Below are positions 1 through 64,000 of a stretch of 64,000 nucleotides of DNA, piece by piece (positions within the stretch are counted from its first letter, which is position 1; the number at the start of each line of letters is the position of its first letter). The notes beneath the pieces are model-generated. The model did not search any database. It had not been told where the DNA came from and saw only the letters and a list, made by a program, of their open reading frames with translations. Source of the DNA: Pontiella sulfatireligans (lineage in GTDB: Bacteria > Verrucomicrobiota > Kiritimatiellia > Kiritimatiellales > Pontiellaceae). Location of the stretch: positions 2,914,001-2,978,000 of the forward strand of contig NZ_CAAHFH010000001.1 in NCBI RefSeq assembly GCF_900890705.1, given 5' to 3'. Position numbers and translations under genes: made by a program.

Positions 1-2025
1 TGAGTTGGTGGAAAATGTGCAATCCGTGAATGTAGGCGAAGAGCCATAGTCCGCATAGATCGCGCCACCGGCCCAGGCGGCTACATTCGAAGTAAATGTG
101 CAGTTTGAAAAGATTCCGCTGCATCCGTTCCGCAGCAGCAACGCACCGCCCCGGTTCGCCGTGTTTGCTGAAAATTCACAATCCGTGAAATCGGACGACG
201 AGGCATTGTAGGCATATACCCCCGCTCCCTCTCCGGCATAGTTTTCCGTAAAGGTGCATTGAATGACGGTCGGCGATATTTCATCCACACAATACAGGCC
301 GCCGCCGTGTTGATTCTGGCGGGCACCATCCGACTGCCCATCCCGAATCGTAAAGCCATCCAGCGTGGCGTCGCTCGCGCCGATCAGCACATGATAGCTG
401 TTGTCGGCATCCACGCCCGACACACCGATGTCGCCGCTCAGCACGCTGACGTACACCGATGGATCGCGTTGGACCAAATTGGTTTCCGTGCCGGAAAATC
501 CGCCATAGAGATCAACATCTCCCGCCATCGTAAAACTAGCCGCGCGATCCGTATCCGTGGTGGGCAGATAAATTCCCTCGGCCACCCAGACGGCTCCGCC
601 ACCCGCCGAAGATGCGGCATCAATCCCGGCCTGCACCGTGGTGTAGGCCGATGTCCAGGACGCTCCGTCCCACGGGCCACCTGTATTGCCCGCATCCACA
701 TGGACCACAACCTCCGCCTTTACCCAGCCGTCCAGCTGGGCGGAAAAGGTATCGTAGACCGCCTGCTCCGCAGCCGTCAGCGAACCGTTCAGCAGATTTG
801 TGCTTTCAAGCTCATCAACACTCATGTCGTAAAATTTATCAGCACGCCCGACCATCCGAATCAGCTTGTACTGATCGTTGCGGATCGCTCGTCCCGATGT
901 GGTATTGCCCAGCAGAGCATCCGACTCCACCAGAATCCAATCATTGGAAGGAGCAAACGTCTGGTTTCCAAAGATTGGAACCAACGAGCGCGAATCCTCG
1001 CCGCCGCTTGCCGGCAGGGTTCCGCCGGCCAGCTCGAGGATCGTTGCAAACAGATCGGCACAGTGCACCACCGAATCGTTGGTACGCCCGCCGTTTACGA
1101 CATCCGGCCCGGCCACAATCATCGGCACATGCGTTCCGCCCTCATAGAGCGTGCCCTTGGCGCGCCCTGTGATATCGTAAGGAGGTTGGATAACTGCGAC
1201 GTCCGTTCCATTGTCGCCGAGGAAAATGATGGTCGTCTCGTTGGTGTCGATGCCGGCCAACAGCCGGCCCATTTCAGTGTCCATGGATTCAATCATCGCC
1301 TCGAAATGCGGGCGGGGATTATTGGTCGGCGCACCGACCGGCAGGGAAGAGGTATACAGATTCGCCGGGGGCTTATGAAACGGAGTATGAGCGGCATTGA
1401 AACCTATCCAGGCAAACCAGTTGTTCGTCCCCTGCTCATCGATCCAGTCCACCGCATCGGTCACATTTTCGCTGGTCGCATAGGCATCCGTCAGGCTGGT
1501 GGACACCCCGTCCACCACCTTGGTCCAGTTATAATAGGTGCGCGGCTGCGATTCCGAGCCCAGCGACCCGCCCAGCGATCCTGAAAAGTGCGGCCAGCCG
1601 CCAATGTCGTTCGGGCCTCGGTCACCGCCGCCCAGATGCCACTTCCCGAAACTGGCCAGCTCATAGTTCAGCTGCTGTTCGGCAAAGAGCTCGGGCAGGG
1701 TTACTTCGCCATCGGGCAAATCGGACGAATTCGGACTCAGCACGCCGGTGCGCCAGCCGTTTCGCCCCGTCAGTATCGCTGCACGGGTTGGCGAGCAGGT
1801 TGGGTTCGCATACGCCTGCGTGAATGTAATCCCCCGTTCCGCCAAAGCCTCAATCGACGGAACCGGCGGGAAGCTCGCGCTCGTATCGCTGTTCCACCGC
1901 GACAGACTGTCGAGACCAATGTCGTCCGCAATAACCACTAATATGTTCCGTTGATCCGCTGATGCGGCCATGGTCAGGCCAATCATTGCCGCAACCGCCG
2001 CCCCTTGAAAATGCTGCGTATTCAT
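1..2025 (-). CDS. Secreted sulfatase with C-terminal beta-helix-like domain (3' end outside window)
   Basis: The frame is open from an ATG at 2025, preceded by AAGGAT, to the window edge, giving 675 residues without a stop, so the C terminus is missing. Residues 1-23 form a signal peptide, so the protein is exported. Residues 24 to about 440 are an alkaline-phosphatase-fold sulfatase. The metal-binding Asp pair is in VIADD (D34, D35), the sulfatase signature CSPTR has its formylglycine-forming Cys at 77, and GDNG lies near the end of the domain. From about residue 445 the sequence changes to short repeats of the CTFxxN and DCxFxxN type, with many Gly-Gly pairs, as in right-handed parallel beta-helix or Pmp-like surface proteins. 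Inference: a sulfatase for sulfated polysaccharides that is tethered or targeted by the beta-helix. It is divergent from the MarR gene. The substrate cannot be read from the sequence. Confidence 0.88.
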   Translation of the reverse strand, partial: MNTQHFQGAAVAAMIGLTMAASADQRNILVVIADDIGLDSLSRWNSDTSASFPPVPSIEALAERGITFTQAYANPTCSPTRAAILTGRNGWRTGVLSPNSSDLPDGEVTLPELFAEQQLNYELASFGKWHLGGGDRGPNDIGGWPHFSGSLGGSLGSESQPRTYYNWTKVVDGVSTSLTDAYATSENVTDAVDWIDEQGTNNWFAWIGFNAAHTPFHKPPANLYTSSLPVGAPTNNPRPHFEAMIESMDTEMGRLLAGIDTNETTIIFLGDNGTDVAVIQPPYDITGRAKGTLYEGGTHVPMIVAGPDVVNGGRTNDSVVHCADLFATILELAGGTLPASGGEDSRSLVPIFGNQTFAPSNDWILVESDALLGNTTSGRAIRNDQYKLIRMVGRADKFYDMSVDELESTNLLNGSLTAAEQAVYDTFSAQLDGWVKAEVVVHVDAGNTGGPWDGASWTSAYTTVQAGIDAASSAGGGAVWVAEGIYLPTTDTDRAASFTMAGDVDLYGGFSGTETNLVQRDPSVYVSVLSGDIGVSGVDADNSYHVLIGASDATLDGFTIRDGQSDGARQNQHGGGLYCVDEISPTVIQCTFTENYAGEGAGVYAYNASSSDFTDCEFSANTANRGGALLLRNGCSGIFSNCTFTSNVAAWAGGAIYADYGSSPTFTDCTFSTNS

Positions 2026-2065
2026 ATTCAATTATCCTTAATTTACCGTCGTCCGAATCGACGCA

Positions 2066-2083
2066 TTGTTAGCTAACTAACAA
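2066..2083. promoter_or_regulatory. Candidate MarR operator
   Basis: A perfect inverted repeat with 7-bp arms (TTGTTAG and CTAACAA) around a 4-bp centre lies in the divergent gap between the sulfatase start (2025) and the MarR start (2250). A second, weaker dyad (GTTAT at 2222-2226, ATAAC at 2234-2238) sits just upstream of the MarR ribosome site. MarR proteins bind as dimers to palindromes of about 16-20 bp and often control a divergent gene. The assignment to this MarR is an inference. Confidence 0.5.
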
Positions 2084-2249
2084 CCCTCTCCGGTTATTGC
2101 ATACAAATTTAAAAAAAAACGCAGGCCCCCTCCCGATCACACAGGAAGCAGTGCCTAAGTCGGGAGGAAATAATAAATTTTAAACATTCATCACAATTTT
2201 TCTGCAGGGCACCGCGTTGGTGTTATGTTGCTAATAACGGAGCGCACGA

Positions 2250-2747
2250 ATGAAGAAAACCCTGCTGCACATTTTAATGCATAACGGCCGCCTACTCGAA
2301 CGGGCCATCGAAGAAGAGCTCGCTGCCAGCGGCCTGCACCACGGGCAGGGACGTATCCTGATGAACATCCAGCGGGCGTCCGGAATCACCCAGGCTGATC
2401 TAGCTCGCCAGATGGACGTCAAGCCCTCCACCATCACCAACATGCTTAAACCACTGGAACAGAAAAAACTGATTAAGCGGAAAATCGACCCAAAAACAAA
2501 TCGGGCCCAGCTTGTCTCGCTGACCCCCGCCGGCGCAGTCGCCTGCATCAAAATTCAGGGCGCCTGGGACCACGTAGAAACCCGCCTGCAGAAAAAACTT
2601 CCGCAAGACGGACAGGCCGGACTTTTCCAAGGCCTGGAAACCATTTTAACAACACTAGGCGGCACCCTGCCGACAACCGGGAAAGCAGAACGGGGAAAAG
2701 CCCACGCAAACAAAGATAAAGCAACCGCCGCCATCACACCCGCCTAA
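2250..2747 (+). CDS. MarR-family transcriptional regulator
   Basis: The product has 165 residues. It carries a winged helix-turn-helix: GITQADLARQMDVKPSTITN is the helix-turn-helix, followed by LKPLEQKKLIKRKIDPKTNR, the recognition helix exit and beta wing typical of MarR. The extended, Lys/Ala-rich tail after about residue 140 has no recognisable domain. The start is placed at the ATG at 2250, with GGAG about seven bases upstream. It is divergent from the sulfatase at 1-2025 and is followed in the same direction, after 81 bp, by the fused sulfatase gene at 2829. Inference: it is a local repressor or ligand sensor for one or both sulfatase genes, probably acting through the palindromes at 2066 and 2222. 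The ligand is unknown; MarR proteins usually sense small phenolics or redox state. Confidence 0.88.
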   Translation: MKKTLLHILMHNGRLLERAIEEELAASGLHHGQGRILMNIQRASGITQADLARQMDVKPSTITNMLKPLEQKKLIKRKIDPKTNRAQLVSLTPAGAVACIKIQGAWDHVETRLQKKLPQDGQAGLFQGLETILTTLGGTLPTTGKAERGKAHANKDKATAAITPA

Positions 2748-2828
2748 TGACAACACTGTAATGATCTCATAGGCAATTAATACCCACCTCATTTGTTTAA
2801 TGCACAACGAATCGAAAAGGAGTCACTC

Positions 2829-5800
2829 ATGAAAACAACTATCATGCTTATCTCAGCCGCCCTCTCAAGCGGTGCACTCGCCGTCCCCTATCCCATTGTT
2901 GATACTGGACAGACCTTTGCATACGGCAACGATAATGGACAGGATGCCCACTATTCCGCCAACGCTCCATCGTATACGGATAACGGCGACGGCACGGTCA
3001 CCGATCAGGTGACCGGTCTGATGTGGACGCAGGATCCCGGTAAAAAAATGACCTTCGACGACGCTATCAAAAATGCATCCCAGTGCAAAACCGGGGGCTA
3101 TTCCGACTGGCGGATGCCCACGATAAAAGAGCTCTATTCGTTGATCCAGCTCAACGGCACCGACCCCGATCCGATGAGCACCGATACCTCCGGGTTGAAA
3201 CCGTTCATCGACGATTCCGTTTTTAAATTTACCTACGGGAAAGAGGAAGACGGCGACCGGATCATCGATTCCCAGTTTGCCACCTGCACCAAATATGTCA
3301 GCACCACCATGGGCGGCAGCGAGACCATGTTCGGCGTCAACTTTGCCGACGGCCGCATCAAAGGCTACCCCATCAAGAGCCGGCGCGGTGAAAAAACCTT
3401 CTATGTGCTCTATGTCCGCGATAATCCGGACTATGGGAAAAACAAGTTCAAAGACAACGGCGACCGCACCGTTACCGATAAAGCCACTGGACTCACCTGG
3501 ATGAAGACCGACAGCGGTAAAGGCATGGACTGGCCGACCGCGTTGGAGTTTGCAGAAGGTTTCGAATTTGCAGGGCACGACGACTGGCGCCTTCCGAGCG
3601 CCAAGGAACTACAGAGCATTATCGACTATACCCGCTCTCCCGACACCACCGGCTCCGCAGCCATTGATCCGATCTTTGATGCCACCGAAATCAAAAACGA
3701 AGGCGGCAAGAAGGACTTTGCGCAATATTGGACCAGCAGCAGCCATCTGAGCACCCGCGGATCGGACACCGCCGTCTACTTTGCCTTCGGCCGCTCGCTC
3801 GGTTTCATGCAGGACCGCCGAACCGGCGAGTACAACTTGATGGATGTACACGGCGCCGGCTCACAGCGCTCCGATCCAAAGGTTGGAGATGCCTCCCAAT
3901 TCCCGCACGGCCGAGGCCCGCAGGGCGATGTGATCCGCATCGAAAACATGGTCCGCCTTGTCCGCGGAGGAAATGTTGAGCAGGTCGACCCACCGGTCGC
4001 CCGCGAAACCAGAATGCGCAAAAGCAGCGGCCAGCAGACCCAGCAGCGACCGGACCGGCAGCAGAGCCGTGGAGGACAGGGCATGAGTTCCGGACAACGC
4101 AGCAGTGGAGGGCAGGCCGCTCGCAGTGCCCAGGGCGGGCGGCCTCGTGACAAAGTTCGTGCACGCGACACGGAATTCAAAGAGAAGTTCCCGGAAGGCT
4201 CAGCGCTGCCGGATTCTCTACAACTTTATAATGTTGATCACGAACGGGTCGCAGCCAACAGCATCTTCAAAGCAGAGTACACGGTGGTTGTGGGCGGCTG
4301 TCTAACTTGCCCCGAATACCGCAATTCGTATCCGGAGATCGAAGCGGTGGCCGCAGACTATCGCGACAAGGGCGTGCAGTTCTACTTTCTGTATCAATCG
4401 CTCACTCACCCGGAAAACTGGGGCTTCGTTCAGCCGACATCACTCCAGGAACGGTTCGCTCAGGTTGAGTACGCGAAAGAGTTGTTGCAGACATCGATCC
4501 CATGGCTGACGGACACGATGGACAACGAGATGAAGCAGTATTTCGCAATGGCGCCGAATGCACAGTTCGTGTTCGACCGCGACGGCGAGATTGTTCATCG
4601 TGACTCATGGGGACGAGGTTCCAGCCTACGGGAGTCGCTGGAAAAACTGGTCGGGCCTTCCGATAAAACCACCACCGTCGCCGATTTGAATCTGCCTCAG
4701 TTTGGCCGCAAAACATCCTCAGCGAACGGGCTGCTCGAACCCCAACGCCTCGACGGAGTGGCTGTACCGCTGCGAGTCGCAGCGGGAGGCGAAGAAGCGA
4801 ACGCAGAAGAGATCAAGTCCAGCGATTTCGGAGAACCCAATCGCTACGTCAAACTTCGTCCGGAAGCGGATCAGCAGCTCATCCAAACCGGGACGGGGCA
4901 GCTCTACCTCGGCTTTCGACAGGATCCGGTGCTGGGAGCGGCCTGGAACAATCTGGCGACACCACCGAAGTATCGTATCACCGCCGGTGGTGCAACAGTG
5001 ACGCCGGCGATGGCAACAGCCCCGGAGCTCAGCGTGGAATCCGATACCGAACCGCGTGAGTTTCTCGTGGACGTAAAAAACTGGAAAGCGGGAAAGCCGA
5101 TTAAGGTGGAGATTCAATATTTCGCCTGCAACAAGGAAAAGGGCTGGTGCGAGGCGGTTGAACAGGAATTCACCGTGTGGCTCGAAGAAGATGCAACAGC
5201 CGGAAAGGTGGCCGGGCGAAGCCACTTCCCCGGAGGCAACAGTCAGGCCGGTCGCGGTGGGCAGGGCCAACCCCAAGGGCAGAGCCAAAGGCGCGGCCCT
5301 CAGGCGCAGGCGGGCTCATCGGCAGATCGGATTTTTTCACGATACGATACGAACGGTGATGGCAAGATTACCAAAGCCGAATTTATAGGGCCGGAACGGC
5401 GCTTCACCATGCTCGATAAAGACAAAGACGGCACCATCACCTGCTCCGAAGCGGAAGCCGCTCCAGCAGCTCCGAACCGTGGAACAGGACAGCGGCAAGG
5501 GAGTGCCCCCCGCCCTTTTGAGCAACCGGCGGACGTTTCCACAAAGGTTTCTGCTCCACCAACAGCAAAGGCCTCGGCAGACAAACCGAACATCGTTTTC
5601 ATCTATGCGGACGACATGGGCTGGACCGGTACCTCCGTTGAAATGATCAAAGGCGACCAAGACACCAGAAGTGATTTTTATCAGACACCGAATCTAGAAA
5701 AAATGGCCGCCAAAGGCATGGTCTTTTCGCAGGCCTACTCCCCCGGACCGATGTGCACACCGAGCCGCGCGGCGGTGCTCACCGGAAAAACCCCGGCCGA

Positions 5801-6887
5801 ACTGCACATCACCACCCCCGGCGGAGGAAGAACAGACGGAACCAAAAAACTGCTCACCCCTAAACCTTCCACTCAGTTGCCGAAAAATCTTCCAACCATT
5901 GGAACCCTGCTGAAGAGCGAAGGCTACGCCACCGCCCTGCTCGGCAAATGGCATATCGGCCGGAACGATGATGCCGGCATGTATGGTTTTGATTTCCACG
6001 ATGGCTCCACCGAAAACGCCAGCAACGGAACCGATGAAGACCCGAAGGAAATTTTCAGCCTGACCGAACGCGGCATCCGGTTCATGGAAGAAAATGTAAA
6101 AACCGGCACCCCATTCTATCTCCAGCTTTCTCACTATGCCGTCCATACCCCCGATCAAAGCCAGCCGGAAAGCATCAGCAAATTTGAAGCGACCGCCCCC
6201 GGCCGCATCCATAAAGACCCCGTCTACGCCGGCATGACCTGGGATCTGGACACCAGCCTGAACCTGATTTTCAAGGCATTGGAAGACCTGAATATTGCAA
6301 ATAACACCTATGTGGTTTTCATGTCCGACAACGGCGCCCCCGGCAATCCGCGGAGACCGCAGAACACCCCGCTCAACGCCGGCAAAGGATCGCTCTATGA
6401 AGGCGGCATCCGCGTTCCCCTCATCATTAACGGCACCGGCATTAAGCCCGGATCCTCCTGCCAGGAAAGCGTTACCGGATGCGATCTCCTTCCGACGTTC
6501 TGCCAATGGGCAGGGATTCCAATCCCCGGCGCCATCGAAGGGTCCAGTCTCGTTCCGCTGCTTGCTGGAAAAAAACTCGAACGAACCGAAAAAACGTTGC
6601 TGTTCCACTACCCGCACTATGGGCAGGGCCCGGCCCAGAAACCGCAGTCCGCCATCATCGAAGGCGATTACAAGCTGCTGAAACTCTGGGAAACTGATAC
6701 TTATCAGCTGTTCGATCTTTCCAAAGACATCGGCGAACAGAACGATCTCTCAAAGTCCAACCCGGAAAAACAAAAAGAGATGGTTGCCCAGATGGAGCAG
6801 CGCCTCAAAGAAACCGGCGCGCAAGTGCCGACCGACAATCCGAACTATGATCCCGACGCAGCGCAACCCCGTCGTCGTAGACGGTAG
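2829..6887 (+). CDS. Multidomain secreted protein: two DUF1566, thioredoxin fold, EF-hands, sulfatase
   Basis: The start is the ATG at 2829 with AAGGAG eight bases upstream; an in-frame ATG at 2793 lacks a ribosome site. The 1352-residue product begins with a signal peptide (about 1-19). Two DUF1566 (Lcl-type) domains follow at about 40-190 and 195-390, each with the GLxW and DWRxPxxKEL hallmarks. A Gln/Arg/Gly-rich linker covers about 395-435. A thioredoxin-fold domain (about 450-625) has a C491-LT-C494 motif; its later TDTMDN and PNAQFVFD segments recall deiodinase-like redoxins. A Cys-containing beta domain follows, then EF-hands near 838 (DTNGDGKIT) and 864 (DKDKDGTIT). The sulfatase occupies 918-1352, with formylglycine Cys 976 in CTPSR and a GKWHIG motif. 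No stop or frameshift interrupts it. It may combine carbohydrate binding, redox chemistry and desulfation. Confidence is high for the domains and low for their joint role. Confidence 0.85.
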   Translation: MKTTIMLISAALSSGALAVPYPIVDTGQTFAYGNDNGQDAHYSANAPSYTDNGDGTVTDQVTGLMWTQDPGKKMTFDDAIKNASQCKTGGYSDWRMPTIKELYSLIQLNGTDPDPMSTDTSGLKPFIDDSVFKFTYGKEEDGDRIIDSQFATCTKYVSTTMGGSETMFGVNFADGRIKGYPIKSRRGEKTFYVLYVRDNPDYGKNKFKDNGDRTVTDKATGLTWMKTDSGKGMDWPTALEFAEGFEFAGHDDWRLPSAKELQSIIDYTRSPDTTGSAAIDPIFDATEIKNEGGKKDFAQYWTSSSHLSTRGSDTAVYFAFGRSLGFMQDRRTGEYNLMDVHGAGSQRSDPKVGDASQFPHGRGPQGDVIRIENMVRLVRGGNVEQVDPPVARETRMRKSSGQQTQQRPDRQQSRGGQGMSSGQRSSGGQAARSAQGGRPRDKVRARDTEFKEKFPEGSALPDSLQLYNVDHERVAANSIFKAEYTVVVGGCLTCPEYRNSYPEIEAVAADYRDKGVQFYFLYQSLTHPENWGFVQPTSLQERFAQVEYAKELLQTSIPWLTDTMDNEMKQYFAMAPNAQFVFDRDGEIVHRDSWGRGSSLRESLEKLVGPSDKTTTVADLNLPQFGRKTSSANGLLEPQRLDGVAVPLRVAAGGEEANAEEIKSSDFGEPNRYVKLRPEADQQLIQTGTGQLYLGFRQDPVLGAAWNNLATPPKYRITAGGATVTPAMATAPELSVESDTEPREFLVDVKNWKAGKPIKVEIQYFACNKEKGWCEAVEQEFTVWLEEDATAGKVAGRSHFPGGNSQAGRGGQGQPQGQSQRRGPQAQAGSSADRIFSRYDTNGDGKITKAEFIGPERRFTMLDKDKDGTITCSEAEAAPAAPNRGTGQRQGSAPRPFEQPADVSTKVSAPPTAKASADKPNIVFIYADDMGWTGTSVEMIKGDQDTRSDFYQTPNLEKMAAKGMVFSQAYSPGPMCTPSRAAVLTGKTPAELHITTPGGGRTDGTKKLLTPKPSTQLPKNLPTIGTLLKSEGYATALLGKWHIGRNDDAGMYGFDFHDGSTENASNGTDEDPKEIFSLTERGIRFMEENVKTGTPFYLQLSHYAVHTPDQSQPESISKFEATAPGRIHKDPVYAGMTWDLDTSLNLIFKALEDLNIANNTYVVFMSDNGAPGNPRRPQNTPLNAGKGSLYEGGIRVPLIINGTGIKPGSSCQESVTGCDLLPTFCQWAGIPIPGAIEGSSLVPLLAGKKLERTEKTLLFHYPHYGQGPAQKPQSAIIEGDYKLLKLWETDTYQLFDLSKDIGEQNDLSKSNPEKQKEMVAQMEQRLKETGAQVPTDNPNYDPDAAQPRRRRR

Positions 6888-6895
6888 GCTCCCAA

Positions 6896-6961
6896 TAAAC
6901 ACAAAGGCTCAAAGAGCACCAAGCTTATCAGCCTTCGTGTCCTTTGTGCCTTAGTGTTTAA
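6896..6961. repeat. Inverted repeat of the ACACGAAG/CTTCGTGT type, convergent 3' ends
   Basis: The left arm (6896-6925) is made of AACACAAAGG-like words, and the right arm (6932-6961) is its imperfect reverse complement. It fills the gap between the stops of the fused sulfatase gene and the UDP-sugar pyrophosphorylase gene. RNA from either strand could fold into a long hairpin, so it could act as a bidirectional terminator. Relatives lie at 9814, 12241, 37641, 48834 and 51234. Confidence 0.75.
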
Positions 6962-6969
6962 TTTCTGAG

Positions 6970-8802
6970 CTACGCCTCGACTTCGTATTCGCCAGGCTCG
7001 TCAAATTCGTAGAGCGCCGCGCCGCGGTCTTCGAAGCGGTAGCCACGAATCTTGATGTATTCCGGAGCGTCGCCGCCGGGACCCATCTCTTCTTCAGTCA
7101 GCTCAACGAGTTTAAAGCCTTCGTTGTCGATCGTGCTGCCGGACACGGTGACCTTCGCGCCGTCGCAGGCTTTGACGATCAGCCCCGAACGGCCGGTGAG
7201 CTCCACGTCCTTCAGGACAATGTCTTTGCCGTCAAGAATCAGCGTGGCCCGGTCGGAGATGGAAACCCCAGATATCTTTTCGCGGCCTTCGGCCAGCGTC
7301 ATTGCAAACGACGGACGCAGAATCACCTTCGGGCCCAGCGTGAACGGAACGCCGAGAATCTTAATTTCTTCCGCGGTCTCAACCTTGGCGCCGGCCACTT
7401 CGAGGCGCTTCCGGCAGGCGGCGTAGAAATCGGACTCGGCGGTGGCGCCGGCGTCGGCCGGCCCGCCGGAGGCGACCTTGGCGGCGGCGTCGGCAATATT
7501 GTTTTTGTTCGGCGAAAAGCTCCACATGCGGCTAAAGATCGTGACGCCCACCTTTTCGGATTCGCCAAAGAGCTTGGGCAGATCCTGCATCATGGTTTCG
7601 AGGCGGGTCGGCTTCTTGAAGGCGCTCTTGGTGTCGTCGGTGTATTTCGGGTTAACGAACTCAGCGATGATGCCCTGCGACGCTTCGAGGATGCGAACGT
7701 ATGACGCGACGCGAATCAACAGCGTGTTGCAGTTGCCGGGGAAGACGGAAAAGCCTTCTTCGTTGGGCACGTCGCCTTCGGGGCTGATGGTGGCGCGCAG
7801 CAGCGGATCGAGCTGGTTGTATTCCACGTTAATGGTGAGTTCCTTGCCGTTGCCGACAAGCTTGGCCAGCCCGCCGACGGCTTCGCCGGGAATGCGGTTG
7901 ATCGCCAGCGAATTAAAGTCGTAGCCCTTCTCGACCGAAACGCCGACGGCGGCGGGGAGCGTATTGAAGCTCGGGCCGTTGGTGTCCTGAATAAACATCA
8001 GGTATTCGATGCCTTCGCGCTGCAGCTTTGCCGCCACGCCGCTGGTGTGGAGCAGCATGTGAATGTCGCCATGGCCGTGCGGCTTGAGGATCAGCTCGTA
8101 TTTTTTGTTGAGCGCCAGCGCGCCGTCGTTGTCGGCAATCGCCGGAACAAGCTCCTGCTGCAGAATATGGACCTGCTCTTTTTCCAGGCCGAAATAGTCG
8201 TTGGCTTCCAGGCTCTCGCGGGTCTTCGGGCCGGTGTCCTGCGAAACCATGATGATGAACGGCACAGGGCGCTGGCTTTCGGAGCGGGCCTGCATGGCCA
8301 GCAGGTTATCGGCATAATGCTTGAGGTAGGTGGTGCATTCGAGCACTTCGACGGCAATGTCGAGTTTGATGCCGTTATAGCCCAGACGTTCGCCGAGGCC
8401 GCCGGCCACCAGCACCACGCCCACCTTGTCGAACTGCTTTGCGCCGATCGCTTCGTAGTGCTCCATCGTCGCGTCGAACGTGTTGAGGTCCACCTTTTCG
8501 GGCTGTTCGGGGGTGAAGCCTTCGAACGGATTCGCGCCGGTCTTGGCTTCTGCGAGGAGTTTCCGAGCATTGGCGATGTAGCCGACCAGACCGCCGGGAT
8601 AGTTAGCGTTGATCTTTTCGAGCGACGCAAGAAACGCGGCCTTTTCGTCGTCGGCCGTGCCCGGAGCATCCCATCCTGCGAACAGGTGGTGCTGCCCGTT
8701 TTCAACCAGATCTGCGATCAGGCTTTGCTGCTCATCGGTCAGATTGCTCCAGTCCGTCGACAATCCGACCATTTCGACCATTTCTAAAAAAGAGTGCGCC
8801 AT
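6970..8802 (-). CDS. UDP-sugar pyrophosphorylase (plant/protist USP-like)
   Basis: The 610-residue protein belongs to the UDPGP nucleotidyltransferase family. The nucleotide-binding loop LVAGGLGERLGYNGIK (about 131-146) matches the plant UDP-sugar pyrophosphorylase form, not the short bacterial GalU form. Downstream LMFIQDTNGP and the glycine-rich NVEYNQLD segment also fit. The C-terminal 120 residues form a left-handed beta-helix-like tail (ILDGKDIVLKDVELTGRSG). USP enzymes convert UTP plus various sugar-1-phosphates (glucose, galactose, glucuronate, xylose) to UDP-sugars in the cytoplasm. The start is an ATG at 8802 with AGGAG seven bases upstream. The gene stands alone, with a repeat-filled convergent gap downstream. 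The family call is secure; the preferred sugar is not visible. Confidence 0.85.
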   Translation of the reverse strand: MAHSFLEMVEMVGLSTDWSNLTDEQQSLIADLVENGQHHLFAGWDAPGTADDEKAAFLASLEKINANYPGGLVGYIANARKLLAEAKTGANPFEGFTPEQPEKVDLNTFDATMEHYEAIGAKQFDKVGVVLVAGGLGERLGYNGIKLDIAVEVLECTTYLKHYADNLLAMQARSESQRPVPFIIMVSQDTGPKTRESLEANDYFGLEKEQVHILQQELVPAIADNDGALALNKKYELILKPHGHGDIHMLLHTSGVAAKLQREGIEYLMFIQDTNGPSFNTLPAAVGVSVEKGYDFNSLAINRIPGEAVGGLAKLVGNGKELTINVEYNQLDPLLRATISPEGDVPNEEGFSVFPGNCNTLLIRVASYVRILEASQGIIAEFVNPKYTDDTKSAFKKPTRLETMMQDLPKLFGESEKVGVTIFSRMWSFSPNKNNIADAAAKVASGGPADAGATAESDFYAACRKRLEVAGAKVETAEEIKILGVPFTLGPKVILRPSFAMTLAEGREKISGVSISDRATLILDGKDIVLKDVELTGRSGLIVKACDGAKVTVSGSTIDNEGFKLVELTEEEMGPGGDAPEYIKIRGYRFEDRGAALYEFDEPGEYEVEA

Positions 8803-9017
8803 GTGTTTCTCCTAACTTTTATTTATCCCTAAAAACGAGGCCGCATCATGCAAAGAAGAGCCTTCCGATGCCATAAAAATGAACAGGAAAAGGAGGAGGA
8901 AAGAAAAAGTTTGTAGTCCCGCCTTCAGACGGCTCTGTCGGCTCAGCAGCAGAGAGGTGCCAAGCCGCCGCTCGCATATCCAATACGAGTTCCCATGGTT
9001 CAGCAAACGCAAATCGT
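8803..9017. other. Gap with half of a dispersed hairpin repeat
   Basis: No gene is supported here. From about 8909 to 8945 lies a diverged single arm of the repeat whose full copies are at 41738 and 53735 (GTTTGTAGT followed by CCGCCTTCAGACGG). No matching right arm is visible, so this looks like a decayed copy. Confidence 0.45.
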
Positions 9018-9584
9018 CTATCCGTTTTTTTCGTTCGCGCTGCGGCGTTTTCCGCTCTCGCTGAAACGGACGCACGCCCCCATAATCATGGCCAGGGGAA
9101 TGAACTCCGTCGCGGGCGCCATGCAATACAGGCCGGCGGCGAGGGCGCACCACAGGGAGCCCTTTCGGCCCAGGCCCAACGACCGGCCCATCCAATATCC
9201 AACCAAGCCGCCCAGCGGAAGGCCCAGCACGAGGCCGATCGGACCGAACGACGTAAAATCAATGAGGTCGATGATCAGGCCGGCGGCGATGGGTCCGAAT
9301 GCACGGTTGATCCGCCGTCCCATGTCAGCGGCGGGTTGCGGGGCGGCATCCATCACCTTCAGGTCATCCTCATCAAGCTCAAGGATGCGATCCTCCGGAG
9401 CCGGTTTCTCCGAAGCGGCCCGGAGCTTTCCGAGCTTGACCGACAAGGCCGCCACCGCACCCGCGATCAGCAGCAGCGGAATCATATTCCAGCCAGCCGG
9501 CATAAAGACGAAAGCGATGCCAAACAAAATAAACGCTTCGATGGCCAGCGACACAGGCAGCAGGTATGGATTGCTCTTCTTCAT
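9018..9584 (-). CDS. Small membrane protein of unknown function
   Basis: The start is the ATG at 9584, giving 188 residues; an open frame upstream lacks coding character. Hydrophobic segments lie at about 7-27, 30-48, 105-140 (very Gly-rich, with GPIGLVLGLPLGGLVGY) and 150-172. An acidic, Pro-containing cytoplasmic-looking loop (about 55-95) separates the two halves. The tail is basic. I do not recognise the family. It sits between the UDP-sugar pyrophosphorylase gene and dbpA, all leftward. Its leader shares a 40-bp sequence with the dbpA leader (see the repeat at 9601). The function cannot be inferred beyond integral membrane location. Confidence 0.7.
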   Translation of the reverse strand: MKKSNPYLLPVSLAIEAFILFGIAFVFMPAGWNMIPLLLIAGAVAALSVKLGKLRAASEKPAPEDRILELDEDDLKVMDAAPQPAADMGRRINRAFGPIAAGLIIDLIDFTSFGPIGLVLGLPLGGLVGYWMGRSLGLGRKGSLWCALAAGLYCMAPATEFIPLAMIMGACVRFSESGKRRSANEKNG

Positions 9585-9600
9585 TGGACGCACCGATCCT

Positions 9601-9640
9601 ACCCCGCAACTTGCATGAAGAAAACCAAAATGAGCAGGAA
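9601..9640. repeat. Leader repeat, copy 1 (upstream of membrane-protein gene)
   Basis: These 40 bp match 11301-11340 at 34 of 40 positions with no gaps. A 27-bp core (9614-9640) differs at one base only, and a 7-bp ACCCCGC end is identical. In gene orientation the repeat ends 16 bases before the ATG at 9584. It is placed as a shared 5' leader element. Confidence 0.65.
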
Positions 9641-9813
9641 GGCGGGGGCACAGGAACCATACAGCTCTGGTCTTTGTGCTTGTTGACTTCGTCTCGCTTC
9701 GCGTGTGCTTTTTGTGGCTATTCTTATTCCTGCTGCAAAGCCGCAATCGGCTCATAGAGCCGACACTACACCAGTTCGTGTTGCAAGAGCCTATTCACGA
9801 GAAGCGTAGTATT

Positions 9814-9881
9814 GACCGCGAAGACGCAAAGACACGAAGCATGGGAAACTATTTTCTTTGCGTCTTTGCGTCTTCGCGGTC
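9814..9881. repeat. Inverted repeat at dbpA 3' end
   Basis: The arms at 9814-9839 and 9856-9881 are built from CGAAGACGC and GCGTCTTCG words and pair almost throughout, with a 16-base loop. It begins 29 bases past the dbpA stop on the transcribed strand and could terminate dbpA mRNA. It belongs to the same class as the repeat at 6896. Confidence 0.75.
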
Positions 9882-9909
9882 ATCCCCCTGCTGCGAAGCC
9901 GCGTTAGGA

Positions 9910-11289
9910 TTAGAGTTTTTTGATCTTGAAGGAGCGGCCTTTGATCTTCGAGCTGCTGAGCTTTTGCTCGGCCCGGGTGGCAACGGCTCGCTGCACGGCT
10001 ACATAAGCCATGAAATCCATCACATCAATTTTGCCGACCTGCGATCCCTCGATCCCCCCTTCCCCGGTTAACGCACCGAGAATATCGCCCGCCCGCACTT
10101 TTGCTTTGCGTCCGCCGGAAATGGATAAGGTGACATGCAGCGGCGCCGGGATTTTTGTCGCTTTCGGGCGCAGCGCCTCTAGCGGGTCGAGCTTCAGGGA
10201 AGACTTTTGATAGGCATTGATTTCAGAGACCTTCCGCTGCTCGCGCTCGCTGCAGAGACTCAGTGCCAACCCGCGCTTTCCGGCGCGCCCCGTTCGCCCG
10301 ATCCGATGCACATAGCTTTCGGGATCCAACGGAAGTTCATAGTTGATCACAACGGGTAGATCCTTGATATCCAGCCCGCGCGCAGCCACGTCGGTCGCAA
10401 TCAGCACCGAACAGCTCTGATGCTTGAACTGGATGAGAATATCCTCCCGTTGGCGCTGATCCAGATCGCCGTTGAGGGCAACCGCACTGAATCCAAGATT
10501 CCTCAGGAACGCGCGGATATCGAGGGTGCTTTGTTTGAAGTTGCAAAAAATCACCGCCGCCGTCGGCTGGTGTTCGAGCAGCAAGGTTTTCAGTCCGTCG
10601 AGTTTATCCTCCGGCTTACAGCGATACATATGCTGCTCGATGTCGGACAAAGCATCCGGCTCGTCCATCGTGATCCGTTTTGGATCGCGCTGAAGATGAC
10701 CGCTGAGCTCCTGAATGTTTTCGGGAAACGTCGCCGAAAAAAGGAGCGTCTGCCGCTTCGACGGAAGGACGCGGGTAATCTGCTTCAGTTCCTTTATGAA
10801 CCCCATGTCGAGCATCCGGTCCGCTTCATCCAGCACCAGCATGGTGAGGCCCCGCAGAACCAGCACCCCCTTCTCAACCAGATCCGCAACCCGTCCCGGC
10901 GTGCCGACAACGATATGCGCGCCTTTTTTGAGCGATTGCTTCTGAAGGTCAACGTTCTGCCCGCCATACAGCGTGGTCAGCGTGACATTCTGCTGATGCC
11001 GAGCGAGCCGCCGCAGATCGGTGGACACCTGAATGCTCAGTTCGCGTGTCGGACACAGCACCAGCACCTGCGTCGCGGGAGAGGTCACATCCAGCCGGGC
11101 CAGCATGGCCAATGCAAAAACCGCCGTCTTTCCGCTCCCGGTCCGAGCCTGGGCAATCAGATCATCGCCCGCCAGCGCCCCCGGCAGCGCGGCGGCTTGA
11201 ACCGGCGTCATGTTGTGATAGTTCAGGCTCTCGAGATTCGAAAGCTGCGCATCGGATAAAGGAAGATTAGAAAAAGAACGTGGATTCAT
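9910..11289 (-). CDS. dbpA: ATP-dependent RNA helicase DbpA
   Basis: The 459-residue DEAD-box helicase has a Q motif (MTPVQAAALP), Walker A ARTGSGKT, the DEAD motif in LVLDEADRMLD, SAT (LLFSATFPE) and motif VI HRIGRTGRAG. The last 75 residues form the DbpA RNA-binding domain, with GGRKAKVRAGDILGALTG and KIKGRSFKIKK closely matching the E. coli domain that binds hairpin 92 of 23S rRNA. It therefore probably acts in late assembly of the large ribosomal subunit. The start is an ATG at 11289, 11 bases after the leader repeat. The gene is followed by a hairpin repeat. A second DEAD-box helicase without this domain lies 1.1 kb upstream. Confidence 0.95.
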   Translation of the reverse strand: MNPRSFSNLPLSDAQLSNLESLNYHNMTPVQAAALPGALAGDDLIAQARTGSGKTAVFALAMLARLDVTSPATQVLVLCPTRELSIQVSTDLRRLARHQQNVTLTTLYGGQNVDLQKQSLKKGAHIVVGTPGRVADLVEKGVLVLRGLTMLVLDEADRMLDMGFIKELKQITRVLPSKRQTLLFSATFPENIQELSGHLQRDPKRITMDEPDALSDIEQHMYRCKPEDKLDGLKTLLLEHQPTAAVIFCNFKQSTLDIRAFLRNLGFSAVALNGDLDQRQREDILIQFKHQSCSVLIATDVAARGLDIKDLPVVINYELPLDPESYVHRIGRTGRAGKRGLALSLCSEREQRKVSEINAYQKSSLKLDPLEALRPKATKIPAPLHVTLSISGGRKAKVRAGDILGALTGEGGIEGSQVGKIDVMDFMAYVAVQRAVATRAEQKLSSSKIKGRSFKIKKL

Positions 11290-11300
11290 GCGCAGACCAT

Positions 11301-11340
11301 ACCCCGCCTAGTTCATGAAGAAAACCGAAATGAGCAGGAA
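11301..11340. repeat. Leader repeat, copy 2 (upstream of dbpA)
   Basis: This is the partner of 9601-9640, matching at 34 of 40 positions. It ends 11 bases before the dbpA ATG at 11289. The order relative to the start codon is the same as in copy 1. Confidence 0.65.
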
Positions 11341-11472
11341 CACGGGGAAAGCAGCCACCGATTAACACGGAACGACACGGATTATCTGGTTCTGGATCGG
11401 CACCCTCGCCGAATATGACAAGCTGATTAGTTAAGGGATTCTGCAGAACGGCTTAAACCACCCGCGGCACGT

Positions 11473-11585
11473 GGAGCAGACGGGACGCCTGCGGTACGGT
11501 TGTCGCATCGCCCGTCTCCAGCGGGCTCCGAAGCCACCGGTATGGCGAAGGCGCGAAGTTGTACCGCAGGCGTCCCGCCTGCTCC
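11473..11585. repeat. Long inverted repeat, 25-bp arms
   Basis: The arms at 11473-11497 and 11561-11585 are reverse complements with one mismatch, around a 63-bp centre. It lies between the divergent dbpA and discoidin-like genes. In layout it resembles the families at 13869 and 41738, but the arm sequence differs. Confidence 0.75.
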
Positions 11586-11743
11586 CTGAGAGGCTGGTAG
11601 TTATGCTTAATAGTGCCCTTCGGGAGCGACTTTTTACGTTTTTACAACGTGTTGCTTAAATCCGAGGATCGATCCTTTTGTCGAATACAGTCGGCGGAGT
11701 GGCACGCACAGTTCACTCTCCCTATAAACAAGGAGATCCAACC

Positions 11744-12211
11744 ATGCAGAAACGAATCATTACCCCCGTTCAGCAGACCGCTCCCAATCAGGAATGGTTA
11801 ACCATCGAAGAGATCGCAGAAGTGGAAGTCACCTCGGAAGACGCGGCCCACCCCATCGAATCCGCCTTACTGCCCGATCACACCGGAGGTTGGCGCGCCG
11901 ACGGACCGGGCGAGCAGTTGATCCGCTTGCTCTTCACCCAACCGCAATCCCTACAGCGCATCAGACTGAAGTTTGACGAACCCCTTCTCGGACGAACCCA
12001 GGAGATTGTTTTACGCTGGTCAGCAGATGGAGGCGAATCGTTCCACGAAATCGTGCGCCAGCAATGGAACTTCAACCCCGAGGGCTCAACCGGCGAGACC
12101 GAAGATCTGGTCGTCGACCTCCCGGCAGTCACGGTCCTCGAGCTAAGTATCATTCCCGAGATCAGCGGTGGGGATGCAATCGCGTCTTTGGCCCACTTCC
12201 GCATCGCCTGA
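11744..12211 (+). CDS. Discoidin (F5/8 type C)-like small protein
   Basis: The start is the ATG at 11744 with AAGGAG nine bases upstream, giving 155 residues. There is no signal peptide. The whole chain fits a galactose-binding-like jelly roll: VEVTSEDAAHPIESALL at the start, GGWRADGPGEQLIRLLF, then RTQEIVLRWSADGG and VRQQWNFNPEGSTGE, ending in alternating beta strands. I know this pattern from stand-alone bacterial proteins of unknown function annotated as F5/8 type C. Cytoplasmic location and lack of a catalytic domain make a carbohydrate-degrading role doubtful. It is monocistronic, with a hairpin repeat after the stop. Confidence 0.75.
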   Translation: MQKRIITPVQQTAPNQEWLTIEEIAEVEVTSEDAAHPIESALLPDHTGGWRADGPGEQLIRLLFTQPQSLQRIRLKFDEPLLGRTQEIVLRWSADGGESFHEIVRQQWNFNPEGSTGETEDLVVDLPAVTVLELSIIPEISGGDAIASLAHFRIA

Positions 12212-12240
12212 CGGTTGAAAGAACACGCGAAAGGATGGGG

Positions 12241-12313
12241 TAACACGAAGGCACAAAGGGCTCTAAGAAGTTTCCAAACAAGTAGCTTCGTGTTCTTTGT
12301 GTCTTCGTGTTTA
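12241..12313. repeat. Inverted repeat between convergent genes
   Basis: The left arm (12241-12270) and right arm (12286-12313) use the AACACGAAGGCACAAAG word set and its complement. It begins 29 bases after the stop of the discoidin-like gene and lies in the convergent gap before the helicase stop at 12390. It is a likely bidirectional terminator of the same class as 6896. Confidence 0.75.
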
Positions 12314-12389
12314 AAAATACACGGGAATGTTTTCGTGTTTGGTATTGGTCAGGTTGCCCCCTTCTCCGATTTACGCGCTCTTCTTTGGT

Positions 12390-13760
12390 CTATTGACGGT
12401 TTTTATTACGCTGGGCATGCGCCGCGCCCGTGCCCACATTTTCGTTCAAATCGTACGAATCGCGGTAGTACAAAAGCAGTTTCGCCAGATCCAATGACGC
12501 AAACCGCTTGATCAGTTCGTCTTTCGGCACATCGGCGAGCAATTCGACCATCTGATCAATATGCTGATCGATCAAACCCGGGCCCGATTTAAAATCGCGC
12601 ACGTTGCAGGCCAACGACATCAGGCGGGATTCCGCAATTTCGGAACCGGTCGGCACGAGCCGCTGCGTAAATTTTTTGCCCAGCTCCGATTCGATCCGCG
12701 TAAGAATCGGGTATTCGCGCTGGTGGATAATCGCGATGGAAATCCCTGATTTTCCCGCGCGGCCGGTCCGGCCGCTGCGATGCGTGTACGTACTGAGATC
12801 ATCCGGCAGGTTATAATTAATCACGTGCGTCAGATCATTCACATCCAGTCCGCGCGCGGCAACATCCGTCGCCACCAGAAGAGGAATTTGTTTCCCCCGA
12901 AACTTTTTCATGACCCCGTCGCGCGCCTGCTGCGACAGATCCCCGTGCAACGGTTCCGCCGAGTAGCCGTCCCGTCTCAAGTTGTCGGCCACCTGCTGGG
13001 TTTCCAGTCGAGTGCGGCAAAAAATAATCCCGTACATGTCCGGCTGAGCATCGACAATACGGCGCAAGGCGCGGTAGCGGTCTTTCGCATGCACGGCACA
13101 ATATTCATGCGACACGCCTTCGGAGCCCGCGTTGCGCGATCCCACCGTGATTTCATGCGCATGCTGCATGTAGTTCTTAGCAATACGGGCCACCTCGCGC
13201 GGCATCGTGGCGGAGAAAAGGAAGACCCGTGCTTTTTCAGGAACAGACGACAGAATGGTATTGAGGTCCTCTTCAAATCCCATATTCAGCATGACGTCGG
13301 CCTCATCCAGCACCACGTGATTGATCTGAGAAAAATCGGCGCACTCACGTTCAAGCAGGTCGACCATGCGCCCCGGCGTCGCCACCACAATATGCACCCC
13401 GCGATCCAGCGCCAGCAATTGCGAACTAATCTCCGCCCCGCCATATACCGCCTGAACCTTCACCCTGCTCATGCCGGCAGCAAACGCAGCGATATCATGA
13501 GTGATCTGTTTGCAAAGCTCACGGGTCGGACACAAAACTAGCGCCTGAGGAACCACCCGATCAACATCCAGCATTTCCAGCAGCGGCAAACCAAAAGCCG
13601 CCGTTTTTCCAGTTCCCGTCTGCGCTAACGCAACCAGATCCTGCTCACTTTTAAGTAAAAAAGGGATCACCTCCGCCTGCACCGGCGTCGGGGTTTCAAA
13701 TCCTAATTTGGCGATTCCCGCCAATACGTCCGGGCCAAGTCCTAAATCGGTAAACTGCAT
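12390..13760 (-). CDS. DEAD-box ATP-dependent RNA helicase (DeaD/CshA type)
   Basis: The start is the ATG at 13760 with GGAG nine bases upstream; an upstream in-frame ATG lacks a ribosome site. The 456 residues contain Q motif TPTPVQAEVIP, Walker A AQTGTGKT, DEAD in VVLDEADVMLN, SAT (LFSATMPRE), ATDVAARGLDV and HRSGRTGRAG. The C-terminal extension of about 85 residues (from LMSLACNVRD to LLYYRDSYDL) resembles the dimerisation region of DeaD/CsdA, but the RNA-binding domain that normally follows is absent and the chain ends in a short Gln/Asn-rich tail. It probably unwinds RNA in cold adaptation, ribosome assembly or mRNA turnover. The family is sure; the exact orthology is not. Confidence 0.88.
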   Translation of the reverse strand: MQFTDLGLGPDVLAGIAKLGFETPTPVQAEVIPFLLKSEQDLVALAQTGTGKTAAFGLPLLEMLDVDRVVPQALVLCPTRELCKQITHDIAAFAAGMSRVKVQAVYGGAEISSQLLALDRGVHIVVATPGRMVDLLERECADFSQINHVVLDEADVMLNMGFEEDLNTILSSVPEKARVFLFSATMPREVARIAKNYMQHAHEITVGSRNAGSEGVSHEYCAVHAKDRYRALRRIVDAQPDMYGIIFCRTRLETQQVADNLRRDGYSAEPLHGDLSQQARDGVMKKFRGKQIPLLVATDVAARGLDVNDLTHVINYNLPDDLSTYTHRSGRTGRAGKSGISIAIIHQREYPILTRIESELGKKFTQRLVPTGSEIAESRLMSLACNVRDFKSGPGLIDQHIDQMVELLADVPKDELIKRFASLDLAKLLLYYRDSYDLNENVGTGAAHAQRNKNRQ

Positions 13761-14145
13761 GATAAATGTCTCCAAGTGTTGAATCCGGTAATTAAGCAGA
13801 TTACAGCCGAACACTCACTCTTAATGACCGGAAATGAACCTCCCCGCTGCAAGCAACGGAGTATCAACGTAGACGAGGCTTCCAACCTCGTTGCATACGC
13901 AGTGCCAATTCCTGCACAACGAGGTTGGAAGCCTCGTCTACATTTCCGCTGCAAGCTGCGGGGTACTAACCCGAAGCTATGAAATAGGATCGAGGGCCTT
14001 GCGCCGGCGAAGGGATGGGGCGCGGGGGAAACAAAAAACAGCAACTTCAGCCTTGTCTTGATTCCTGAGACCCGACCCTTCTTTTTTAAAATAAAAATTG
14101 CTACAAATCACGGACTGAAGTAACCCCTGTTTATAGCCACCCGGA
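13761..14145. other. Gap carrying a double-hairpin repeat, no gene
   Basis: No gene is supported in these 385 bp. The main content is the perfect inverted repeat at 13869-13941, flanked on both sides by CCGCTGCAAGC words (13843 and 13947) that make a further outer hairpin. Confidence 0.55.
13869..13941. repeat. Double-hairpin repeat, GTAGACGAGGC family
   Basis: The arms at 13869-13893 and 13917-13941 are perfect 25-bp reverse complements around 23 bp. Each arm also folds on itself (GAGG with CCTC). The same layout, with GGAG/CTCC arms, appears at 54635 and 55598 in the lysine operon. It lies upstream of the DEAD-box helicase start at 13760. Confidence 0.8.
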
Positions 14146-16734
14146 TCAGGGAAAAATGTTCCGAAGGCGGAAAAATAGCTGGCTTTCTGTTGCTCCGGAA
14201 ATTTGGCGAACGATTTCCTGATAGGCCGGATTTCCCGAATCATTGGTCATTGTTATGAAGTTGTTCATCCATGAACCGATCAACAGGTTGGTTGTCCATT
14301 CGGCCTGGCAGTTAATCCCCGGGGTGGGATGTGCCGGCTGCCAATTCAGAAAGCTGATAGTGTTAGAGCCGGGCTGAACCGTTGGCCCTGTCCCGGTAAG
14401 TGCAGGATTCGTCGGATTTCCCCCGAATACATATTCATCAATATTCTTCACCCCATCGCTGTCATTATCGGCCAAGGCATTTGTGCTCAGCATATAATCA
14501 GTCCTAAAATCCTCCCATCCGGTTGTTGCAAGGCGGTTCAGCTCTGTGCTCATGGATTCAATGGCAAGCGCAAGATTGTTCCTAGCCCTACCAACCGCCG
14601 CAGGATCGATCGAGTAGGGCTCATCGTTCTGAGCTTTCACGTTGGGCCAGGCTTCGACTAATGCAACTGCTTCGGCAAGAGCGTCCAGACCGGGCTGGGC
14701 AGCAGCAGGACGGTTCCGGATCTGCAACTGCTCGACCAGATCTTTGGCAAGCCGCATATACTCATAGTCTTCCAGCCCTTCACGGAACAGCTCCCAGCGA
14801 ATCGAATCGATGGGACCAGCGACATCTTCCGGGCGAGGGGGGTACAGCAGAATACCGGAACTGCTTTCCCCGGCGGTCCAAGGATCTGAAAGATCATTGC
14901 ACCAGCAAACAGTGCCCCACCAAGAGAGGGTTCCATCGACACCATATTTCCACAGCAACCAGGGCCACAGCCGTGTGCGGAGGAAGCGGTGCTCCGGCAG
15001 GTTGACGGCATTGTTGTAGACCGCAATATGGCACCCCTTATCCTGTGCGGCATTGATGTACGCGATGTACATGTTCCAAGCATCCGTATGAATGTTCCAG
15101 AGCCGAATCACATCGGTCAGTTCCGGATGCGGATAGCTGGCCGCTGTTCTGATGGTCAGTCCCGGTTCAATATCCAGAAGCAGTTCTGCGATGGTGCGAA
15201 TGCCAGCAATGGTTGCGGAATCGTCAAACTTAGGTTCATCGATAAACTTAACCACCGGTCGCAGGAAAATATTTTCGTTCTTCAGCCGTTGGCACCACTG
15301 TCCCATATAGTCGCGGAATGGAATTTCGAAATCCGGATTCAGGTTTGTGAAAGTGCTGTCCGTAAATATGGTACGGCCTTCCCATGAAGCGCTGGCCGGC
15401 ATCTGGTGGTTTTCGTGAGGAATCCAGAGTGAAGGAATATAAAAACGATCCGCATTCAGTTCATCTTTCAGGAAGTGAAGATGTTCAATGTAGCGGTCAG
15501 CATCCAGCGTGGCGGAATTTCCGTTCAGCTGAACACCGAGGGAAACGCCTGCCGCACATGCGGAACGGTGTGCAAAAAAGTTGCGGTAATACCGATGCAG
15601 CACATCGTCGTCCGCTCCGGGTTCGCGGGAGAGCAAGAGGCTCTGTCGGCAATTAGAACGGACCTCGAGCGAGGAAGAGGATGGAAGAGAAAAACTCCGG
15701 ACGGTCAATTGCACAGGCACGCGCCCGATTTCAACGCTGTTGGCCGTCAACACCAGTTCATTGCTGTAGATGCCCGGGGTCTGGTTCTCCGGTAGTTCTA
15801 ACGTGAACCAGAACGTCTGGTTGGAGCGTGCCGAAATGGAGCAGGGAAGCTGTTCGGTCAGCGGGTCAGGATTCAATCCGGCATGGGCGTAGGGCCCTTC
15901 CGTTTCGTTAATGGCCATATATTCCACTTTACGGCAACGCAGCGCGGTACTGGTTAAATTGGCCGGACCAGTAAAGTTACTCCACGTCCAGGTCGCATTG
16001 GTCCAGCCCAACAGAGGCGTCGCGACTAGCTGGAACGATTCATATTCTCCACCAGCCGCTGAAATCTGAAGTGCATTCGTGGCAAAGGTGGCAGGCGGAA
16101 GTGACTCCGGTAACACCTTGCGGTTTACATGCTCCTCCCAGATTCTTCCGTAGCTGTTGGTGAAAAGAAGTTCGGCCGAGTCAGGTACAACACGCGGTTC
16201 CTCGGCCTCCACGAATACATCATCCACAACAACCATGCTGTCGACGGCGTCACCTCGAATTTTGATCAGCAAATTGACGTTGGTCACGCCGACATCCGGG
16301 ATAAAGGTGCCCCCGTCGAACTCCACCCATCCGTTTTCATCCGCTCCGCCGACATAGACGCCATCGATGAATTCGCCGGGTTGATCGCTTCGGAGCATTC
16401 GCAGTGGTTTATAGACCACCGTTTCCAGCCCGCCGCCGGACTTGGGCACCCGGACATACAGAATAAGTTTTCCGGCGGCCTCTTCGCTTTTATAGTAGAA
16501 ACGGATCTTATGAATCCATCCCGGCTGCGCCGGAATCCAAGTGTCCCATCCACCGTTGAGTCCCTTCTCCCCAAGAGCGCTTTGGCCGGAGCGAACGCCG
16601 TTCGTTTCCAGCCACCCCGTTGCGGAGTCCCAGGAATAGAACGACCACTGCTCCGGGGGAATCTCCGCTGGCTGGGAGGCCAGCGATGCCAGAGCGACAG
16701 TCAAAAATAAAGCGACAGTTAAAAACGTCCTCAT
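14146..16734 (-). CDS. Secreted DUF4091/GH123-like protein
   Basis: The start is the ATG at 16734 with AGGT upstream, giving 862 residues with a signal peptide (about 1-20). The N-terminal 180 residues are a beta-sandwich, perhaps carbohydrate binding. The middle holds a GH123/DUF4091-type TIM barrel: FIDEPKFDD is a likely active-site Asp/Glu region, followed by LWPWLLWKYGVDGTLSWW and the DUF4091 hallmark SIRWELFREGLEDYEYM. GH123 enzymes release N-acetylgalactosamine from glycans. The C terminus has ADNDSDGVKNIDEYVFGGNP, a thrombospondin-3/dockerin-like Ca motif, then a beta domain ending LFFRLRNIFP, a tail I associate with secreted PVC proteins. It is monocistronic. Enzymatic activity is inferred from family resemblance only. 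Confidence 0.75.
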   Translation of the reverse strand: MRTFLTVALFLTVALASLASQPAEIPPEQWSFYSWDSATGWLETNGVRSGQSALGEKGLNGGWDTWIPAQPGWIHKIRFYYKSEEAAGKLILYVRVPKSGGGLETVVYKPLRMLRSDQPGEFIDGVYVGGADENGWVEFDGGTFIPDVGVTNVNLLIKIRGDAVDSMVVVDDVFVEAEEPRVVPDSAELLFTNSYGRIWEEHVNRKVLPESLPPATFATNALQISAAGGEYESFQLVATPLLGWTNATWTWSNFTGPANLTSTALRCRKVEYMAINETEGPYAHAGLNPDPLTEQLPCSISARSNQTFWFTLELPENQTPGIYSNELVLTANSVEIGRVPVQLTVRSFSLPSSSSLEVRSNCRQSLLLSREPGADDDVLHRYYRNFFAHRSACAAGVSLGVQLNGNSATLDADRYIEHLHFLKDELNADRFYIPSLWIPHENHQMPASASWEGRTIFTDSTFTNLNPDFEIPFRDYMGQWCQRLKNENIFLRPVVKFIDEPKFDDSATIAGIRTIAELLLDIEPGLTIRTAASYPHPELTDVIRLWNIHTDAWNMYIAYINAAQDKGCHIAVYNNAVNLPEHRFLRTRLWPWLLWKYGVDGTLSWWGTVCWCNDLSDPWTAGESSSGILLYPPRPEDVAGPIDSIRWELFREGLEDYEYMRLAKDLVEQLQIRNRPAAAQPGLDALAEAVALVEAWPNVKAQNDEPYSIDPAAVGRARNNLALAIESMSTELNRLATTGWEDFRTDYMLSTNALADNDSDGVKNIDEYVFGGNPTNPALTGTGPTVQPGSNTISFLNWQPAHPTPGINCQAEWTTNLLIGSWMNNFITMTNDSGNPAYQEIVRQISGATESQLFFRLRNIFP

Positions 16735-16941
16735 GAGATGACCTGTTTTCACGCAACACATAATACAAATAATACGCCCAAAATCAAGCCCCTCTTCAGC
16801 GGGGGGTAGACTGTAACTTAAAATGCCCAGTTTGGAAATTCAGAGCCCCATGCCAGAATGAACCTTTCTTTAATTCACCACAAACAAGGATAGGAGCATT
16901 GGCATGGAGCAATAAAAGGGTTCATAAAAGGGGTCAGTCCT

Positions 16942-18532
16942 GAATGCCACTTCCTTAAGCTGCTTTGGCATTATATTTACTCCGATGCTTTATCTCGATC
17001 ATTTCATGACGATGCAGTGTTAAAAGTTGATAGGGTTTGAGTCTTCTTTTAAGGCATCGCGGCTCACTCCTTCCGGGCCGAAAGGGAATTATATTGGTGC
17101 GGATCGAATCGAGCAGGTTTTCCCGTATCCGAAGGATTTCGGATGGGCAAAGCGCGGCTCGATTAAAGTATACTTCCGCCTGCCGGAGTGCTTGTAGTGC
17201 GCCTTTATAACTCAGCCGCATGGGGTCTTTTTCATGAGCGTGCGCGGTCTCATAGATCAAATGACGAATGGCATTGTAGGCGATGAAATACATGAGCAGT
17301 TCCTTCCGAATCATCGCGGGGGATTTGCAACGCAATATATCCATTTTCGTGGTTGTTTTTAGGTCGCGAAAAAAGAGTTCAACGCTCCATCTGCGATAGT
17401 AGAGGTCGGCGATACTCTTTGCTGAATAGATAAGCGGATCGAGTAGCGTAGTGATGATGTAAAAGCTTTTCACTCGGAATCCAGGCTGCTCAACATCGAC
17501 TTTGATTTGACGCAATAGAAGCTCTTCGGGCAACTGGTTCCACTCGTCTTTCGGGAGGGGTGCCTTTTTATACCAAGCGGGCCTTTCCCAGCGAATCAGG
17601 AGATCATTGTTCGCCAACTTTTTGATGCAGGTCTGTTCCGTTTTCGGTATTCGACGCGCTAATGGAATGATACTGTCAACGCCCTTTTCTCGGAGCCGAT
17701 CAACATCATAAAAACTACAGAACCCTTTGTCCCCCAGGAAAATATCCCCTTCCTTGAAAGTGCCTTCCTGCTGGCGAAGCAAGGGGAGCTCATGGTTTTT
17801 TTTATTTCCGACTGCATAGCTTAGAATTGCGCCCGTCGCGAGATCGAAACAGCCGAGCAGGCGCATTGTCGGGAAACCGCACCCTTTTTTTTGAGAGGAA
17901 ATTTGAGGCCATTCGTCTTGATTTTCAGAGGTGTCAGGCATACTCAACCCCGTTCCATCAACAACAATAACGCGCCGGCCCGCGAGAGGCTGATCGTCGA
18001 GGTTAACATGAAACGACTCTGAGGTGTGTTTGAGGATTTCGACCAAATCCGTCTCCTCTAGTTTTTTTCGCGCCTTGCAGTAAGAACCCGTGGAAACGGA
18101 CAGCGACTGATCACTATTGAAAGCGAGATATGTTTTCAGTTTTTTAACGACTTCAGCACAGCCCCCATCGGCATCAATAATCTGAGAAAAGAACGCCCAG
18201 AAAGTGGTTTCCTTGCTGAAAATACGGTGACGACTATGATGTCCCTTCACATTGTTTTTCAAAAAACATTCGGGAATGAAACGTCCGAAACAAGCTTTTA
18301 GACCCAGCAGTGATTTGTCTTTTTTATGCATCATTTCATCGGCCATTATTTGTGCCGTAGAGCGCGGTTTTTTACGGAGCGATTGAAGATGAAGTCCAGG
18401 CAGGAATGGTGTTGTATTATTCATGCAAGATACTTGCATTCTTCGTGATATATATCAAGATAATAGCATTGGTTTTTACCCTAAAACTGCGGTTTTATGT
18501 GTGTGATAGGAGCCCTTAAGGAAGTGCCATTC
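16942..18532 (-). mobile_element. IS4-family insertion sequence with 11-bp target duplication
   Basis: Terminal inverted repeats of 18 bp lie at 16942-16959 and 18515-18532, with one mismatch. The flanks carry an identical 11-bp direct repeat, GGGTCAGTCCT, at 16931-16941 and 18533-18543. This fits the 9-12 bp target duplication usual for IS4. The element is 1591 bp with one complete transposase gene, whose stop codon lies inside the left terminal repeat. It appears intact and possibly young. The target is itself a copy of a short repeat that recurs at 18543-18624. Confidence 0.9.
16955..18439 (-). CDS. IS4-family DDE transposase
   Basis: The 494-residue protein carries the DDE triad in typical spacing: VVDGTGLSM (first Asp), FLGDKGFCS (second Asp) and the IS4 signature Y-x2-R-x3-E-x6-K in YYRRWSVELFFRDLKTT. 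It binds the terminal repeats and cuts and pastes the element. The start at 18439 is chosen for length; an ATG at 18424 is also possible. The coding sequence is full length with no disruption, so the element may be active. It is AT-richer than its neighbours, as expected for acquired DNA. Confidence 0.93.
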   Translation of the reverse strand: MQVSCMNNTTPFLPGLHLQSLRKKPRSTAQIMADEMMHKKDKSLLGLKACFGRFIPECFLKNNVKGHHSRHRIFSKETTFWAFFSQIIDADGGCAEVVKKLKTYLAFNSDQSLSVSTGSYCKARKKLEETDLVEILKHTSESFHVNLDDQPLAGRRVIVVDGTGLSMPDTSENQDEWPQISSQKKGCGFPTMRLLGCFDLATGAILSYAVGNKKNHELPLLRQQEGTFKEGDIFLGDKGFCSFYDVDRLREKGVDSIIPLARRIPKTEQTCIKKLANNDLLIRWERPAWYKKAPLPKDEWNQLPEELLLRQIKVDVEQPGFRVKSFYIITTLLDPLIYSAKSIADLYYRRWSVELFFRDLKTTTKMDILRCKSPAMIRKELLMYFIAYNAIRHLIYETAHAHEKDPMRLSYKGALQALRQAEVYFNRAALCPSEILRIRENLLDSIRTNIIPFRPGRSEPRCLKRRLKPYQLLTLHRHEMIEIKHRSKYNAKAA

Positions 18533-18542
18533 GGGTCAGTCC

Positions 18543-18624
18543 TGAAAAAAAGGGGTCAGTCCTATGAAATGATGTTTTCCGCATGAAAAAAAGGGGTCAG
18601 TCCTATGAAATGATGTTTTCCGCA
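18543..18624. repeat. Two tandem 41-bp repeats containing GGGGTCAGTCCT
   Basis: Two identical 41-bp units are adjacent (18543-18583 and 18584-18624). Each carries A7-GGGGTCAGTCCT followed by ATGAAATGATGTTTTCCGCA. Further partial copies flank the IS4 element. The motif looks like REP-type DNA, the kind mobilised by TnpA-REP (RAYT) transposases, but no such gene is in the window. Confidence 0.75.
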
Positions 18625-18908
18625 TTTTCCCCACCTATGAAACCATTTCAAAAAATTCATTCCACCCTGCTCCAACGGAGGAAAACAGGGGCCAGCAACC
18701 TTCAGCCAGCTCAATACGTAGTGAATCCGTAGGCGCGTGGCCTCCGGTCGCCCTGATTTCTTTGCGCCGACTCTTCAGAGTCTTATAATCCAATCCCATA
18801 CCACCCTGTTCCAATCCCCCCAGACCGTAGCTATGAGGAAAATATCGCAAACAGTGCCGCACAGCAAGCTATAACGCTTATAATACTCATCGGTTTACCA
18901 GTGTTTAG

Positions 18909-18917
18909 TGGTATAAT
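18909..18917 (+). promoter_or_regulatory. Candidate extended -10 promoter
   Basis: TGG followed by TATAAT gives a perfect extended -10 element. No good -35 box is found at the usual distance, which extended -10 promoters can tolerate. It points at the hairpin-rich segment that ends in the terminator at 18980. Confidence 0.45.
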
Positions 18918-18923
18918 TTACTA

Positions 18924-19009
18924 GTCCCGTGCGCACGGGGAGAGCGCAAGTGCAAGGTATAAGGGGAAAGTGCGAATTACAGGATGGAAATTCATCCCTG
19001 TTTTTTTTT
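18924..19009 (+). ncRNA. Candidate small RNA of about 85 nt
   Basis: Between the extended -10 at 18909-18917 and a terminator at 18980-19009, no ORF with a ribosome site fits. The 5' end would begin with a perfect hairpin (CCCGTG/CACGGG, 18926-18939), and the 3' end with the terminator stem. It does not match 6S, tmRNA or SRP as I know them. It lies at the downstream end of the recombinase/ParB module, on the opposite strand. Expression is untested. Confidence 0.35.
18980..19009 (+). terminator. Rho-independent terminator
   Basis: A 7-bp stem CAGGATG/CAT(C)CCTG with one bulged C and a 6-base loop is followed by nine T residues (19001-19009) on the plus strand. Confidence 0.65.
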
Positions 19010-19143
19010 GCATGAAGCGCAGGTGCGGCTATTGCGTGGAGATCTCTCGGACCTGCCGGTTTGAAGAGCCATAGCTGACGATGCCGACGTCGAGACCTGA
19101 ATCTTTGATTTATACGATGGCCGTTACAGTACCTCGCCGTATA

Positions 19144-20001
19144 TCATTTCGAATCCATGACGATTGAATTCATATCGCCGAGCACTGAGGGATGCAGCTG
19201 TTCAATGTGTTCGCGGATTTCGGGGGTTGTGATGACTTTGCGGGCGTAAAGGGAGATCTTGAGCAAGTCGGCGGAATAGGTGCGGTAAAGCTTGGTGTAG
19301 AAATCGTGCTGCTTTTCGGCCTGCTCCAACCGTTCTACCAGGACAAGGCGCTGTTCGCGCTCGTTTTTCTTCCGGCCATATCGGGTGCCAGGGGTGTTGA
19401 GCCGAAGCTCGGGCGGCGTTTTGAGAACCAGCGCCCGGATGAACGCCGGGGTGTGATCGCCAACCCGATTCATCTCCCGGAGCATTTCGAGCTGTCGCGC
19501 CGGCTTAACGCACGACATTTCGCTGGCGGCGGTTTTTCCGATGAGATCGTTCTTGAAGGCCTGGGCCACCTGCGGATGCAACCGTTCGACAAGCTTCGGG
19601 GCAAGCCGGTGCCGGATCGTTTTCATGCCGAAGGTCTCGGCGATGGTTTTCTCGTCGACGGATTCCATGGATTTGCGGAGCATGCGCATCTCCTGAAAGC
19701 TGGAGAGGTTGTTGACCATGCGGTTGAAGGTGTAGGCCTCCTTGTCTTTGAAGACGACGCAAGGAGCGGTTTCGAGCTCCAGCTCCTGAAACGCGAGCCA
19801 ACGAAGATAGCCGTCGAGGATGATGTATTGCCCGTTTTCGTGGAAGACGCAGAACGGTTCGATGAGCCCGAGCGAGCGGATGCTCGCCAGAATCTTGAGG
19901 TAGCCGCGATGTTTGGCGGTGTTGATGTTTGTCCGCTCCCGCAAAGGCTTGAGGGCGGCGAGCGGTACGTCGATGCCTTCCACGTTGTAGGGTTTGTTCA
20001 T
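19144..20001 (-). CDS. ParB/RepB-like protein, second of a pair
   Basis: The start is the ATG at 20001, with GGAGGAAGAGCA just upstream, giving 285 residues. The N-terminal part (about 5-105) is a ParB-type nucleotide-binding domain: IASIRSLGLIEPFCVF, then YIILDGYLRWLAFQEL, where DGYLR stands in place of the usual GERR. A helix-turn-helix region with TIAETFGMKTIRHRLAPKLVE follows, then a RepB-like C-terminal part and a long helix of charged residues (about 215-255). ParB/RepB proteins bind DNA and spread or act in partition. No ParA ATPase is nearby, so a partition role is doubtful. It is the last gene of the module. Its translation start region is duplicated 350 bp upstream (see 19991). Confidence 0.75.
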   Translation of the reverse strand: MNKPYNVEGIDVPLAALKPLRERTNINTAKHRGYLKILASIRSLGLIEPFCVFHENGQYIILDGYLRWLAFQELELETAPCVVFKDKEAYTFNRMVNNLSSFQEMRMLRKSMESVDEKTIAETFGMKTIRHRLAPKLVERLHPQVAQAFKNDLIGKTAASEMSCVKPARQLEMLREMNRVGDHTPAFIRALVLKTPPELRLNTPGTRYGRKKNEREQRLVLVERLEQAEKQHDFYTKLYRTYSADLLKISLYARKVITTPEIREHIEQLHPSVLGDMNSIVMDSK

Positions 20002-20014
20002 TGCTCTTCCTCCA
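19991..20014. repeat. Direct repeat of the parB-like start region, copy 1
   Basis: These 24 bp include the ribosome site and the first four codons of the gene ending at 19144. They are identical to 20341-20364. See the finding on the duplicated start. Confidence 0.85.
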
Positions 20015-20412
20015 GGGGGGTTAGAAACTGGAAACTTGAAACCTGAAACTGGAAAGGGATTTAGGCAAAATGATTTGGAGGCAGAATGATGGCCCTGCGG
20101 ACGAAACGGTGCGGCGTGATGCTGCGCAAACGCGGGCTGTGCCGGGGCGGAAGAGATAACCACGAAATATACAGAATACACGAAACGGGGCGGACGGGTT
20201 TTGTTGGCCACGAGAAGGCGCACACGCAGTGAGGCTGGCATGAAGTGACGGCAGCGAAGCGGCAACGTACACGAAGATAAAATGTGCGAGCGGTGTGGAC
20301 TGAATTTTGAACCACTAAAGACACGAAATACACTAAAGACGGTTTGTTCATTGCTCTTCCTCCAAAGGAAAGTTTTCCTCCTCCGCCAATGGCAACGGCG
20401 GACAAGTAGGTT
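20002..20412. other. Inserted junk-repeat block between the two parB-like genes
   Basis: The 411-bp gap has no supported gene. Between the two direct repeats lie a GAAACTGGAAAC/GAAACCTGAAAC motif (20022-20053), a GGCAAAATGATTT word near 20063, and CACGAAATAC-type words near 20160-20190 and 20310-20340. These belong to repeat types that occur in other gaps of this window. Confidence 0.6.
20341..20364. repeat. Direct repeat of the parB-like start region, copy 2
   Basis: Identical over 24 bp to 19991-20014. Here the ribosome site and ATG lead into a frame with no ParB similarity. Confidence 0.85.
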
Positions 20413-21327
20413 TTAAGTGCCTGGTGAAGACGGCACGGGCAGCTCGACGCCGTATTTTCCTTCGAGCGCTGGAGGAGTCGCCAGACCATGGGTCTGCATC
20501 AGAATGATTAGCTCCGAATCCTCCATCAGCGAAGAGAGGTTCATCAGCAGTTGAAGCAGGCGGTTTTCCTTCTGTTGGGTTTCGCGCACGAAATCCTCTT
20601 TATCCTTCGTGCTTTTGGCGATCTCGCGCTTCAAATCTACGAGGGAGTAGCCTTCAGACCGTTGGCCTCGGCTTTTGTTGCTTTTGCCATGCCTGAATCG
20701 AAGCTGAAGCAAACGGCGCACGCGTGCCACGGACGAGCTGCTGACCACGCCGCCGTCGAAGGCGTCCATCAGCACGTTCTGAATGGTGGTGTTGTCGGAC
20801 TTCGCCACCTGCATGGCGAACGACATGGGAAAGAGCCCCTGCTCCACACCTGTGATCAGACGGCCCTCCCCCTGCTCGACAAGCCGGACATAGTCGCCGA
20901 CGTAGGAGTCGCTCTTGCCGACGATCCGGCCAATCTCAGAGAAATTGAATCCGCCGTCATGCATCCGCTTCATCTCTTGGGCAAACCACATGGTACCGGG
21001 CGGCACGCGCGCAATGTTTTCAACGAGCGAATAGAGCAACGCGGTTTTGCGGTCGCAGTCGATCACCTCGGCGGCGATTTCGTCCCGGCCCAGCTCTTGG
21101 TGGGCAAGGAAACGGCCTTCGCCGCAGACCAGCTCGTATTTTCCGTTACGAGAGAAGCCCCGACCGTTGACCACGATCGGCTTGCGGAGTCCGACCTCCT
21201 CGATGCTGCGGATATTCTCGGCAAACTTTTGCCGGTTCCGGTTGCGGGAGTTGAGCACCACGATGGTGTCGATGGGGATCAACTGATACGTGCGCTCCGC
21301 CATCAGGGTAACCTTTTTGTTTTTCAT
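20413..21327 (-). CDS. ParB/RepB-like protein, first of a pair
   Basis: The start is the ATG at 21327 with GGAGG seven bases upstream, giving 304 residues. Residues about 13-105 are a ParB N-terminal domain: IPIDTIVVLNSRNR, the GLRKPIVVNGR strand, then YELVCGEGRFLAHQELG, which matches the ParB GERR box region, and SLVENIAR. A helix-turn-helix follows at about 118-165 (FSEIGRIVGKSDSYVGDYVRL), then a RepB-like helical C terminus with a predicted coiled coil (LVDLKREIAKSTKDKEDF). It is coupled to the tiny upstream ORF by an ATGA overlap. It and the gene at 19144 differ in sequence but share architecture, which suggests they act as a pair. The likely role is DNA binding; no ParA is nearby. Confidence 0.8.
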   Translation of the reverse strand: MKNKKVTLMAERTYQLIPIDTIVVLNSRNRNRQKFAENIRSIEEVGLRKPIVVNGRGFSRNGKYELVCGEGRFLAHQELGRDEIAAEVIDCDRKTALLYSLVENIARVPPGTMWFAQEMKRMHDGGFNFSEIGRIVGKSDSYVGDYVRLVEQGEGRLITGVEQGLFPMSFAMQVAKSDNTTIQNVLMDAFDGGVVSSSSVARVRRLLQLRFRHGKSNKSRGQRSEGYSLVDLKREIAKSTKDKEDFVRETQQKENRLLQLLMNLSSLMEDSELIILMQTHGLATPPALEGKYGVELPVPSSPGT

Positions 21328-21410
21328 CTAGAATCCTCCGTGGAAATGTAGAAAAGGTTCTTTTTAAAATCGATACTGCACGGGTCGGAAGTACTTTTTA
21401 TTTTCTCCAT
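21324..21410 (-). CDS. Tiny ORF (28 aa) coupled to the parB-like gene
   Basis: The ATG at 21410 is preceded at seven bases by GGAGGAG, one of the best ribosome sites in this region. The frame gives 28 residues, MEKIKSTSDPCSIDFKKN and ten more, and stops at the TGA of an ATGA overlap with the parB-like start at 21327. The same frame is also open upstream to a TTG at 21536 that overlaps the recombinase stop, so a 70-residue version is possible. It may be a leader peptide for coupled translation. Without homologues it stays a candidate. Confidence 0.4.
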   Translation of the reverse strand: MEKIKSTSDPCSIDFKKNLFYISTEDSR

Positions 21411-21529
21411 TCCCCTCCTCCGGAGTTCCGATTTTACCCCATCTACTGCGGTTTGAGCTCCTCGGAGTAGGTTGCTACACCGTCGGAACGCATACCTTAT
21501 ATCTGCATCAAACTTGGAACCGGAAATCT

Positions 21530-23041
21530 TTAGCAACTTACAATGCCCTCCAGTCCTATGAGTTTTTCCAATGCCTGGGAAAGGGTGTAGGCGTGCAGAT
21601 CGAGTTTTTCCGATGTCGTGGTCGAGACCTTAATTTTGTGTCCCCCCATCATCAGCCGGGGAAAGAAGAGATAGCCCAATACGTCGTATTTCCCGCCATT
21701 GGAGAGCGGGACGCCAATGGTGATGTCGATCTCGGGGCTGACATCGGGCATGAATGTCCACTCCTCCTCATAGCCATGGGGATATGGAATGACGGGCTGA
21801 ATGCGGATGCTGACATAGTTTCGCAGCACGATGAAGTCGCCGTATTCTTCGGTCTCGCGAACGAGCTGCTTTATGGTCTGGGTGACTTCGGCCCGGCGAG
21901 AATCGATGACTTCTGCAAAGAGGTGCTGATAGGCTCCCGTGAAGGTTTTGAAGCGTTTGGCGTAGGTGGCGGCGGAGACCATTTCCTTGTCGGCCGCGAC
22001 CAGCGAAGTGCGAACGGTGCCGTATTGTTCGTAGATATGGCGCAGGCGTTCGAGCATGTCCTCGGCGGAATATTTGATGCGCCGGGCTTCCTCGGCCACC
22101 GCGATCACCGCCTGGGCTTTGCTGAACAGTCCGGGATCCACAATGGCCGGAAATGCGTTTTCAGCACGTATCCACTCCTCCTTTGGATTGTGGTGGCTGG
22201 CGGATTTGAGGCGCTGGGTGGTTCTGTTGTAGACCATCGTGCCGGCGTACAGCTCATTTTCCAGTACAGAGCGAACCGAGGCATGCGACCACTGGCACCC
22301 CCCGGGTGACGGGATATTCTGTTTGTTCAGGGTCAACGCAATCTGACTTGGAGAATACCCCCATTCAACGAACTCCTTGAAGATGCGCTGGACTACGGCG
22401 ACTTCATCCTCCGCACCCGGCGTTAAAGTCACGCGCTGGTTCTGAATGCTCTTGCGCTGGCCTCTTTCCAATATCTGAACGGGATTGCGCTGCTCATCCA
22501 ACAATAGGCGATGGAATCCATAGGGGGGCATGCCTCCGGCGCGGAAGCCTTGGCTGGCAATCTTCGCGCAGCCTTTAAAAACCTTGGTGCTCAGCTCTCG
22601 GCTGTAGCTGGCGGCACGGTAGCGCTCAATGCTTAGATGAAGACCGTGAAGCAGATCGTTTTGCTCGCCGAAACCGATTGAGGTGAATACCACCTGCTTT
22701 CCGTGCTTTGCGCATAGCCCGGTATAATAGGCGGAGAGGTCGGTATCTTGATAGCGACCCCATCGGCTGACATCGAGCACCAGCACAAACTCAAAGGCTT
22801 CCTTTTCGCCTTCCACATAGTCGCTGATCATTTCGTTGAAGCCGTCGCGACCTTCGGTTGAAAGACCGGACTTCCCGCGGTCGGCGAATTCGCGGATGAT
22901 CTCGATTTCGTGCTCGCTGGCAAACTGGCGCACCTGATCCTGCTGGATCTCGACGGAGTTTTCCTGCCGGTCCTGGGCGGAATGGCGATAATACGCCACC
23001 GCCCGCCATTTGCTGGCTTTGCTCGTGTTGAACCAATCCAT
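21530..23041 (-). CDS. Large serine recombinase
   Basis: The 503-residue protein has an N-terminal resolvase/invertase catalytic domain (about 12-155). The nucleophile is Ser21 in YYRHS, and the other hallmarks are SVEIQQDQVRQF, FADRGKSG and VLVLDVSRWGR. A recombinase domain follows (about 170-290) with MPPYGFHRL and a second-half motif ALTLNKQNIPSPGG and NELYAGTMVYNR. The C-terminal part has no paired Cys motif, so the zinc ribbon of phiC31-type integrases appears absent or replaced. It cuts and rejoins DNA at short att sites. Start at 23041, behind a G-rich stretch. It follows the sigma-like gene after 83 bp. A partial tRNA at 24377 may mark its target or that of an earlier element. Confidence 0.9.
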   Translation of the reverse strand: MDWFNTSKASKWRAVAYYRHSAQDRQENSVEIQQDQVRQFASEHEIEIIREFADRGKSGLSTEGRDGFNEMISDYVEGEKEAFEFVLVLDVSRWGRYQDTDLSAYYTGLCAKHGKQVVFTSIGFGEQNDLLHGLHLSIERYRAASYSRELSTKVFKGCAKIASQGFRAGGMPPYGFHRLLLDEQRNPVQILERGQRKSIQNQRVTLTPGAEDEVAVVQRIFKEFVEWGYSPSQIALTLNKQNIPSPGGCQWSHASVRSVLENELYAGTMVYNRTTQRLKSASHHNPKEEWIRAENAFPAIVDPGLFSKAQAVIAVAEEARRIKYSAEDMLERLRHIYEQYGTVRTSLVAADKEMVSAATYAKRFKTFTGAYQHLFAEVIDSRRAEVTQTIKQLVRETEEYGDFIVLRNYVSIRIQPVIPYPHGYEEEWTFMPDVSPEIDITIGVPLSNGGKYDVLGYLFFPRLMMGGHKIKVSTTTSEKLDLHAYTLSQALEKLIGLEGIVSC

Positions 23042-23124
23042 GCCCGCCGTTCCCTTTGGTAAGGTAAAAATGCAACAGCCCTCTACCTATGGGGGGAAAT
23101 ACAGGCACTTTTGGGCCATAAAAT

Positions 23125-23634
23125 TTATTTTTCTTGCCGGGTTCCCGTTCGGGCCTCCCGCATGAGTGCGCCGATCAGCTCCCTGGCCCGGCGCCGGGTA
23201 AGTGCCGAATCGAGCAGCTCGTCGAAGACCGACAGAATACGTGCCCGGCGGTTGCTTTGCCCAGCGCGCGCCTTCGCCGCCTTGTGAATCGCCTTTCGCA
23301 ATTTGCGGAATGCGCCCCCAACTTGACGCCCTCCCCGCAGCTTGCCCATCAGATGCTGCGACACCGTTTGCTGGGAGATTCCGAGAGTGGTGGCCACCTC
23401 CACCTGCGTCCGGCCTTCGAGACAATAGAGCTGCACCACCTGCTGCTGGCGACGAGAGAGAACCAAGAGAAAATCGACGGCCACCACCCCCATCTCATGT
23501 TCCGTTTGCAGGCGGCCATACACAGCATCCTGCGCTTCCGCCGATTGCTGTTGCCACAACCGAAAAGCCTCCCGCTCCCATTGCTCCGGGGTAAGAAACT
23601 TTTCCCGCCATGCCCCATCATAATCATGTGTCAT
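23125..23634 (-). CDS. Sigma-70 region 4-like DNA-binding protein
   Basis: The 169 residues contain a sigma-factor region 4 helix-turn-helix at about 60-105: LSRRQQQVVQLYCLEGRTQ, EVATTLGISQQTVSQHL. Region 2 is missing, so this is not a complete sigma factor. The N-terminal 45 residues are acidic and the C-terminal 60 are Arg-rich and helical. The start is the ATG at 23634 with AAAGGG upstream. It is the first gene of the leftward module and probably a transcription regulator of the recombinase and ParB genes, similar to the small region-4 proteins encoded by phages and integrative elements. The role is an inference. Confidence 0.7.
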   Translation of the reverse strand: MTHDYDGAWREKFLTPEQWEREAFRLWQQQSAEAQDAVYGRLQTEHEMGVVAVDFLLVLSRRQQQVVQLYCLEGRTQVEVATTLGISQQTVSQHLMGKLRGGRQVGGAFRKLRKAIHKAAKARAGQSNRRARILSVFDELLDSALTRRRARELIGALMREARTGTRQEK

Positions 23635-23727
23635 ATCCCTTTGTAGAGGGCATTACAGAGGGAGCAACAAATGATCTGAATAAGTCACCATCCACAAACC
23701 TTGCTCAAAAGGCCATTCTTGATTAAC

Positions 23728-24207
23728 ATGTGCAACATGGGTAATTCGGCAGAACATCTGGTACTCGAAAAGTTGATCGATGCTTCAAACGACAGCGATC
23801 CATTTCTTCTGGCCATGGATAGAGTTTGCGAAAAAAAGGGTCACACCGAAAAAGTCGATCATGAGGTTTTTCAAGCATTCCCCCAAAGCACTGATAAAGA
23901 GATGTCAGGGATGATGTGCTTCATCATTATTGCCCGGAGAAATGTTGTAAACAGGATGATGGACGACAACGCCCCAGACGAAGATTTTATAACCCTTGTA
24001 ACTAATATGCTCTTACTTGTTGCTCGTGGGCGGCTTTGGTTTGGGGATGAGTTTGAACTTGTATACGCCAAACCAATCGGCCCATCGCCAACCCCCGAAG
24101 AATGGGACGCCATTCACCAACGAATCGACAATACCCGGCATATGATCGGGGAGGCCTACCTAGCCTGTGGCCAAGCGAGTTCCGAAAACAGCCAGAAAAC
24201 CGTCTAA
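23728..24207 (+). CDS. Hypothetical protein, accessory region
   Basis: I do not recognise this protein. From the ATG at 23728 it has 159 residues; a TTG at 23719 with AAAAGG six bases upstream is an alternative start. It is mixed helical, soluble and Met-rich. It contains FIIIARRNVVNRMMDD, a hydrophobic TLVTNMLLLVARGRLWF stretch and the acidic SPTPEEWDAIHQRIDN. It lies divergent from the sigma-like gene and just inside the split tRNA, so it probably belongs to the integrated element. The gene ends 170 bp before the tRNA fragment. Confidence 0.55.
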   Translation: MCNMGNSAEHLVLEKLIDASNDSDPFLLAMDRVCEKKGHTEKVDHEVFQAFPQSTDKEMSGMMCFIIIARRNVVNRMMDDNAPDEDFITLVTNMLLLVARGRLWFGDEFELVYAKPIGPSPTPEEWDAIHQRIDNTRHMIGEAYLACGQASSENSQKTV

Positions 24208-24376
24208 AAAAAGTTCGGGGGAAAGTTCGGGTTTGGACCATGAAAAAGCATCCTTTTTCAAAAAGTTTCAGTCGCCCTTGACACCAAACCCAATTTATGT
24301 ATCATATTGGTTCAGAGGCTGATAAAGAAACGAATTGCAACGAGCGACGTGGTAAAATGCAAGCTACAAAACCTAT
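24208..24376. other. Element end: short repeats and TTGACA box
   Basis: This gap holds two AAAGTTCGGG words (24211 and 24222), a GAAAAAG/CTTTTTC dyad (24242-24259) and a TTGACA box at 24278-24283 with a poor -10 (CATATT). There is no gene. The sequence runs straight into the truncated tRNA. Confidence 0.45.
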
Positions 24377-24412
24377 TGGGAAGCTGTCATTCTACCACTG
24401 AATTACTCCCGC
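24377..24412 (-). pseudogene. 5' half of tRNA-Gly(CCC), truncated in the anticodon loop
   Basis: On the minus strand the sequence starts GCGGGAGTAATTCAGTGG and continues through TAGAATGACAGC to TTCCCAA. This gives the acceptor 5' strand, a D arm, the 5' anticodon-stem strand and a CCC anticodon, closely matching bacterial glyU. After the loop the sequence continues TAGGTTTTG and does not form the 3' anticodon strand, T arm or acceptor, so the gene is cut. Integrases often target tRNA genes at the anticodon or T loop. The fragment sits 54 bp after the stop of the Agl23-like gene, in the same direction. The 3' half was not found in the window. Confidence 0.75.
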
Positions 24413-24466
24413 TCAGTGTGAACGTTGGATTTGTACCGTCAACCCGCCGGAGATACAAACCAAAAA

Positions 24467-25972
24467 CTATTGGCGCGTCTGCATGAATGCATCCCACAGG
24501 CTGGTGCGGATGTGGATGGCCATGAGGGTGTCGGCCCGCAACCCATAGTATTCGGAGAGGTAGGCGTCGGGATCCACTTCAAGCGCGGGCGAGGAGATGA
24601 TGATGTCGGCTGGGGGATGGACGGGCAGCGGGTCGGCGGCGTCCCAGTATCCAACATTTTTAAAGCCGCGCAGATAGAACGGCAGGGGCCACATGGCCTT
24701 GGGATCGGCGGCCACCTGGATATAGAGTTCATTCCCCTTTGGGCTGACGGCTTCAAGGTCGCCGATGCGGCGCACGAGGTTCATGAAGTCGGGGGCGGTG
24801 TGGGCGTAGACGTAGGGGTTGCGGTAGTCGGCGGCATAGCGCCGGGTTGTCCGTTCCGCCTGACCGGCAAGCTGCGCCGAGGCGAGCAGGATGGGAACCA
24901 CCCAGAGCCAGCTCCAGCGCCCTTTTTGCACCAGCGCCCCCACCCCGATGCCGGCGAGAATGATCCAGCCGTGCAGGAACGAGAGCATGCACCATGGCGT
25001 CTTGTAGGGAATGACGGAGTAGACGGCGGTCAGCAGCAACGTGTAGAACATGATGAAGCGGGCCAGGCCGAGGTCGCAGTTGGCCGGAATCTTTTTTAAA
25101 ACAATCGAAGCGCAGCCGCCGAGGCCAAGGACAAGGATCAGCGCCTCGCTCCAAACCGGGCCGCCATCGAACCGGTAGAACGAGAGCATCCGAAGGTAGA
25201 AATACCACGGATGGACGTGGTCGGTATTCACACCGGTGCCGCGCGCAAAATAACCCTGATAGGCCATGATCGATTCCAACGGGCCGTCAACGTTGGTGAA
25301 GAACGAGGAAAAGAGAACAATGCTGACGAAGATGGCGCAGGCGGCAGCCAAGAGCATGTTTTTAAGGGGCAGGTGCACCTTGCGGTCGATCACGGCGCAC
25401 AGAATGGCCGCGCCGAACAATGCGGCGTAGGCCATGATGGCCGTTTCCTTGGTGGCGAACATCAGCCCGAGGGCCAGCCCGCAGGCCGCCGCCCAGCGCC
25501 GGGAGCCGCTGCGCCAAGAGAGCCAGCCTGAGGCTATGGCCAGATAGGTAAAGAAGACCAGCAGCATTTCCTGGATGTAGAAGCGGCTGTAGTAGGCCAT
25601 CGCTGGAGAAATGGCAGAGAACAGCGCAACCGCAAGCACCGCCACGCAGCCGATGCCGGAACGCAGCAGCGGCGTGCAGAGCACCAGCAAAAAACCAAAA
25701 AAGGCCGGCACAAGGCGGTAGGTCCATTCATTCGAGTCAACGAAGGTTTGAACCCCCGCTAGCCAGGCGGAAGGGAGCGTGAGATAATAGAGCGTCGGGC
25801 CGTGATGGTCGTCGGCGTCGTAGGTGTATTCCCCGCTTTCGAGCAGGATGCCGCAGCGGTAGGCCTGGTTTGCCTCGTCGTGGTGCATGGGGCGCTGCTC
25901 GAGGCCCGGCAGCCGGAGCCACAGCGCCATTGCGAGGGTGAGCATGAATACGATGGGCATCCAGTAACGCAT
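24467..25972 (-). CDS. TIGR03663/Agl23-like polytopic membrane protein
   Basis: The start is the ATG at 25972, two bases after the dciA-like stop, giving 501 residues. About ten hydrophobic segments alternate with short loops. The first loop has LEQRPMHHDEANQAYR, an acidic motif like that of GT-C and dolichyl-phosphate mannosyltransferase folds. Later markers are SPAMAYYSRFYIQEM, LMFATKETAIMAYA and SVIPYKTPWCML, which recall the TIGR03663 family, known in archaea as flippase-associated Agl23. It probably transfers or helps flip a lipid-linked sugar. The substrate is unknown. The gene ends just before the split tRNA. Confidence 0.75.
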   Translation of the reverse strand: MRYWMPIVFMLTLAMALWLRLPGLEQRPMHHDEANQAYRCGILLESGEYTYDADDHHGPTLYYLTLPSAWLAGVQTFVDSNEWTYRLVPAFFGFLLVLCTPLLRSGIGCVAVLAVALFSAISPAMAYYSRFYIQEMLLVFFTYLAIASGWLSWRSGSRRWAAACGLALGLMFATKETAIMAYAALFGAAILCAVIDRKVHLPLKNMLLAAACAIFVSIVLFSSFFTNVDGPLESIMAYQGYFARGTGVNTDHVHPWYFYLRMLSFYRFDGGPVWSEALILVLGLGGCASIVLKKIPANCDLGLARFIMFYTLLLTAVYSVIPYKTPWCMLSFLHGWIILAGIGVGALVQKGRWSWLWVVPILLASAQLAGQAERTTRRYAADYRNPYVYAHTAPDFMNLVRRIGDLEAVSPKGNELYIQVAADPKAMWPLPFYLRGFKNVGYWDAADPLPVHPPADIIISSPALEVDPDAYLSEYYGLRADTLMAIHIRTSLWDAFMQTRQ

Positions 25973-25974
25973 GG

Positions 25975-26367
25975 CTATTTGTGCTTCAGGATCAGGTTTA
26001 GTCTCCGAATGCGCAGTTCCCGGTAGCTGGACTGCAGCTTCTGCAGCAGCAGGCGCTTCACCCGCTCCAGCTCGGGCATCCAACCGGGAAGATCAACGAA
26101 GACGTGCAGCGTGAAATCCTTGATGAAGCCCGGTTCACTGTGTTTGGCAATCTGCTCGCCAACAAGCTTCGGCCAAGCATCGCGCAGCACCCGCACGTTT
26201 TCCTGCACCGGCTGATCCAGCCCGCTCACGACATCAACGAGGATGTCGCCCAGACTGCGGATCTTTCGGTTGGGCGCGGGAGGCTTGCTCAGATGGAACC
26301 GCACTTTGTCCATATCCCAGCGGTCGCGGTTCATTCTGCTGTTTCGGGGTTGCTCCATAACGGGCAT
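25975..26367 (-). CDS. DciA-like (DUF721) protein
   Basis: The 130 residues hold a DUF721 domain at about 35-130: IRSLGDILVDVVSGL, VRVLRDAWPKLVGEQIAKHS and the strand FTLHVFVDLPGW, with a C-terminal KLQSSYRELRIRRLNLIL. DciA loads the replicative helicase DnaB in bacteria that lack DnaC. The start is uncertain: ATGs at 26367, 26358 and 26334 are in frame and none has a strong ribosome site. The gene is divergent from manA. The 2-bp gap to the next membrane-protein gene suggests co-transcription. Confidence 0.75.
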   Translation of the reverse strand: MPVMEQPRNSRMNRDRWDMDKVRFHLSKPPAPNRKIRSLGDILVDVVSGLDQPVQENVRVLRDAWPKLVGEQIAKHSEPGFIKDFTLHVFVDLPGWMPELERVKRLLLQKLQSSYRELRIRRLNLILKHK

Positions 26368-26410
26368 TGAGCCAGAAAGAAGGTTGATTCACAATCAATT
26401 CATCTCTTTA

Positions 26411-27388
26411 ATGCGACAGATGAAATCACAACTGTATCCCATGACCTTCTCGCCCGTCTACAAGGACTACCCTTGGGGGGGGTCCCGCATCCCCAAAACC
26501 TACAACCGCGGCATGCCGGATGGCATCTATGCCGAGTCGTGGGAAATCTCCGACCACGACGATGGGATGAGCGTGGTCGCCAACGGTGAACTGGCCGGGA
26601 AAACCATCCGCGAACTCCTGCAGGCCAGCCCGCAGGAAATAATGGGAACGGCCGTTGAAGGAACCAAATTCCCGTTGCTGATCAAGCTGATCGACGCCAA
26701 GCAAAAGCTGAGCGTGCAGGTGCACCCCAACGATGAAACCGCCGCCGAGTTCGGAGGCGAAGCCAAGACCGAAATGTGGTACATGCTCGGCGACAATGCC
26801 GCGCAGGTGTATTGCGGGCTGAACGACGGCGTAACCAGGGAAAGCTTTCGGCAGTCGATCGAAGACGGCACCAGCGGCGATGCGATGCGCCCCGTTCCCG
26901 TTGTAAAGGGCAACGCCGTTTTTGTGCGTGGCGGAAGCGTCCACGCCATCGACGAAGACTGCTTTATTCTCGAAATACAGCAGAACTCCAACACGACCTA
27001 CCGCATCTACGACTGGGGGCGCATGGGCAACGACGGCCAGCCGCGCGAACTCCACATTGAGCAAGCCATCAACGTTATCAACTGGGAAGACCGCGACAGC
27101 CCGTTGGTTGAACCCGTGACACAGGTCGACACCGACAGCTTCCAGTGCTCGGAAGTGTTGGCCTGCGAATATTTCCGCCTCGAAAAACTATCCTTCAACG
27201 CCCCGCTAGAAGTTCCAATGAACGGAAAAACCTTCCATGCGCTCTTTGTGTCGGAAGGCGAAGCGACGGTCTCTTGGGGAGAGGATGCGCTGACCGCCCC
27301 GGCCGGCACCTCCATTCTAGTGCCGGCCGCCCTCCCCGCCTACACGCTGAATGGAAAGGCCACGGTGCTGCGGACTACAATTCCATAG
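26411..27388 (+). CDS. manA: Mannose-6-phosphate isomerase, class I (ManA)
   Basis: From the ATG at 26411 the protein has 325 residues, the length of the short Bacillus-type ManA; ATGs at 26420 and 26440 are alternatives, as no ribosome site is clear. Diagnostic parts are FSPVYKDYPWGGSRI near the N terminus, YAESWEISDH, the cupin metal site in LIDAKQKLSVQVHPND with MWYML, and VRGGSVHAIDEDCFILEIQQ with the catalytic SNTTYRIYDWGR. The enzyme interconverts mannose-6-phosphate and fructose-6-phosphate with Zn. It is divergent from the dciA-like gene and followed after 37 bp by the sensor kinase gene. Confidence 0.93.
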   Translation: MRQMKSQLYPMTFSPVYKDYPWGGSRIPKTYNRGMPDGIYAESWEISDHDDGMSVVANGELAGKTIRELLQASPQEIMGTAVEGTKFPLLIKLIDAKQKLSVQVHPNDETAAEFGGEAKTEMWYMLGDNAAQVYCGLNDGVTRESFRQSIEDGTSGDAMRPVPVVKGNAVFVRGGSVHAIDEDCFILEIQQNSNTTYRIYDWGRMGNDGQPRELHIEQAINVINWEDRDSPLVEPVTQVDTDSFQCSEVLACEYFRLEKLSFNAPLEVPMNGKTFHALFVSEGEATVSWGEDALTAPAGTSILVPAALPAYTLNGKATVLRTTIP

Positions 27389-27425
27389 AACAAAACAGAA
27401 GCTTCAACATATTTGGAGGTTTGGC

Positions 27426-29315
27426 TTGAACCGGCTCAAGGGATGGAAAATTCGCAACATGGTATTGCTGATCATGTTGGCCATGGTGCTGCCGCTCTCG
27501 TTGCTGTCGTCGGCGCTCGACTTCCATCTTTACAAGCGCAACGAGCTGCGCCATATAGACGCCCAGTTGTTCAACGCCGCCGTCCTCGCCAAGGCCACCC
27601 TGCCCGACAACTATCACGACGCCATTCTGGATGCCGCAACCGTCACCCCCGAAGCGTTCGACCGCATCGTCGACCGGAACAACAAGTTGTGCGAAGAACT
27701 GGGGCTGGAATATTTGTGGAGCCTAATGCTGCTGGATGGCCGGCTATGCTTCACCTCCGCCACCTCGCCGGACAAAAAGGTCGAGAACCACCAGCATGCC
27801 AAGTTCCTTGAACCGCACGCCAACCCCGAACTTTATGCACACGCGTTCCAAACCATGGAGCCACAATTCCAGAACAATATCGACAAATGGGGAAGCATCC
27901 GCGCCGTGCTGGTTCCCTTCTACGACAGCCAGGGGCGGAAATGCCTTTTCGGCGCCAGCAAAAAACTCTCCGACATCCATGCGAACACCGCAACGCTCTT
28001 GCGCAATGCCCTGTTCGCCTTGCTGATCCTTCTCATCCCCGGAATCCTGGTCAGCCTGATCTTTTCAAAATGGCTAACCAGTCCCATCGCCCGCTTGGCC
28101 GATGCCGCCGAAGAAATCGGCGAAGGCCGCTACGAAACCGACATCAACATCGAAGGCTCCCGCGAAGTCAATGTTTTGGCCCACCAACTGGCCGACATGC
28201 GCGATGCGATCCGCGACCAGATGGCCTCGCTCGCCAAAGCCATGGACGAGCTGCGTAATTTCGAGCAGATCGTAAACAGCAGCCCCATCATCGTCTACCG
28301 CTTGCGTTACGCGCCGAAGGAATGGCCTGTTGAGTTTGTCTCGAACAACATTAACCAGCTTGGTTATTCAGCAGCGCAACTGCTGTCCGGCCAAAGCCCA
28401 TGGTATTGCATTAACTATCCAGAGGACATCCCCGCCGTGGAGAAATTCGTTAAAGAGGTCATCGATCAGGGGGAAGATGCATTCAATCTGGAAAGCCGGA
28501 TGCTCACGGCAACGGGCGAGATCCGTTGGATGCACAGTTGGAACCGATTCATCCGGGATGGCAAAGGGAACATTACGCACCTTCATGGAATTTTTGTAGA
28601 TATTACAGATCGCAAAATCTCTCAGGAGCGGGACGGGCAATATCGGCAACGGCTCAAAGCCCTGTCACAGGATCTGGCCACCACCGAAGATCGGGAACGT
28701 CGCCAATTCGCCGAAGCCCTGCACGAAGACGTAGGGCAAATGCTGGCCGGGCTCAACATGAAATTCACAGCCCTCAAAGAAGCCGTGGACCGGGATCGCA
28801 TCGACGATCTCTTTGAGCAGGTCGACACCCTGCTTCAGCACATCATGGGAAAGTGCAAATCATTGACTTGGACCATGTGCCCGCCGTCGCTCTACGAAAC
28901 GGACATCGCCGCGGGGCTCGAGCGCATGGCCGAAGACCTCAAAGACCTTTTCGGGATCGATGTCAGCATTCAGACCGCCGGCCTCCGCATCGAACTTGAC
29001 CGGGAAGCCTCCGCCTTTATTTTCCGCTGGGCCAAGGAACTGCTGGTGAATGTGGCAAAACATGCTGAAACCACCGCCGCCGACATTGCGGTTTCCCAAT
29101 ACACCGACAAGATCTACATGGTGGTGACCGACCAAGGAAAAGGGATGGACACCTCCGAACTGGAAAATGGATCAGGCACGGGATTCGGCCTGTTCAGCAT
29201 TCGGGAAAACCTCGCCCAGATGGGCGGTTTGATGAATATTCAATCAGAACCCGGCAAAGGCACCAAGGTCTTGATTATCTGCCCATTGCCTTCCCTGCTT
29301 CTAAAGATCCAGTAG
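27426..29315 (+). CDS. Membrane sensor histidine kinase, NarX type, HAMP-PAS
   Basis: The start is a TTG at 27426 with GGAGG seven bases upstream, giving 629 residues. The order is TM1 (about 10-32), an extracytoplasmic sensor region (33-195), TM2 (about 197-215), HAMP (216-268), PAS (about 280-395), then the HisKA_3 helix with the phospho-His at 433 in ALHEDVGQ. The last part is an ATPase domain with N-box ELLVNVAKHAET, DQGKGMD and GTGFGLFSIREN. Such kinases partner NarL/LuxR regulators. No regulator follows. The nearest is 11 kb away at 40430. The ligand is not visible. Confidence 0.9.
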   Translation: MNRLKGWKIRNMVLLIMLAMVLPLSLLSSALDFHLYKRNELRHIDAQLFNAAVLAKATLPDNYHDAILDAATVTPEAFDRIVDRNNKLCEELGLEYLWSLMLLDGRLCFTSATSPDKKVENHQHAKFLEPHANPELYAHAFQTMEPQFQNNIDKWGSIRAVLVPFYDSQGRKCLFGASKKLSDIHANTATLLRNALFALLILLIPGILVSLIFSKWLTSPIARLADAAEEIGEGRYETDINIEGSREVNVLAHQLADMRDAIRDQMASLAKAMDELRNFEQIVNSSPIIVYRLRYAPKEWPVEFVSNNINQLGYSAAQLLSGQSPWYCINYPEDIPAVEKFVKEVIDQGEDAFNLESRMLTATGEIRWMHSWNRFIRDGKGNITHLHGIFVDITDRKISQERDGQYRQRLKALSQDLATTEDRERRQFAEALHEDVGQMLAGLNMKFTALKEAVDRDRIDDLFEQVDTLLQHIMGKCKSLTWTMCPPSLYETDIAAGLERMAEDLKDLFGIDVSIQTAGLRIELDREASAFIFRWAKELLVNVAKHAETTAADIAVSQYTDKIYMVVTDQGKGMDTSELENGSGTGFGLFSIRENLAQMGGLMNIQSEPGKGTKVLIICPLPSLLLKIQ

Positions 29316-29329
29316 CTTCCCGGAAAAGC

Positions 29330-29428
29330 CGCGCCTTCGCCCATGGCCACGCAGGAAAACCCGTTTACACCAAGGCGGTCGGCGCCCATTTCAACAAACA
29401 TTTGAGCGCGCTCCAAATCGCCTATCCC
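29330..29428 (-). pseudogene. Possible remnant of deoxyribose-phosphate aldolase (DeoC) 3' end
   Basis: A short minus-strand frame reads GIGDLERAQMFVEMGADRLG and VNGFSCVAMGEG. This resembles the C-terminal GGIRxLxxAxxxxxxGAxRxGxS motif of DeoC. The upstream catalytic parts are absent, and the adjacent sequence is broken in all frames. It is probably a decayed gene tail; chance similarity cannot be ruled out. Confidence 0.35.
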
Positions 29429-29578
29429 GCAACCTCTACAAACCATAGCCGAACGTCTTTAACGGCAGGCAGCCTGATGGGATGCGGCTTCGTTTTCCTT
29501 GGCGCTGATTGACAAAGCTCCGGCATCTGTGCCACGCTTTTTGGCAAGGCTTGGAACTAAAATGCGGCAGAACGGGGC

Positions 29579-31224
29579 GTGGAGACTTTGAACAACCAAC
29601 TAATTGCAGACATGCTCCGGCAGGCGGAGCAACTCGACCCGGCCGCGGCCGCCGACGCCCTTGCGGCGGCAACCCAGCGCAGGGCCGGTCTGCTGGATGT
29701 ACTCGCCGAGCGCGGCCACGACAAGCAGAAGCTTTTCAACGAACTGACCCGTCAATGCGGCATGGAACCCATCGAGCTATCCTCCAGTCAACCAACTCCG
29801 GCCGCGGCCACCCTGATGCCGGCCGAGACCGCCCGGCGCTACCGCGTCGTTCCGGTTCACAAAACGGATGGCGTGCTGACGGCAGCCATCGGCAATCCGT
29901 TCGACATCGATACGCTCGACACCCTCCGCTATGTCTTGACGGATTCCGTCGAAATACTCGCCGCCCTGCCCGAACAAATCGAAGAAGCCCTGGCCCGCCT
30001 CTACCCCGAGTCAAGCCCGGTGCTGGATATCGAAGAGCCCCCCCTCGAAAAAAAGGACACCGCCTCGGAGGCCGACGAGCCGATCATCCGCCTCGTCAAC
30101 CAGCTTATTGTCGAAGGCTTCCGCGCACGCGCGTCGGACATCCACCTCGAGCCGCTCAACCGGCAGTTCCGCGTACGCTGCCGCATCGACGGCGCCTTGC
30201 GCGAAGTGGAAGGCCCGCCCCGCCGCCTGCACCCCTCCGTGATCAGCCGCATCAAAATCATGGCCAACATGAAGATTTCTGAAAAGCGGCTCCCGCAAGA
30301 CGGCCGCATCGAAATCCGCGTAATGGGGCGCGCCCTCGACCTGCGCGTCTCCTCCATCCCCACCAACCACGGCGAAAGCATCGTCATGCGCATCCTCGAC
30401 AAGCAGAGCCTGACGCTCGGGCTCCCCAACCTGGGCTTCCATCCCGACGACCAGCAAACGTTCGAGCGCCTCATCCGCTGCCCCGACGGCATCCTGCTCG
30501 TCACCGGCCCGACCGGTTCGGGCAAGACCACCTCGCTCTATGCCTGCCTCAACCACCTGAACCAGCCCGACCGAAAAATCATCACCGTCGAGGATCCGGT
30601 GGAATACCAGCTCAGCGGCATCAACCAGGTGCATGTGCGCGCCGACATCGGCCTCACCTTTTCCGCCGCCCTGCGCTCCATCCTGCGCCAGGCGCCCAAC
30701 ATTATTATGATCGGCGAAATCCGCGACCGCGAAACCGCCGAGATCGCCATCAATGCCGCCCTCACGGGCCACCTCGTGCTCAGCACGCTTCACACCAACG
30801 ACGCGCCCAGCGCCATTACGCGGCTGGCCGACATCGGCGTAAAGCCGTTCCTCGTTTCCTCCTCCGTGCGCGGCATCATGGCGCAGCGCCTGGTGCGCAC
30901 CGTCTGCGAAAAATGCAAAACCGCATACACCCCCACCGAGGCCGAAAGCCGGCTGCTCGCCTCCGCCGCGCAGCTCTACCGCGGCACCGGCTGCCCCGCA
31001 TGCGGAGACACCGGCTATGCCGGACGCAAAGGCATCTTTGAGCTGCTGGCCATCAACGACGATGTGCGGCAGATGATCTATTCCGGCGCACCCGTGGCCG
31101 AGCTGCGCGCCAAGGCGCGCTCGATGGGCATGCGCACCCTGCGCGAGGACGGCCTGCGCAAGGCCGCCGACGGCATCACCACCGTCCAGGAAGTGCTCCG
31201 CGTTACCATGAGGGACGAAAACTG

Positions 31225-31225
<1 letters not shown>
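29579..31225 (+). CDS. GspE/PilB-type secretion or pilus ATPase, first of two
   Basis: The 548 residues hold an MshEN-type N-terminal domain (about 1-150) and a GspE ATPase domain. Motifs are Walker A GPTGSGKTT, Walker B IIMIGEIRDRETAE, the Asp box RLPQDGRIEI, the His box GHLVLSTLHTNDAPSA and a C4 zinc site CEKC...CPAC. The ATPase drives pilus or pseudopilus assembly at the inner membrane. The start at GTG 29579 is uncertain; TTG 29588 is possible. The stop overlaps the next gene's ATG (TGATG), so translation is coupled. Confidence 0.92.
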
Positions 31226-32910
<1,685 letters not shown>

Positions 32911-32943
32911 GAAAGGAGAAGGCGGAACAACGAGCCTCATGCC

Positions 32944-34203
32944 ATGCCTAAATTTAAATACACAGCCCACGACATCAACGGCGAAGAAAAATCCGGATCG
33001 GTGCATGCCCATGACCAAGCGGCCGCCACGGCGCAGCTGCGCAATAAAGGACTTTTCCCCGTCGAGGTATCCGGAACCGAACTGCGGGTTCCAAGCGCGG
33101 AAAAGAAGCCGGCCAAAGGCGTTGGGCTCGACCGGGAAATCCGTTTGCCCGCCGCGTTGTCGAGCGTCGGCCCAAAACAACTGATGGTGCTGACCCGCCA
33201 AATGGCAACGCTGATCCATGCCGGTCTGCCGCTGCTGCGCGGACTGCACATCCTGCAGCGCCAGGAAAAGAATCCGGCACTCAAGAAGGCCGTGGCCGAG
33301 ATTGCGGAATCCATTGAGGGCGGCGGCACGTTCGCCGATGCGCTCGCACTGCATCCGCGCATCTTCAACAAGCTCTACGTCAATATGGTCAAGGCCGGCG
33401 AAGCAGGCGGCATTCTCGACGTGGTGCTTGAACGCCTGGCGACCTACATGGAAAAAGCGCAAAAGGTGAAGAACAAGGTCAAAAGCGCCATGACCTATCC
33501 CCTCGTCATCCTCGTCGCCTCCACCGGCATCATGATGTTTTTAATGGTGGCGATTATCCCGCGGTTCGAAACCATCTTTGCCGACATGCTCGAAGGCCGG
33601 GCGCTGCCGCCGCTGACGCTGTTTGTGATGGGCATAAGCGAGCGCATCCAGAACGACTGGCCGGTGGTGCTGGCCGTCTTCGCCGGGCTCGCGGCACTCA
33701 TCGCCCTGCTCCGCCGCATCCGCGCCGGCCGGATGGTGCTGGACTCAATCAAAATGGCCGCTCCGATGCTTGGCCCCCTCACGCGCATGGCGGTGCTGGC
33801 CCGGTTTGCACGCACACTGGGTACGCTGATGGAATCCGGCGTCCCCATCCTTCAGGCGCTGCTCATCGTCAAGGAAACGCTCAGCAACGAACCCGTGGAA
33901 CGCGCCGTGGAAGAGATCCACGACAACATTAAAGAAGGCGAGCCAATGGCCGCGCCCGTCGAGGCCAACCGGATCTTTCCGCCGATTTTCGGAGGCATGG
34001 TCGAAGTCGGCGAAGAAACCGGCGAACTGCCCGCCATGCTGCTGAAAACAGCCGATATGTATGAGGACGAAGTGGACAATGCCGTGGCCGCCCTTAGTTC
34101 GGTGATCGAACCCATTTTGATTGTACTTCTATCCTTGGTCGTCGGAACGATAGTGATTGCAATGTTCCTTCCCATGGTGTCTATTATCGGTAATCTGAGT
34201 TAG
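32944..34203 (+). CDS. GspF/PilC inner-membrane platform protein
   Basis: The 419 residues begin MPKFKYTAHDINGEEKSG, the usual PilC start. Two T2SSF repeats follow: the first with LTRQMATLIHAGLPLLRGL, the second with RFARTLGTLMESGVPILQAL. Three membrane segments lie near 190-215, 240-265 and 385-412. It forms the membrane platform on which a GspE-type ATPase works. No pilin, secretin or prepilin peptidase lies in this operon, so the rest of the machine must be encoded elsewhere. Confidence 0.93.
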   Translation: MPKFKYTAHDINGEEKSGSVHAHDQAAATAQLRNKGLFPVEVSGTELRVPSAEKKPAKGVGLDREIRLPAALSSVGPKQLMVLTRQMATLIHAGLPLLRGLHILQRQEKNPALKKAVAEIAESIEGGGTFADALALHPRIFNKLYVNMVKAGEAGGILDVVLERLATYMEKAQKVKNKVKSAMTYPLVILVASTGIMMFLMVAIIPRFETIFADMLEGRALPPLTLFVMGISERIQNDWPVVLAVFAGLAALIALLRRIRAGRMVLDSIKMAAPMLGPLTRMAVLARFARTLGTLMESGVPILQALLIVKETLSNEPVERAVEEIHDNIKEGEPMAAPVEANRIFPPIFGGMVEVGEETGELPAMLLKTADMYEDEVDNAVAALSSVIEPILIVLLSLVVGTIVIAMFLPMVSIIGNLS

Positions 34204-34237
34204 CGCAAAAACATTCACGTTTTGAGGAGACCACACC

Positions 34238-34648
34238 ATGAGAGCACTGCTGATTGTCGCCCACGGAAGCCGGCGCAAAGAGTCGAACGAAGAGGTACGC
34301 CGGCTGGCCTGCCGGATCAATGAAAACTCGGGGCCGGCCTTTGATCTCGTGACCAGCGCCTTTCTTGAAATCTCCAGCCCGCAAATCGATTCGGCCGTGG
34401 CCGACTTGGTCGACGAAGGCGCCATCGAAATCAAGGTGTTCCCCTACTTCCTTGCCGCCGGCACCCACGTGGTCAACGATATCCCGCGCTTGATTGGCGA
34501 AGAGAAAGAGAATTTTCCAAACGTGCACTTCGAGTTTTTACCGCATCTGGGCGCGTTGCAGGGCATCAGCACCCTGATCCTGAACCAGATCTACAAAGGC
34601 GCTCCCTTGGCGCCGCAGCTTCAGGCGCTGGAACTCGAAACCGACTAG
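34238..34648 (+). CDS. CbiX/SirB-family chelatase-like protein
   Basis: The start is the ATG at 34238 with GAGGAG upstream, giving 136 residues. This is the short single-domain CbiX form. It has the family start LLIVAHGSRRKESNEEV with the metal-site His, then TSAFLEISSPQIDSAV, and FPYFLAAGTHVVNDIPRLI with the second His. These proteins insert Co or Fe into sirohydrochlorin. No other cobalamin or siroheme gene is present in the window. The stop overlaps the convergent mnmA stop by four bases. Confidence 0.88.
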   Translation: MRALLIVAHGSRRKESNEEVRRLACRINENSGPAFDLVTSAFLEISSPQIDSAVADLVDEGAIEIKVFPYFLAAGTHVVNDIPRLIGEEKENFPNVHFEFLPHLGALQGISTLILNQIYKGAPLAPQLQALELETD

Positions 34649-35727
34649 GACGCTTCGTCGATCCAACCGCCGCCGAGCACTTCGCCATCCTTATAGAAAA
34701 CCGCGGCCTGGCCGGGCGTGAGGGCGAATTGCGGCTCGTCGAACACCACATCCGCTTTTCCTCCGCCGGCAAACCGGACGTTGGCAAGAGCGCCGTTGCT
34801 GCGGTAGCGCGGACGAACCTCGCACCGCAGCTCTCCTTCCGGCTCATCGCCGGAAATCCAATGCACCTCGTCCAAGGCACACGCCACCTGCATAACACCG
34901 GGGCGCGGCGCCACTTCAACCACATTATTTTCCTTGTCGAGGCGCTTAACATACATCCGCTCGCCCAAGGCAATGCCAAGCTTGCCGCGCTGCCCCACCG
35001 TAAAGCGGTGCAGGCCGTTGTGATGCCCAACCACGTTTCCGTCTGGATCGTGGATTTCGCCTTTCTTCACTACGGAAGGATCGCGCTGCTCGACAAATTC
35101 GGCGAGGCGCCCCTCCTCAATGAAGCAGAGGTCCTGGCTTTCGCCGCGCGGCACGATCGGAAGCCCGCGCTCTTTTGAATAGGCCTTCACCTCCGGCTTG
35201 GGCAGGTCGGCCAGCGGAAACAGCAGAAAGGCAAGCTGCTTCTGGTTCAGGCGGTGCAAAAAGTAGGACTGGTCCTTGTTCGGATCTTTGGCGCTTAAAA
35301 GGTGGTACTTCCCGTCGGCCTGCTTCTCGACGCCGGCATAGTGCCCCGTGGCCAGATAGTCGCAGTTCAACTGGAGAGCGCGATCGACCAGAAACCCGAA
35401 TTTAACAAACGAATTGCAGTAAATGCAGGGCGAAGGCGTCCGACCGGCGGCATAGGCCTCGACAAACGGATCAACAATTTTATCGGTGAAGATTTCCTGC
35501 GCATTGACGACATAATGGCGGATATCGAGATAGGAGCAGACTTTGCGGGCCCGCTCCACGTCCTCCAGCGAACAGCAGCGGGAGCCATCCTTCCACATAT
35601 GGGCGGTGAGTCCGATGACCTCGTAGCCTTGATCAACCAGCATGGCCGCGGCCGCCGAAGAATCGGTGCCCCCGCTCATGCCAACGGCAACACGGCCTTT
35701 GGTACTGGATTGGTCTTGATTTGACAT
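34645..35727 (-). CDS. mnmA: tRNA-specific 2-thiouridylase MnmA
   Basis: The 360-residue PP-loop enzyme has the pyrophosphatase motif SGGTDSS, the catalytic cysteines in TPSPCIYCNSFVKF and ESQDLCFIE, and ATGHYAG plus DQSYFLHRL. It thiolates the wobble U34 of tRNA Lys, Glu and Gln. A C-terminal beta domain completes the usual length. It overlaps cbiX by four bases at the 3' ends. No other sulfur-relay gene is adjacent. Confidence 0.96.
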   Translation of the reverse strand: MSNQDQSSTKGRVAVGMSGGTDSSAAAAMLVDQGYEVIGLTAHMWKDGSRCCSLEDVERARKVCSYLDIRHYVVNAQEIFTDKIVDPFVEAYAAGRTPSPCIYCNSFVKFGFLVDRALQLNCDYLATGHYAGVEKQADGKYHLLSAKDPNKDQSYFLHRLNQKQLAFLLFPLADLPKPEVKAYSKERGLPIVPRGESQDLCFIEEGRLAEFVEQRDPSVVKKGEIHDPDGNVVGHHNGLHRFTVGQRGKLGIALGERMYVKRLDKENNVVEVAPRPGVMQVACALDEVHWISGDEPEGELRCEVRPRYRSNGALANVRFAGGGKADVVFDEPQFALTPGQAAVFYKDGEVLGGGWIDEAS

Positions 35728-35769
35728 GCGCGGAAGATAGACGCGCTGCGCGCAGTTGGCAAGTGCCGG

Positions 35770-36018
35770 TTAGTCCCTAAATTGGTTCTTATGCGGATCG
35801 AACCGCGGGGCGCCCTCAGGAATGAAGTTCCTGTGCTCCGGATGACTGCACAGCCTCATCCCCTCATAATAGACAATAAACCGGCAATGGCGGTTGTTAT
35901 CGCACTTACAAACGGAATAGGTCGGAAGATAGTCCGCCGTAACGCAATCGGAAAAATCAGTTTTCCAAATGCTGACAGACTCCTCTTCCTTTTTTACTTT
36001 TTTCCAAAATTTCCACAT
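35770..36018 (-). CDS. Small cysteine-rich hypothetical protein
   Basis: The 82-residue protein has a good ribosome site (AGGAAGG) before the ATG at 36018. It starts with a basic segment, MWKFWKKVKKEEESVSIWK. Cysteines cluster at SDCVTADY, VCKCDNNRHCRF and RLCSHPEH, which could bind Zn or an iron-sulfur cluster. There is no signal peptide or membrane segment. I do not recognise it. It stands alone between mnmA and the ribbon-helix-helix gene. Confidence 0.6.
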   Translation of the reverse strand: MWKFWKKVKKEEESVSIWKTDFSDCVTADYLPTYSVCKCDNNRHCRFIVYYEGMRLCSHPEHRNFIPEGAPRFDPHKNQFRD

Positions 36019-36178
36019 AAAGACCTTCCTGATACAGACTCTGCAATAAAGGCTAATCTTTCAAAGGGCGGTGCCCGGGTAAAGCACATCCATTAATTTT
36101 TTTTAGTACTTTTTACTAGACCCCGGCTAGGATTTGTATTAAAAAAACCAACACTTTAACAAACCTAAGGAGAACATC

Positions 36179-36361
36179 ATGGCAACAAATCCAATTGGGA
36201 AAAACACAAAAACGATTGGCATCAATATGCAAAAAGATATGGCAGACGAACTTGAAAAACGTGCAAACTCAATGCACCTTTCCACCAGCAAATACTGCAA
36301 GGTCATCCTAACCGAATGGCTGAGTTCCGGAAAAAAACTGACGCTGCAGGAAAAACAATAG
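36179..36361 (+). CDS. Ribbon-helix-helix-like DNA-binding protein
   Basis: The 60 residues start at the ATG at 36179 with AAGGAG seven bases before. The beta strand KTIGINMQKDMADELEKRA and the following helix SMHLSTSKYCKVILTEWL fit the short RHH/CopG/Arc pattern, in which dimers bind DNA through the strand. The gene is AT-rich relative to neighbours. A strong terminator follows at 36384. No toxin gene is adjacent, so it is probably a stand-alone regulator or an orphan antitoxin. Confidence 0.65.
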   Translation: MATNPIGKNTKTIGINMQKDMADELEKRANSMHLSTSKYCKVILTEWLSSGKKLTLQEKQ

Positions 36362-36383
36362 ATTTTACTGTATTTTTTGACCG

Positions 36384-36410
36384 AAAAGGTTCCTTCAAGG
36401 AACCTTTTTT
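36384..36410. terminator. Rho-independent terminator after the RHH gene
   Basis: A perfect stem of AAAAGGTTCC with GGAACCTTTT and a 5-base loop ends in a T run to 36410 on the plus strand. It lies 22 bases after the RHH stop. The mirrored A/T ends also allow leftward termination of the reductase gene. Confidence 0.9.
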
Positions 36411-36420
36411 GGTTCAGGAC

Positions 36421-37614
36421 TCACTGAGAGGACTCACTGAGACGCTTGGCTTCCTTTTCTTCGTGGAAGCACGCATGGGCCTCTTTGAGGAGTCCGGGAA
36501 TGCGGTCGGCAAAGGGGCTGGCCGAAAGGCAGCTCCAGTTATGCGCATCCACATCAACCGCCTGCTCGCCCGGGAACCAGTGCCCGGCATTGCCCAACAG
36601 GTTGTAGCGCATTTTTGCGAATTCAGTAATCCCAAGCCCCTTTTCAAACGTCCATAAGCGCAGGATTTCCCTCACATTGATATGCCCTGGAGTTTCCGTA
36701 TGGAGGGGAAGGCCCTTGTGCCACTGATGAACCCAATCCGCGCCCAAATCATTTTCCAAGGATTGGACGATCCGCTCCTCGATTTCTCCAACCATTGGAG
36801 AATTCCAATGGTTGGACACCGCCGCCACATGCTCATCGAAATCAGTTGGCTTCGCCGCGCCGATGCTCAGTGTATGCACTTCTGGCCGGGCCAGACAGTA
36901 GAGGCCGTTCCATTGCATGGGCGTTAGCGGGCTGCACAGCTTAGCCATCTTTTCCGTAGGATTATAGAGCATGCCGCCCTTGTCGTTGGGGCTGATGATA
37001 AACACGCCCATATCCATTTTCGCCGCGCTTTCCACCATCGGCCAGTGCAGCTGGTCGTAGATGAAATACCAATGCAGGTTCACATAATCGAACTCGCCGG
37101 ATTCGCACACCGGCGAAACCACATCGGGCCCGGCATGGGTCGAAAATCCGCAAAAGCGAACCCGGCCCTCCTTCTGCAGTTGCCGGACGGCATCAACGCA
37201 ACCGCCCTTTTTTAGGCAGGTTTCCATGTCATCGAGCGTATTAATGCCGTGGATGGCGAGAAAATCGATGTGCTCGAGTTGGAGATAGTTCATCGAGGTT
37301 TCGAACGTTTCAAGAAACTCCTTCGCGGTTTTCTTCACGCCGATTTTGGTTTGCACCAGCAGCTTGCTGCGGTCGATCTTCGGCAGCACCCACCCCAGCT
37401 GCATTTCGGACGGGCCATAGCCGCGTGCCGTTTCAATATGGTTGATGCCCAGCTCCAGCGCATAGTGAATGCAGTCTTCGAGGTTTTCTTGAATTTTCGG
37501 ATCAATTTTCCCCGGATCTAAATCATCCCACCCCTGCTGATAGCGCATGCCGCCGCAGGTCAGCACCGGCATCTGCACTTCTGTTCTTCCAAATCGTTTC
37601 GTTGGCACCTTCAT
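36421..37614 (-). CDS. Aldo/keto reductase family protein
   Basis: The 397 residues form a TIM-barrel aldo/keto reductase. The catalytic Tyr is in ARGYGPSEMQLG, the Lys in LLVQTKIG and the His in HIDFLAIHGIN. The N terminus FGRTEVQMPVLTCGGM is typical. The C-terminal part after about 300 is an extra helical region with GLGITEFAKMRYNLLG, as in AKR proteins that carry a C-terminal extension, but the four-Cys iron-sulfur motif of that class is missing here. It reduces carbonyls with NADPH; the substrate is unknown. Three TCCAA-NNN-TTGGA palindromes fall inside this gene. Confidence 0.85.
   Translation of the reverse strand: MKVPTKRFGRTEVQMPVLTCGGMRYQQGWDDLDPGKIDPKIQENLEDCIHYALELGINHIETARGYGPSEMQLGWVLPKIDRSKLLVQTKIGVKKTAKEFLETFETSMNYLQLEHIDFLAIHGINTLDDMETCLKKGGCVDAVRQLQKEGRVRFCGFSTHAGPDVVSPVCESGEFDYVNLHWYFIYDQLHWPMVESAAKMDMGVFIISPNDKGGMLYNPTEKMAKLCSPLTPMQWNGLYCLARPEVHTLSIGAAKPTDFDEHVAAVSNHWNSPMVGEIEERIVQSLENDLGADWVHQWHKGLPLHTETPGHINVREILRLWTFEKGLGITEFAKMRYNLLGNAGHWFPGEQAVDVDAHNWSCLSASPFADRIPGLLKEAHACFHEEKEAKRLSESSQ
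36755..36816. repeat. Cluster of three TCCAA-NNN-TTGGA palindromes
   Basis: Copies lie at 36755-36767, 36787-36799 and 36804-36816, all within the aldo/keto reductase coding sequence. Six more copies occur in the window (936, 967, 5891, 38827, 54527 and 56996). Confidence 0.8.
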
Positions 37615-37640
37615 CCTAAATTCCTATCCGATTATATTTC

Positions 37641-37713
37641 AAACACGAAGGCACCAAGGGCACAAAGATCTACGACACTCATCGTACTTGGTGCTCTTGG
37701 TATCTTCGTGTTT
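37641..37713. repeat. Inverted repeat at uvrC 3' end
   Basis: The left arm (37641-37669, AACACGAAGGCACCAAGG words) and right arm (37685-37713) pair imperfectly. It abuts the uvrC stop at 37714 and lies in the uvrC to reductase gap. The class is the same as 6896. Confidence 0.75.
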
Positions 37714-39186
37714 CTACTTCTTGTCAAGTTCGCTGCGGATCAGCTCTGCTGTTTTTGTTCCAATGCCCGGAGCTTCGGCAATCTGCTCAACCGTAGCGCG
37801 GCTCAGCCGGACAATCGATCCAAAGTGCTTCAGAAGCATCTCCTTTTTCGCGTTTCCAATCCCTGGAATTTCATCGAGGCGCGATTCCATGATGCGCTGC
37901 CTTCGCAGATCGCGGTGATAGGTAATGGCGAAGCGGTGCGCCTCATCGCGCAGGCGCGTCACCACCGTCAGCCCGTCCGAGTGGCGGGGCAGCACCAGAT
38001 TTCCCGAATTGGATTCATAGTCCCAAACCACCTCCTCGTACCGCTTGGCCAGCCCCACGATGGGCAGATCGTCCAGCCCTAGCGCCAACAGCTCGGCCTT
38101 GGCGGCGCGCAGCTGCGTGATGCCGCCGTCCACCATCACCAACTCCGGCATCGGCTTGTTTTCGCGCTGCAGGCGCGAATAGCGCCGGCGCACCACCTCG
38201 GCCATCGAGCGCGGATCGTCTGCGCCCTCGACCGTTTTGATGCGGAAGCGGCGGTAGCGGTTGGGATACGGCACGCCATCGACTGAACACACCATGCTGG
38301 CCACGGAATTGGTTCCTGATATATTGGAAATATCGAAGCACTCGATCACGCGAGGCTCCGCCGTCAGCTTCAACTGCTTTTTGAGTTCCTTCAGCCCCAG
38401 CCTCGCCTCGGCCTGCTTCATTTTTGGCGACTTGCGCACCTTGGCCTTTTCCTTCACCGCGTGATGGAGATGGAGCAGCATGTCGCGCAGCGCGGCGGCA
38501 TCTTCAAACCGATGCTCCAACGCCGCGGTTTCCATTTCGGCGCGCAGCTCCTTAAGCATTTCCATGCGCTCGCCCCGCAGAAAGGCGCAGGCGTCTTCCA
38601 CGCGCAGACGGTATTCCTCTTGAGTAACCTTTCCCACACACGGCGCCGAACAGTTGGCGATAATGTCGTTGCTGCAGTGCTTATAGGTGTCGGCGTCCGG
38701 CTCGCGCGGACGGCACCGGCGCAGGCCGAAGCGCCGCTCCAAAAACTCGACCGCCACCTTCGCCGCCATGCCCGAGGTATAGGGGCCGAAATAGGCCGCA
38801 CCGTCTTTCTTCTTGATCCGGCATTTTCCAATGGTTGGAAACGGGTGCTGCACATCCACGCGAATCATCACAAAGCGCTTGTCGTCCTTCCACAGCGTAT
38901 TGTAGTGAGGGCGGTATTCCTTGATCAGCTTGCCTTCCGTCAGAATCGCCTCCGCCTCCGACTTGAGCACCACAATGTCGAAATCCGCAATCGAGCTGAT
39001 CAGGCTGCGGATCTTCGGCTGCGCCGTGCGTTTGGTATGCTGCCGGAAATAGCTCCGCACACGTTTGCGCAACGAAGCCGCCTTGCCGACATAGATGATC
39101 TTGCCGTCGCGGTCGCGCATCAGGTAGCACCCCGGTTCGTCCGGCAGCGCCTTCAGCTTGGTCTTGATGTTTTCAGTCAACGGCAT
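37714..39186 (-). CDS. uvrC: Excinuclease ABC subunit C (UvrC)
   Basis: The 490 residues have an N-terminal GIY-YIG nuclease domain (about 10-95, with GCYLMRDRDGKIIYVGKA), a Cys cluster with CSAPCVGKV, the UVR motif near 200-235, an RNase H-like domain with ECFDISNISGT and VMVDGG, and a C-terminal helix-hairpin-helix pair (EIPGIGNAKK, EAPGIGTKTA). UvrC makes both cuts in nucleotide excision repair with UvrB. The chain is shorter than the usual 600 residues but all domains are present. Confidence 0.95.
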   Translation of the reverse strand: MPLTENIKTKLKALPDEPGCYLMRDRDGKIIYVGKAASLRKRVRSYFRQHTKRTAQPKIRSLISSIADFDIVVLKSEAEAILTEGKLIKEYRPHYNTLWKDDKRFVMIRVDVQHPFPTIGKCRIKKKDGAAYFGPYTSGMAAKVAVEFLERRFGLRRCRPREPDADTYKHCSNDIIANCSAPCVGKVTQEEYRLRVEDACAFLRGERMEMLKELRAEMETAALEHRFEDAAALRDMLLHLHHAVKEKAKVRKSPKMKQAEARLGLKELKKQLKLTAEPRVIECFDISNISGTNSVASMVCSVDGVPYPNRYRRFRIKTVEGADDPRSMAEVVRRRYSRLQRENKPMPELVMVDGGITQLRAAKAELLALGLDDLPIVGLAKRYEEVVWDYESNSGNLVLPRHSDGLTVVTRLRDEAHRFAITYHRDLRRQRIMESRLDEIPGIGNAKKEMLLKHFGSIVRLSRATVEQIAEAPGIGTKTAELIRSELDKK

Positions 39187-39302
39187 AGGCAGGATTAAAC
39201 CACGAAGGCGGCGCGGCCAAAAGACCAGTTTCCCGCCACTTCTCTGGAATTAAGGCTTGTGCTTGTTTAGACGAGGTATAAGCATGCCCCGAGGTTTGGA
39301 AC

Positions 39303-40307
39303 ATGGATATCCCAATTAACATCCTGAAGGAAATCTGGCTGGTCACCACGGCGATGGCGCCGTATTTGCTGTTTGGCTTCCTGATGGCCGGCGTGCTTTC
39401 CGTTCTGATTTCGAAGGATTATGTCCGCCGGCATCTGGGCGGGCATGGCGTGCTAGGCTCGGTCAAGGCGGCACTGATCGGCGTGCCGATGCCGATCTGC
39501 TCGTGCGGCGTCATCCCGCTGGCCGCCTCGCTCCGCAAACATGGCGCCAGCCGGGGCGCAACCGCCTCGTTCCTCGCCTCAACGCCGCAAACCGGCGTAG
39601 ACAGCCTAATGATCACCTATGCCCTGCTCGGCTGGGTGTTCGCCCTATTCCGCGCCATGGCGGCTTTTGTTTCAGGCATCGTCTGCGGCACCGCTGTTGC
39701 CGCGGTCTCGCCCAGAGACGAGGAGGCACCGCCCGAATGCCGGGACGAGTGCTGCCAGCCCAACGAACAGCCGGTGCTTAAACGCATGCTGCTGTATGGC
39801 TTCGTTTCGCTGCCCCGGGATATCTCCCGCTCCATGGCACTGGGCATTGTGGCTTCCGGCATCATCAGCGGCCTAATCCCGGACAACTTTTTTGAAGGCC
39901 AGCTGGGCAGTTCTCCAGCCACCATGTTCGTAATGCTTCTGATTGGCATTCCGCTCTACGTTTGCTCGGCGGCGTCGGTTCCCATTGCGCTCGCCTTCAT
40001 CAAAGCCGGCATTTCCCCCGGCGCGGCCCTGGTGTTTTTGATTACGGGGCCGGCCACCAACGCAGCCACGCTCACGACGCTGTGGCAGATCATCGGCAAA
40101 AAGCAGCTCGGCGTGTTCCTTGCCACACTGGCGGGATGCGCGCTGCTGGCCGGAATGTTGATTAATCTTTTTACGCCGAGTCTCGGCATAATCGAGCAGG
40201 TTTGCCACGAAGGAGGAACGAACAGCATCCTGGATCTGGTCTGGACCGCCCTGCTCATCGCCGTCCTTGCCAAAGGCATGCTTCCCGAGCGGAAGCCGGC
40301 CGGCTAA
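39303..40307 (+). CDS. Permease, SO_0444-type heavy-metal efflux family
   Basis: The 334-residue membrane protein has about eight hydrophobic segments in two halves. The family hallmark GVPMPICSCGVIPLAASLRK is at about 60-80, and a similar GIPLYVCSAASVPIALAF at about 220. A cytoplasmic Cys-rich loop, ECRDECCQP, sits between the halves. This fits the DUF318/YraQ-like permeases linked to Cu/Zn efflux in the SO_0444 group. The ATG at 39303 follows GAGG at nine bases. It is monocistronic, between uvrC and the response regulator. Confidence 0.8.
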   Translation: MDIPINILKEIWLVTTAMAPYLLFGFLMAGVLSVLISKDYVRRHLGGHGVLGSVKAALIGVPMPICSCGVIPLAASLRKHGASRGATASFLASTPQTGVDSLMITYALLGWVFALFRAMAAFVSGIVCGTAVAAVSPRDEEAPPECRDECCQPNEQPVLKRMLLYGFVSLPRDISRSMALGIVASGIISGLIPDNFFEGQLGSSPATMFVMLLIGIPLYVCSAASVPIALAFIKAGISPGAALVFLITGPATNAATLTTLWQIIGKKQLGVFLATLAGCALLAGMLINLFTPSLGIIEQVCHEGGTNSILDLVWTALLIAVLAKGMLPERKPAG

Positions 40308-40429
40308 CGCCGCAACATCAGAGGAAAATCCGCTGCTCAAAAAATCATTCGCTCTCTCAAAAAATACCCTTTCTTTATTGGAAAAACTCACCTAAACTTT
40401 TCAGTAAGCAGTGGCGGGAAGCTAAATAG

Positions 40430-41098
40430 ATGCAACCGAATATATATTCCATCCTAGTGGTCGATGACCACCCGATTATTCATGACGGGCTGAGAACCTT
40501 GCTTGCCAACGAGCACGACTTGGAAATCGTTACAACCGCCACCTCGGCCCGCGAAGCGTTGCAGAAACTGAAGGGTTCATTGCCCGACTTGGCCATTATC
40601 GACCTTTCGCTGGGCGATTCTGACGGCTCCTACCTGATCCAACGCATCAGAACCAAGCACCCCAAGCTGCGGATCCTGATCTACACCATGTCTGAAGAAA
40701 AGCTTTTTGCCGAACGGCTGGCAAGCGCAGGGGCAAACGGCTACATCATGAAAACATCGCCGCCGAGTATGCTCAAACAGGCCATACGCTCAGTGCTCGC
40801 CGACGAAATGTATTTCCCGGAAGATATCCTGCGGCGCATCCAAAAGTCGTCGAATGGCAGAAGCGAAGGCCCCCTAAGCCCGCTCGACAGCCTCTCCAAC
40901 CGCGAAATGGACATCTTCAAGCTCATCGGCCAGGGGCTTGACGCAGCCAACATCGCCCGGAAGCTTAAGATCACCCGCAACACGGTCGACACCCACCGCA
41001 TCAACATCAAGAACAAGCTGGAGCTTAAAAACGGAAAGGCGCTCGACCGCTACTCCTTCGAAGTCATCCAGCAAGGCAAGCTTCCGAAAAAGAAGTAA
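40430..41098 (+). CDS. NarL/FixJ-type response regulator
   Basis: The 222 residues start at the ATG at 40430. The receiver domain (about 7-125) has the acidic pair VVDDHP, the phospho-Asp 58 in AIIDLSLGDSDG and the conserved Lys in YIMKTSP. A LuxR helix-turn-helix follows (about 150-205) with LSNREMDIFKLIGQGL, NIARKLKITRNTVDTHRINI. It would bind DNA when phosphorylated. No kinase is adjacent; the NarX-type kinase at 27426 is a possible partner. A heptamer repeat tract follows the stop. Confidence 0.93.
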   Translation: MQPNIYSILVVDDHPIIHDGLRTLLANEHDLEIVTTATSAREALQKLKGSLPDLAIIDLSLGDSDGSYLIQRIRTKHPKLRILIYTMSEEKLFAERLASAGANGYIMKTSPPSMLKQAIRSVLADEMYFPEDILRRIQKSSNGRSEGPLSPLDSLSNREMDIFKLIGQGLDAANIARKLKITRNTVDTHRINIKNKLELKNGKALDRYSFEVIQQGKLPKKK

Positions 41099-41360
41099 AC
41101 GTGACGCGACTGCAAGGAGCGAGGCTTACGCGAAGCGAAGCCCCGAAGGGCAAGCCGAAGGCGAAGCAAACGTGAAACGTGAAACGTGAAACGTGAAACG
41201 TGAAACGTGAAACGTGAAACGTGAAACGTGAAACGTGAAACGTGAAACGTGAAACGTGAAAATTGTTTTGCAGCGCAGGGAGCCCTTCAAGAACAATCAC
41301 GGCTCAACCGTCACTTTTCACGAAACGAATCACGACTCAACCATCACGCATTAAAAAAAA
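41099..41360. other. Repeat-rich gap downstream of the response regulator
   Basis: This stretch has a GGCTT/AAGCC dyad near 41123-41142, the heptamer tract at 41168-41265 and a CACGGCTCAACCGTCAC-type segment (41297-41350), which resembles the repeat at 51860. There is no gene. Confidence 0.6.
41168..41265. repeat. Tandem heptamer tract, 14 units of AAACGTG
   Basis: Fourteen exact copies of the 7-bp unit AAACGTG run without interruption for 98 bp. A tract of this kind is prone to slipped-strand changes in copy number. It lies 69 bp past the response regulator stop and has no coding role. Confidence 0.9.
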
Positions 41361-41720
41361 GACAGGCAGGGCGGTAAGCCGGATTCTGTTCTCCCGAAGG
41401 AGTCAGTCATTTATCTAGTGCGTTCAACCCGCGACTATTAGCGATGCGGGCAGCATCATCGTCGCCTATTTGATCTTGCTCCGGACGGGGTTTACCCTGC
41501 CCCCTCGGTTGCCCTCGGGGCGGTGGGCTCTTACCCCACCTTTTCACCCTTACCATTCCCGCTCAAAGAGCGGGCATGGCGGTATATTTTCTGCGGCACT
41601 TTCCATCCCGTGCGATATCGCACACGGGTTCCCGCGTTAACCACGGAACGTCCTGCCCTGCGGAGTCCGGACTTTCCTCCCCCCGCCGAAGCGAAGAGCG
41701 ACCGATACACCCTGCCTGCT
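41361..41720 (-). ncRNA. rnpB: RNase P RNA (class A)
   Basis: On the minus strand the RNA starts near 41720 with CAGGCAGGGTG and ends near 41361 with CCCTGCCTG, which pairs as helix P1. Class A marks are GGAGGAAAGTCCGGACTCC near the 5' end (conserved region I), AAAGTGCCGCAGAAA in the middle, GGTAAGGGTGAAA and a GGGTAAACCCC loop, and the 3' conserved AGAACAGAATCCGGCTTAC. Length is about 360 nt, as usual. A run of eight T follows the P1 3' strand and can end transcription. The RNA cleaves tRNA 5' leaders. Confidence 0.96.
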
Positions 41721-41737
41721 TAAAAATGATGTGAATG

Positions 41738-41798
41738 GTTTGTAGTTCCGCCTTTAGGCGGCTCACACGCTCTGCCGCCTAAAGGCGGAACTACGAAC
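41738..41798. repeat. Double-hairpin repeat, GTAGTTCCGCC family
   Basis: The arms at 41738-41762 and 41774-41798 are reverse complements with one mismatch, around 11 bp. Each arm contains the palindrome CCGCCT-TT-AGGCGG. The repeat lies between the stop of the zinc-ribbon gene (41803) and the rnpB 5' end. A second full copy is at 53735. Confidence 0.85.
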
Positions 41799-41802
41799 TT
41801 TT

Positions 41803-42513
41803 TTACGGCGCCGGATTGTAGACAATGCGTCCGCAAAAGTTGCAGGCCACAATCTTAGTCGGATTGCGCGCATCATTGGTCACCTGAGGCGGAAGCTTCA
41901 TATGGCATCCGCCACAATGGCCGCCGGGCTCCACCATCACCACCGCGAAATCGCGCTTGTTGTTCAAGATGCGCGTGTACTTTTGGAGCAATGCTTTGTC
42001 GCAACTCTTGGCGGCGCGTGCGCGATCGGCCTTCATATGCTTGGCCTTTTCCTGCAATTCTGCGGCACGGGCATCTAGCTCGGCCAGCTCGTCGGCAATG
42101 CCTGCCATGTCTTCATCCAAGCGGGCTTTGCACTCGGCCTCGATGGCCTTGCCTTGCTCGAGGGACTCCATCAGCTGGATTTCCTTTTCTTCAAGCGCCT
42201 TGATTTCGTCCTCGGCCATGCCGATTTCCTTGACGAAAGCCCGGTATTGGTCGTTGGTCTGCGCCTCCATCTGCTGGTTTTTGTACTTCGTGATCTTTTC
42301 GTTGAGGACTTCGGCCCCAAGCTCCTGTTCTTTAAGCGTGGCTTCGGTGTGCTTCCGGCTGTCGAGCGCCATCTCCAGCTTTTGCTTAGAGCCGCTCAGC
42401 TGCGCCTCGATATCACTTTTCCGCTGCGGGATATCGCGGATTTCCCGCAAAATCTTAATGAGCCTGCGGTCTTTCTTCTGCAATGCATAAATCGGTTCCA
42501 ACGGATGCGACAC
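41803..42513 (-). CDS. Coiled-coil protein with C4 zinc ribbon (DUF164/CT398 type)
   Basis: The start is a GTG at 42513, with AGGAGG six bases upstream; a TTG at 42531 precedes that site and is less likely. The 236 residues begin with LEPIYALQKKDRRLIKIL. A long antiparallel coiled coil covers about 15-175, with RAAKSCDKALLQKY at its end. A C-terminal zinc ribbon follows, with CGGC...CNFC spacing, RIVYNPAP last. Family members are found across bacteria and may chaperone other assemblies. It lies upstream of rnpB. Confidence 0.85.
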   Translation of the reverse strand: MSHPLEPIYALQKKDRRLIKILREIRDIPQRKSDIEAQLSGSKQKLEMALDSRKHTEATLKEQELGAEVLNEKITKYKNQQMEAQTNDQYRAFVKEIGMAEDEIKALEEKEIQLMESLEQGKAIEAECKARLDEDMAGIADELAELDARAAELQEKAKHMKADRARAAKSCDKALLQKYTRILNNKRDFAVVMVEPGGHCGGCHMKLPPQVTNDARNPTKIVACNFCGRIVYNPAP

Positions 42514-42595
42514 GGGCAACCTCCTATTCAAATTCTAAAAAACAAGCCTCAAAAGCTACTCCTTCAACGGACACAAGTCAAAGCGATGGATCGAC

Positions 42596-43174
42596 TTATT
42601 TACTACCCGGATGCACCAGCTCCTGACCATCTTTGCACAGGGGGCAATCGGAAGGATCGTAGGTGACCGGCTCGATTTCCAGCAAACTGACCAACGGCGC
42701 ATCAAATACGGCTTTGCCGCCGCTGCGGTCAACCAAAATACCGATCGCCGCCACGACACCGCCGTTTGCTTCGACAATATCAATAGTTTCCTGAACGCGT
42801 CCACCACGGGTCACCACGTCTTCGGCAATCACAAATCGCTCGCCCTCTTTGATCTTAAAGCGACGAAGCTTCAGCACATTATCTTCCTTTTCGACAAAAA
42901 TAAAACGTATGCCCAGCGAGCGGGCCACTTCGTGACCGATCGTGATGCCGCCCATCGCCGGAGCAATTACGGTGTCGATCTGCAGATCGGCCAACTCGGC
43001 CTTGATCTTTTCAACCAGCGCTTCGCACAACTGGGCGGCCACACGCGGATTTTCCAACAAATGGGCGCACTGAAAAAACCGGTTGCTGTGCAATCCCGAG
43101 CGCAGTTCAAAATGGCCGTTCAACAAGGCTCCGGTACCTTCAAACATTTTCAATACTTCCTGCTGAGTCATCAT
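42596..43174 (-). CDS. pyrE: Orotate phosphoribosyltransferase (PyrE)
   Basis: The 192-residue enzyme has the PRPP-binding loop VIAEDVVTRGGRVQETI, the catalytic flexible region VEKEDNVLKLRRF and the N-terminal GHFELRSGLHSNRFFQ. The C terminus CPLCKDGQELVHPGSK is usual for this subgroup. It makes orotidine 5'-phosphate in pyrimidine synthesis. The ATG pair at 43174 follows AAGGAG at eight bases. It is upstream of the zinc-ribbon gene in the same direction, 82 bp apart. Confidence 0.96.
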   Translation of the reverse strand: MMTQQEVLKMFEGTGALLNGHFELRSGLHSNRFFQCAHLLENPRVAAQLCEALVEKIKAELADLQIDTVIAPAMGGITIGHEVARSLGIRFIFVEKEDNVLKLRRFKIKEGERFVIAEDVVTRGGRVQETIDIVEANGGVVAAIGILVDRSGGKAVFDAPLVSLLEIEPVTYDPSDCPLCKDGQELVHPGSK

Positions 43175-43231
43175 CTATCTCCTTTTCAAATCAACGCGCA
43201 TCTTGGAACCAAAGCCCACACGGCGGGAAGG

Positions 43232-43259
43232 AAAAAAAAAGCCCGTCTTGCGACGGGCC
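43232..43259 (-). terminator. Terminator of the PFOR gene
   Basis: On the minus strand a GCCCGTC/GACGGGC stem with a 4-base loop (43241-43258) is followed by nine T residues. It begins 18 bases after the PFOR stop. Confidence 0.92.
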
Positions 43260-43276
43260 TTGTTATACGGGAGCTG

Positions 43277-46200
43277 CTACATCAGCGGGCCGACGGCCTG
43301 CATGAAGTCCCAGCGCTTCTTCGCATCGGCTTCAGCCAGCTTGAAGAGCCCTTCGGCTTCATCCGGAGCGGTCTTGAGCAGCGCAGTATAGCGGCGCTCG
43401 TTGCGGATGAAGGCCTGGAAGTCGCCGGTCGGAGCCTTCGCTTCCCAGGTGAATTTCTTGCCTTCTTCCGCAGCCGGATTGAAACGGTAGAGCGGCCAGT
43501 AGCCGCATTCAACCGCGTTCTTCGCGATGGTCTGCGTCTTCATCATGTCGATGCCGTGGGCAATGCATGGAGCGTAGGCGATAATGATCGAAGGACCATT
43601 GTACGCCAGCGCTTCCTGAATCGCTTTCTGCGTCTGCATGCGGTTTGCGCCCATGGAAATCTGCGCAACGTAAACCATTCCGTAGCTCATGCACATGAAG
43701 CCGAGGTTTTTTTTGCCAGAACGCATGCCGGCATTGGCAAACTTCGCCACGGCGCCGATCGGCGTGGACTTGGAAGCCTGGCCGCCGGTGTTGGAGTAGA
43801 CTTCGGTATCGAGGACGAGAATGTTCACGTTCTTGCCGGAAGCAACCACGTGGTCGAGACCGCCGTAGCCAATGTCGTACGCCCAGCCGTCGCCACCGAA
43901 GATCCAGACGGCCTTGTCGATGAAGTAGTCCTGCAACTCGATCACCTTGCGGACGATCGGCGCGACTTCGGCGGAGGCTTCGGCTTTCGCGGAAGACAGC
44001 AGAATCTTCACCGCGTTCTGGGCGGCAAGCGCTTCGTCGCCGAATTCGTTGTCCACACAGATTTCAATCGCCTTGTTCAGGGCGGCCGTCAGGTCTGCGG
44101 TGGTTCCGATTTCGAGCAGCTGCGCAACATTCTGTCGCAACAGCGCACGGTTGTTGTCGACCGCGAGACGGAAGCCCATGCCGTATTCGGCATTGTCTTC
44201 GAAGAGCGAGTTCGCCCAAGACGGGCCACGACCTTCGGCACTCTTGCAGTACGGGATGGTCGGGAACGTGCCGCCGTAAATCGAGGAGCAGCCCGTGGCG
44301 TTGGCCACGATCATGTGCTCGCCGCAAACCTGCGTAACAAGCTTCACGTACGGGGTTTCACCGCAGCCGGCGCAGGCGCCGGAAAACTCGAACAGCGGCT
44401 TCTTGAACTGCAGCCCCTTGACGGTGGCCGGATTGGCGCCGTCGAGAACGTTGTTCGGCAGGGCATCAAAGAAGTATGCGTTTTCAACTTCGCCGGCTTC
44501 TTTTTCATCTTCCAGCGTAGTGAACTCAAGCGCCTTGCTCTTTGCTGGGCAGGTTTCAACGCAAACGCCGCACCCCGTGCAGTCTTCAACATAGATCTGG
44601 ATCTTGTAGTCGAGATCCTTGCCGTTCTTGGTCTTGGACTTAACGGTATTGAAGGTTTCCGGAGCGGAACCCAGCTCAGCCGGATCGATCTGCTTGGCGC
44701 GGATGACCGCATGCGGGCAGGCCATGACGCACTGGTTGCACTGGATGCAGTTTTCGCTGAGCCATTTCGGAACGCGCGGACCAATGCCCCGTTTTTCGAT
44801 CTTGGTGGTTCCGGTCGGCAGGGAGCCGTCGCAGGTCAGCTTCGAAACCGGAATGTCGTCGCCCTTCAGCATCATGGAAGGAAGGATTACATCTTTCATG
44901 AATCCGCAGGCGTCGGCAGGAATCAGATCCGGCAGCACGTAGGACTTGGTGATCTCGGAAGGAACCTCGACCTTTTCGATGGCGGCAACGGAGGAATCGA
45001 TGGCCTTCCAGTTCATTTCGACGATGTCCATGCCCTTGCGCTCGAAGGTTTTCTTGGCGTAATCCTTAATGAGCTGAATGGACTTCTCGGCCGGCAGCAC
45101 GCCGGAGAGTTCGAAGTAGACCGTCTGCATGACCGTGTTGATGCGGCCACCCAAACCAACATCCATAGCAATCTGCAGCGCGTTGACGTTATAGAAGTTG
45201 ATCTTGCGGTCGATGATGATCTGCTGCTCTTCCTTCGTGAGGTGGTTGAATACTTCCGAAGTCGGGATTTCCGAGTTGAGCACGAACGTTCCGCCTTCGG
45301 CGATCGCACCGAGCATGTCGTAGCGGCCGATGTATGAAACGTTGTGGCAGGCCACATAGCCGGCGTGCTGGATGAGGTACGGATAGTTTACGCCGCTTTC
45401 GCCGAAACGAAGGTGGGAAACGGTAACACCGCCAGACTTCTTGGAGTCGTATACGAAGTACGCCTGCGCCTTCATGTCGGTGTTGTCGCCGATAATCTTA
45501 ATGGTGTTCTTGCAGGCACCGACCGTCCCGTCCGAACCGAAGCCCCAGAAGATGGAGCTCTTCACATCAGCCGGTTCAATATCGAGTTCAGCGCCCACCG
45601 GAATAGAGAGATTGGTCACGTCGTCGTTGATGCCGACCGTGAAGCCGTGCCACGCTCCGGCGTCGATGTGGTCGTAGATTCCCTTGACCATGGCCGGAGT
45701 GAATTCCTTGGAGGAGAGGCCGTAGCGTCCGCCAATGATCTTGCAGCCCTTGCCTTCGAGCGAGGCGACCACGTCAAGATAAAGCGGCTCGCCCAACGCA
45801 CCCGGCTCTTTCGTACGGTCAAGCACGATAATCTTTTTAGCGGTTTCCGGAATGCAGCCGACAAAGGCCTTGGCGGAGAACGGACGGTAGAGACGAACCT
45901 TGACGAGACCGAGCTTTTCGCCGTTGGCATTGAGTTTTTCAATGGTTTGCTCGATGGTGTCGCAGGCGGAGCCCATGGCGATGACGACTTTTTCGGCATC
46001 GGGTGCACCGACATAGTCGAAGAGGTTGTACTTGCGTCCAACCGCCGCACCGACCTTGTCCATGTATTCCTGAACGATTTCCGGAATGGCGTCGTAGTAT
46101 TTGTTGCTGGTTTCGCGACCCTGGAAATAGACGTCGGGGTTCTGCGCGGCCACCTTAAGGACCGGGTTTTCCGGGCGCAGGGCGCGGTTGCGGAAACGCT

Positions 46201-46801
46201 CGACGTATTCCGGTTCCATCAGTGACTGCATCACATCGTAGCTGACGTCCTCGACCTTCTGGATTTCGTGCGAGGTGCGGAAGCCGTCGAAGAAGTTGAG
46301 AAAAGGAATCTCGGCTTTGAGCGTGGCCAGGTGGGAAACAATACCCAGATCCATGGTTTCCTGAATCGAGCTAGCCGCCATTAAAGCCCAACCGGTGTTG
46401 CGAACGGACATCACATCCGAATGGTCGCCGAAAATGGAGAGCGACTGGGCGGCGAGCGAACGGGCGGAAACGTGGAAAACTGCCGGGAGCATTTCACCAG
46501 CGATCTTATACATGTTGGGGATCATCAGCAGAAGCCCCTGCGAGGCGGTGAAGGTGGTCGTCAGAGAACCGGCGCTCAACGCCCCATGCGCCGCTCCGGC
46601 CGCTCCGGCTTCGGACTGCATTTCGACCACATTCAGTTCTTTTCCGAAAAGATTCTTGCGCCCTTGCGTGGCCCAAACTTCGGCCACTTCACCCATCACG
46701 GTCGACGGGGTGATCGGATAGATTGCTGCAATATCTGAAAACGCATACGCAACGTGCGCGGCAGCGGTATTACCATCGATGGTAACCATTTTTTTGCTCA
46801 T
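43277..46801 (-). CDS. nifJ: Pyruvate:ferredoxin (flavodoxin) oxidoreductase
   Basis: The single-chain 1174-residue enzyme has every usual domain: domain I with DGNTAAAHVAYAFSD, domain III with the pyrimidine-binding region, an insertion domain, two 4Fe-4S motifs (CIQCNQCVMACP, CTGCGVCVETCP) and the thiamine diphosphate domain with GCGETPYVKL, GDGWAYDIGYGG and the Cys near its start. It makes acetyl-CoA, CO2 and reduced ferredoxin from pyruvate, in the cytoplasm. The ATG at 46801 follows AAGGAG at nine bases. A monocistronic unit with its own terminator, it points to anaerobic or fermentative life. Confidence 0.97.
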   Translation of the reverse strand: MSKKMVTIDGNTAAAHVAYAFSDIAAIYPITPSTVMGEVAEVWATQGRKNLFGKELNVVEMQSEAGAAGAAHGALSAGSLTTTFTASQGLLLMIPNMYKIAGEMLPAVFHVSARSLAAQSLSIFGDHSDVMSVRNTGWALMAASSIQETMDLGIVSHLATLKAEIPFLNFFDGFRTSHEIQKVEDVSYDVMQSLMEPEYVERFRNRALRPENPVLKVAAQNPDVYFQGRETSNKYYDAIPEIVQEYMDKVGAAVGRKYNLFDYVGAPDAEKVVIAMGSACDTIEQTIEKLNANGEKLGLVKVRLYRPFSAKAFVGCIPETAKKIIVLDRTKEPGALGEPLYLDVVASLEGKGCKIIGGRYGLSSKEFTPAMVKGIYDHIDAGAWHGFTVGINDDVTNLSIPVGAELDIEPADVKSSIFWGFGSDGTVGACKNTIKIIGDNTDMKAQAYFVYDSKKSGGVTVSHLRFGESGVNYPYLIQHAGYVACHNVSYIGRYDMLGAIAEGGTFVLNSEIPTSEVFNHLTKEEQQIIIDRKINFYNVNALQIAMDVGLGGRINTVMQTVYFELSGVLPAEKSIQLIKDYAKKTFERKGMDIVEMNWKAIDSSVAAIEKVEVPSEITKSYVLPDLIPADACGFMKDVILPSMMLKGDDIPVSKLTCDGSLPTGTTKIEKRGIGPRVPKWLSENCIQCNQCVMACPHAVIRAKQIDPAELGSAPETFNTVKSKTKNGKDLDYKIQIYVEDCTGCGVCVETCPAKSKALEFTTLEDEKEAGEVENAYFFDALPNNVLDGANPATVKGLQFKKPLFEFSGACAGCGETPYVKLVTQVCGEHMIVANATGCSSIYGGTFPTIPYCKSAEGRGPSWANSLFEDNAEYGMGFRLAVDNNRALLRQNVAQLLEIGTTADLTAALNKAIEICVDNEFGDEALAAQNAVKILLSSAKAEASAEVAPIVRKVIELQDYFIDKAVWIFGGDGWAYDIGYGGLDHVVASGKNVNILVLDTEVYSNTGGQASKSTPIGAVAKFANAGMRSGKKNLGFMCMSYGMVYVAQISMGANRMQTQKAIQEALAYNGPSIIIAYAPCIAHGIDMMKTQTIAKNAVECGYWPLYRFNPAAEEGKKFTWEAKAPTGDFQAFIRNERRYTALLKTAPDEAEGLFKLAEADAKKRWDFMQAVGPLM

Positions 46802-47169
46802 GTGAGTCTACTCCTTAGTTAAGCATCCCTTGAATTTGAAAAAGTACGAAATTTATACCTATTTAACACTTCTCGACACGGGTCTCCCCGTAAAAGCCCC
46901 GCATATTCCCAGAACTCCGCCGAATTAAAAGTTTTTTTAGCATGAATTTTTACGGCAAAACGACCTAAACCACCTATTGAAACTCAGTTTAAATAAGGAA
47001 TGCGGCCGCTTTCGGGTTGAAGTTGTCTTTTTTGCATTGAGTCGCGCTCAAAATAAAGGACATTTGCACCCGCAACTGTAATTTCCGCTCCCAAATTAAA
47101 CACGTAAGGATTGAAATCGACTGCTTATTCATGGATAAAGGGCGCTCCTTTTTAAAATACAGGATTTTT
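46802..47169. other. Divergent promoter region of PFOR and glnS
   Basis: The 368-bp gap is AT-rich and carries no gene. A TATAAA box on the minus strand (46852-46857), 50 bases before the PFOR ATG, is a candidate -10. On the plus strand no convincing promoter can be named for glnS. I see no riboswitch or T-box. Confidence 0.45.
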
Positions 47170-48828
47170 ATGAGCGAAGAACTTAAGACCACCAATTTCA
47201 TCCACGACATCATTGATGCCGACCTCGCCTCCGGAAAACGCACGGAAGTGGTTACCCGCTTCCCGCCGGAACCCAATGGCTATCTCCACATCGGCCACGC
47301 AAAAGCCATCTGCCTCGACTTCGGCACCGCCGAAAAATACAACGGGAAGTGCCATCTCCGCTTTGACGACACCAACCCCGAGGCCGAAGACGAAGAATAC
47401 GTGCAGGCCATTCAGGAAGACATCAAATGGCTCGGCTTCAACTGGGGCGAGAATCTTTTCTGGGCCTCCAACTATTTCGACGCCATGTATGAATACGCCG
47501 TCCGGCTTATTAATAAGGGTAAGGCCTACGTCTGCGAGCTCACGCAAGAAGAGTTCAAAGACTACCGCGGCGCTCCCACCGAACCCGGCAAAGAACCGCC
47601 CGGGCGCGACCGCTCTATAGAGGAAAACCTCGAGCTCTTCGAAAAAATGAAAAACGGCGGTTTCAAAGACGGCGCCTGCGTGCTGCGCGTCAAGATCGAC
47701 ATGACCTCCCCCAACCTGCACCTGCGCGACCCCGCCATCTACCGCATCAAAACCGCAACGCACCACAACACCGGCGACAAATGGTGCATCTACCCGATGT
47801 ACGACTTCGCCCATTGCATCGAAGACTCCATCGAAGGCGTCACCCACTCCATGTGCACGCTTGAGTTCGAAGTGCACCGCCCGCTCTACGACTGGATCCT
47901 CCGCGAACTGGACGTTTTTCAGCCCCAGCAGATCGAATTTTCGCGCCTCAACCTCACCTACACCGTCATGAGCAAGCGCAAGCTGCTGGAGCTCGTGAAC
48001 GAAAAGCTCGTCAACGGCTGGGACGACCCCCGCATGCCGACGCTCTGCGGCATGCGCCGCCGCGGCTTCAGCGCCGAGTCCATCCGCAAGCTCTGCGACA
48101 TCGTCGGCTGCACCAAAGTCGAAAGCATCTCCGAAGTCGAGCTGCTCGAAAGCTGCGTCCGCGACAACCTCAACGAAAACTCGCTACGCGCCATGGCCGT
48201 GGTCGACCCCATTAAAGTGGTGATTGAAAACTATCCCGACGAACTCGAAGAAGAGTTCGAGCTTCCCAACCATCCCCAGAAAGAAGAGAAAGGCAAGCGC
48301 ACCGTGCCCTTCAGCCGCGAGCTGTGGATTGAACGCACCGACTACAAAGACGACGCGCCCAACAAATTTAAAGGCTTCACCCTCGGCCGGGAAGTCCGTC
48401 TGCGCGGCGCCTACCTCGCCACCTGCAACGAAGTCATTAAGGATGCCGACGGCGAAGTGACCGAGCTGCGCTGCACCTACGACCCCGAAACCAAAGGCGG
48501 AAGCGCCCCCGATGGTCGGAAAGTAAAAAGCACCATCCACTGGGTTTCCGCCAAGCACGCCGTCGACACCGAAGTGCGCCTCTACGACCGCCTCTTCACC
48601 GTCGAAAACCCGCTGGCCGACAAAGAGGCCGACTTCAAAGACTTCCTCAACCCGGAATCGTTGCAGCTGATCACCGCCAAGCTCGAACCCGGCCTCGCCA
48701 AAGCCAAGCCCGGCACCCGATTCCAGTTCGAGCGCGTCGGCTACTTCTGCGCCGACAAGGACTCCACCGAGGAAGCCCCCGTCTTCAACCGCACCCTAAC
48801 CCTCCGCGCCCCCAAGAAGGTTATGTAA
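47170..48828 (+). CDS. glnS: Glutaminyl-tRNA synthetase
   Basis: The ATG at 47170 follows AGGA at eight bases. The 552 residues are a class I synthetase: [18 protein letters not shown] with the HIGH motif, [23 protein letters not shown] as the KMSKS variant in [11 protein letters not shown], and the C-terminal beta-barrel anticodon domain with [14 protein letters not shown]. It charges tRNA-Gln directly, so the GatCAB route would not be essential for Gln. It lies between PFOR (divergent) and tex. Confidence 0.97.
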
Positions 48829-48833
48829 TTTCT

Positions 48834-48893
48834 TCACCACGGAGAACACGGAGTCACAGAGAACCCTCCGAGCCTCCGTGTTCTCTAGCGAAG
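48834..48893. repeat. Inverted repeat between glnS and tex
   Basis: The arms use CACGGAGAACACGGAG and CTCCGTGTTCTC words, paired imperfectly. It starts five bases after the glnS stop. It is a CCACGGAG variant of the repeat class at 6896. Confidence 0.7.
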
Positions 48894-48932
48894 CGGGTGG
48901 TAAAACCCAATTTCAAGAATAAGGATTATCCC

Positions 48933-51221
<2,289 letters not shown>

Positions 51222-51233
51222 GGAAAATATATA

Positions 51234-51285
51234 GAAGACACAAAGAGCACGAAGCTTTGAGTCCTTAGTGTCTTTGTGTTTATAC
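51234..51285. repeat. Inverted repeat between tex and the DJ-1 gene
   Basis: The arms (51234-51255 and 51264-51285) use GAAGACACAAAGAGCACG words and pair imperfectly. It fills the convergent gap between the stops at 51221 and 51291, so it can serve both genes. The class is the same as 6896. Confidence 0.75.
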
Positions 51286-51290
51286 TTTCG

Positions 51291-51833
51291 TTAGAGAAGC
51301 AGGCCAGCGCGGACTTCGGCGGCGAGACTGGGACTGCTGCATTCGGCGATGACCTTGAGCGCAAACTCAAAGGCGGTGCCGGGGCCTTGGCTGGTGATGA
51401 GGCGGCCGTCGACCACAACAATCTCGTTCACGGGCTGCACATTCGCAGGAAGCTTTGCTTCAACGCCGGGATAGCAGGTAAACTTTTTGCCTTCCAGAAT
51501 TCCAGCGGCGTGAAGCGCCAGCGCGGACGCGCAGATGGCGCCGACCCATTTGCCCTGCTCGGTAAAGTCACGAAGCGCCTGCTGGACGCCGGCGTGCTCG
51601 CTCAGCGCCATGGTGCCGCCAAACCCGCCGGGTAGCAGGAGGACATCGAAGTCGTCGGGATTGATTGCATCCCAATCGGTGTCGGCCACCAGCTTGACCC
51701 CGCGCGAGGCCTCAATGGTTCCGGCGGAGAGCCCCGCCACCGTAACGTCCCATTCAGCGCGGCGCAGCGTGTCGATGATGATAACGGCTTCCATCTCTTC
51801 GCAGCCGTTGGCGATCGGTACCAATGCTTTCAT
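51291..51833 (-). CDS. DJ-1/PfpI-family protein
   Basis: The start is the ATG at 51833 with GGAGG upstream, giving 180 residues. It has the DJ-1 fold with the reactive Cys in GAICASALALHAAG, the Glu in NGCEEMEAVIIID, and the SQGPGTAFEFALKVIAE end. The YajL/DJ-1 subgroup protects against oxidative and carbonyl stress or acts as chaperone. The precise activity is unclear. It lies downstream of the NERD-protein gene in the same direction. Confidence 0.88.
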   Translation of the reverse strand: MKALVPIANGCEEMEAVIIIDTLRRAEWDVTVAGLSAGTIEASRGVKLVADTDWDAINPDDFDVLLLPGGFGGTMALSEHAGVQQALRDFTEQGKWVGAICASALALHAAGILEGKKFTCYPGVEAKLPANVQPVNEIVVVDGRLITSQGPGTAFEFALKVIAECSSPSLAAEVRAGLLL

Positions 51834-51859
51834 GTTTGACCTCCGGTGTTTCGTGATCC

Positions 51860-51904
51860 GTGACGATTGAAACGTGATTTTAAAAGTCACGGCTCAATCG
51901 TCAC
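51860..51904. repeat. Inverted repeat of the GTGACGATTGA type
   Basis: The arms GTGACGATTGA (51860-51870) and TCAATCGTCAC (51894-51904) are perfect reverse complements around 23 bp. The right arm runs into the stop of the NERD gene at 51901. Similar words lie in the gap at 41297-41350. Confidence 0.7.
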
Positions 51905-52641
51905 TCGTCATTAATAACTTTTCTCAACCCGTCCACAACTTCTTTGCGCATGGACTCGGAAATGGGTTTGTCGAAGGTTTCTTGCAGCACCTCAACCAAC
52001 CGTTCGCCTTTGCAGATCACGACCCCGTTCACATTCATAATATCTTCGGGAAGCTTAGTGCCCAAAAAGCACAGTACCGAGTGCATCGGCAGATCGCCGC
52101 ATCCGGCATCGTCGATCCACGACACCAGCTCCGTAGTGGCCGCCTTGACTTGTTTGAGCGGCGGGCGCGACGGTTCTTTTCCGCCGGCATAAAGCCGGCC
52201 TTCACGGAATTCGACCGAGCCCTTCCAGTTTTTGGTTTCCACCACGAATACACCGGCCGGCCCGACAATGATATGGTCAAAGTTTTGTTTGCCGCCACCG
52301 AGCCGCAGTCCGTTGAATACGGTGTATTCCGAACTCAGAAACGCCAGCTCGTGCGCCACCCATTCTTCGCCCTTTGCGCCCTTGAGAAAGTTGCCCAGCC
52401 GGCGGTCGCCCCAAACCAACAGAAAGGCGGTTGCCAAAGCCACGAGGAAAAAAAGGATGCCCACGTGCGAAATGCTAAGGTTCGGAAAGGGCAGCCAGGC
52501 GCGGATCAAGTAGCCCGAAACCAGGCAAACCAGCAACAGCGGCCAGAAGGCGCGCAACAGACCCAAAACACGCGGCGCTTCGCCGGGGCTTCCATAAACC
52601 TGCGCAAAACGGCTGCTCAAAGCTTCATTCAGATTTTCCAT
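51901..52641 (-). CDS. NERD-domain membrane protein
   Basis: The 246 residues have two membrane segments (about 31-50 and 60-78), then a nuclease-related domain (about 90-200) with GAKGEEWVAHEL, the Asp-x-Glu-x-Lys pattern in FDHIIVGPAGVFVVETKNW and SVLCFLGTKLPED. NERD domains resemble archaeal Holliday resolvase nucleases. The anchor suggests membrane-associated DNA or RNA processing. No function can be fixed. The start ATG at 52641 lacks a clear ribosome site. Confidence 0.8.
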   Translation of the reverse strand: MENLNEALSSRFAQVYGSPGEAPRVLGLLRAFWPLLLVCLVSGYLIRAWLPFPNLSISHVGILFFLVALATAFLLVWGDRRLGNFLKGAKGEEWVAHELAFLSSEYTVFNGLRLGGGKQNFDHIIVGPAGVFVVETKNWKGSVEFREGRLYAGGKEPSRPPLKQVKAATTELVSWIDDAGCGDLPMHSVLCFLGTKLPEDIMNVNGVVICKGERLVEVLQETFDKPISESMRKEVVDGLRKVINDE

Positions 52642-52770
52642 AGGCGGAAACTATAGAATAAGCGTCAGGCCGACACAATAACCGACCGGAATAAGTCTCT
52701 TTTTTACTGACGGCCCAGCGGAGCCTTAGTATATATGAGCTCTCTTGTAATGTTTTAAGGATATCGCGCT

Positions 52771-53730
52771 ATGGGCAACGGAACCTGCTGCACCCCCGGA
52801 GAAAAAAGATGCGGATGCGACGACGGCCACCTCGGAAAACCGTTTGAACGCATTGCCTCTGGCTTCACCGACCATATGGTTCGTCTTGAAGGCGGCGCCT
52901 TTCTCATGGGCACCGACGATGCCATCGGCTACCCCGACGACGGCGAAGGTCCGGTTCGGAAAATCACCCTCGATCCTTTCTACATAGATCAGTTCGCTGT
53001 CTCGAACGCCGATTTCGCCAAGTTCATCGAAGCGACCAGCTACGAAACCGACGCTGAAAAATTTGGCTACTCCTACGTCTTCCACGCCCTGCTCTCCGAC
53101 AGCACCAAACGCACGCTCGACATGCTCGGGCGCACCGTCGCGGGGCTCGAATGGTGGTACAACGTAGAAGGCGCCGACTGGGCGCATCCCTTCGGGCCCA
53201 ACTCGGACTTCCAAGGACTGGAAAACCATCCCGTCACCCACGTCTCCTACCGCGACGCCCTCGCCTACTGCGAATGGGCGGGGAAGCGCTTGCCGACCGA
53301 GGCCGAAGTTGAATATGCCGCGCGCGGCGGGCTGGTGCAGAAGCGCTACGCCTGGGGCGACGAGCTGCTGCCCGGCGGAAAGCACATGTGCAACATTTTC
53401 CAGGGCAAGTTCCCCAGCTACAACTCCGGCGAGGACGGCTTTATTGGAACCGCACCGGTGGATGCCTTCGAGCCGAACGGCTACGGCCTCTACAACATGG
53501 CCGGCAATGTTTGGGAATGGGTCTTCGACTGGTGGAGCACCGACTTCCATCTGACCGGCCCGCGCAACAACCCGATCGGCCCCGCCGAAGGAGAGCGCCG
53601 CGTCAACCGCGGAGGGTCATACCTCTGCCATGATTCCTACTGCAACCGCTACCGCGTTGCCGCCCGCACCTCCAACACGCCCGACTCATCGACGGGCAAC
53701 CTTGGGTTCCGGTGCGTAAGGGATGTGTAA
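52771..53730 (+). CDS. Formylglycine-generating enzyme (sulfatase-modifying factor)
   Basis: The 319 residues match true FGE, not just its wider family. The N terminus has CCTPGEKRCGC. The core has FLMGTDDAIGYPDDGEGPVR, WEWVFDWWSTD and the end block VNRGGSYLCHDSYCNRYR followed by NTPDSSTGNLGFRCV. Cys 286 and Cys 291, five apart, match the copper-binding active-site pair. FGE oxidises the Cys of CxPxR sulfatases to formylglycine with O2. It has no signal peptide, so it acts before export. Start ATG 52771 follows AAGGAT. Targets in the window are the sulfatases at 1 and 2829. Confidence 0.93.
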   Translation: MGNGTCCTPGEKRCGCDDGHLGKPFERIASGFTDHMVRLEGGAFLMGTDDAIGYPDDGEGPVRKITLDPFYIDQFAVSNADFAKFIEATSYETDAEKFGYSYVFHALLSDSTKRTLDMLGRTVAGLEWWYNVEGADWAHPFGPNSDFQGLENHPVTHVSYRDALAYCEWAGKRLPTEAEVEYAARGGLVQKRYAWGDELLPGGKHMCNIFQGKFPSYNSGEDGFIGTAPVDAFEPNGYGLYNMAGNVWEWVFDWWSTDFHLTGPRNNPIGPAEGERRVNRGGSYLCHDSYCNRYRVAARTSNTPDSSTGNLGFRCVRDV

Positions 53731-53734
53731 AAAA

Positions 53735-53796
53735 GTTTGTAGTTCCGCCTTTAGGCGGCCTCACTGGAATGGCCGCCTAAAGGCGGAACTACGAAC
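53735..53796. repeat. Double-hairpin repeat, GTAGTTCCGCC family
   Basis: The arms at 53735-53760 and 53771-53796 are reverse complements with one mismatch around a 10-bp centre; each contains CCGCCT-TT-AGGCGG. It follows the FGE stop by four bases and lies in the convergent gap before the dapB stop. It is the second full copy, beside 41738. Confidence 0.85.
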
Positions 53797-53805
53797 CTTA
53801 TCTTT

Positions 53806-54618
53806 TCACAACCCCAGCACGTCCTTCATGCTGTAAAGCTTAGCCTCCTTGCCCGCCGCCCAAGCGGCGGCCTGCAGCGCGCCGATGGCGAAGACATCGC
53901 GGCTTGTTGCGCGGTGCGATAGTTCGAGAAGCTCACCCATGCCGGCCAGCATGACGGTGTGGTCGCCGACAATGTCGCCGCCGCGGATCGAGTGAAAGCC
54001 GATTTCCTTTTCAGGCCGCTCGCCCGGCAAACCGGTGCGGCCATCCTGCTGGACATCCTTCAGATCCCAGCCGTAGCCGTCGGTCGCGGCGCGCCCGAGC
54101 ATCAGCGCGGTGCCGCTGGGCGAATCCTTCTTCATGTTGTGATGGCGTTCGAGCACTTCGATGTCGTAGCCCTTGCCTTTAAGCGCGCGGGCGCCGGCTT
54201 CGACCAGATTGCAAAGCAGGTTGATGCCGAGGCTCATGTTGCCCGAAAGCACAACCGCTGCTTTTTCCGCTGTCGCATCGATAGCTGCCAGCTCTTCTTC
54301 ATTGAGGCCGGTTGTGCCGATCACCCAGGCGGTGCCCCACTCCGCAATACGCGGCGCATTGCCGGCGGTACCGAAGTGCGACGAAAAATCGACAATGACA
54401 TCCGCATCCGGCCCCACCTCTTCGAGATTCGTGATCAGACTCAGTCCAGCCTTCTTTGTTCCAGCCATCAGACCGGCATCGGTTCCAAGGTCGGGCAAAT
54501 CCCAGAGGTCGACCGCTCCAACGAGCTCCAACCCTTGGACTTTTTCTTCCATGATGCAGCGGATCAGGGCTTTGCCCATACGTCCGGCGGCGCCGAGAAC
54601 AACAACTTTTACACTCAT
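53806..54618 (-). CDS. dapB: 4-hydroxy-tetrahydrodipicolinate reductase (DapB)
   Basis: The start is the ATG at 54618 with AAGG upstream, giving 270 residues. It has the NAD(P)H loop VVLGAAGRMGKALI, the DFSSHFGTAGN region, the catalytic ERHHNMKKDSPSGTAL, and the C-terminal domain. It reduces the DapA product in lysine and meso-DAP synthesis. It is the last gene of the lysA-dapA-dapB operon, with a double-hairpin repeat between dapA and dapB. One TCCAA-NNN-TTGGA palindrome lies inside (54527). Confidence 0.95.
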   Translation of the reverse strand: MSVKVVVLGAAGRMGKALIRCIMEEKVQGLELVGAVDLWDLPDLGTDAGLMAGTKKAGLSLITNLEEVGPDADVIVDFSSHFGTAGNAPRIAEWGTAWVIGTTGLNEEELAAIDATAEKAAVVLSGNMSLGINLLCNLVEAGARALKGKGYDIEVLERHHNMKKDSPSGTALMLGRAATDGYGWDLKDVQQDGRTGLPGERPEKEIGFHSIRGGDIVGDHTVMLAGMGELLELSHRATSRDVFAIGALQAAAWAAGKEAKLYSMKDVLGL

Positions 54619-54634
54619 AGGATTTCCTTTCAAC

Positions 54635-54710
54635 GTAGACGGAGCTTCCAGCTCCGTTGGATATCTCAACGCGCTTTGAACGATCAAACGGAGCTGGAAG
54701 CTCCGTCTAC
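54635..54710. repeat. Double-hairpin repeat, GTAGACGGAGC family, dapA-dapB gap
   Basis: The arms at 54635-54658 and 54687-54710 are perfect 24-bp reverse complements around 28 bp. Each arm holds GGAGCT-TCC-AGCTCC. It lies fully between dapA and dapB. Confidence 0.9.
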
Positions 54711-54711
54711 G

Positions 54712-55581
54712 CTACAGAACTCCAGCAACTTCCAGCGATGCGCGCAACACAGCTTTGTTTTCGTCCGTCGTCGAACACATCGGCAGGCGGTAGGTTTCTT
54801 CCAACATGCCTTTCATCGCCATCGCGGCCTTGATCGGGATCGGGTTGGTGTCGATAAACAGATCGTTGAACAGCTGTGCATATTTATCGTGCTGCGCCTG
54901 TGCGAATGCATAGTCGCCCGACAGCGCCGCCTGAATCAATGCGACCACTTCGGCGGGAATAATGTTCGAGGCCACGGAAATCACGCCGCACGCGCCGGCC
55001 TTGATCATCGGCAGCGCGAGCGAATCGTCGCCCGACACCACTTCGATTTCGCACAATGCTTTGATGTCCGTAACGCGCTGCACCGAACCCGCCGCTTCTT
55101 TAACGGAAACAATGTCCGGGTGCTGCGCCAGTTCTGCAACCACTTCCAACGGGATTTCGCAGGCAGCGCGGCCAGGCACATTATAGAGCACTACCGGCAC
55201 GCCAATGTCGGCCACGGATGCAAAATGCCGCACCAACCCCATATTGTTGGGTTTGTTGTAGTACGGCGTCACTTGAAGCGTGCCATCGATACCAAACTCT
55301 TTGGCGGCTTCCGTCAACTCAACCGCCTCGGCGGTTGAGTTGGCCCCGGTGCCGGCCATGATTTTGCAGCGCCCAGCCGCCTTCGCGACCACGGTCTCGA
55401 TCACTTTCAAGTGCTCGGCCGGACGCAGCGTCGGCGATTCGCCGGTGGTTCCAACCGGAACGATCCCGTCCACCCCGCCGGCAATGTTAAACTCCACCAG
55501 CTCTTCCAGCTTTTGAAAGTCCACCGATCCATCTGCAGCAAACGGCGTGACCAATGCTGTGTATACCCCTGTAAAATACAT
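54712..55581 (-). CDS. dapA: 4-hydroxy-tetrahydrodipicolinate synthase (DapA)
   Basis: The start is the ATG at 55581 with GGAG six bases before it, giving 289 residues; a start at 55593 would place the ribosome site inside the gene. The TIM barrel has GTTGESPTL, the Tyr in LYNVPGRAACEI and the Schiff-base Lys in IVSVKEAAGS. It condenses pyruvate with aspartate semialdehyde. It lies between lysA and dapB, with a hairpin repeat in each spacer. Confidence 0.96.
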   Translation of the reverse strand: MYFTGVYTALVTPFAADGSVDFQKLEELVEFNIAGGVDGIVPVGTTGESPTLRPAEHLKVIETVVAKAAGRCKIMAGTGANSTAEAVELTEAAKEFGIDGTLQVTPYYNKPNNMGLVRHFASVADIGVPVVLYNVPGRAACEIPLEVVAELAQHPDIVSVKEAAGSVQRVTDIKALCEIEVVSGDDSLALPMIKAGACGVISVASNIIPAEVVALIQAALSGDYAFAQAQHDKYAQLFNDLFIDTNPIPIKAAMAMKGMLEETYRLPMCSTTDENKAVLRASLEVAGVL

Positions 55582-55597
55582 CTCTATCTCCATCTTC

Positions 55598-55674
55598 GTA
55601 GACGGAGCATCTTGCTCCGTTTTGAATCATCGACGTGTTTTGCATAATCTAACGGAGCTAGAAGTTCCGTCTAC
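55598..55674. repeat. Double-hairpin repeat, GTAGACGGAGC family, lysA-dapA gap
   Basis: The arms at 55598-55621 and 55651-55674 are a diverged copy of the repeat at 54635, with several mismatches in the inner part of each arm. Most outer bases still pair. Confidence 0.8.
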
Positions 55675-55679
55675 ACTTT

Positions 55680-56945
55680 TTATACTCCGAAGGATTTCAA
55701 TCCATCAAGGTCGAGCGTAGCAAAATGGTCTTCAATCGTTTCCGCGCGACGGATCTGAATGACGTCGCCGTCCTCGCGGAGCAGCAACTCGGCGGAGCGC
55801 AGCTTCGCGTTGTAGTTGAAGCCCATCGAATGGCCGTGCGCCCCTGCGTCGTGGATCACAACCAAGTCGTCCACATCCACCTGCGGGATGGCGCGGTCGA
55901 TGGCAAACTTGTCGTTGTTTTCGCAAAGCGATCCGGTGACATCGCAAACAAAGTCGCTCGGTTCATTTTCTTTGCCGGCCACCGTAATATGGTGGTAGGC
56001 GCCATACATGCCCGGACGCATCAGGTTGGCCATGCAGGCATCGAGCCCGACGTATTGTTTGTAGGTGTGCTTTTTATGCAGCACCCGGCCCACCAAATAG
56101 CCATAGGGTCCAGTAATCATGCGGCCGCATTCCAAACGGATATCGAGCGGCGTTATGCCCCTGCCGATGATCAGCTCTTCATACAGCTTGCGCACACCCT
56201 CGCCCAGCGCGGCCAGATCGACCGCTTCGTCTTCCGGCTTGTACGGAATGCCGATGCCACCACCGAGATTCACAAACTCAAACTCAATACCAAGCTCCGC
56301 CGTCAACTCCCCGACCAAATCGAACAGCATCTGAGCCGTCTCGAGGAAATAAGTCACATCCAATTCGTTTGAGGCCACCATCGTATGCAGTCCGAAGCGC
56401 TTGATGCCCTTGTCGCGCAGAATGCGGTAGCCCTCGAACAGCTGCTCGCGGGTGAAGCCGTACTTCGCCTCTTCCGGATGGCCGATGATCGCGTTGCCGG
56501 CCTTGAGCGGACCGGGGTTGTAGCGGCAGCAGACCAGCTCCGGCAGGCCGACGTGGTCTTCCAGATATTGAATGTGCGAGATGTCGTCGAGATTGATGAT
56601 TGCGCCCAGCTCCTTCGCCTTGGCGTATTCATACGCCGGGGTGTCGTTGGAGGTGAAGATAATGTCCTCGCCCACCACGCCGACCTTTTCCGACAGCAAC
56701 AGTTCGCCGAACGAAGAGCAGTCGGAGCCAAAGCCTTCGGACTTCAGGATTTTCATCAGATACGGGTTCGGGGCGGCCTTGACCGCGAAATATTCCTTAA
56801 AGCCGGGATTCCACGCAAAAGCGACCTTCAGCCGACGCGCGTTTTCGCGAATGCCCGTTTCGTCATAGATATGGAAAGGCGTCGGAAAACGCTCGGTCAG
56901 CGCCTCCAGCTGCTCCCTGGTTAAAGGAATCTTCTTTTCTGCCAT
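55680..56945 (-). CDS. lysA: Diaminopimelate decarboxylase (LysA)
   Basis: The 421 residues are a PLP fold III decarboxylase: the PLP Lys is in YFAVKAAPNP, the glycine loop in VNLGGGIGIPY, the substrate part in GSLCENNDKFA, and HDAGAHGHSMGFNYN near the end. It decarboxylates meso-DAP to lysine. The ATG at 56945 follows AGGAG at six bases. It heads the leftward operon with dapA and dapB. No lysine riboswitch is seen upstream. Confidence 0.95.
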   Translation of the reverse strand: MAEKKIPLTREQLEALTERFPTPFHIYDETGIRENARRLKVAFAWNPGFKEYFAVKAAPNPYLMKILKSEGFGSDCSSFGELLLSEKVGVVGEDIIFTSNDTPAYEYAKAKELGAIINLDDISHIQYLEDHVGLPELVCCRYNPGPLKAGNAIIGHPEEAKYGFTREQLFEGYRILRDKGIKRFGLHTMVASNELDVTYFLETAQMLFDLVGELTAELGIEFEFVNLGGGIGIPYKPEDEAVDLAALGEGVRKLYEELIIGRGITPLDIRLECGRMITGPYGYLVGRVLHKKHTYKQYVGLDACMANLMRPGMYGAYHHITVAGKENEPSDFVCDVTGSLCENNDKFAIDRAIPQVDVDDLVVIHDAGAHGHSMGFNYNAKLRSAELLLREDGDVIQIRRAETIEDHFATLDLDGLKSFGV

Positions 56946-57218
56946 GGTTTTCTCCTGAAATTATTGGGGCGGACTATACACGAAACCCCAGTGTTTCCAA
57001 CGTTTGGAAGACAAAAAAAAGAGGGATTCCGATTGAAGGAAAGCCCGCCTCTCCGCGCCAACTACTACTCATCCAAATTGACGGCCGTGAACTTGGATGT
57101 GGTGTTATGCGTTTTCGCGACGGCTATTTGCACACTCACTCATGTGCGGGCACAGCCCGTTTTGGAGAGCGCCAACCCAGCTTGCACACCGCAGCCTTGG
57201 CGAAGGCGGGTCGGCGCT
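56946..57218. other. Gap upstream of lysA, to the IS1634-like left end
   Basis: I see no gene. It contains the palindrome TCCAA-CGT-TTGGA at 56996-57008, 50 bases before the lysA start, and a G/A-rich block at 57009-57040. The lysA promoter should lie here, but no box is convincing. Confidence 0.45.
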
Positions 57219-59209
57219 TTTAAACCGAACTTCTCGGCATGAATATGCGTATCTATCCGACTGTGAGTCGGTTGCACAAATACGCTTTTCTTGCTGCTGG
57301 CTACATTCCTCGCGTTGCTCCAAGCCATTCTAGTATTTTTTGCTGGTAGGGAGTCGGGGTTGAGGTGGTTTTGAAGTCTCCTTTTTTATGGCCTTCCACT
57401 TTGACCCGCGAGCGGGTGATGGCGGATAGGGTGTTGAGAATGTCGCGAAAGCTCGATATGGGATGCTGCCCGTCCGGGGTGCGGCGGGTTTGGTCTTTTT
57501 TCTTGGCGGAGTCGGAGCGTTTGACGGGGTCGACGACGCTATCGCGTTCGGCCGCGGTTTCTTTTTGTTCGTCGGCGAAAAGCAGGGGCGCTAGCTGGCT
57601 GCGCATTTGGTGCTCGATGTGGTAGGCGAGCATGCAGATGAAGATGTGCGCGCGGACTCGGTTGTCAAGGCGGTGATAGATGGGGCGGACGTTTAGGTCG
57701 ATGGATTTGAGGGAGCGGAAGGCGCGTTCGACCATTTCGAGGTTTTTATAGTTGGCCACGAGTTCCTGGTCGGTCATACGGGTTTTGTCGACGCTGCTGC
57801 GGATGACATAGAGGCCGTCGGTGGCGGATTCGGAACGGATCTTTTCTTCGTTGCGGTCAAAGGCGAAGGTGTCGTCCTCGATGGTGAGGTTGAAGTGTTT
57901 CGCCATCTTTTTCTTGTTGATGATTTTGCCGACCTCCACCCCGATCGCATCCTTGCCGCGCAGGGGTTTGTTTTTGCGTTCGACCTTTTTGATGATTTCG
58001 GCGAGAAGTTTTTCGGTGGCTTGCAAAAGGGCTTCGCGCCTTTTTGAGCGGCGTTTGGCGAGGTCGGGGTTGCGGCAGACGACGAGGCGTTCGTCCGGGT
58101 AGTCGGGGTGGGTTATGCTCGCGAGGTCGCATTCGTCGAAGAACGTGAGCTGGATGCTCCCGCACCGTTCAAGCTTTGCAATGGAGGCGGCATTGAGCGC
58201 CGTGATCCAGTCCGCGCCTTCTTCGTCGCGAAGGTATTCGTCGATGGCTTTTCCGCTGATCATTCCGCGGTCGCCAATGAAGATGACATTCTTGTGGTTG
58301 AAATCCTTTCGCACCCGTTCCACCGCTATGGGAAAGGCAATGCGGTCGCTTTCGTTCCCGGCCAGGACTTCGACGCCGACGGGCGTACCAGCGGTGTTGC
58401 AGTAGATTCCGTAGTTCACTTGCTTGCGATCCCCCCGATGATCGCGGGAATACCCGAATTGGGCCAGCTCGCAGCATTGCCCCTCGAAATAGGAGGATGA
58501 AAGATCGAACAGTACGGGGGCGCCGTCGGCAAGATGCTTTTTCGCAAGTTTCTTTTGGATTTTATCCTGTCGTTCCAGCAGCCAATCCATTGCCGCATAG
58601 CACTCGTTTTCATGCAAATCCTCAAGGGAGAGTAGCTCGCCCAGAGAGGTTGAAGCGGTCTGGGGGTCGCAATGGCGAACCGTTGCGAGCTTGGAATCCC
58701 CGCTGATAATGCGATCAATAATCATCGCCGCAACCACATCCCTTTCACGGGAACGTTTTGAGTCGATCATGCCCAGCAGCCCCGACTTTTTCAGCACAGA
58801 ATGGATGGCTGCAACATGGCCGTGCTGGCGGGCGTCATGAATGGATATGGCTTTTTCAAGAGATGCAATCCCTTCCGATGCCGGGATCGATTCGCCCTTG
58901 AGGGCCGCCCGAAGCGCCTCGACGAGTTCATCGGGCAATCCGCTCAGATTAGCCACTGTTTTTTTTCGGACTTTTCCATTTTCCCGCCACGACTCCCGCA
59001 AGAGGACGGCGGGCGGAGAGTTTCGATTGGGCACTCGTTCTATATACATGGCCGCACAATATGCGACATAGCGAAACATGCAAGCACTAAGTTTATGTTT
59101 ACATGGGTACAGATTTTGAAAAACTTGGACATTCTTTTTGTTTAACTCATTGAGTGCGAGAGGATTGCATCGCAGAAGGAGCCGTATTTCCTCAGAAGTT
59201 CGGTTTAAA
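57219..59209 (-). mobile_element. IS1634-like insertion sequence
   Basis: A perfect 16-bp inverted pair, TTTAAACCGAACTTCT, lies at 57219-57234 and 59194-59209, flanking the transposase gene on both sides. The distance of about 2 kb fits the IS1634/IS1549 group. No clear target duplication is seen, so the exact ends are uncertain. A GCGGAGAC-GGC-GTCTCCGC hairpin follows the right end. Confidence 0.7.
57301..59049 (-). CDS. IS1634-family DDE transposase
   Basis: The start is placed at the ATG at 59049 (MYIERVPNRNSPPAVLL), giving 582 residues; the frame is open further upstream without coding character. The triad residues are in VLFDLSSSYFEG, VIFIGDRGMIS and the E-x6-K motif EMVERAFRSLKS. The YxREx-like end has a typical HIEHQM segment. 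It moves the element by cut and paste. It appears complete. Its target lies between lysA and the cytochrome gene, so neither is disrupted in its main coding part. Confidence 0.9.
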   Translation of the reverse strand: MYIERVPNRNSPPAVLLRESWRENGKVRKKTVANLSGLPDELVEALRAALKGESIPASEGIASLEKAISIHDARQHGHVAAIHSVLKKSGLLGMIDSKRSRERDVVAAMIIDRIISGDSKLATVRHCDPQTASTSLGELLSLEDLHENECYAAMDWLLERQDKIQKKLAKKHLADGAPVLFDLSSSYFEGQCCELAQFGYSRDHRGDRKQVNYGIYCNTAGTPVGVEVLAGNESDRIAFPIAVERVRKDFNHKNVIFIGDRGMISGKAIDEYLRDEEGADWITALNAASIAKLERCGSIQLTFFDECDLASITHPDYPDERLVVCRNPDLAKRRSKRREALLQATEKLLAEIIKKVERKNKPLRGKDAIGVEVGKIINKKKMAKHFNLTIEDDTFAFDRNEEKIRSESATDGLYVIRSSVDKTRMTDQELVANYKNLEMVERAFRSLKSIDLNVRPIYHRLDNRVRAHIFICMLAYHIEHQMRSQLAPLLFADEQKETAAERDSVVDPVKRSDSAKKKDQTRRTPDGQHPISSFRDILNTLSAITRSRVKVEGHKKGDFKTTSTPTPYQQKILEWLGATRGM

Positions 59210-59263
59210 GCGGAGACGGCGTCTCCGCACTCCATGGCGCTTCGCGCACCTTAGCCACCTCTC

Positions 59264-59665
59264 TTATTCAGCGTTCTTCCCCAAGAACGATTCTGCCAGC
59301 CGGGCGTGCTCTGGAGGAAGGTCATCCATGGCCGCGTCAAGGCCGTAGCCGATCCACCACCGCAGAAATGCCAACTCTTCCGGGCTCAGCTGCGGCTCGC
59401 CGGCGGGAGGCATATGCTTATCACTGGACTCCGGCAGATCGATCCGCTGCACGAGCAGCGAATCCGCTGCACTTCCATTCACGATGGCCGGGCCTTCCGA
59501 ACCACCGGCCTGAATCGTTTCGAGCGAGGTCATATTCAGCCCGCCCCTGCTCCGGCGGACGCCATGGCAGAAGATGCACTTTTCTTCCAGCAACGGACGA
59601 ATCACGGCATCAAAAATCAATGGACCGCCCGTGGACTCCAGCGCAGGTTCTGCAACGGCCTCCAC
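59264..59665 (-). CDS. Planctomycete-type cytochrome c domain, apparently split from 59670
   Basis: The 133 residues have one heme c site, KCIFCHGVRRSRGGL, followed by MTSLETIQAGG and the family end PELSPEELAFLRWWI, as in PSCyt1 domains. It has no signal peptide or strong ribosome site; the first possible start is a GTG at 59665. It begins five bases after the stop of the membrane-protein frame. In PVC bacteria the two parts are usually one protein (DUF2231 plus PSCyt1). A one-base shift near 59670-59690 would join them, so this is probably the 3' part of a frameshifted gene, or a sequencing error. Confidence 0.6.
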   Translation of the reverse strand: MEAVAEPALESTGGPLIFDAVIRPLLEEKCIFCHGVRRSRGGLNMTSLETIQAGGSEGPAIVNGSAADSLLVQRIDLPESSDKHMPPAGEPQLSPEELAFLRWWIGYGLDAAMDDLPPEHARLAESFLGKNAE

Positions 59666-59669
59666 CGCT

Positions 59670-60200
59670 TCAACAGAAGGATGGCTTTAAAACAACCCAC
59701 GGCGCCTTGTCCATAGGATTCCCGTGCGTCATGACGCCGCCGAGATGGCCGGCCATCCCAAGAAAGACCGAAACAAACACGGCCCAGCTCCAAAGGATTG
59801 ACGGCCCCATCCCCTGCTTCACCAAAAGACCGAACCCAGCCGTTCCTGCAATGAACAGCAGTGCGGCATACATGTGCGGCCGCACGGCCGACTCCACATA
59901 GCCTCCCGCCAAATACAGCATCAGCCCGGCTCCAAAGGAAACCAAGCTAGAAACAAAAACCAAGACCGTCCCCCAGAACAGCAAACGGGCCGCATCCGCT
60001 GATTGGAATTTCGACCGGAAGGCCAAGACAGAAAGCACGCCGACCCAGAGACCGATTGGCAGGTGCAGCACCAGCGGGTGAAAGCTTCCGGCAAACTCCA
60101 GCACAACGGGCCAAACCTCGCCGCCCACCGGCTGCAACCGCGTGAGCAACGCGCACGCCAGTATGGCCAGCAGGGAAACAGCGAAATAAACCGCCTTCAA
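59670..60200 (-). CDS. DUF2231-like membrane domain, 5' part of the split gene
   Basis: The start is a TTG at 60200 with GGGAGG six bases before, giving 176 residues. Four membrane segments are visible (about 5-22, 38-62, 72-98 and 105-150). GSFHPLVLHLPIGLWVG is the usual DUF2231 His-containing helix. The end HLGGVMTHGNPMDKAPW leads into a TGA. It follows the NYN gene after 13 bases. It is likely a membrane anchor for the c-type cytochrome region encoded next (59264). Confidence 0.65.
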   Translation of the reverse strand: MKAVYFAVSLLAILACALLTRLQPVGGEVWPVVLEFAGSFHPLVLHLPIGLWVGVLSVLAFRSKFQSADAARLLFWGTVLVFVSSLVSFGAGLMLYLAGGYVESAVRPHMYAALLFIAGTAGFGLLVKQGMGPSILWSWAVFVSVFLGMAGHLGGVMTHGNPMDKAPWVVLKPSFC

Positions 60201-60213
60201 AATGCGCCTCCCG

Positions 60214-61029
60214 CTATGCGGATCGGTGAGGCGTTACGATGAACCCGCCCGACTTTTCATCGCGCTCCAGTTCAACCAGCCCACGACGCTCAGCATCTTG
60301 AAGCAGCTCCCCGAAGGAGCGGAATCCATAAGAGGATTCGGTAAAGCCAGGCTTCCGGCGCTTGAGGGTCTGCTTGATCATGGAGCCCCAGATACGCTCT
60401 TCCTCCCCGCGCTCTTGAAGCAAAGCCTCATAGGTTTCGATCACCAGCTCGCAGGCCTCCTGCCTTTTATCGCCAGGGGCGGGCGAGGCCTCACTCTTGG
60501 CCGATACTTTTTTCTTGGAGGTTTTCGGAGCCGTCTTTTTCCGTGGCCGGGCGGACTTGATCAGGTCGTCGTAATAAATGAATTCATCGCAATTGGCGAT
60601 GAGCAGATCCGAAGTTGAACTCTTCACACCGATGCCGATGACGGCCTTGTTGTTTTCGCGCAGCTTGCTCACCAGCGGAGAAAAGTCGGAATCGCCGGTG
60701 ATGAGCACAAACGTGTCGACGTGCTCCTTCGTGTAGCACAAGTCGAGCGCATCAACGACCATGCGGATGTCCGCCGAGTTTTTGCCGGACATGCGCACAT
60801 GCGGGATTTCGATCAGCTCAAAGGACGACTCGTGCATGGATCCCTTGTATTCCTTATAGCGCGCCCAGTCGCAATAGGCTTTCTTCACAACAATATTGCC
60901 CTTCAGCAACAGACGCTCGAGCACCTTGCCCATGTCAAATTTGGCATTGTCGGCATCTTTGGCGCCCAGCGCCACATTTTCAAAATCGCAGTAGACCGCC
61001 ATGATGCGGGTTTCATTTTTATCGTTCAT
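60214..61029 (-). CDS. NYN-domain protein with C-terminal LOTUS/OST-HTH-like region
   Basis: The ATG at 61029 follows GGAGG, giving 271 residues. The NYN nuclease-like domain (about 5-150) has AVYCDFENV, DIRMVVDALDLCY and the acidic FVLITGDSDFSPLV, all expected metal ligands. A Lys-rich linker follows. The last 85 residues (SMIKQTLKRRKPGFTESSYG, FRSFGELLQDAERRG) are an OST-HTH/LOTUS fold, which binds RNA. It is LabA-like. It probably cuts or binds RNA. The gene is 13 bp before the DUF2231-like one, so they may be co-transcribed. Confidence 0.85.
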   Translation of the reverse strand: MNDKNETRIMAVYCDFENVALGAKDADNAKFDMGKVLERLLLKGNIVVKKAYCDWARYKEYKGSMHESSFELIEIPHVRMSGKNSADIRMVVDALDLCYTKEHVDTFVLITGDSDFSPLVSKLRENNKAVIGIGVKSSTSDLLIANCDEFIYYDDLIKSARPRKKTAPKTSKKKVSAKSEASPAPGDKRQEACELVIETYEALLQERGEEERIWGSMIKQTLKRRKPGFTESSYGFRSFGELLQDAERRGLVELERDEKSGGFIVTPHRSA

Positions 61030-61086
61030 TTCATTGCCTCCTTGAGGTTGTAGTAAAAGCCTACTCCTGTCGCGGGCGGGCACAAC

Positions 61087-61121
61087 AAAAAAGGATTCTT
61101 CTCAACGAGAAGAATCCTTTT
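61087..61121. terminator. Rho-independent terminator after argG
   Basis: An 11-bp stem GGATTCTTCTC/GAGAAGAATCC with a 3-base loop has A and T runs on each side, so it ends transcription on the minus strand after argG and could also work on plus. Confidence 0.9.
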
Positions 61122-61144
61122 CATAAACCTGCTCTTTCCGAGGA

Positions 61145-62353
61145 CTAAGCTTGGTTCTTCGCCTTCATCGTGGCGCCTACGCGCAGGCGCAAGGCGTTGA
61201 GTTTGATGAATCCGGTCGCATCAGACTGGTCGTAGCCGCCCGCTTCGTCAAAACTGACGAGCTCCGGACTGTAGAGCGAATACGGCGAACGGCGGCCACA
61301 AACATGCACAGCGCCCTTGAAGAGCTTCAAGCGCACGTCGCCGGTGGCCGTTTCCTGGCTCTGGGCAATGGCGGACTGCAGCATTTCGCGTTCCGGCGCA
61401 AACCAATAGCCATTGTAAACCAGCTCGGCATACTTCGGAATGAGCGAATCACGCAGGTGCATCACTTCGCGGTCCATCGTAATGGATTCTAGCGCACGGT
61501 GCGCATGGTGCAAGATGGTGCCGCCGGGCGTTTCGTACACACCGCGGTCTTTCATTCCGGTGAACCGATTTTCGACGATGTCGATACGGCCAACAGCATG
61601 CTCGCAACCCAAAGCATTCAACTTTTTCAGCAACGCGGCCGGGCTGAGCTTTTCGCCGTTAACAGAAATGGGGATGCCTTTCTCAAAGCTGACTTCGATA
61701 GTTTCGGGCTCATCGGCGGCCTGACTCAACGGCTTGGTCATGCACCACATGTTTTCGTCGGGCTCGTTCCAGGGATCTTCCAGAATGCCTCCTTCGAAGC
61801 TGATGTGCAACATGTTGCGGTCCATGCTGTAGGGCTTGGATGCGGAAACGGAGCACGGAATATTCCGGTCTTCGAGATATTTAATCATATCGGGGCGACC
61901 CTCGAACGGGAAGTCTTCGGGCATGCGCCATGGGGCGATCACTTTCACATCGGGCATCAATGCATAGGCGGTCAGCTCAAAACGAACCTGATCGTTTCCT
62001 TTGCCGGTGGCGCCGTGGCAGATGGCTTCCGCGCCTTCGGCCTTGGCGATGTCGATCATGCGCTTGGCGATCAACGGACGGGCGATGGAGGTGCCCAGCA
62101 GGTAAGTGCCTTCATAGATCGCGTTGGCCTGCATCATCGGATAGATGTAGTCCTTGGCAAACTCTTCTTCGACGTTGTCGACGTAGCACTTCACCGCGCC
62201 GTGCTTGAGCGCTTTTTCTTCAAGGCCGTCGAGCTCTTCTTCCTGGCCCACATTGGCACAGTAGCAGATGACCTCGGCGTCGTATTTTTCCTGCAGCCAG
62301 GTCAGCAACACCGTAGTGTCGAGCCCGCCGGAATATGCGAGTACAACTTTCAT
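61145..62353 (-). CDS. argG: Argininosuccinate synthase (ArgG)
   Basis: The 402 residues have the ATP loop [12 protein letters not shown], the [13 protein letters not shown] motif and the [11 protein letters not shown] and [16 protein letters not shown] segments that bind citrulline and aspartate. It joins these in arginine synthesis. The ATG at 62353 follows AAAGGA at eight bases. It sits 26 bp after the pRiA4b-like gene, and has a strong terminator downstream. No other arg gene is in the window. Confidence 0.97.
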
Positions 62354-62379
62354 AATTCGTTCCTTTCTATTTAATAAGA

Positions 62380-63984
62380 CTAGTCAAAGCGTTGACGCAT
62401 GCGGGCGTTGGCCGCTGCGAGATCAAAGGCCTCAGGGTCGATTTTCCCACCGACCCATTCCAACATTTGTTCGTATTCTTCGCATTTCGGATGGTCGAGG
62501 ATTTCGAGCAGATTGTAGTAGCCCCACAATCCGCCGCAGTCTTCCGGCGGACAGGCGCGCATGCCCTTGATGCATATGGGATAGGCCAGTCCGTCTTCAG
62601 GCTCCGTAATTTTCTCGAGCAAGATTTCATGCACCCATGAATCGCCGAAATCATATTCATATACGATTTTCTGCTTTTCCTTCCGCAACAGAACACCGAT
62701 GCGCACGCCGGCAGAGTCCTCCGTATCGAAACCACCGAACCCCATAAAGTCGTCTTCAGGATCGGGCAGGTAAAAGGTGCCCCCCTGTTTGAACTGGTAG
62801 AGATGGCAGTTTTTCCATCCCATGGTTGCTTGGATAATATAGTGCAAGTCATTCAGCTCCGTGGCGGAAGGAACAAGAATGCGCCGCCAGATCGGCGGTT
62901 TCGCACCTTTGAGCGAAACCTTGAGCTGGTAGATCCCGTCGCCCGCCGGAGCGGCGCCCTGCTTTGGGGCATCCTGCAAAAGGCGGTTTGCCAGCTCATC
63001 GATCGCCAGGTCGAACTGCCCCGTCATTCCCTCCAAGGGGTTTGGCAACGCTTCATGGGCGGTTTCTGGAATGTTGAACATGGCCAAGGCAGAACTGATC
63101 ATGGCGGTCAGCTGGCTGAACTCCATAAACGCCGGATTGTCCATGATTTCCATGCCCAGACCGCGGGCGTCGAGCTGGCGCATCACGGCAAATGCCTTGT
63201 CATTGAGGGCAAGGAAGCTGGTGCGGATTTCGCCGAATGGATCGGCCTCCCGCGAATAGTCCTGCTGCACCTCATCCCAGAGGACGCACCACAGATCGTG
63301 GAATTCCTCCTGGTCTTCGGCGGATGCAAAGAAAAGCGTCCTTCCCTCGGCTACGCGCGCCAATACATCTTCAGGACTTTTCCCTTCGTGGCAAAGGGCG
63401 TCGCGCATATAAGCCTCGACCTCTGCTTCGGAAATGGAAAGGCCCAGTTGCTGGAAATAAGCGTCGAGTTCGGATTCCGGTTCGGAGGGATTCTCCAGCG
63501 CGTCGAAAACGGCCTCCTCCTGCGGATCTTCATCTACGTCCCAGAAGAGGGCGCGGTCGCCCACCATTTTCACGGTCAGGTCTTTCTGCAAATTGAAATA
63601 GGTTGCAAGGGCAAGCGGCGGCGCCTTCATGAGCGGAATGCATTTCGGGTCGCCCTGGGCGTTGCACAACGCCAAAGCGAGTTGCTCATAGCAGTCGCCG
63701 TCCGTTCCCAGCTCGTCCAACGCATCGCCCATCGCCCCTGCCATCGAAGCAATCCACTTCTTGGCGGCGACCGCATCGACGCGCGCGCCTTCGTTTTCTG
63801 CGCGCACGATCGAAAAAACACCCTGCAGCCAATCAACCACCGTCAGCATCAGCGAGTCGCCGGGGCGGAAGCCACTGGCGGCGAAATAGCCGCGCAGATC
63901 AAAAACCGTCAGCTCCACATCAGCGTCGAACGGCGGCATGAGCTTCTCCATGTTGCCTTCGTGATCGAGCAGCAAGTATTCCAT
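62380..63984 (-). CDS. pRiA4b ORF-3-like protein (5' end may lie outside window)
   Basis: From the ATG at 63984 the protein has 534 residues. The frame stays open to the window edge and the ATG lacks a good ribosome site, so the true start may be outside. The last 180 residues match the plasmid pRiA4b ORF-3 domain: [49 protein letters not shown] and [16 protein letters not shown]. The N-terminal 350 residues are acidic, helical and unknown. The role of this family is not known. It precedes argG by 26 bp. Confidence 0.75.
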
Positions 63985-64000
63985 TGCACCCGCAAAACCG

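Follow-up and report, generated by a model that had tools for sequence, protein, structure and literature searches.

A deiodinase-like redox module and a formylglycine sulfatase on one polypeptide chain in Pontiella sulfatireligans

Introduction

An open reading frame of Pontiella sulfatireligans raises the question of why a redox module and a sulfatase should share one polypeptide, and whether their joining is more than an accident of rearrangement. The window studied here is a stretch of 64,000 nucleotides (RefSeq assembly GCF_900890705.1, contig NZ_CAAHFH010000001.1, positions 2,914,001 to 2,978,000 of the forward strand), and coordinates given without a locus label refer to it. Sulfatases are abundant in this organism: a profile search scored at least 150 matches in the source genome, in agreement with the 480 and 521 sulfatases reported for the genus Pontiella (PMC7356697). 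Fusions of sulfatases with glycoside hydrolases have already been reported in Pontiella in the excerpt of PMC6388578 that we draw on, and the account of Pontiella fusions in that excerpt does not mention a redoxin-sulfatase chain. Literature searches found no paper that joins DUF1566 with planctomycete sulfatases and none that joins 'deiodinase family protein' with sulfatases.

Results and Discussion

Gene structure and terminal domains

An initial annotation had described an uninterrupted, exported protein of 1352 residues with a complete CxPxR sulfatase, and both statements are borne out. The gene (2829-6887, + strand) is a single open frame from ATG 2829 to the stop codon at 6887, and its product begins with a signal peptide recognised by inspection (Table 1). 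ATG 2829 is preferred over the upstream TTG 2793 because the ribosome-binding site AAAAGGAG ends 6 nt 5' of this ATG. On the minus strand at 1-2031 lies a sulfatase with a beta-helix region behind it, which continues past the start of the window. A paralogous cluster consisting of a MarR-like, an Lcl-Lcl-EF and a PQQ-like propeller gene is found a few kb upstream of 2829-6887 (L099, 8250-11494).

Table 1. Features of the gene 2829-6887, its upstream neighbour and related planctomycete loci.
Feature	Position	Strand	Basis
MarR-family regulator, first gene of the conserved cluster	2250..2747	+	Pfam MarR 6e-13
Signal peptide MKTTIMLISAALSSGALA	2829..2882	+	by inspection
First Lcl_C (DUF1566) domain, residues 45-200	2961..3428	+	Pfam PF07603
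Second Lcl_C domain, residues 205-395	3441..4013	+	Pfam PF07603
Deiodinase-like thioredoxin-fold domain, residues 456-595, CxxC = C491/C494	4194..4613	+	Pfam, alignment, model against 4tr3
Probably all-beta domain, residues 640-800, Cys pair C767/C774	4746..5228	+	alignment, model; weakly DsbD-N-like
Approximate putative recombination breakpoint, Gln/Gly-rich linker, residues 812-824	5262..5300	+	similarity switch between parents
Two EF-hand loops DTNGDGKITKAE, DKDKDGTITCSE	5301..5468	+	Pfam EF-hand_1 3e-9
Linker APRPFEQPAD..., common to other EF-sulfatase fusions	5469..5570	+	segment comparison
S1-type formylglycine sulfatase domain, residues 915-1345, CTPSR from C976	5571..6863	+	Pfam, 9fo1 match
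Planctomycete loci with TGA at CxxC	L124, L146-L156, L158-L164		

Two stretches in the N-terminal part match the Lcl_C family of Pfam (E 7e-42, 142.9 bits against a gathering score of 34.9), while a sequence search of the pair against the PDB returned chance matches only. The same domain family forms the C-terminus of the Legionella collagen-like protein Lcl, where it acts as an adhesin domain that binds sulfated glycosaminoglycans (PMC11162425); the 1352-residue chain differs from Lcl by its two Lcl_C copies, by the sulfatase on the same chain and by the absence of collagen repeats. By analogy the two domains are probably sugar-binding, and the occurrence of Lcl_C adjoining or fused with sulfatases suggests a binding module for sulfated glycans, a proposal that is directly testable. 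The EF-hand family is represented by two loops (36.2 bits against a cut-off of 25.4).

The C-terminal domain covers the whole Sulfatase profile (PF00884, positions 1-301 of 301, E 5.6e-45, 154 bits against a cut-off of 25) and contains, besides CTPSR, the metal-binding and catalytic motifs DDMGW, GKWH, SHYAVH, SDNG and GKGSLYEGG, by which it is assigned to the S1 formylglycine sulfatases. Among solved structures it is closest to 9fo1 (E 1.6e-88, 429 aa aligned), that of the exo kappa-carrageenan 4-sulfatase AMOR_S1_16A (PMC11760155), which matches over the full length of the sulfatase and has the same metal and catalytic motifs, but is a stand-alone enzyme. Assignment to subfamily S1_16 was rejected: of the marker residues W79, H125 and H149 (AMOR_S1_16A numbering; PMC11760155) only H125, within GKWH, is kept in the alignment to 9fo1, whereas Pro stands opposite W79 and Ser opposite H149. 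Since two of the three S1_16 markers are thus missing, no particular substrate is assigned to the sulfatase.

It had also been proposed in the initial annotation that the redox module might serve the Cys state of the sulfatase itself. We read this as control of its Cys or disulfide state, for maturation or protection. The common chain and the maturation of the sulfatase from a Cys (C976) speak for this idea, which we nevertheless consider very doubtful because sister sulfatases do without a redox module: at L090, L091, L093, L094, L095 and L097, close sulfatases that share its motif, whether fused or stand-alone, have no such module on the chain or next door. Moreover, the maturation enzymes FGE and anSME are reported for the genus in the excerpt of PMC6388578.

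Redox module

The initial annotation had described a CxxC redoxin-like domain and had asked for a structure prediction of residues 450-790. The CxxC (C491/C494) indeed lies in a thioredoxin fold; the region, however, comprises two domains that had not been separated, a thioredoxin fold at about residues 456-595 and a probably all-beta domain at about residues 640-800. At residues 456-595, the Redoxin and T4_deiodinase profiles of Pfam both match below their cut-offs; the latter, the iodothyronine deiodinase profile PF00837, scores 14.7 bits against 27, and the prokaryotic deiodinase-like model NF038285 reaches 68.9 against 250. Because these curated deiodinase cut-offs are missed, the domain is named deiodinase-like only. 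The prediction was run for residues 441-815 with an alignment of only 12 closely related sequences (the chain and 11 close relatives). It gave a mostly good model of the thioredoxin part (pLDDT mostly 65-90, lower around model residues 84-95), whereas the all-beta part was poorly modelled both alone and in the whole redox module; the model used for its fold comparison has a mean pLDDT of 52. In the PDB the thioredoxin part is matched best by the mouse deiodinase 3 catalytic core (4tr3, E 6.3e-8, TM 0.68 by target length), with other redoxins and thioredoxins scoring nearly as high, and the model thus points to a deiodinase-like fold.

For the all-beta domain, nDsbD chains account for 15 of the 50 best fold matches of the low-confidence model, none of them below E 0.001. 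The Pfam family DsbD_N (PF11412) does not match here at E <= 1, and searching the PDB with a profile of the domain found nothing but a chance match to a ribosomal protein. Given the low pLDDT, the fold matches above E 0.001 and the silent DsbD_N profile, we treat the likeness to DsbD-N as a lead rather than a result.

Both cysteines of the CxxC (C491, C494) and the pair C767/C774 are invariant in 12/12 aligned close homologues. Among the matches listed for the planctomycete family, at least one in-frame TGA occurs in 51 of 77. Twenty loci chosen for an in-frame TGA, together with L124-L126, yielded 19 distinct loci with a readable motif, and in each of these 19 the TGA coincides exactly with the position of the second Cys of the CxxC (GCLTUPPF), which makes C494 the probable reactive residue. 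The TGA probably encodes selenocysteine; Sec forms of bacterial deiodinase-like proteins are known (PMC1088965). The planctomycete relatives would then provide a sizeable group of probable selenoproteins from a single family, which also has a Cys-pair domain of its own. Most of the planctomycete TGA loci keep a pair of the C767/C774 type, and this conservation, together with the position of the TGA, speaks for the two Cys sites acting as partners. The prokaryotic deiodinase-like proteins (NF038285; Sec and Cys forms of PMC1088965) likewise have a thioredoxin fold and a reactive Cys where the relatives have TGA; the present chain differs from them in scoring below the curated cut-offs, in its additional domain with a second Cys pair and in its fusion to other modules.

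In paralogues of about 805 aa within the genus the CxxC is replaced by GDLTDP and the second Cys pair is also missing; this joint loss may reflect one clade. Paralogues that have lost both Cys pairs are found at L015-L024 and L027-L032 (Pontiellaceae, mostly about 805 aa), and their architecture is seen at L059, where a beta-helix, the redox module and EF-hands follow each other.

Relatives and mosaic origin

Five relatives (L037, L038, L039, L040, L050) encode a separate Lcl-Lcl-redox-EF protein of 863-891 aa. It has the same Lcl pair and redox module as the product of 2829-6887, with a redox region of 85-92% identity, but stops after the EF-hands, and its sulfatase is the product of a separate downstream gene. 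This sulfatase gene follows 15 bp downstream in L039 and L040, directly abuts the redox-protein gene in L050 and is one gene away in L038. Ahead of the redox-protein gene, L038/L049, L050 and L039 have a gene whose N-terminus resembles that of the MarR-family regulator. At L037/L048 the redox-protein gene is followed by a gene for an Lcl-Lcl-EF-sulfatase fusion of 1023 aa without redox module, so that both parental types are adjacent. Further Lcl-Lcl-EF-sulfatase chains that lack the redox module occur at L090 (947 aa), L094 (943 aa) and L095 (partial); L092 encodes an EF-sulfatase chain, and L091, L093, L096 and L097 have split pairs. Apart from the absent redox module, the Lcl-Lcl-EF-sulfatase fusions present Lcl_C pair, EF-hands, linker and sulfatase in the same order as the 1352-residue chain, with a sulfatase identity of 61-73%.

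Comparison by segments divides the chain between these two types. Its Lcl part is 82-87% identical to four of the redox-protein parents and 74% to L050, whereas its EF-linker part is 54-64% identical to the fusions L090, L094 and L095 as compared to 33-42% to the redox parents, the similarity switching near residue 820. The Lcl tree groups the chain with the redox proteins in a set of seven rows that also contains two Lcl-EF proteins without redox module (support 96/92). The EF tree places it with the sulfatase fusions (88/93) and, among them, with L090 (89/94), and in the sulfatase tree it stands within the same fusion group, without full support. Because the 5' part fits a redox-protein parent and the 3' part fits the Lcl-Lcl-EF-sulfatase fusions, the gene is a mosaic with a breakpoint near residue 820. 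From this mosaic similarity, which is observed directly, we infer the recombination event itself: a single deletion in an L048-like tandem of both gene types would yield gene 2829-6887. As the 3' half is closer to other fusions than to the tandem fusion of L048 (EF 33%, sulfatase 61%), L048 serves as a model of the arrangement and not as the direct parent.

The initial annotation had considered that the parts might prove to be separate genes in relatives and the frame an assembly artefact. The parts are separate in relatives, but we find no artefact, as the EF-linker-sulfatase half matches natural fusions. The full chain has been seen in no other genome, as would be expected if faulty assembly or sequencing had joined two genes; such an error is nonetheless hardly credible, since neither a signal peptide nor a stop codon is left at the junction, other natural fusions have homologous EF-hands and a homologous linker, and the 7.40 Mb genome is assembled in 5 contigs. 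The chain is a real, although so far single-genome, rearrangement of known parts.

Distribution of the redox-sulfatase pairing

The unusual domain order emphasised in the initial annotation was found in the source genome only: scans of about 1,090 genomes with the redox module, in sets that overlap (58 relatives, 388 genomes from the phylum, 392 from the planctomycete phylum, 241 from a planctomycete family and 6 others), and of 58 and 346 genomes with the sulfatase revealed no other open frame that contains both. Placed side by side, the pair is conserved in both Pontiellaceae and Planctomycetota. At each of the five other Pontiellaceae loci with the redox protein, a sulfatase gene is either the immediate neighbour or separated by one gene, and in the planctomycete loci examined a sulfatase gene is divergently close by in 7/7, with an Lcl pair also present in 4/7. 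These neighbourhoods are probably inherited clusters and not independent events. The redox region is 67-78% identical between the phyla, which suggests its horizontal transfer.

These findings bear on the possibility that the fusion is a neutral passenger, in which a deletion joined neighbouring genes whose products continue to work separately, the joining having no functional meaning. Its restriction to one genome, the relatives that manage with separate genes and the sulfatase fusions with other partners already reported in the genus (excerpt of PMC6388578) are all compatible with this explanation, and it has to be taken seriously even though we hold it to be on the unlikely side: two phyla share the redox-sulfatase neighbourhood, neither linker nor frame is disrupted, and every domain retains its key motifs.

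Two further arrangements were seen in these neighbourhoods. A second redox gene lies between arylsulfotransferase-EF and sulfatase genes in the source genome and in G005 (L054, 5771-10280; L052, 5746-10063). YHYH domains (PF14240) adjoin the planctomycete redox gene and are once fused to the neighbouring sulfatase (L041, 1202-4018; L128, 4341-6272).

Mechanistic model

The reading that we favour, with a probability of roughly 0.55, is that of a natural chimeric gene encoding a glycan-tethered sulfatase with an independent two-Cys reductase on board. Two paralogues from the same type of locus, Lcl-Lcl-redox-EF and Lcl-Lcl-EF-sulfatase, would have recombined and thereby joined the redox module to the sulfatase. 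As judged from the respective families, the Lcl_C pair would keep the protein on a sulfated polysaccharide, the EF-hands would bind calcium, and C976 would be matured to formylglycine, enabling the sulfatase to strip sulfate esters. The redox module presumably works as an independent extracytoplasmic reductase: electrons could pass from a DsbD-type donor to C767/C774 and from there to C491/C494, through which the deiodinase-like domain may reduce a thiol, a peroxide or another acceptor near the same glycan. The fusion would thus co-locate two activities that relatives encode side by side. Such a relay is supported by the invariance of both Cys pairs, by their common loss in the paralogues and by the TGA at the second Cys, and a protein with a DsbD_N domain encoded in the source genome is counted in its favour. 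A peroxidase role is less obvious because the described strains are fermentative anaerobes. The occurrence of the chain in a single genome weighs against the favoured reading, as it gives no sign of selection for the fusion.

Alternatively, the two activities might meet on one substrate; the initial annotation had already thought of a sulfated or halogenated one. A bifunctional enzyme, in which the deiodinase-like domain dehalogenates or reduces the sulfated and halogenated (or otherwise reducible) algal substrate of the sulfatase, would be in line with a fold nearest to deiodinase 3, with the TGA codon at the reactive position in relatives and with the second redox gene of the genome standing between arylsulfotransferase-type and sulfatase genes. 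We consider it improbable, however, because bacterial deiodinase-like proteins have been suggested to be general redox proteins (PMC1088965), deiodinase-like domains have further fusion partners here, an amidohydrolase and an esterase, and the T4_deiodinase score is below the family cut-off. Formulated for the module as such, the idea that a selenol- or thiol-based deiodinase-like reductase and its relay domain act on the sulfated algal substrate of the sulfatase, for instance by reductive dehalogenation, is unlikely. If it were correct, marine Pontiellaceae and Planctomycetota would share a conserved system that works outside the cell, and the present chain would be the one natural fusion that reveals the coupling.

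The chain links three protein families whose roles in the sea are poorly known, namely Lcl_C domains, bacterial deiodinase-like redoxins and the vast sulfatase sets of the PVC bacteria, and the redox-sulfatase neighbourhood conserved in two phyla hints that the use of sulfated algal material may include a reductive step. Fusions of EF-hand and deiodinase-like domains to other partners are present in the source genome at L062 (6562-9801) and L063 (7123-8778), where the pair of partners consists of an amidohydrolase and a BD-FAE esterase.

Follow-up and report, generated by a model that had tools for sequence, protein, structure and literature searches.

A displaced tRNA-Gly(CCC) 5' half as the probable attachment junction of a tyrosine-integrase element in Pontiella sulfatireligans

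The stretch of DNA analysed here, which is 64,000 nucleotides long and is referred to as the window, contains the 5' half of a tRNA-Gly(CCC) gene that is cut in the anticodon loop. This half is very probably the attachment junction of an element with a tyrosine integrase for which anticodon loops are the site of recombination, and its present location would result from displacement of the half during integration and a later split of the element. An element family was thereby identified across an order of little-studied bacteria, and the case suggests how a tRNA half can still mark the address of an island after the opposite end has been relocated.

The truncated gene and its intact counterpart

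The cut gene and the bases that precede it on the same strand are arranged as follows.

24376..24412, minus strand: displaced 5' half of tRNA-Gly(CCC), positions 1-37, exact match
24413..24419, minus strand: seven bases upstream of the tRNA half, still 6/7 identical to the intact gene
24420..24466, minus strand: probable native 5' flank of the tRNA-Gly half, read by eye

A preliminary description had read an exact tRNA-Gly(CCC) on the minus strand from position 1 through the anticodon loop, and comparison with the intact gene of the same genome bears this out. A 36-mer of the half, which occurs once in the window (24377-24412, minus strand), is identical to positions 1-36 of the intact tRNA-Gly(CCC) at 36 of 36 bases, and none of 100 dinucleotide shuffles matched the 36-mer at three or fewer mismatches. 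Base 24376 corresponds to tRNA position 37, the last base of the anticodon loop, which places the cut at the 3' edge of the loop. When this base and the seven upstream bases are included, the alignment with the intact gene covers 44 bp at 98% identity. A weak -10-like TACAAA can be picked out by eye in the 5' flank at 24430-24435 and is absent from the promoter scan output. Genome-wide, a loop-proximal 20-mer (up to three mismatches) has two occurrences, one in the window and one at the intact tRNA-Gly(CCC), and a search of the window for the matching 3' half (25-mer, up to three mismatches) found none. ARAGORN called no tRNA in the window, and cmscan listed none in 24000-24700 at a threshold as permissive as E<=5. 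The preliminary description had allowed that a covariance-model score below noise would tell against a tRNA origin, and the cmscan result comes close to such a score. Little weight is given to the silence of either program, however, because a half gene without the T-arm and the 3' acceptor strand is expected to fail.

An intact tRNA-Gly(CCC), which was to be sought elsewhere in the genome, is indeed present. The sole copy found lies on contig C2 of this genome (G000; L006 8775-8849, at about 463.8 kb), while the window half is on contig C1. An arm-like sequence, GAAAGTTCGGGTTTGG, is located about 76 bp upstream of the 5' end of the intact gene, and the start codon of an integrase gene that reads away from the tRNA is located about 155 bp upstream. 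This tyrosine-integrase gene, which puts the integrase end on the 5' side of the intact tRNA, is truncated and its frame is soon broken; 43 residues align at 65% identity. Over 226 bp, tRNA included, the intact tRNA-Gly and its 3' flank match at 79% the corresponding sequence (L013) of G028, a relative within the same taxonomic family, which makes it probable that the 3' half is native to C2.

The two loci fit a history in which a copy of the 5' half of tRNA-Gly(CCC) was already present on the element, beside the integrase gene, the order before integration being distal end, loop, tRNA 5' half and integrase end. Recombination in the anticodon loop would have joined the 5' half of the element to the native 3' half and so restored tRNA-Gly(CCC), which would now be situated behind element DNA consisting of the element-borne 5' half and its upstream region. 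The native 5' half would have been carried away to the opposite end of the element and would now adjoin a distal end of about 150 bp with arm repeats. A later rearrangement may then have parted the two ends, leaving the integrase end on C2 and the distal end on C1.

Both Gly ends probably once belonged to one element. The 16-bp arm GAAAGTTCGGGTTTGG occurs exactly, genome-wide, only at the two Gly ends (at a one-mismatch match elsewhere in the genome there is neither a tRNA nor an integrase), the genome has a single intact and a single displaced copy of tRNA-Gly(CCC), and the orientations of the ends fit. The same observations argue against two separate integrations, in which the window distal end and the C2 integrase end would come from different Gly(CCC) elements and none would have been split. 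That alternative draws on the location of the ends on different contigs, with no contiguous element seen, and on the richness of the genome in integrases and remnants of the family (15 matches), and it is considered unlikely.

The distal end and the element family

On the other side of the cut, the half adjoins sequence with the features of an element end.

24209..24375, minus strand: putative distal end of the element, with the common end sequence of about 150 bp
24210..24236, plus strand: paired arm-type repeats AAAGTTCGGGGGAAAGTTCGGG, 139 bp from the tRNA half
24278..24305, plus strand: outward promoter-like site TTGACA-16-TATCAT, pointing to the tRNA half

The non-coding stretch of about 150 bp that extends inward from 24375 recurs at other loci. 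A query of 281 bp spanning the tRNA half and this stretch was searched against 58 genomes, own included, and gave matches in 34 of them, many to the tRNA alone. Fifteen loci that match the stretch itself were taken for comparison. Three of these (L046, L052 and L053) match only its last 25 or so bases and are located beside integrase starts, which identifies them as integrase-side arms. The other 12 are distal-type ends. A tRNA 3' half adjoins seven of the 12 and also the end of L136, an element at tRNA-Asp; the halves are from tRNA-Asp (L041, L050 and L136), tRNA-Pro(CGG) (L051 and L045), tRNA-Arg (L047), tRNA-Thr (L048) and tRNA-Ala (L049). The first tRNA base retained lies at position 31-34 in all eight, which is inside the anticodon loop or at its border, and 128-140 bp separate the half from the arm repeats, as compared with 139 bp in the window. 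The end sequence is common to a family of tyrosine-integrase elements in this bacterial order, the Kiritimatiellales, and both family members tested (L046 and L122) have a Phage_integrase match (PF00589).

No tRNA half could be recognised at the remaining five distal-type ends (L007, L040, L042, L043 and L044). These five have the best-conserved outward promoter, and their flanks have a different short sequence in common. Genes for AbiEi/AbiEii, a type IV toxin-antitoxin system, are found near several distal ends as if they were common cargo (L007 8112-9628, L040 6504-8065, L042 7888-8808 and L041 1178-2873).

A complete sister element of 15.5 kb, with both ends seen, is present in the same genome at tRNA-Asp.

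L136 601-677: intact tRNA-Asp(GTC)
L136 from about 793: integrase gene, frame broken
L136 16143-16186: displaced tRNA-Asp positions 34-77

The displaced piece (44 bp, 100%) adjoins the distal end, and the whole is a classic island layout. The view that the cut in the window is an element boundary, located in the anticodon loop where integrases cross over, is thus strengthened by cuts in the same loop at eight other loci and by the complete sister element. When both borders are looked for on one replicon, 2-200 kb apart and in direct orientation (the Islander filters), the Asp element fits, and the Gly ends lie on C1 and C2.

The promoter-like site in the window scores 11/12 in the promoter scan. 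In a circular form of the element, transcription from this site would pass the junction of the two ends and enter the integrase gene. The layout suggests that an integrase that is divergent from the tRNA, as in the flipped polarity, could not use the promoter of the tRNA. Seven of 14 distal ends have strong promoter boxes (one with TTGACC), but just two of the nine that adjoin a tRNA half do so.

Inward from the distal end, the accessory region of the window contains the following features.

23701..24207, plus strand: ORF of 168 aa without a Pfam match, adjoining the distal end
23125..23634, minus strand: protein with a sigma-70 region 4/HTH domain
18589..23115, minus strand: block with a serine recombinase (21530-23041) and two ParB-like genes (20413-21327 and 19144-20265)
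16955..18439, minus strand: DDE_Tnp_1 transposase of an insertion sequence, at the end of the accessory region

The preliminary description had placed the half between accessory genes on the left and a housekeeping gene on the right, which agrees with the mobile-type genes on the left (serine recombinase, two ParB-like genes and transposase) and with a right-hand gene that matches PMT_2 and has matches in 17 of 28 genus genomes, own included. Neither an empty site nor a Gly element in one piece was found in any genome; gene order was too different for comparison both at the 19 relative loci approached through the PMT_2 gene and at the eight approached through the surroundings of tRNA-Gly. A homologue of the sigma-70 region 4/HTH protein, 60% identical, is located directly after an integrase in G005 (L045). 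The accessory region of the window has no tyrosine integrase gene. Its insertion sequence has six copies in the genome (96-100%), and the match to it at the C2 end is weaker and partial (76% over 143 bp). As a sequence present in six copies at the end of the accessory region, it is a plausible place for the recombination that split the element.

Two further features of the region were noted. A 29-bp motif, AAGGGGTCAGTCCTATGAAATGATGTTTT, which we take to be REP-like, stands as a tandem pair where the ParB/serine-recombinase block ends on the left (window 18548-18625) and in inverted orientation at the opposite end of the duplicate block (L158 6962-11564); it is also scattered over the genome, including L136 3036-3064 and 13857-13885 and L006 10002-10661. 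A class A RNase P RNA gene is located at window 41359-41718 on the minus strand.

The serine recombinase (21530-23041) is encoded by the only site-specific recombinase gene near the cut in the window, and the boundary could be supposed to have been made by this enzyme rather than by a tyrosine integrase. This is highly improbable, and the enzyme was rejected as the cutting agent, since a second copy of the gene (98%) is found on C1 in a duplicate of 18589-23115 only (G000:C1:1734959-1739484, 96.7%; L158), without the distal end or the tRNA half; moreover, other distal ends and the sister element accompany tyrosine integrases. The end of this block is also found inside the Asp element (L136 13855-14519). 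Hardly any credence is given to a chance tRNA-like stretch, in view of the shuffles, to a CRISPR spacer, since 24000-24700 has no repeats of at least 14 bp even though tRNA fragments that arise as spacers are described (PMC9897764), or to a functional split tRNA half, since an intact gene exists and the window has no partner half.

Polarity of the integrase relative to the tRNA

An integrase end on the 5' side of the tRNA predicts a displaced 5' half at the distal end, and the window has one. An intact tRNA was found near the integrase start in 16 of 20 fetched integrase loci. The integrase lies on the 3' side of the tRNA in 15 of these (Pro 4, Val 3, Thr 2, Ala 2, Arg 2 and Asp 2) and on the 5' side in one, which is at a tRNA-Gly(CCC) in G014. 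A like arrangement, with the integrase end 5' of the gene, is seen at tRNA-Gly(CCC) in G000 and G004, that of G004 being recognised from about 290 bp of similar DNA, with no integrase detected in its 3-kb locus. The search with the 281-bp query found no second Gly half in G014 or G004, perhaps due to fragmented assemblies.

A wider scan of named genomes yielded 46 integrase loci, several of which are places already among the 20 fetched, and the two counts overlap. An intact tRNA is located within 600 bp upstream of the integrase at 16 of the 46, and the integrase is on its 3' side in 14. At the other two, L161 (the contig of G014 already counted) and the distant L174, the integrase lies on the 5' side of a tRNA-Gly(CCC). 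In a tree of 33 rows the integrases of G014 and L174 are not placed together (AU p 2.25e-05); both are among or near long branches, and the result is hence a lead. Another 31 loci without a nearby intact tRNA were examined, 26 of them from the 46 and five from relatives. A tRNA-like piece was found at 25 of these (20 with a reversed tRNA-Met 3' half, one with a reversed Pro part, one with a reversed Gly part, and three with forward pieces of Pro, Pro and Asp), and none was found at the other six. Verrucomicrobiota loci where a tRNA-Met 3' half, reversed and cut at the anticodon loop, is found next to a related integrase include L172, L173, L175, L177 and L183-L186. The reversed orientation indicates that the integrase end adjoins the displaced fragment at such loci.

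Two simple rules for polarity were considered and given up. The identity of the tRNA alone does not fix polarity, since in 20 of the 31 upstream regions the integrase lies 5' of a tRNA-Met 3' half, and L180, where a Pro 3' part is oriented likewise, contradicts the same rule. Symmetry of the loop was dropped as a cause because the Thr, Arg and Ala(CGC) loops are by eye as symmetric as that of Gly and have the opposite polarity.

Polarity relative to the tRNA therefore varies inside one integrase family and is no simple function of tRNA identity, which is a point of modest novelty. A more tentative proposal is that the restored tRNA half switched within the family, given that the integrases of the Kiritimatiellales set lie 3' of Pro, Thr, Val, Ala, Arg and Asp tRNAs but 5' of Gly(CCC). 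Since L174 has the Gly(CCC) arrangement although the integrases of L174 and G014 are separate in the tree, the 5' polarity at Gly(CCC) might even have arisen twice, and a tRNA gene of which the genome shows a single copy would have been left dependent on element-borne upstream DNA. If the switch is true, the family would provide a natural test of crossover direction in near-symmetric anticodon stem-loops, as well as of the fate of a tRNA gene that depends on the upstream DNA of a mobile element.

Comparison with known systems

A literature search by host names found no paper on this integrase-element family. Events in which an element inserts within a tRNA anticodon loop are of a known type, and a displaced 5' half is a known minority configuration. 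In the figures drawn from the Islander paper, 159 of 3919 islands have a 5' fragment and 2083 have anticodon-centred sites (PMC4383910). The tDNA islands described there share with the present case a tyrosine integrase, crossover in the anticodon loop, and a restored tRNA together with a displaced end fragment, but here the Gly ends are divided between two contigs, and it is 3' halves that close relatives of the integrase restore. Of the features by which an island is recognised, a displaced end fragment, a restored tRNA with a truncated integrase (on the other contig) and a crossover in a known sublocation were all found.

The pTN3-like integrases are described in one review as unique in archaea for using the 5' half, with a similar case seldom met in bacteria (PMC8371274). 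According to two papers on these systems, the tRNA 5' half is the common att sequence, as proposed for the Gly element, the restored tRNA is severed from its own promoter, and large rearrangements are known (PMC8371274, PMC5495485). By the same accounts pTN3 is archaeal and its integrase gene is disrupted on integration, whereas the att site here is outside the gene.

A further parallel concerns expression of the integrase. In ICEKp1, as reported in PMC13023037, a promoter at the integrase-distal end reaches int after circularisation, and the situation is similar in ICEclc and ICEEc1. Although the switch is only predicted for the family described here, with strong boxes in 7/14 distal ends, it has in common with that of ICEKp1 and ICEclc a distal-end promoter that would reach int once the element is circular (PMC13023037).
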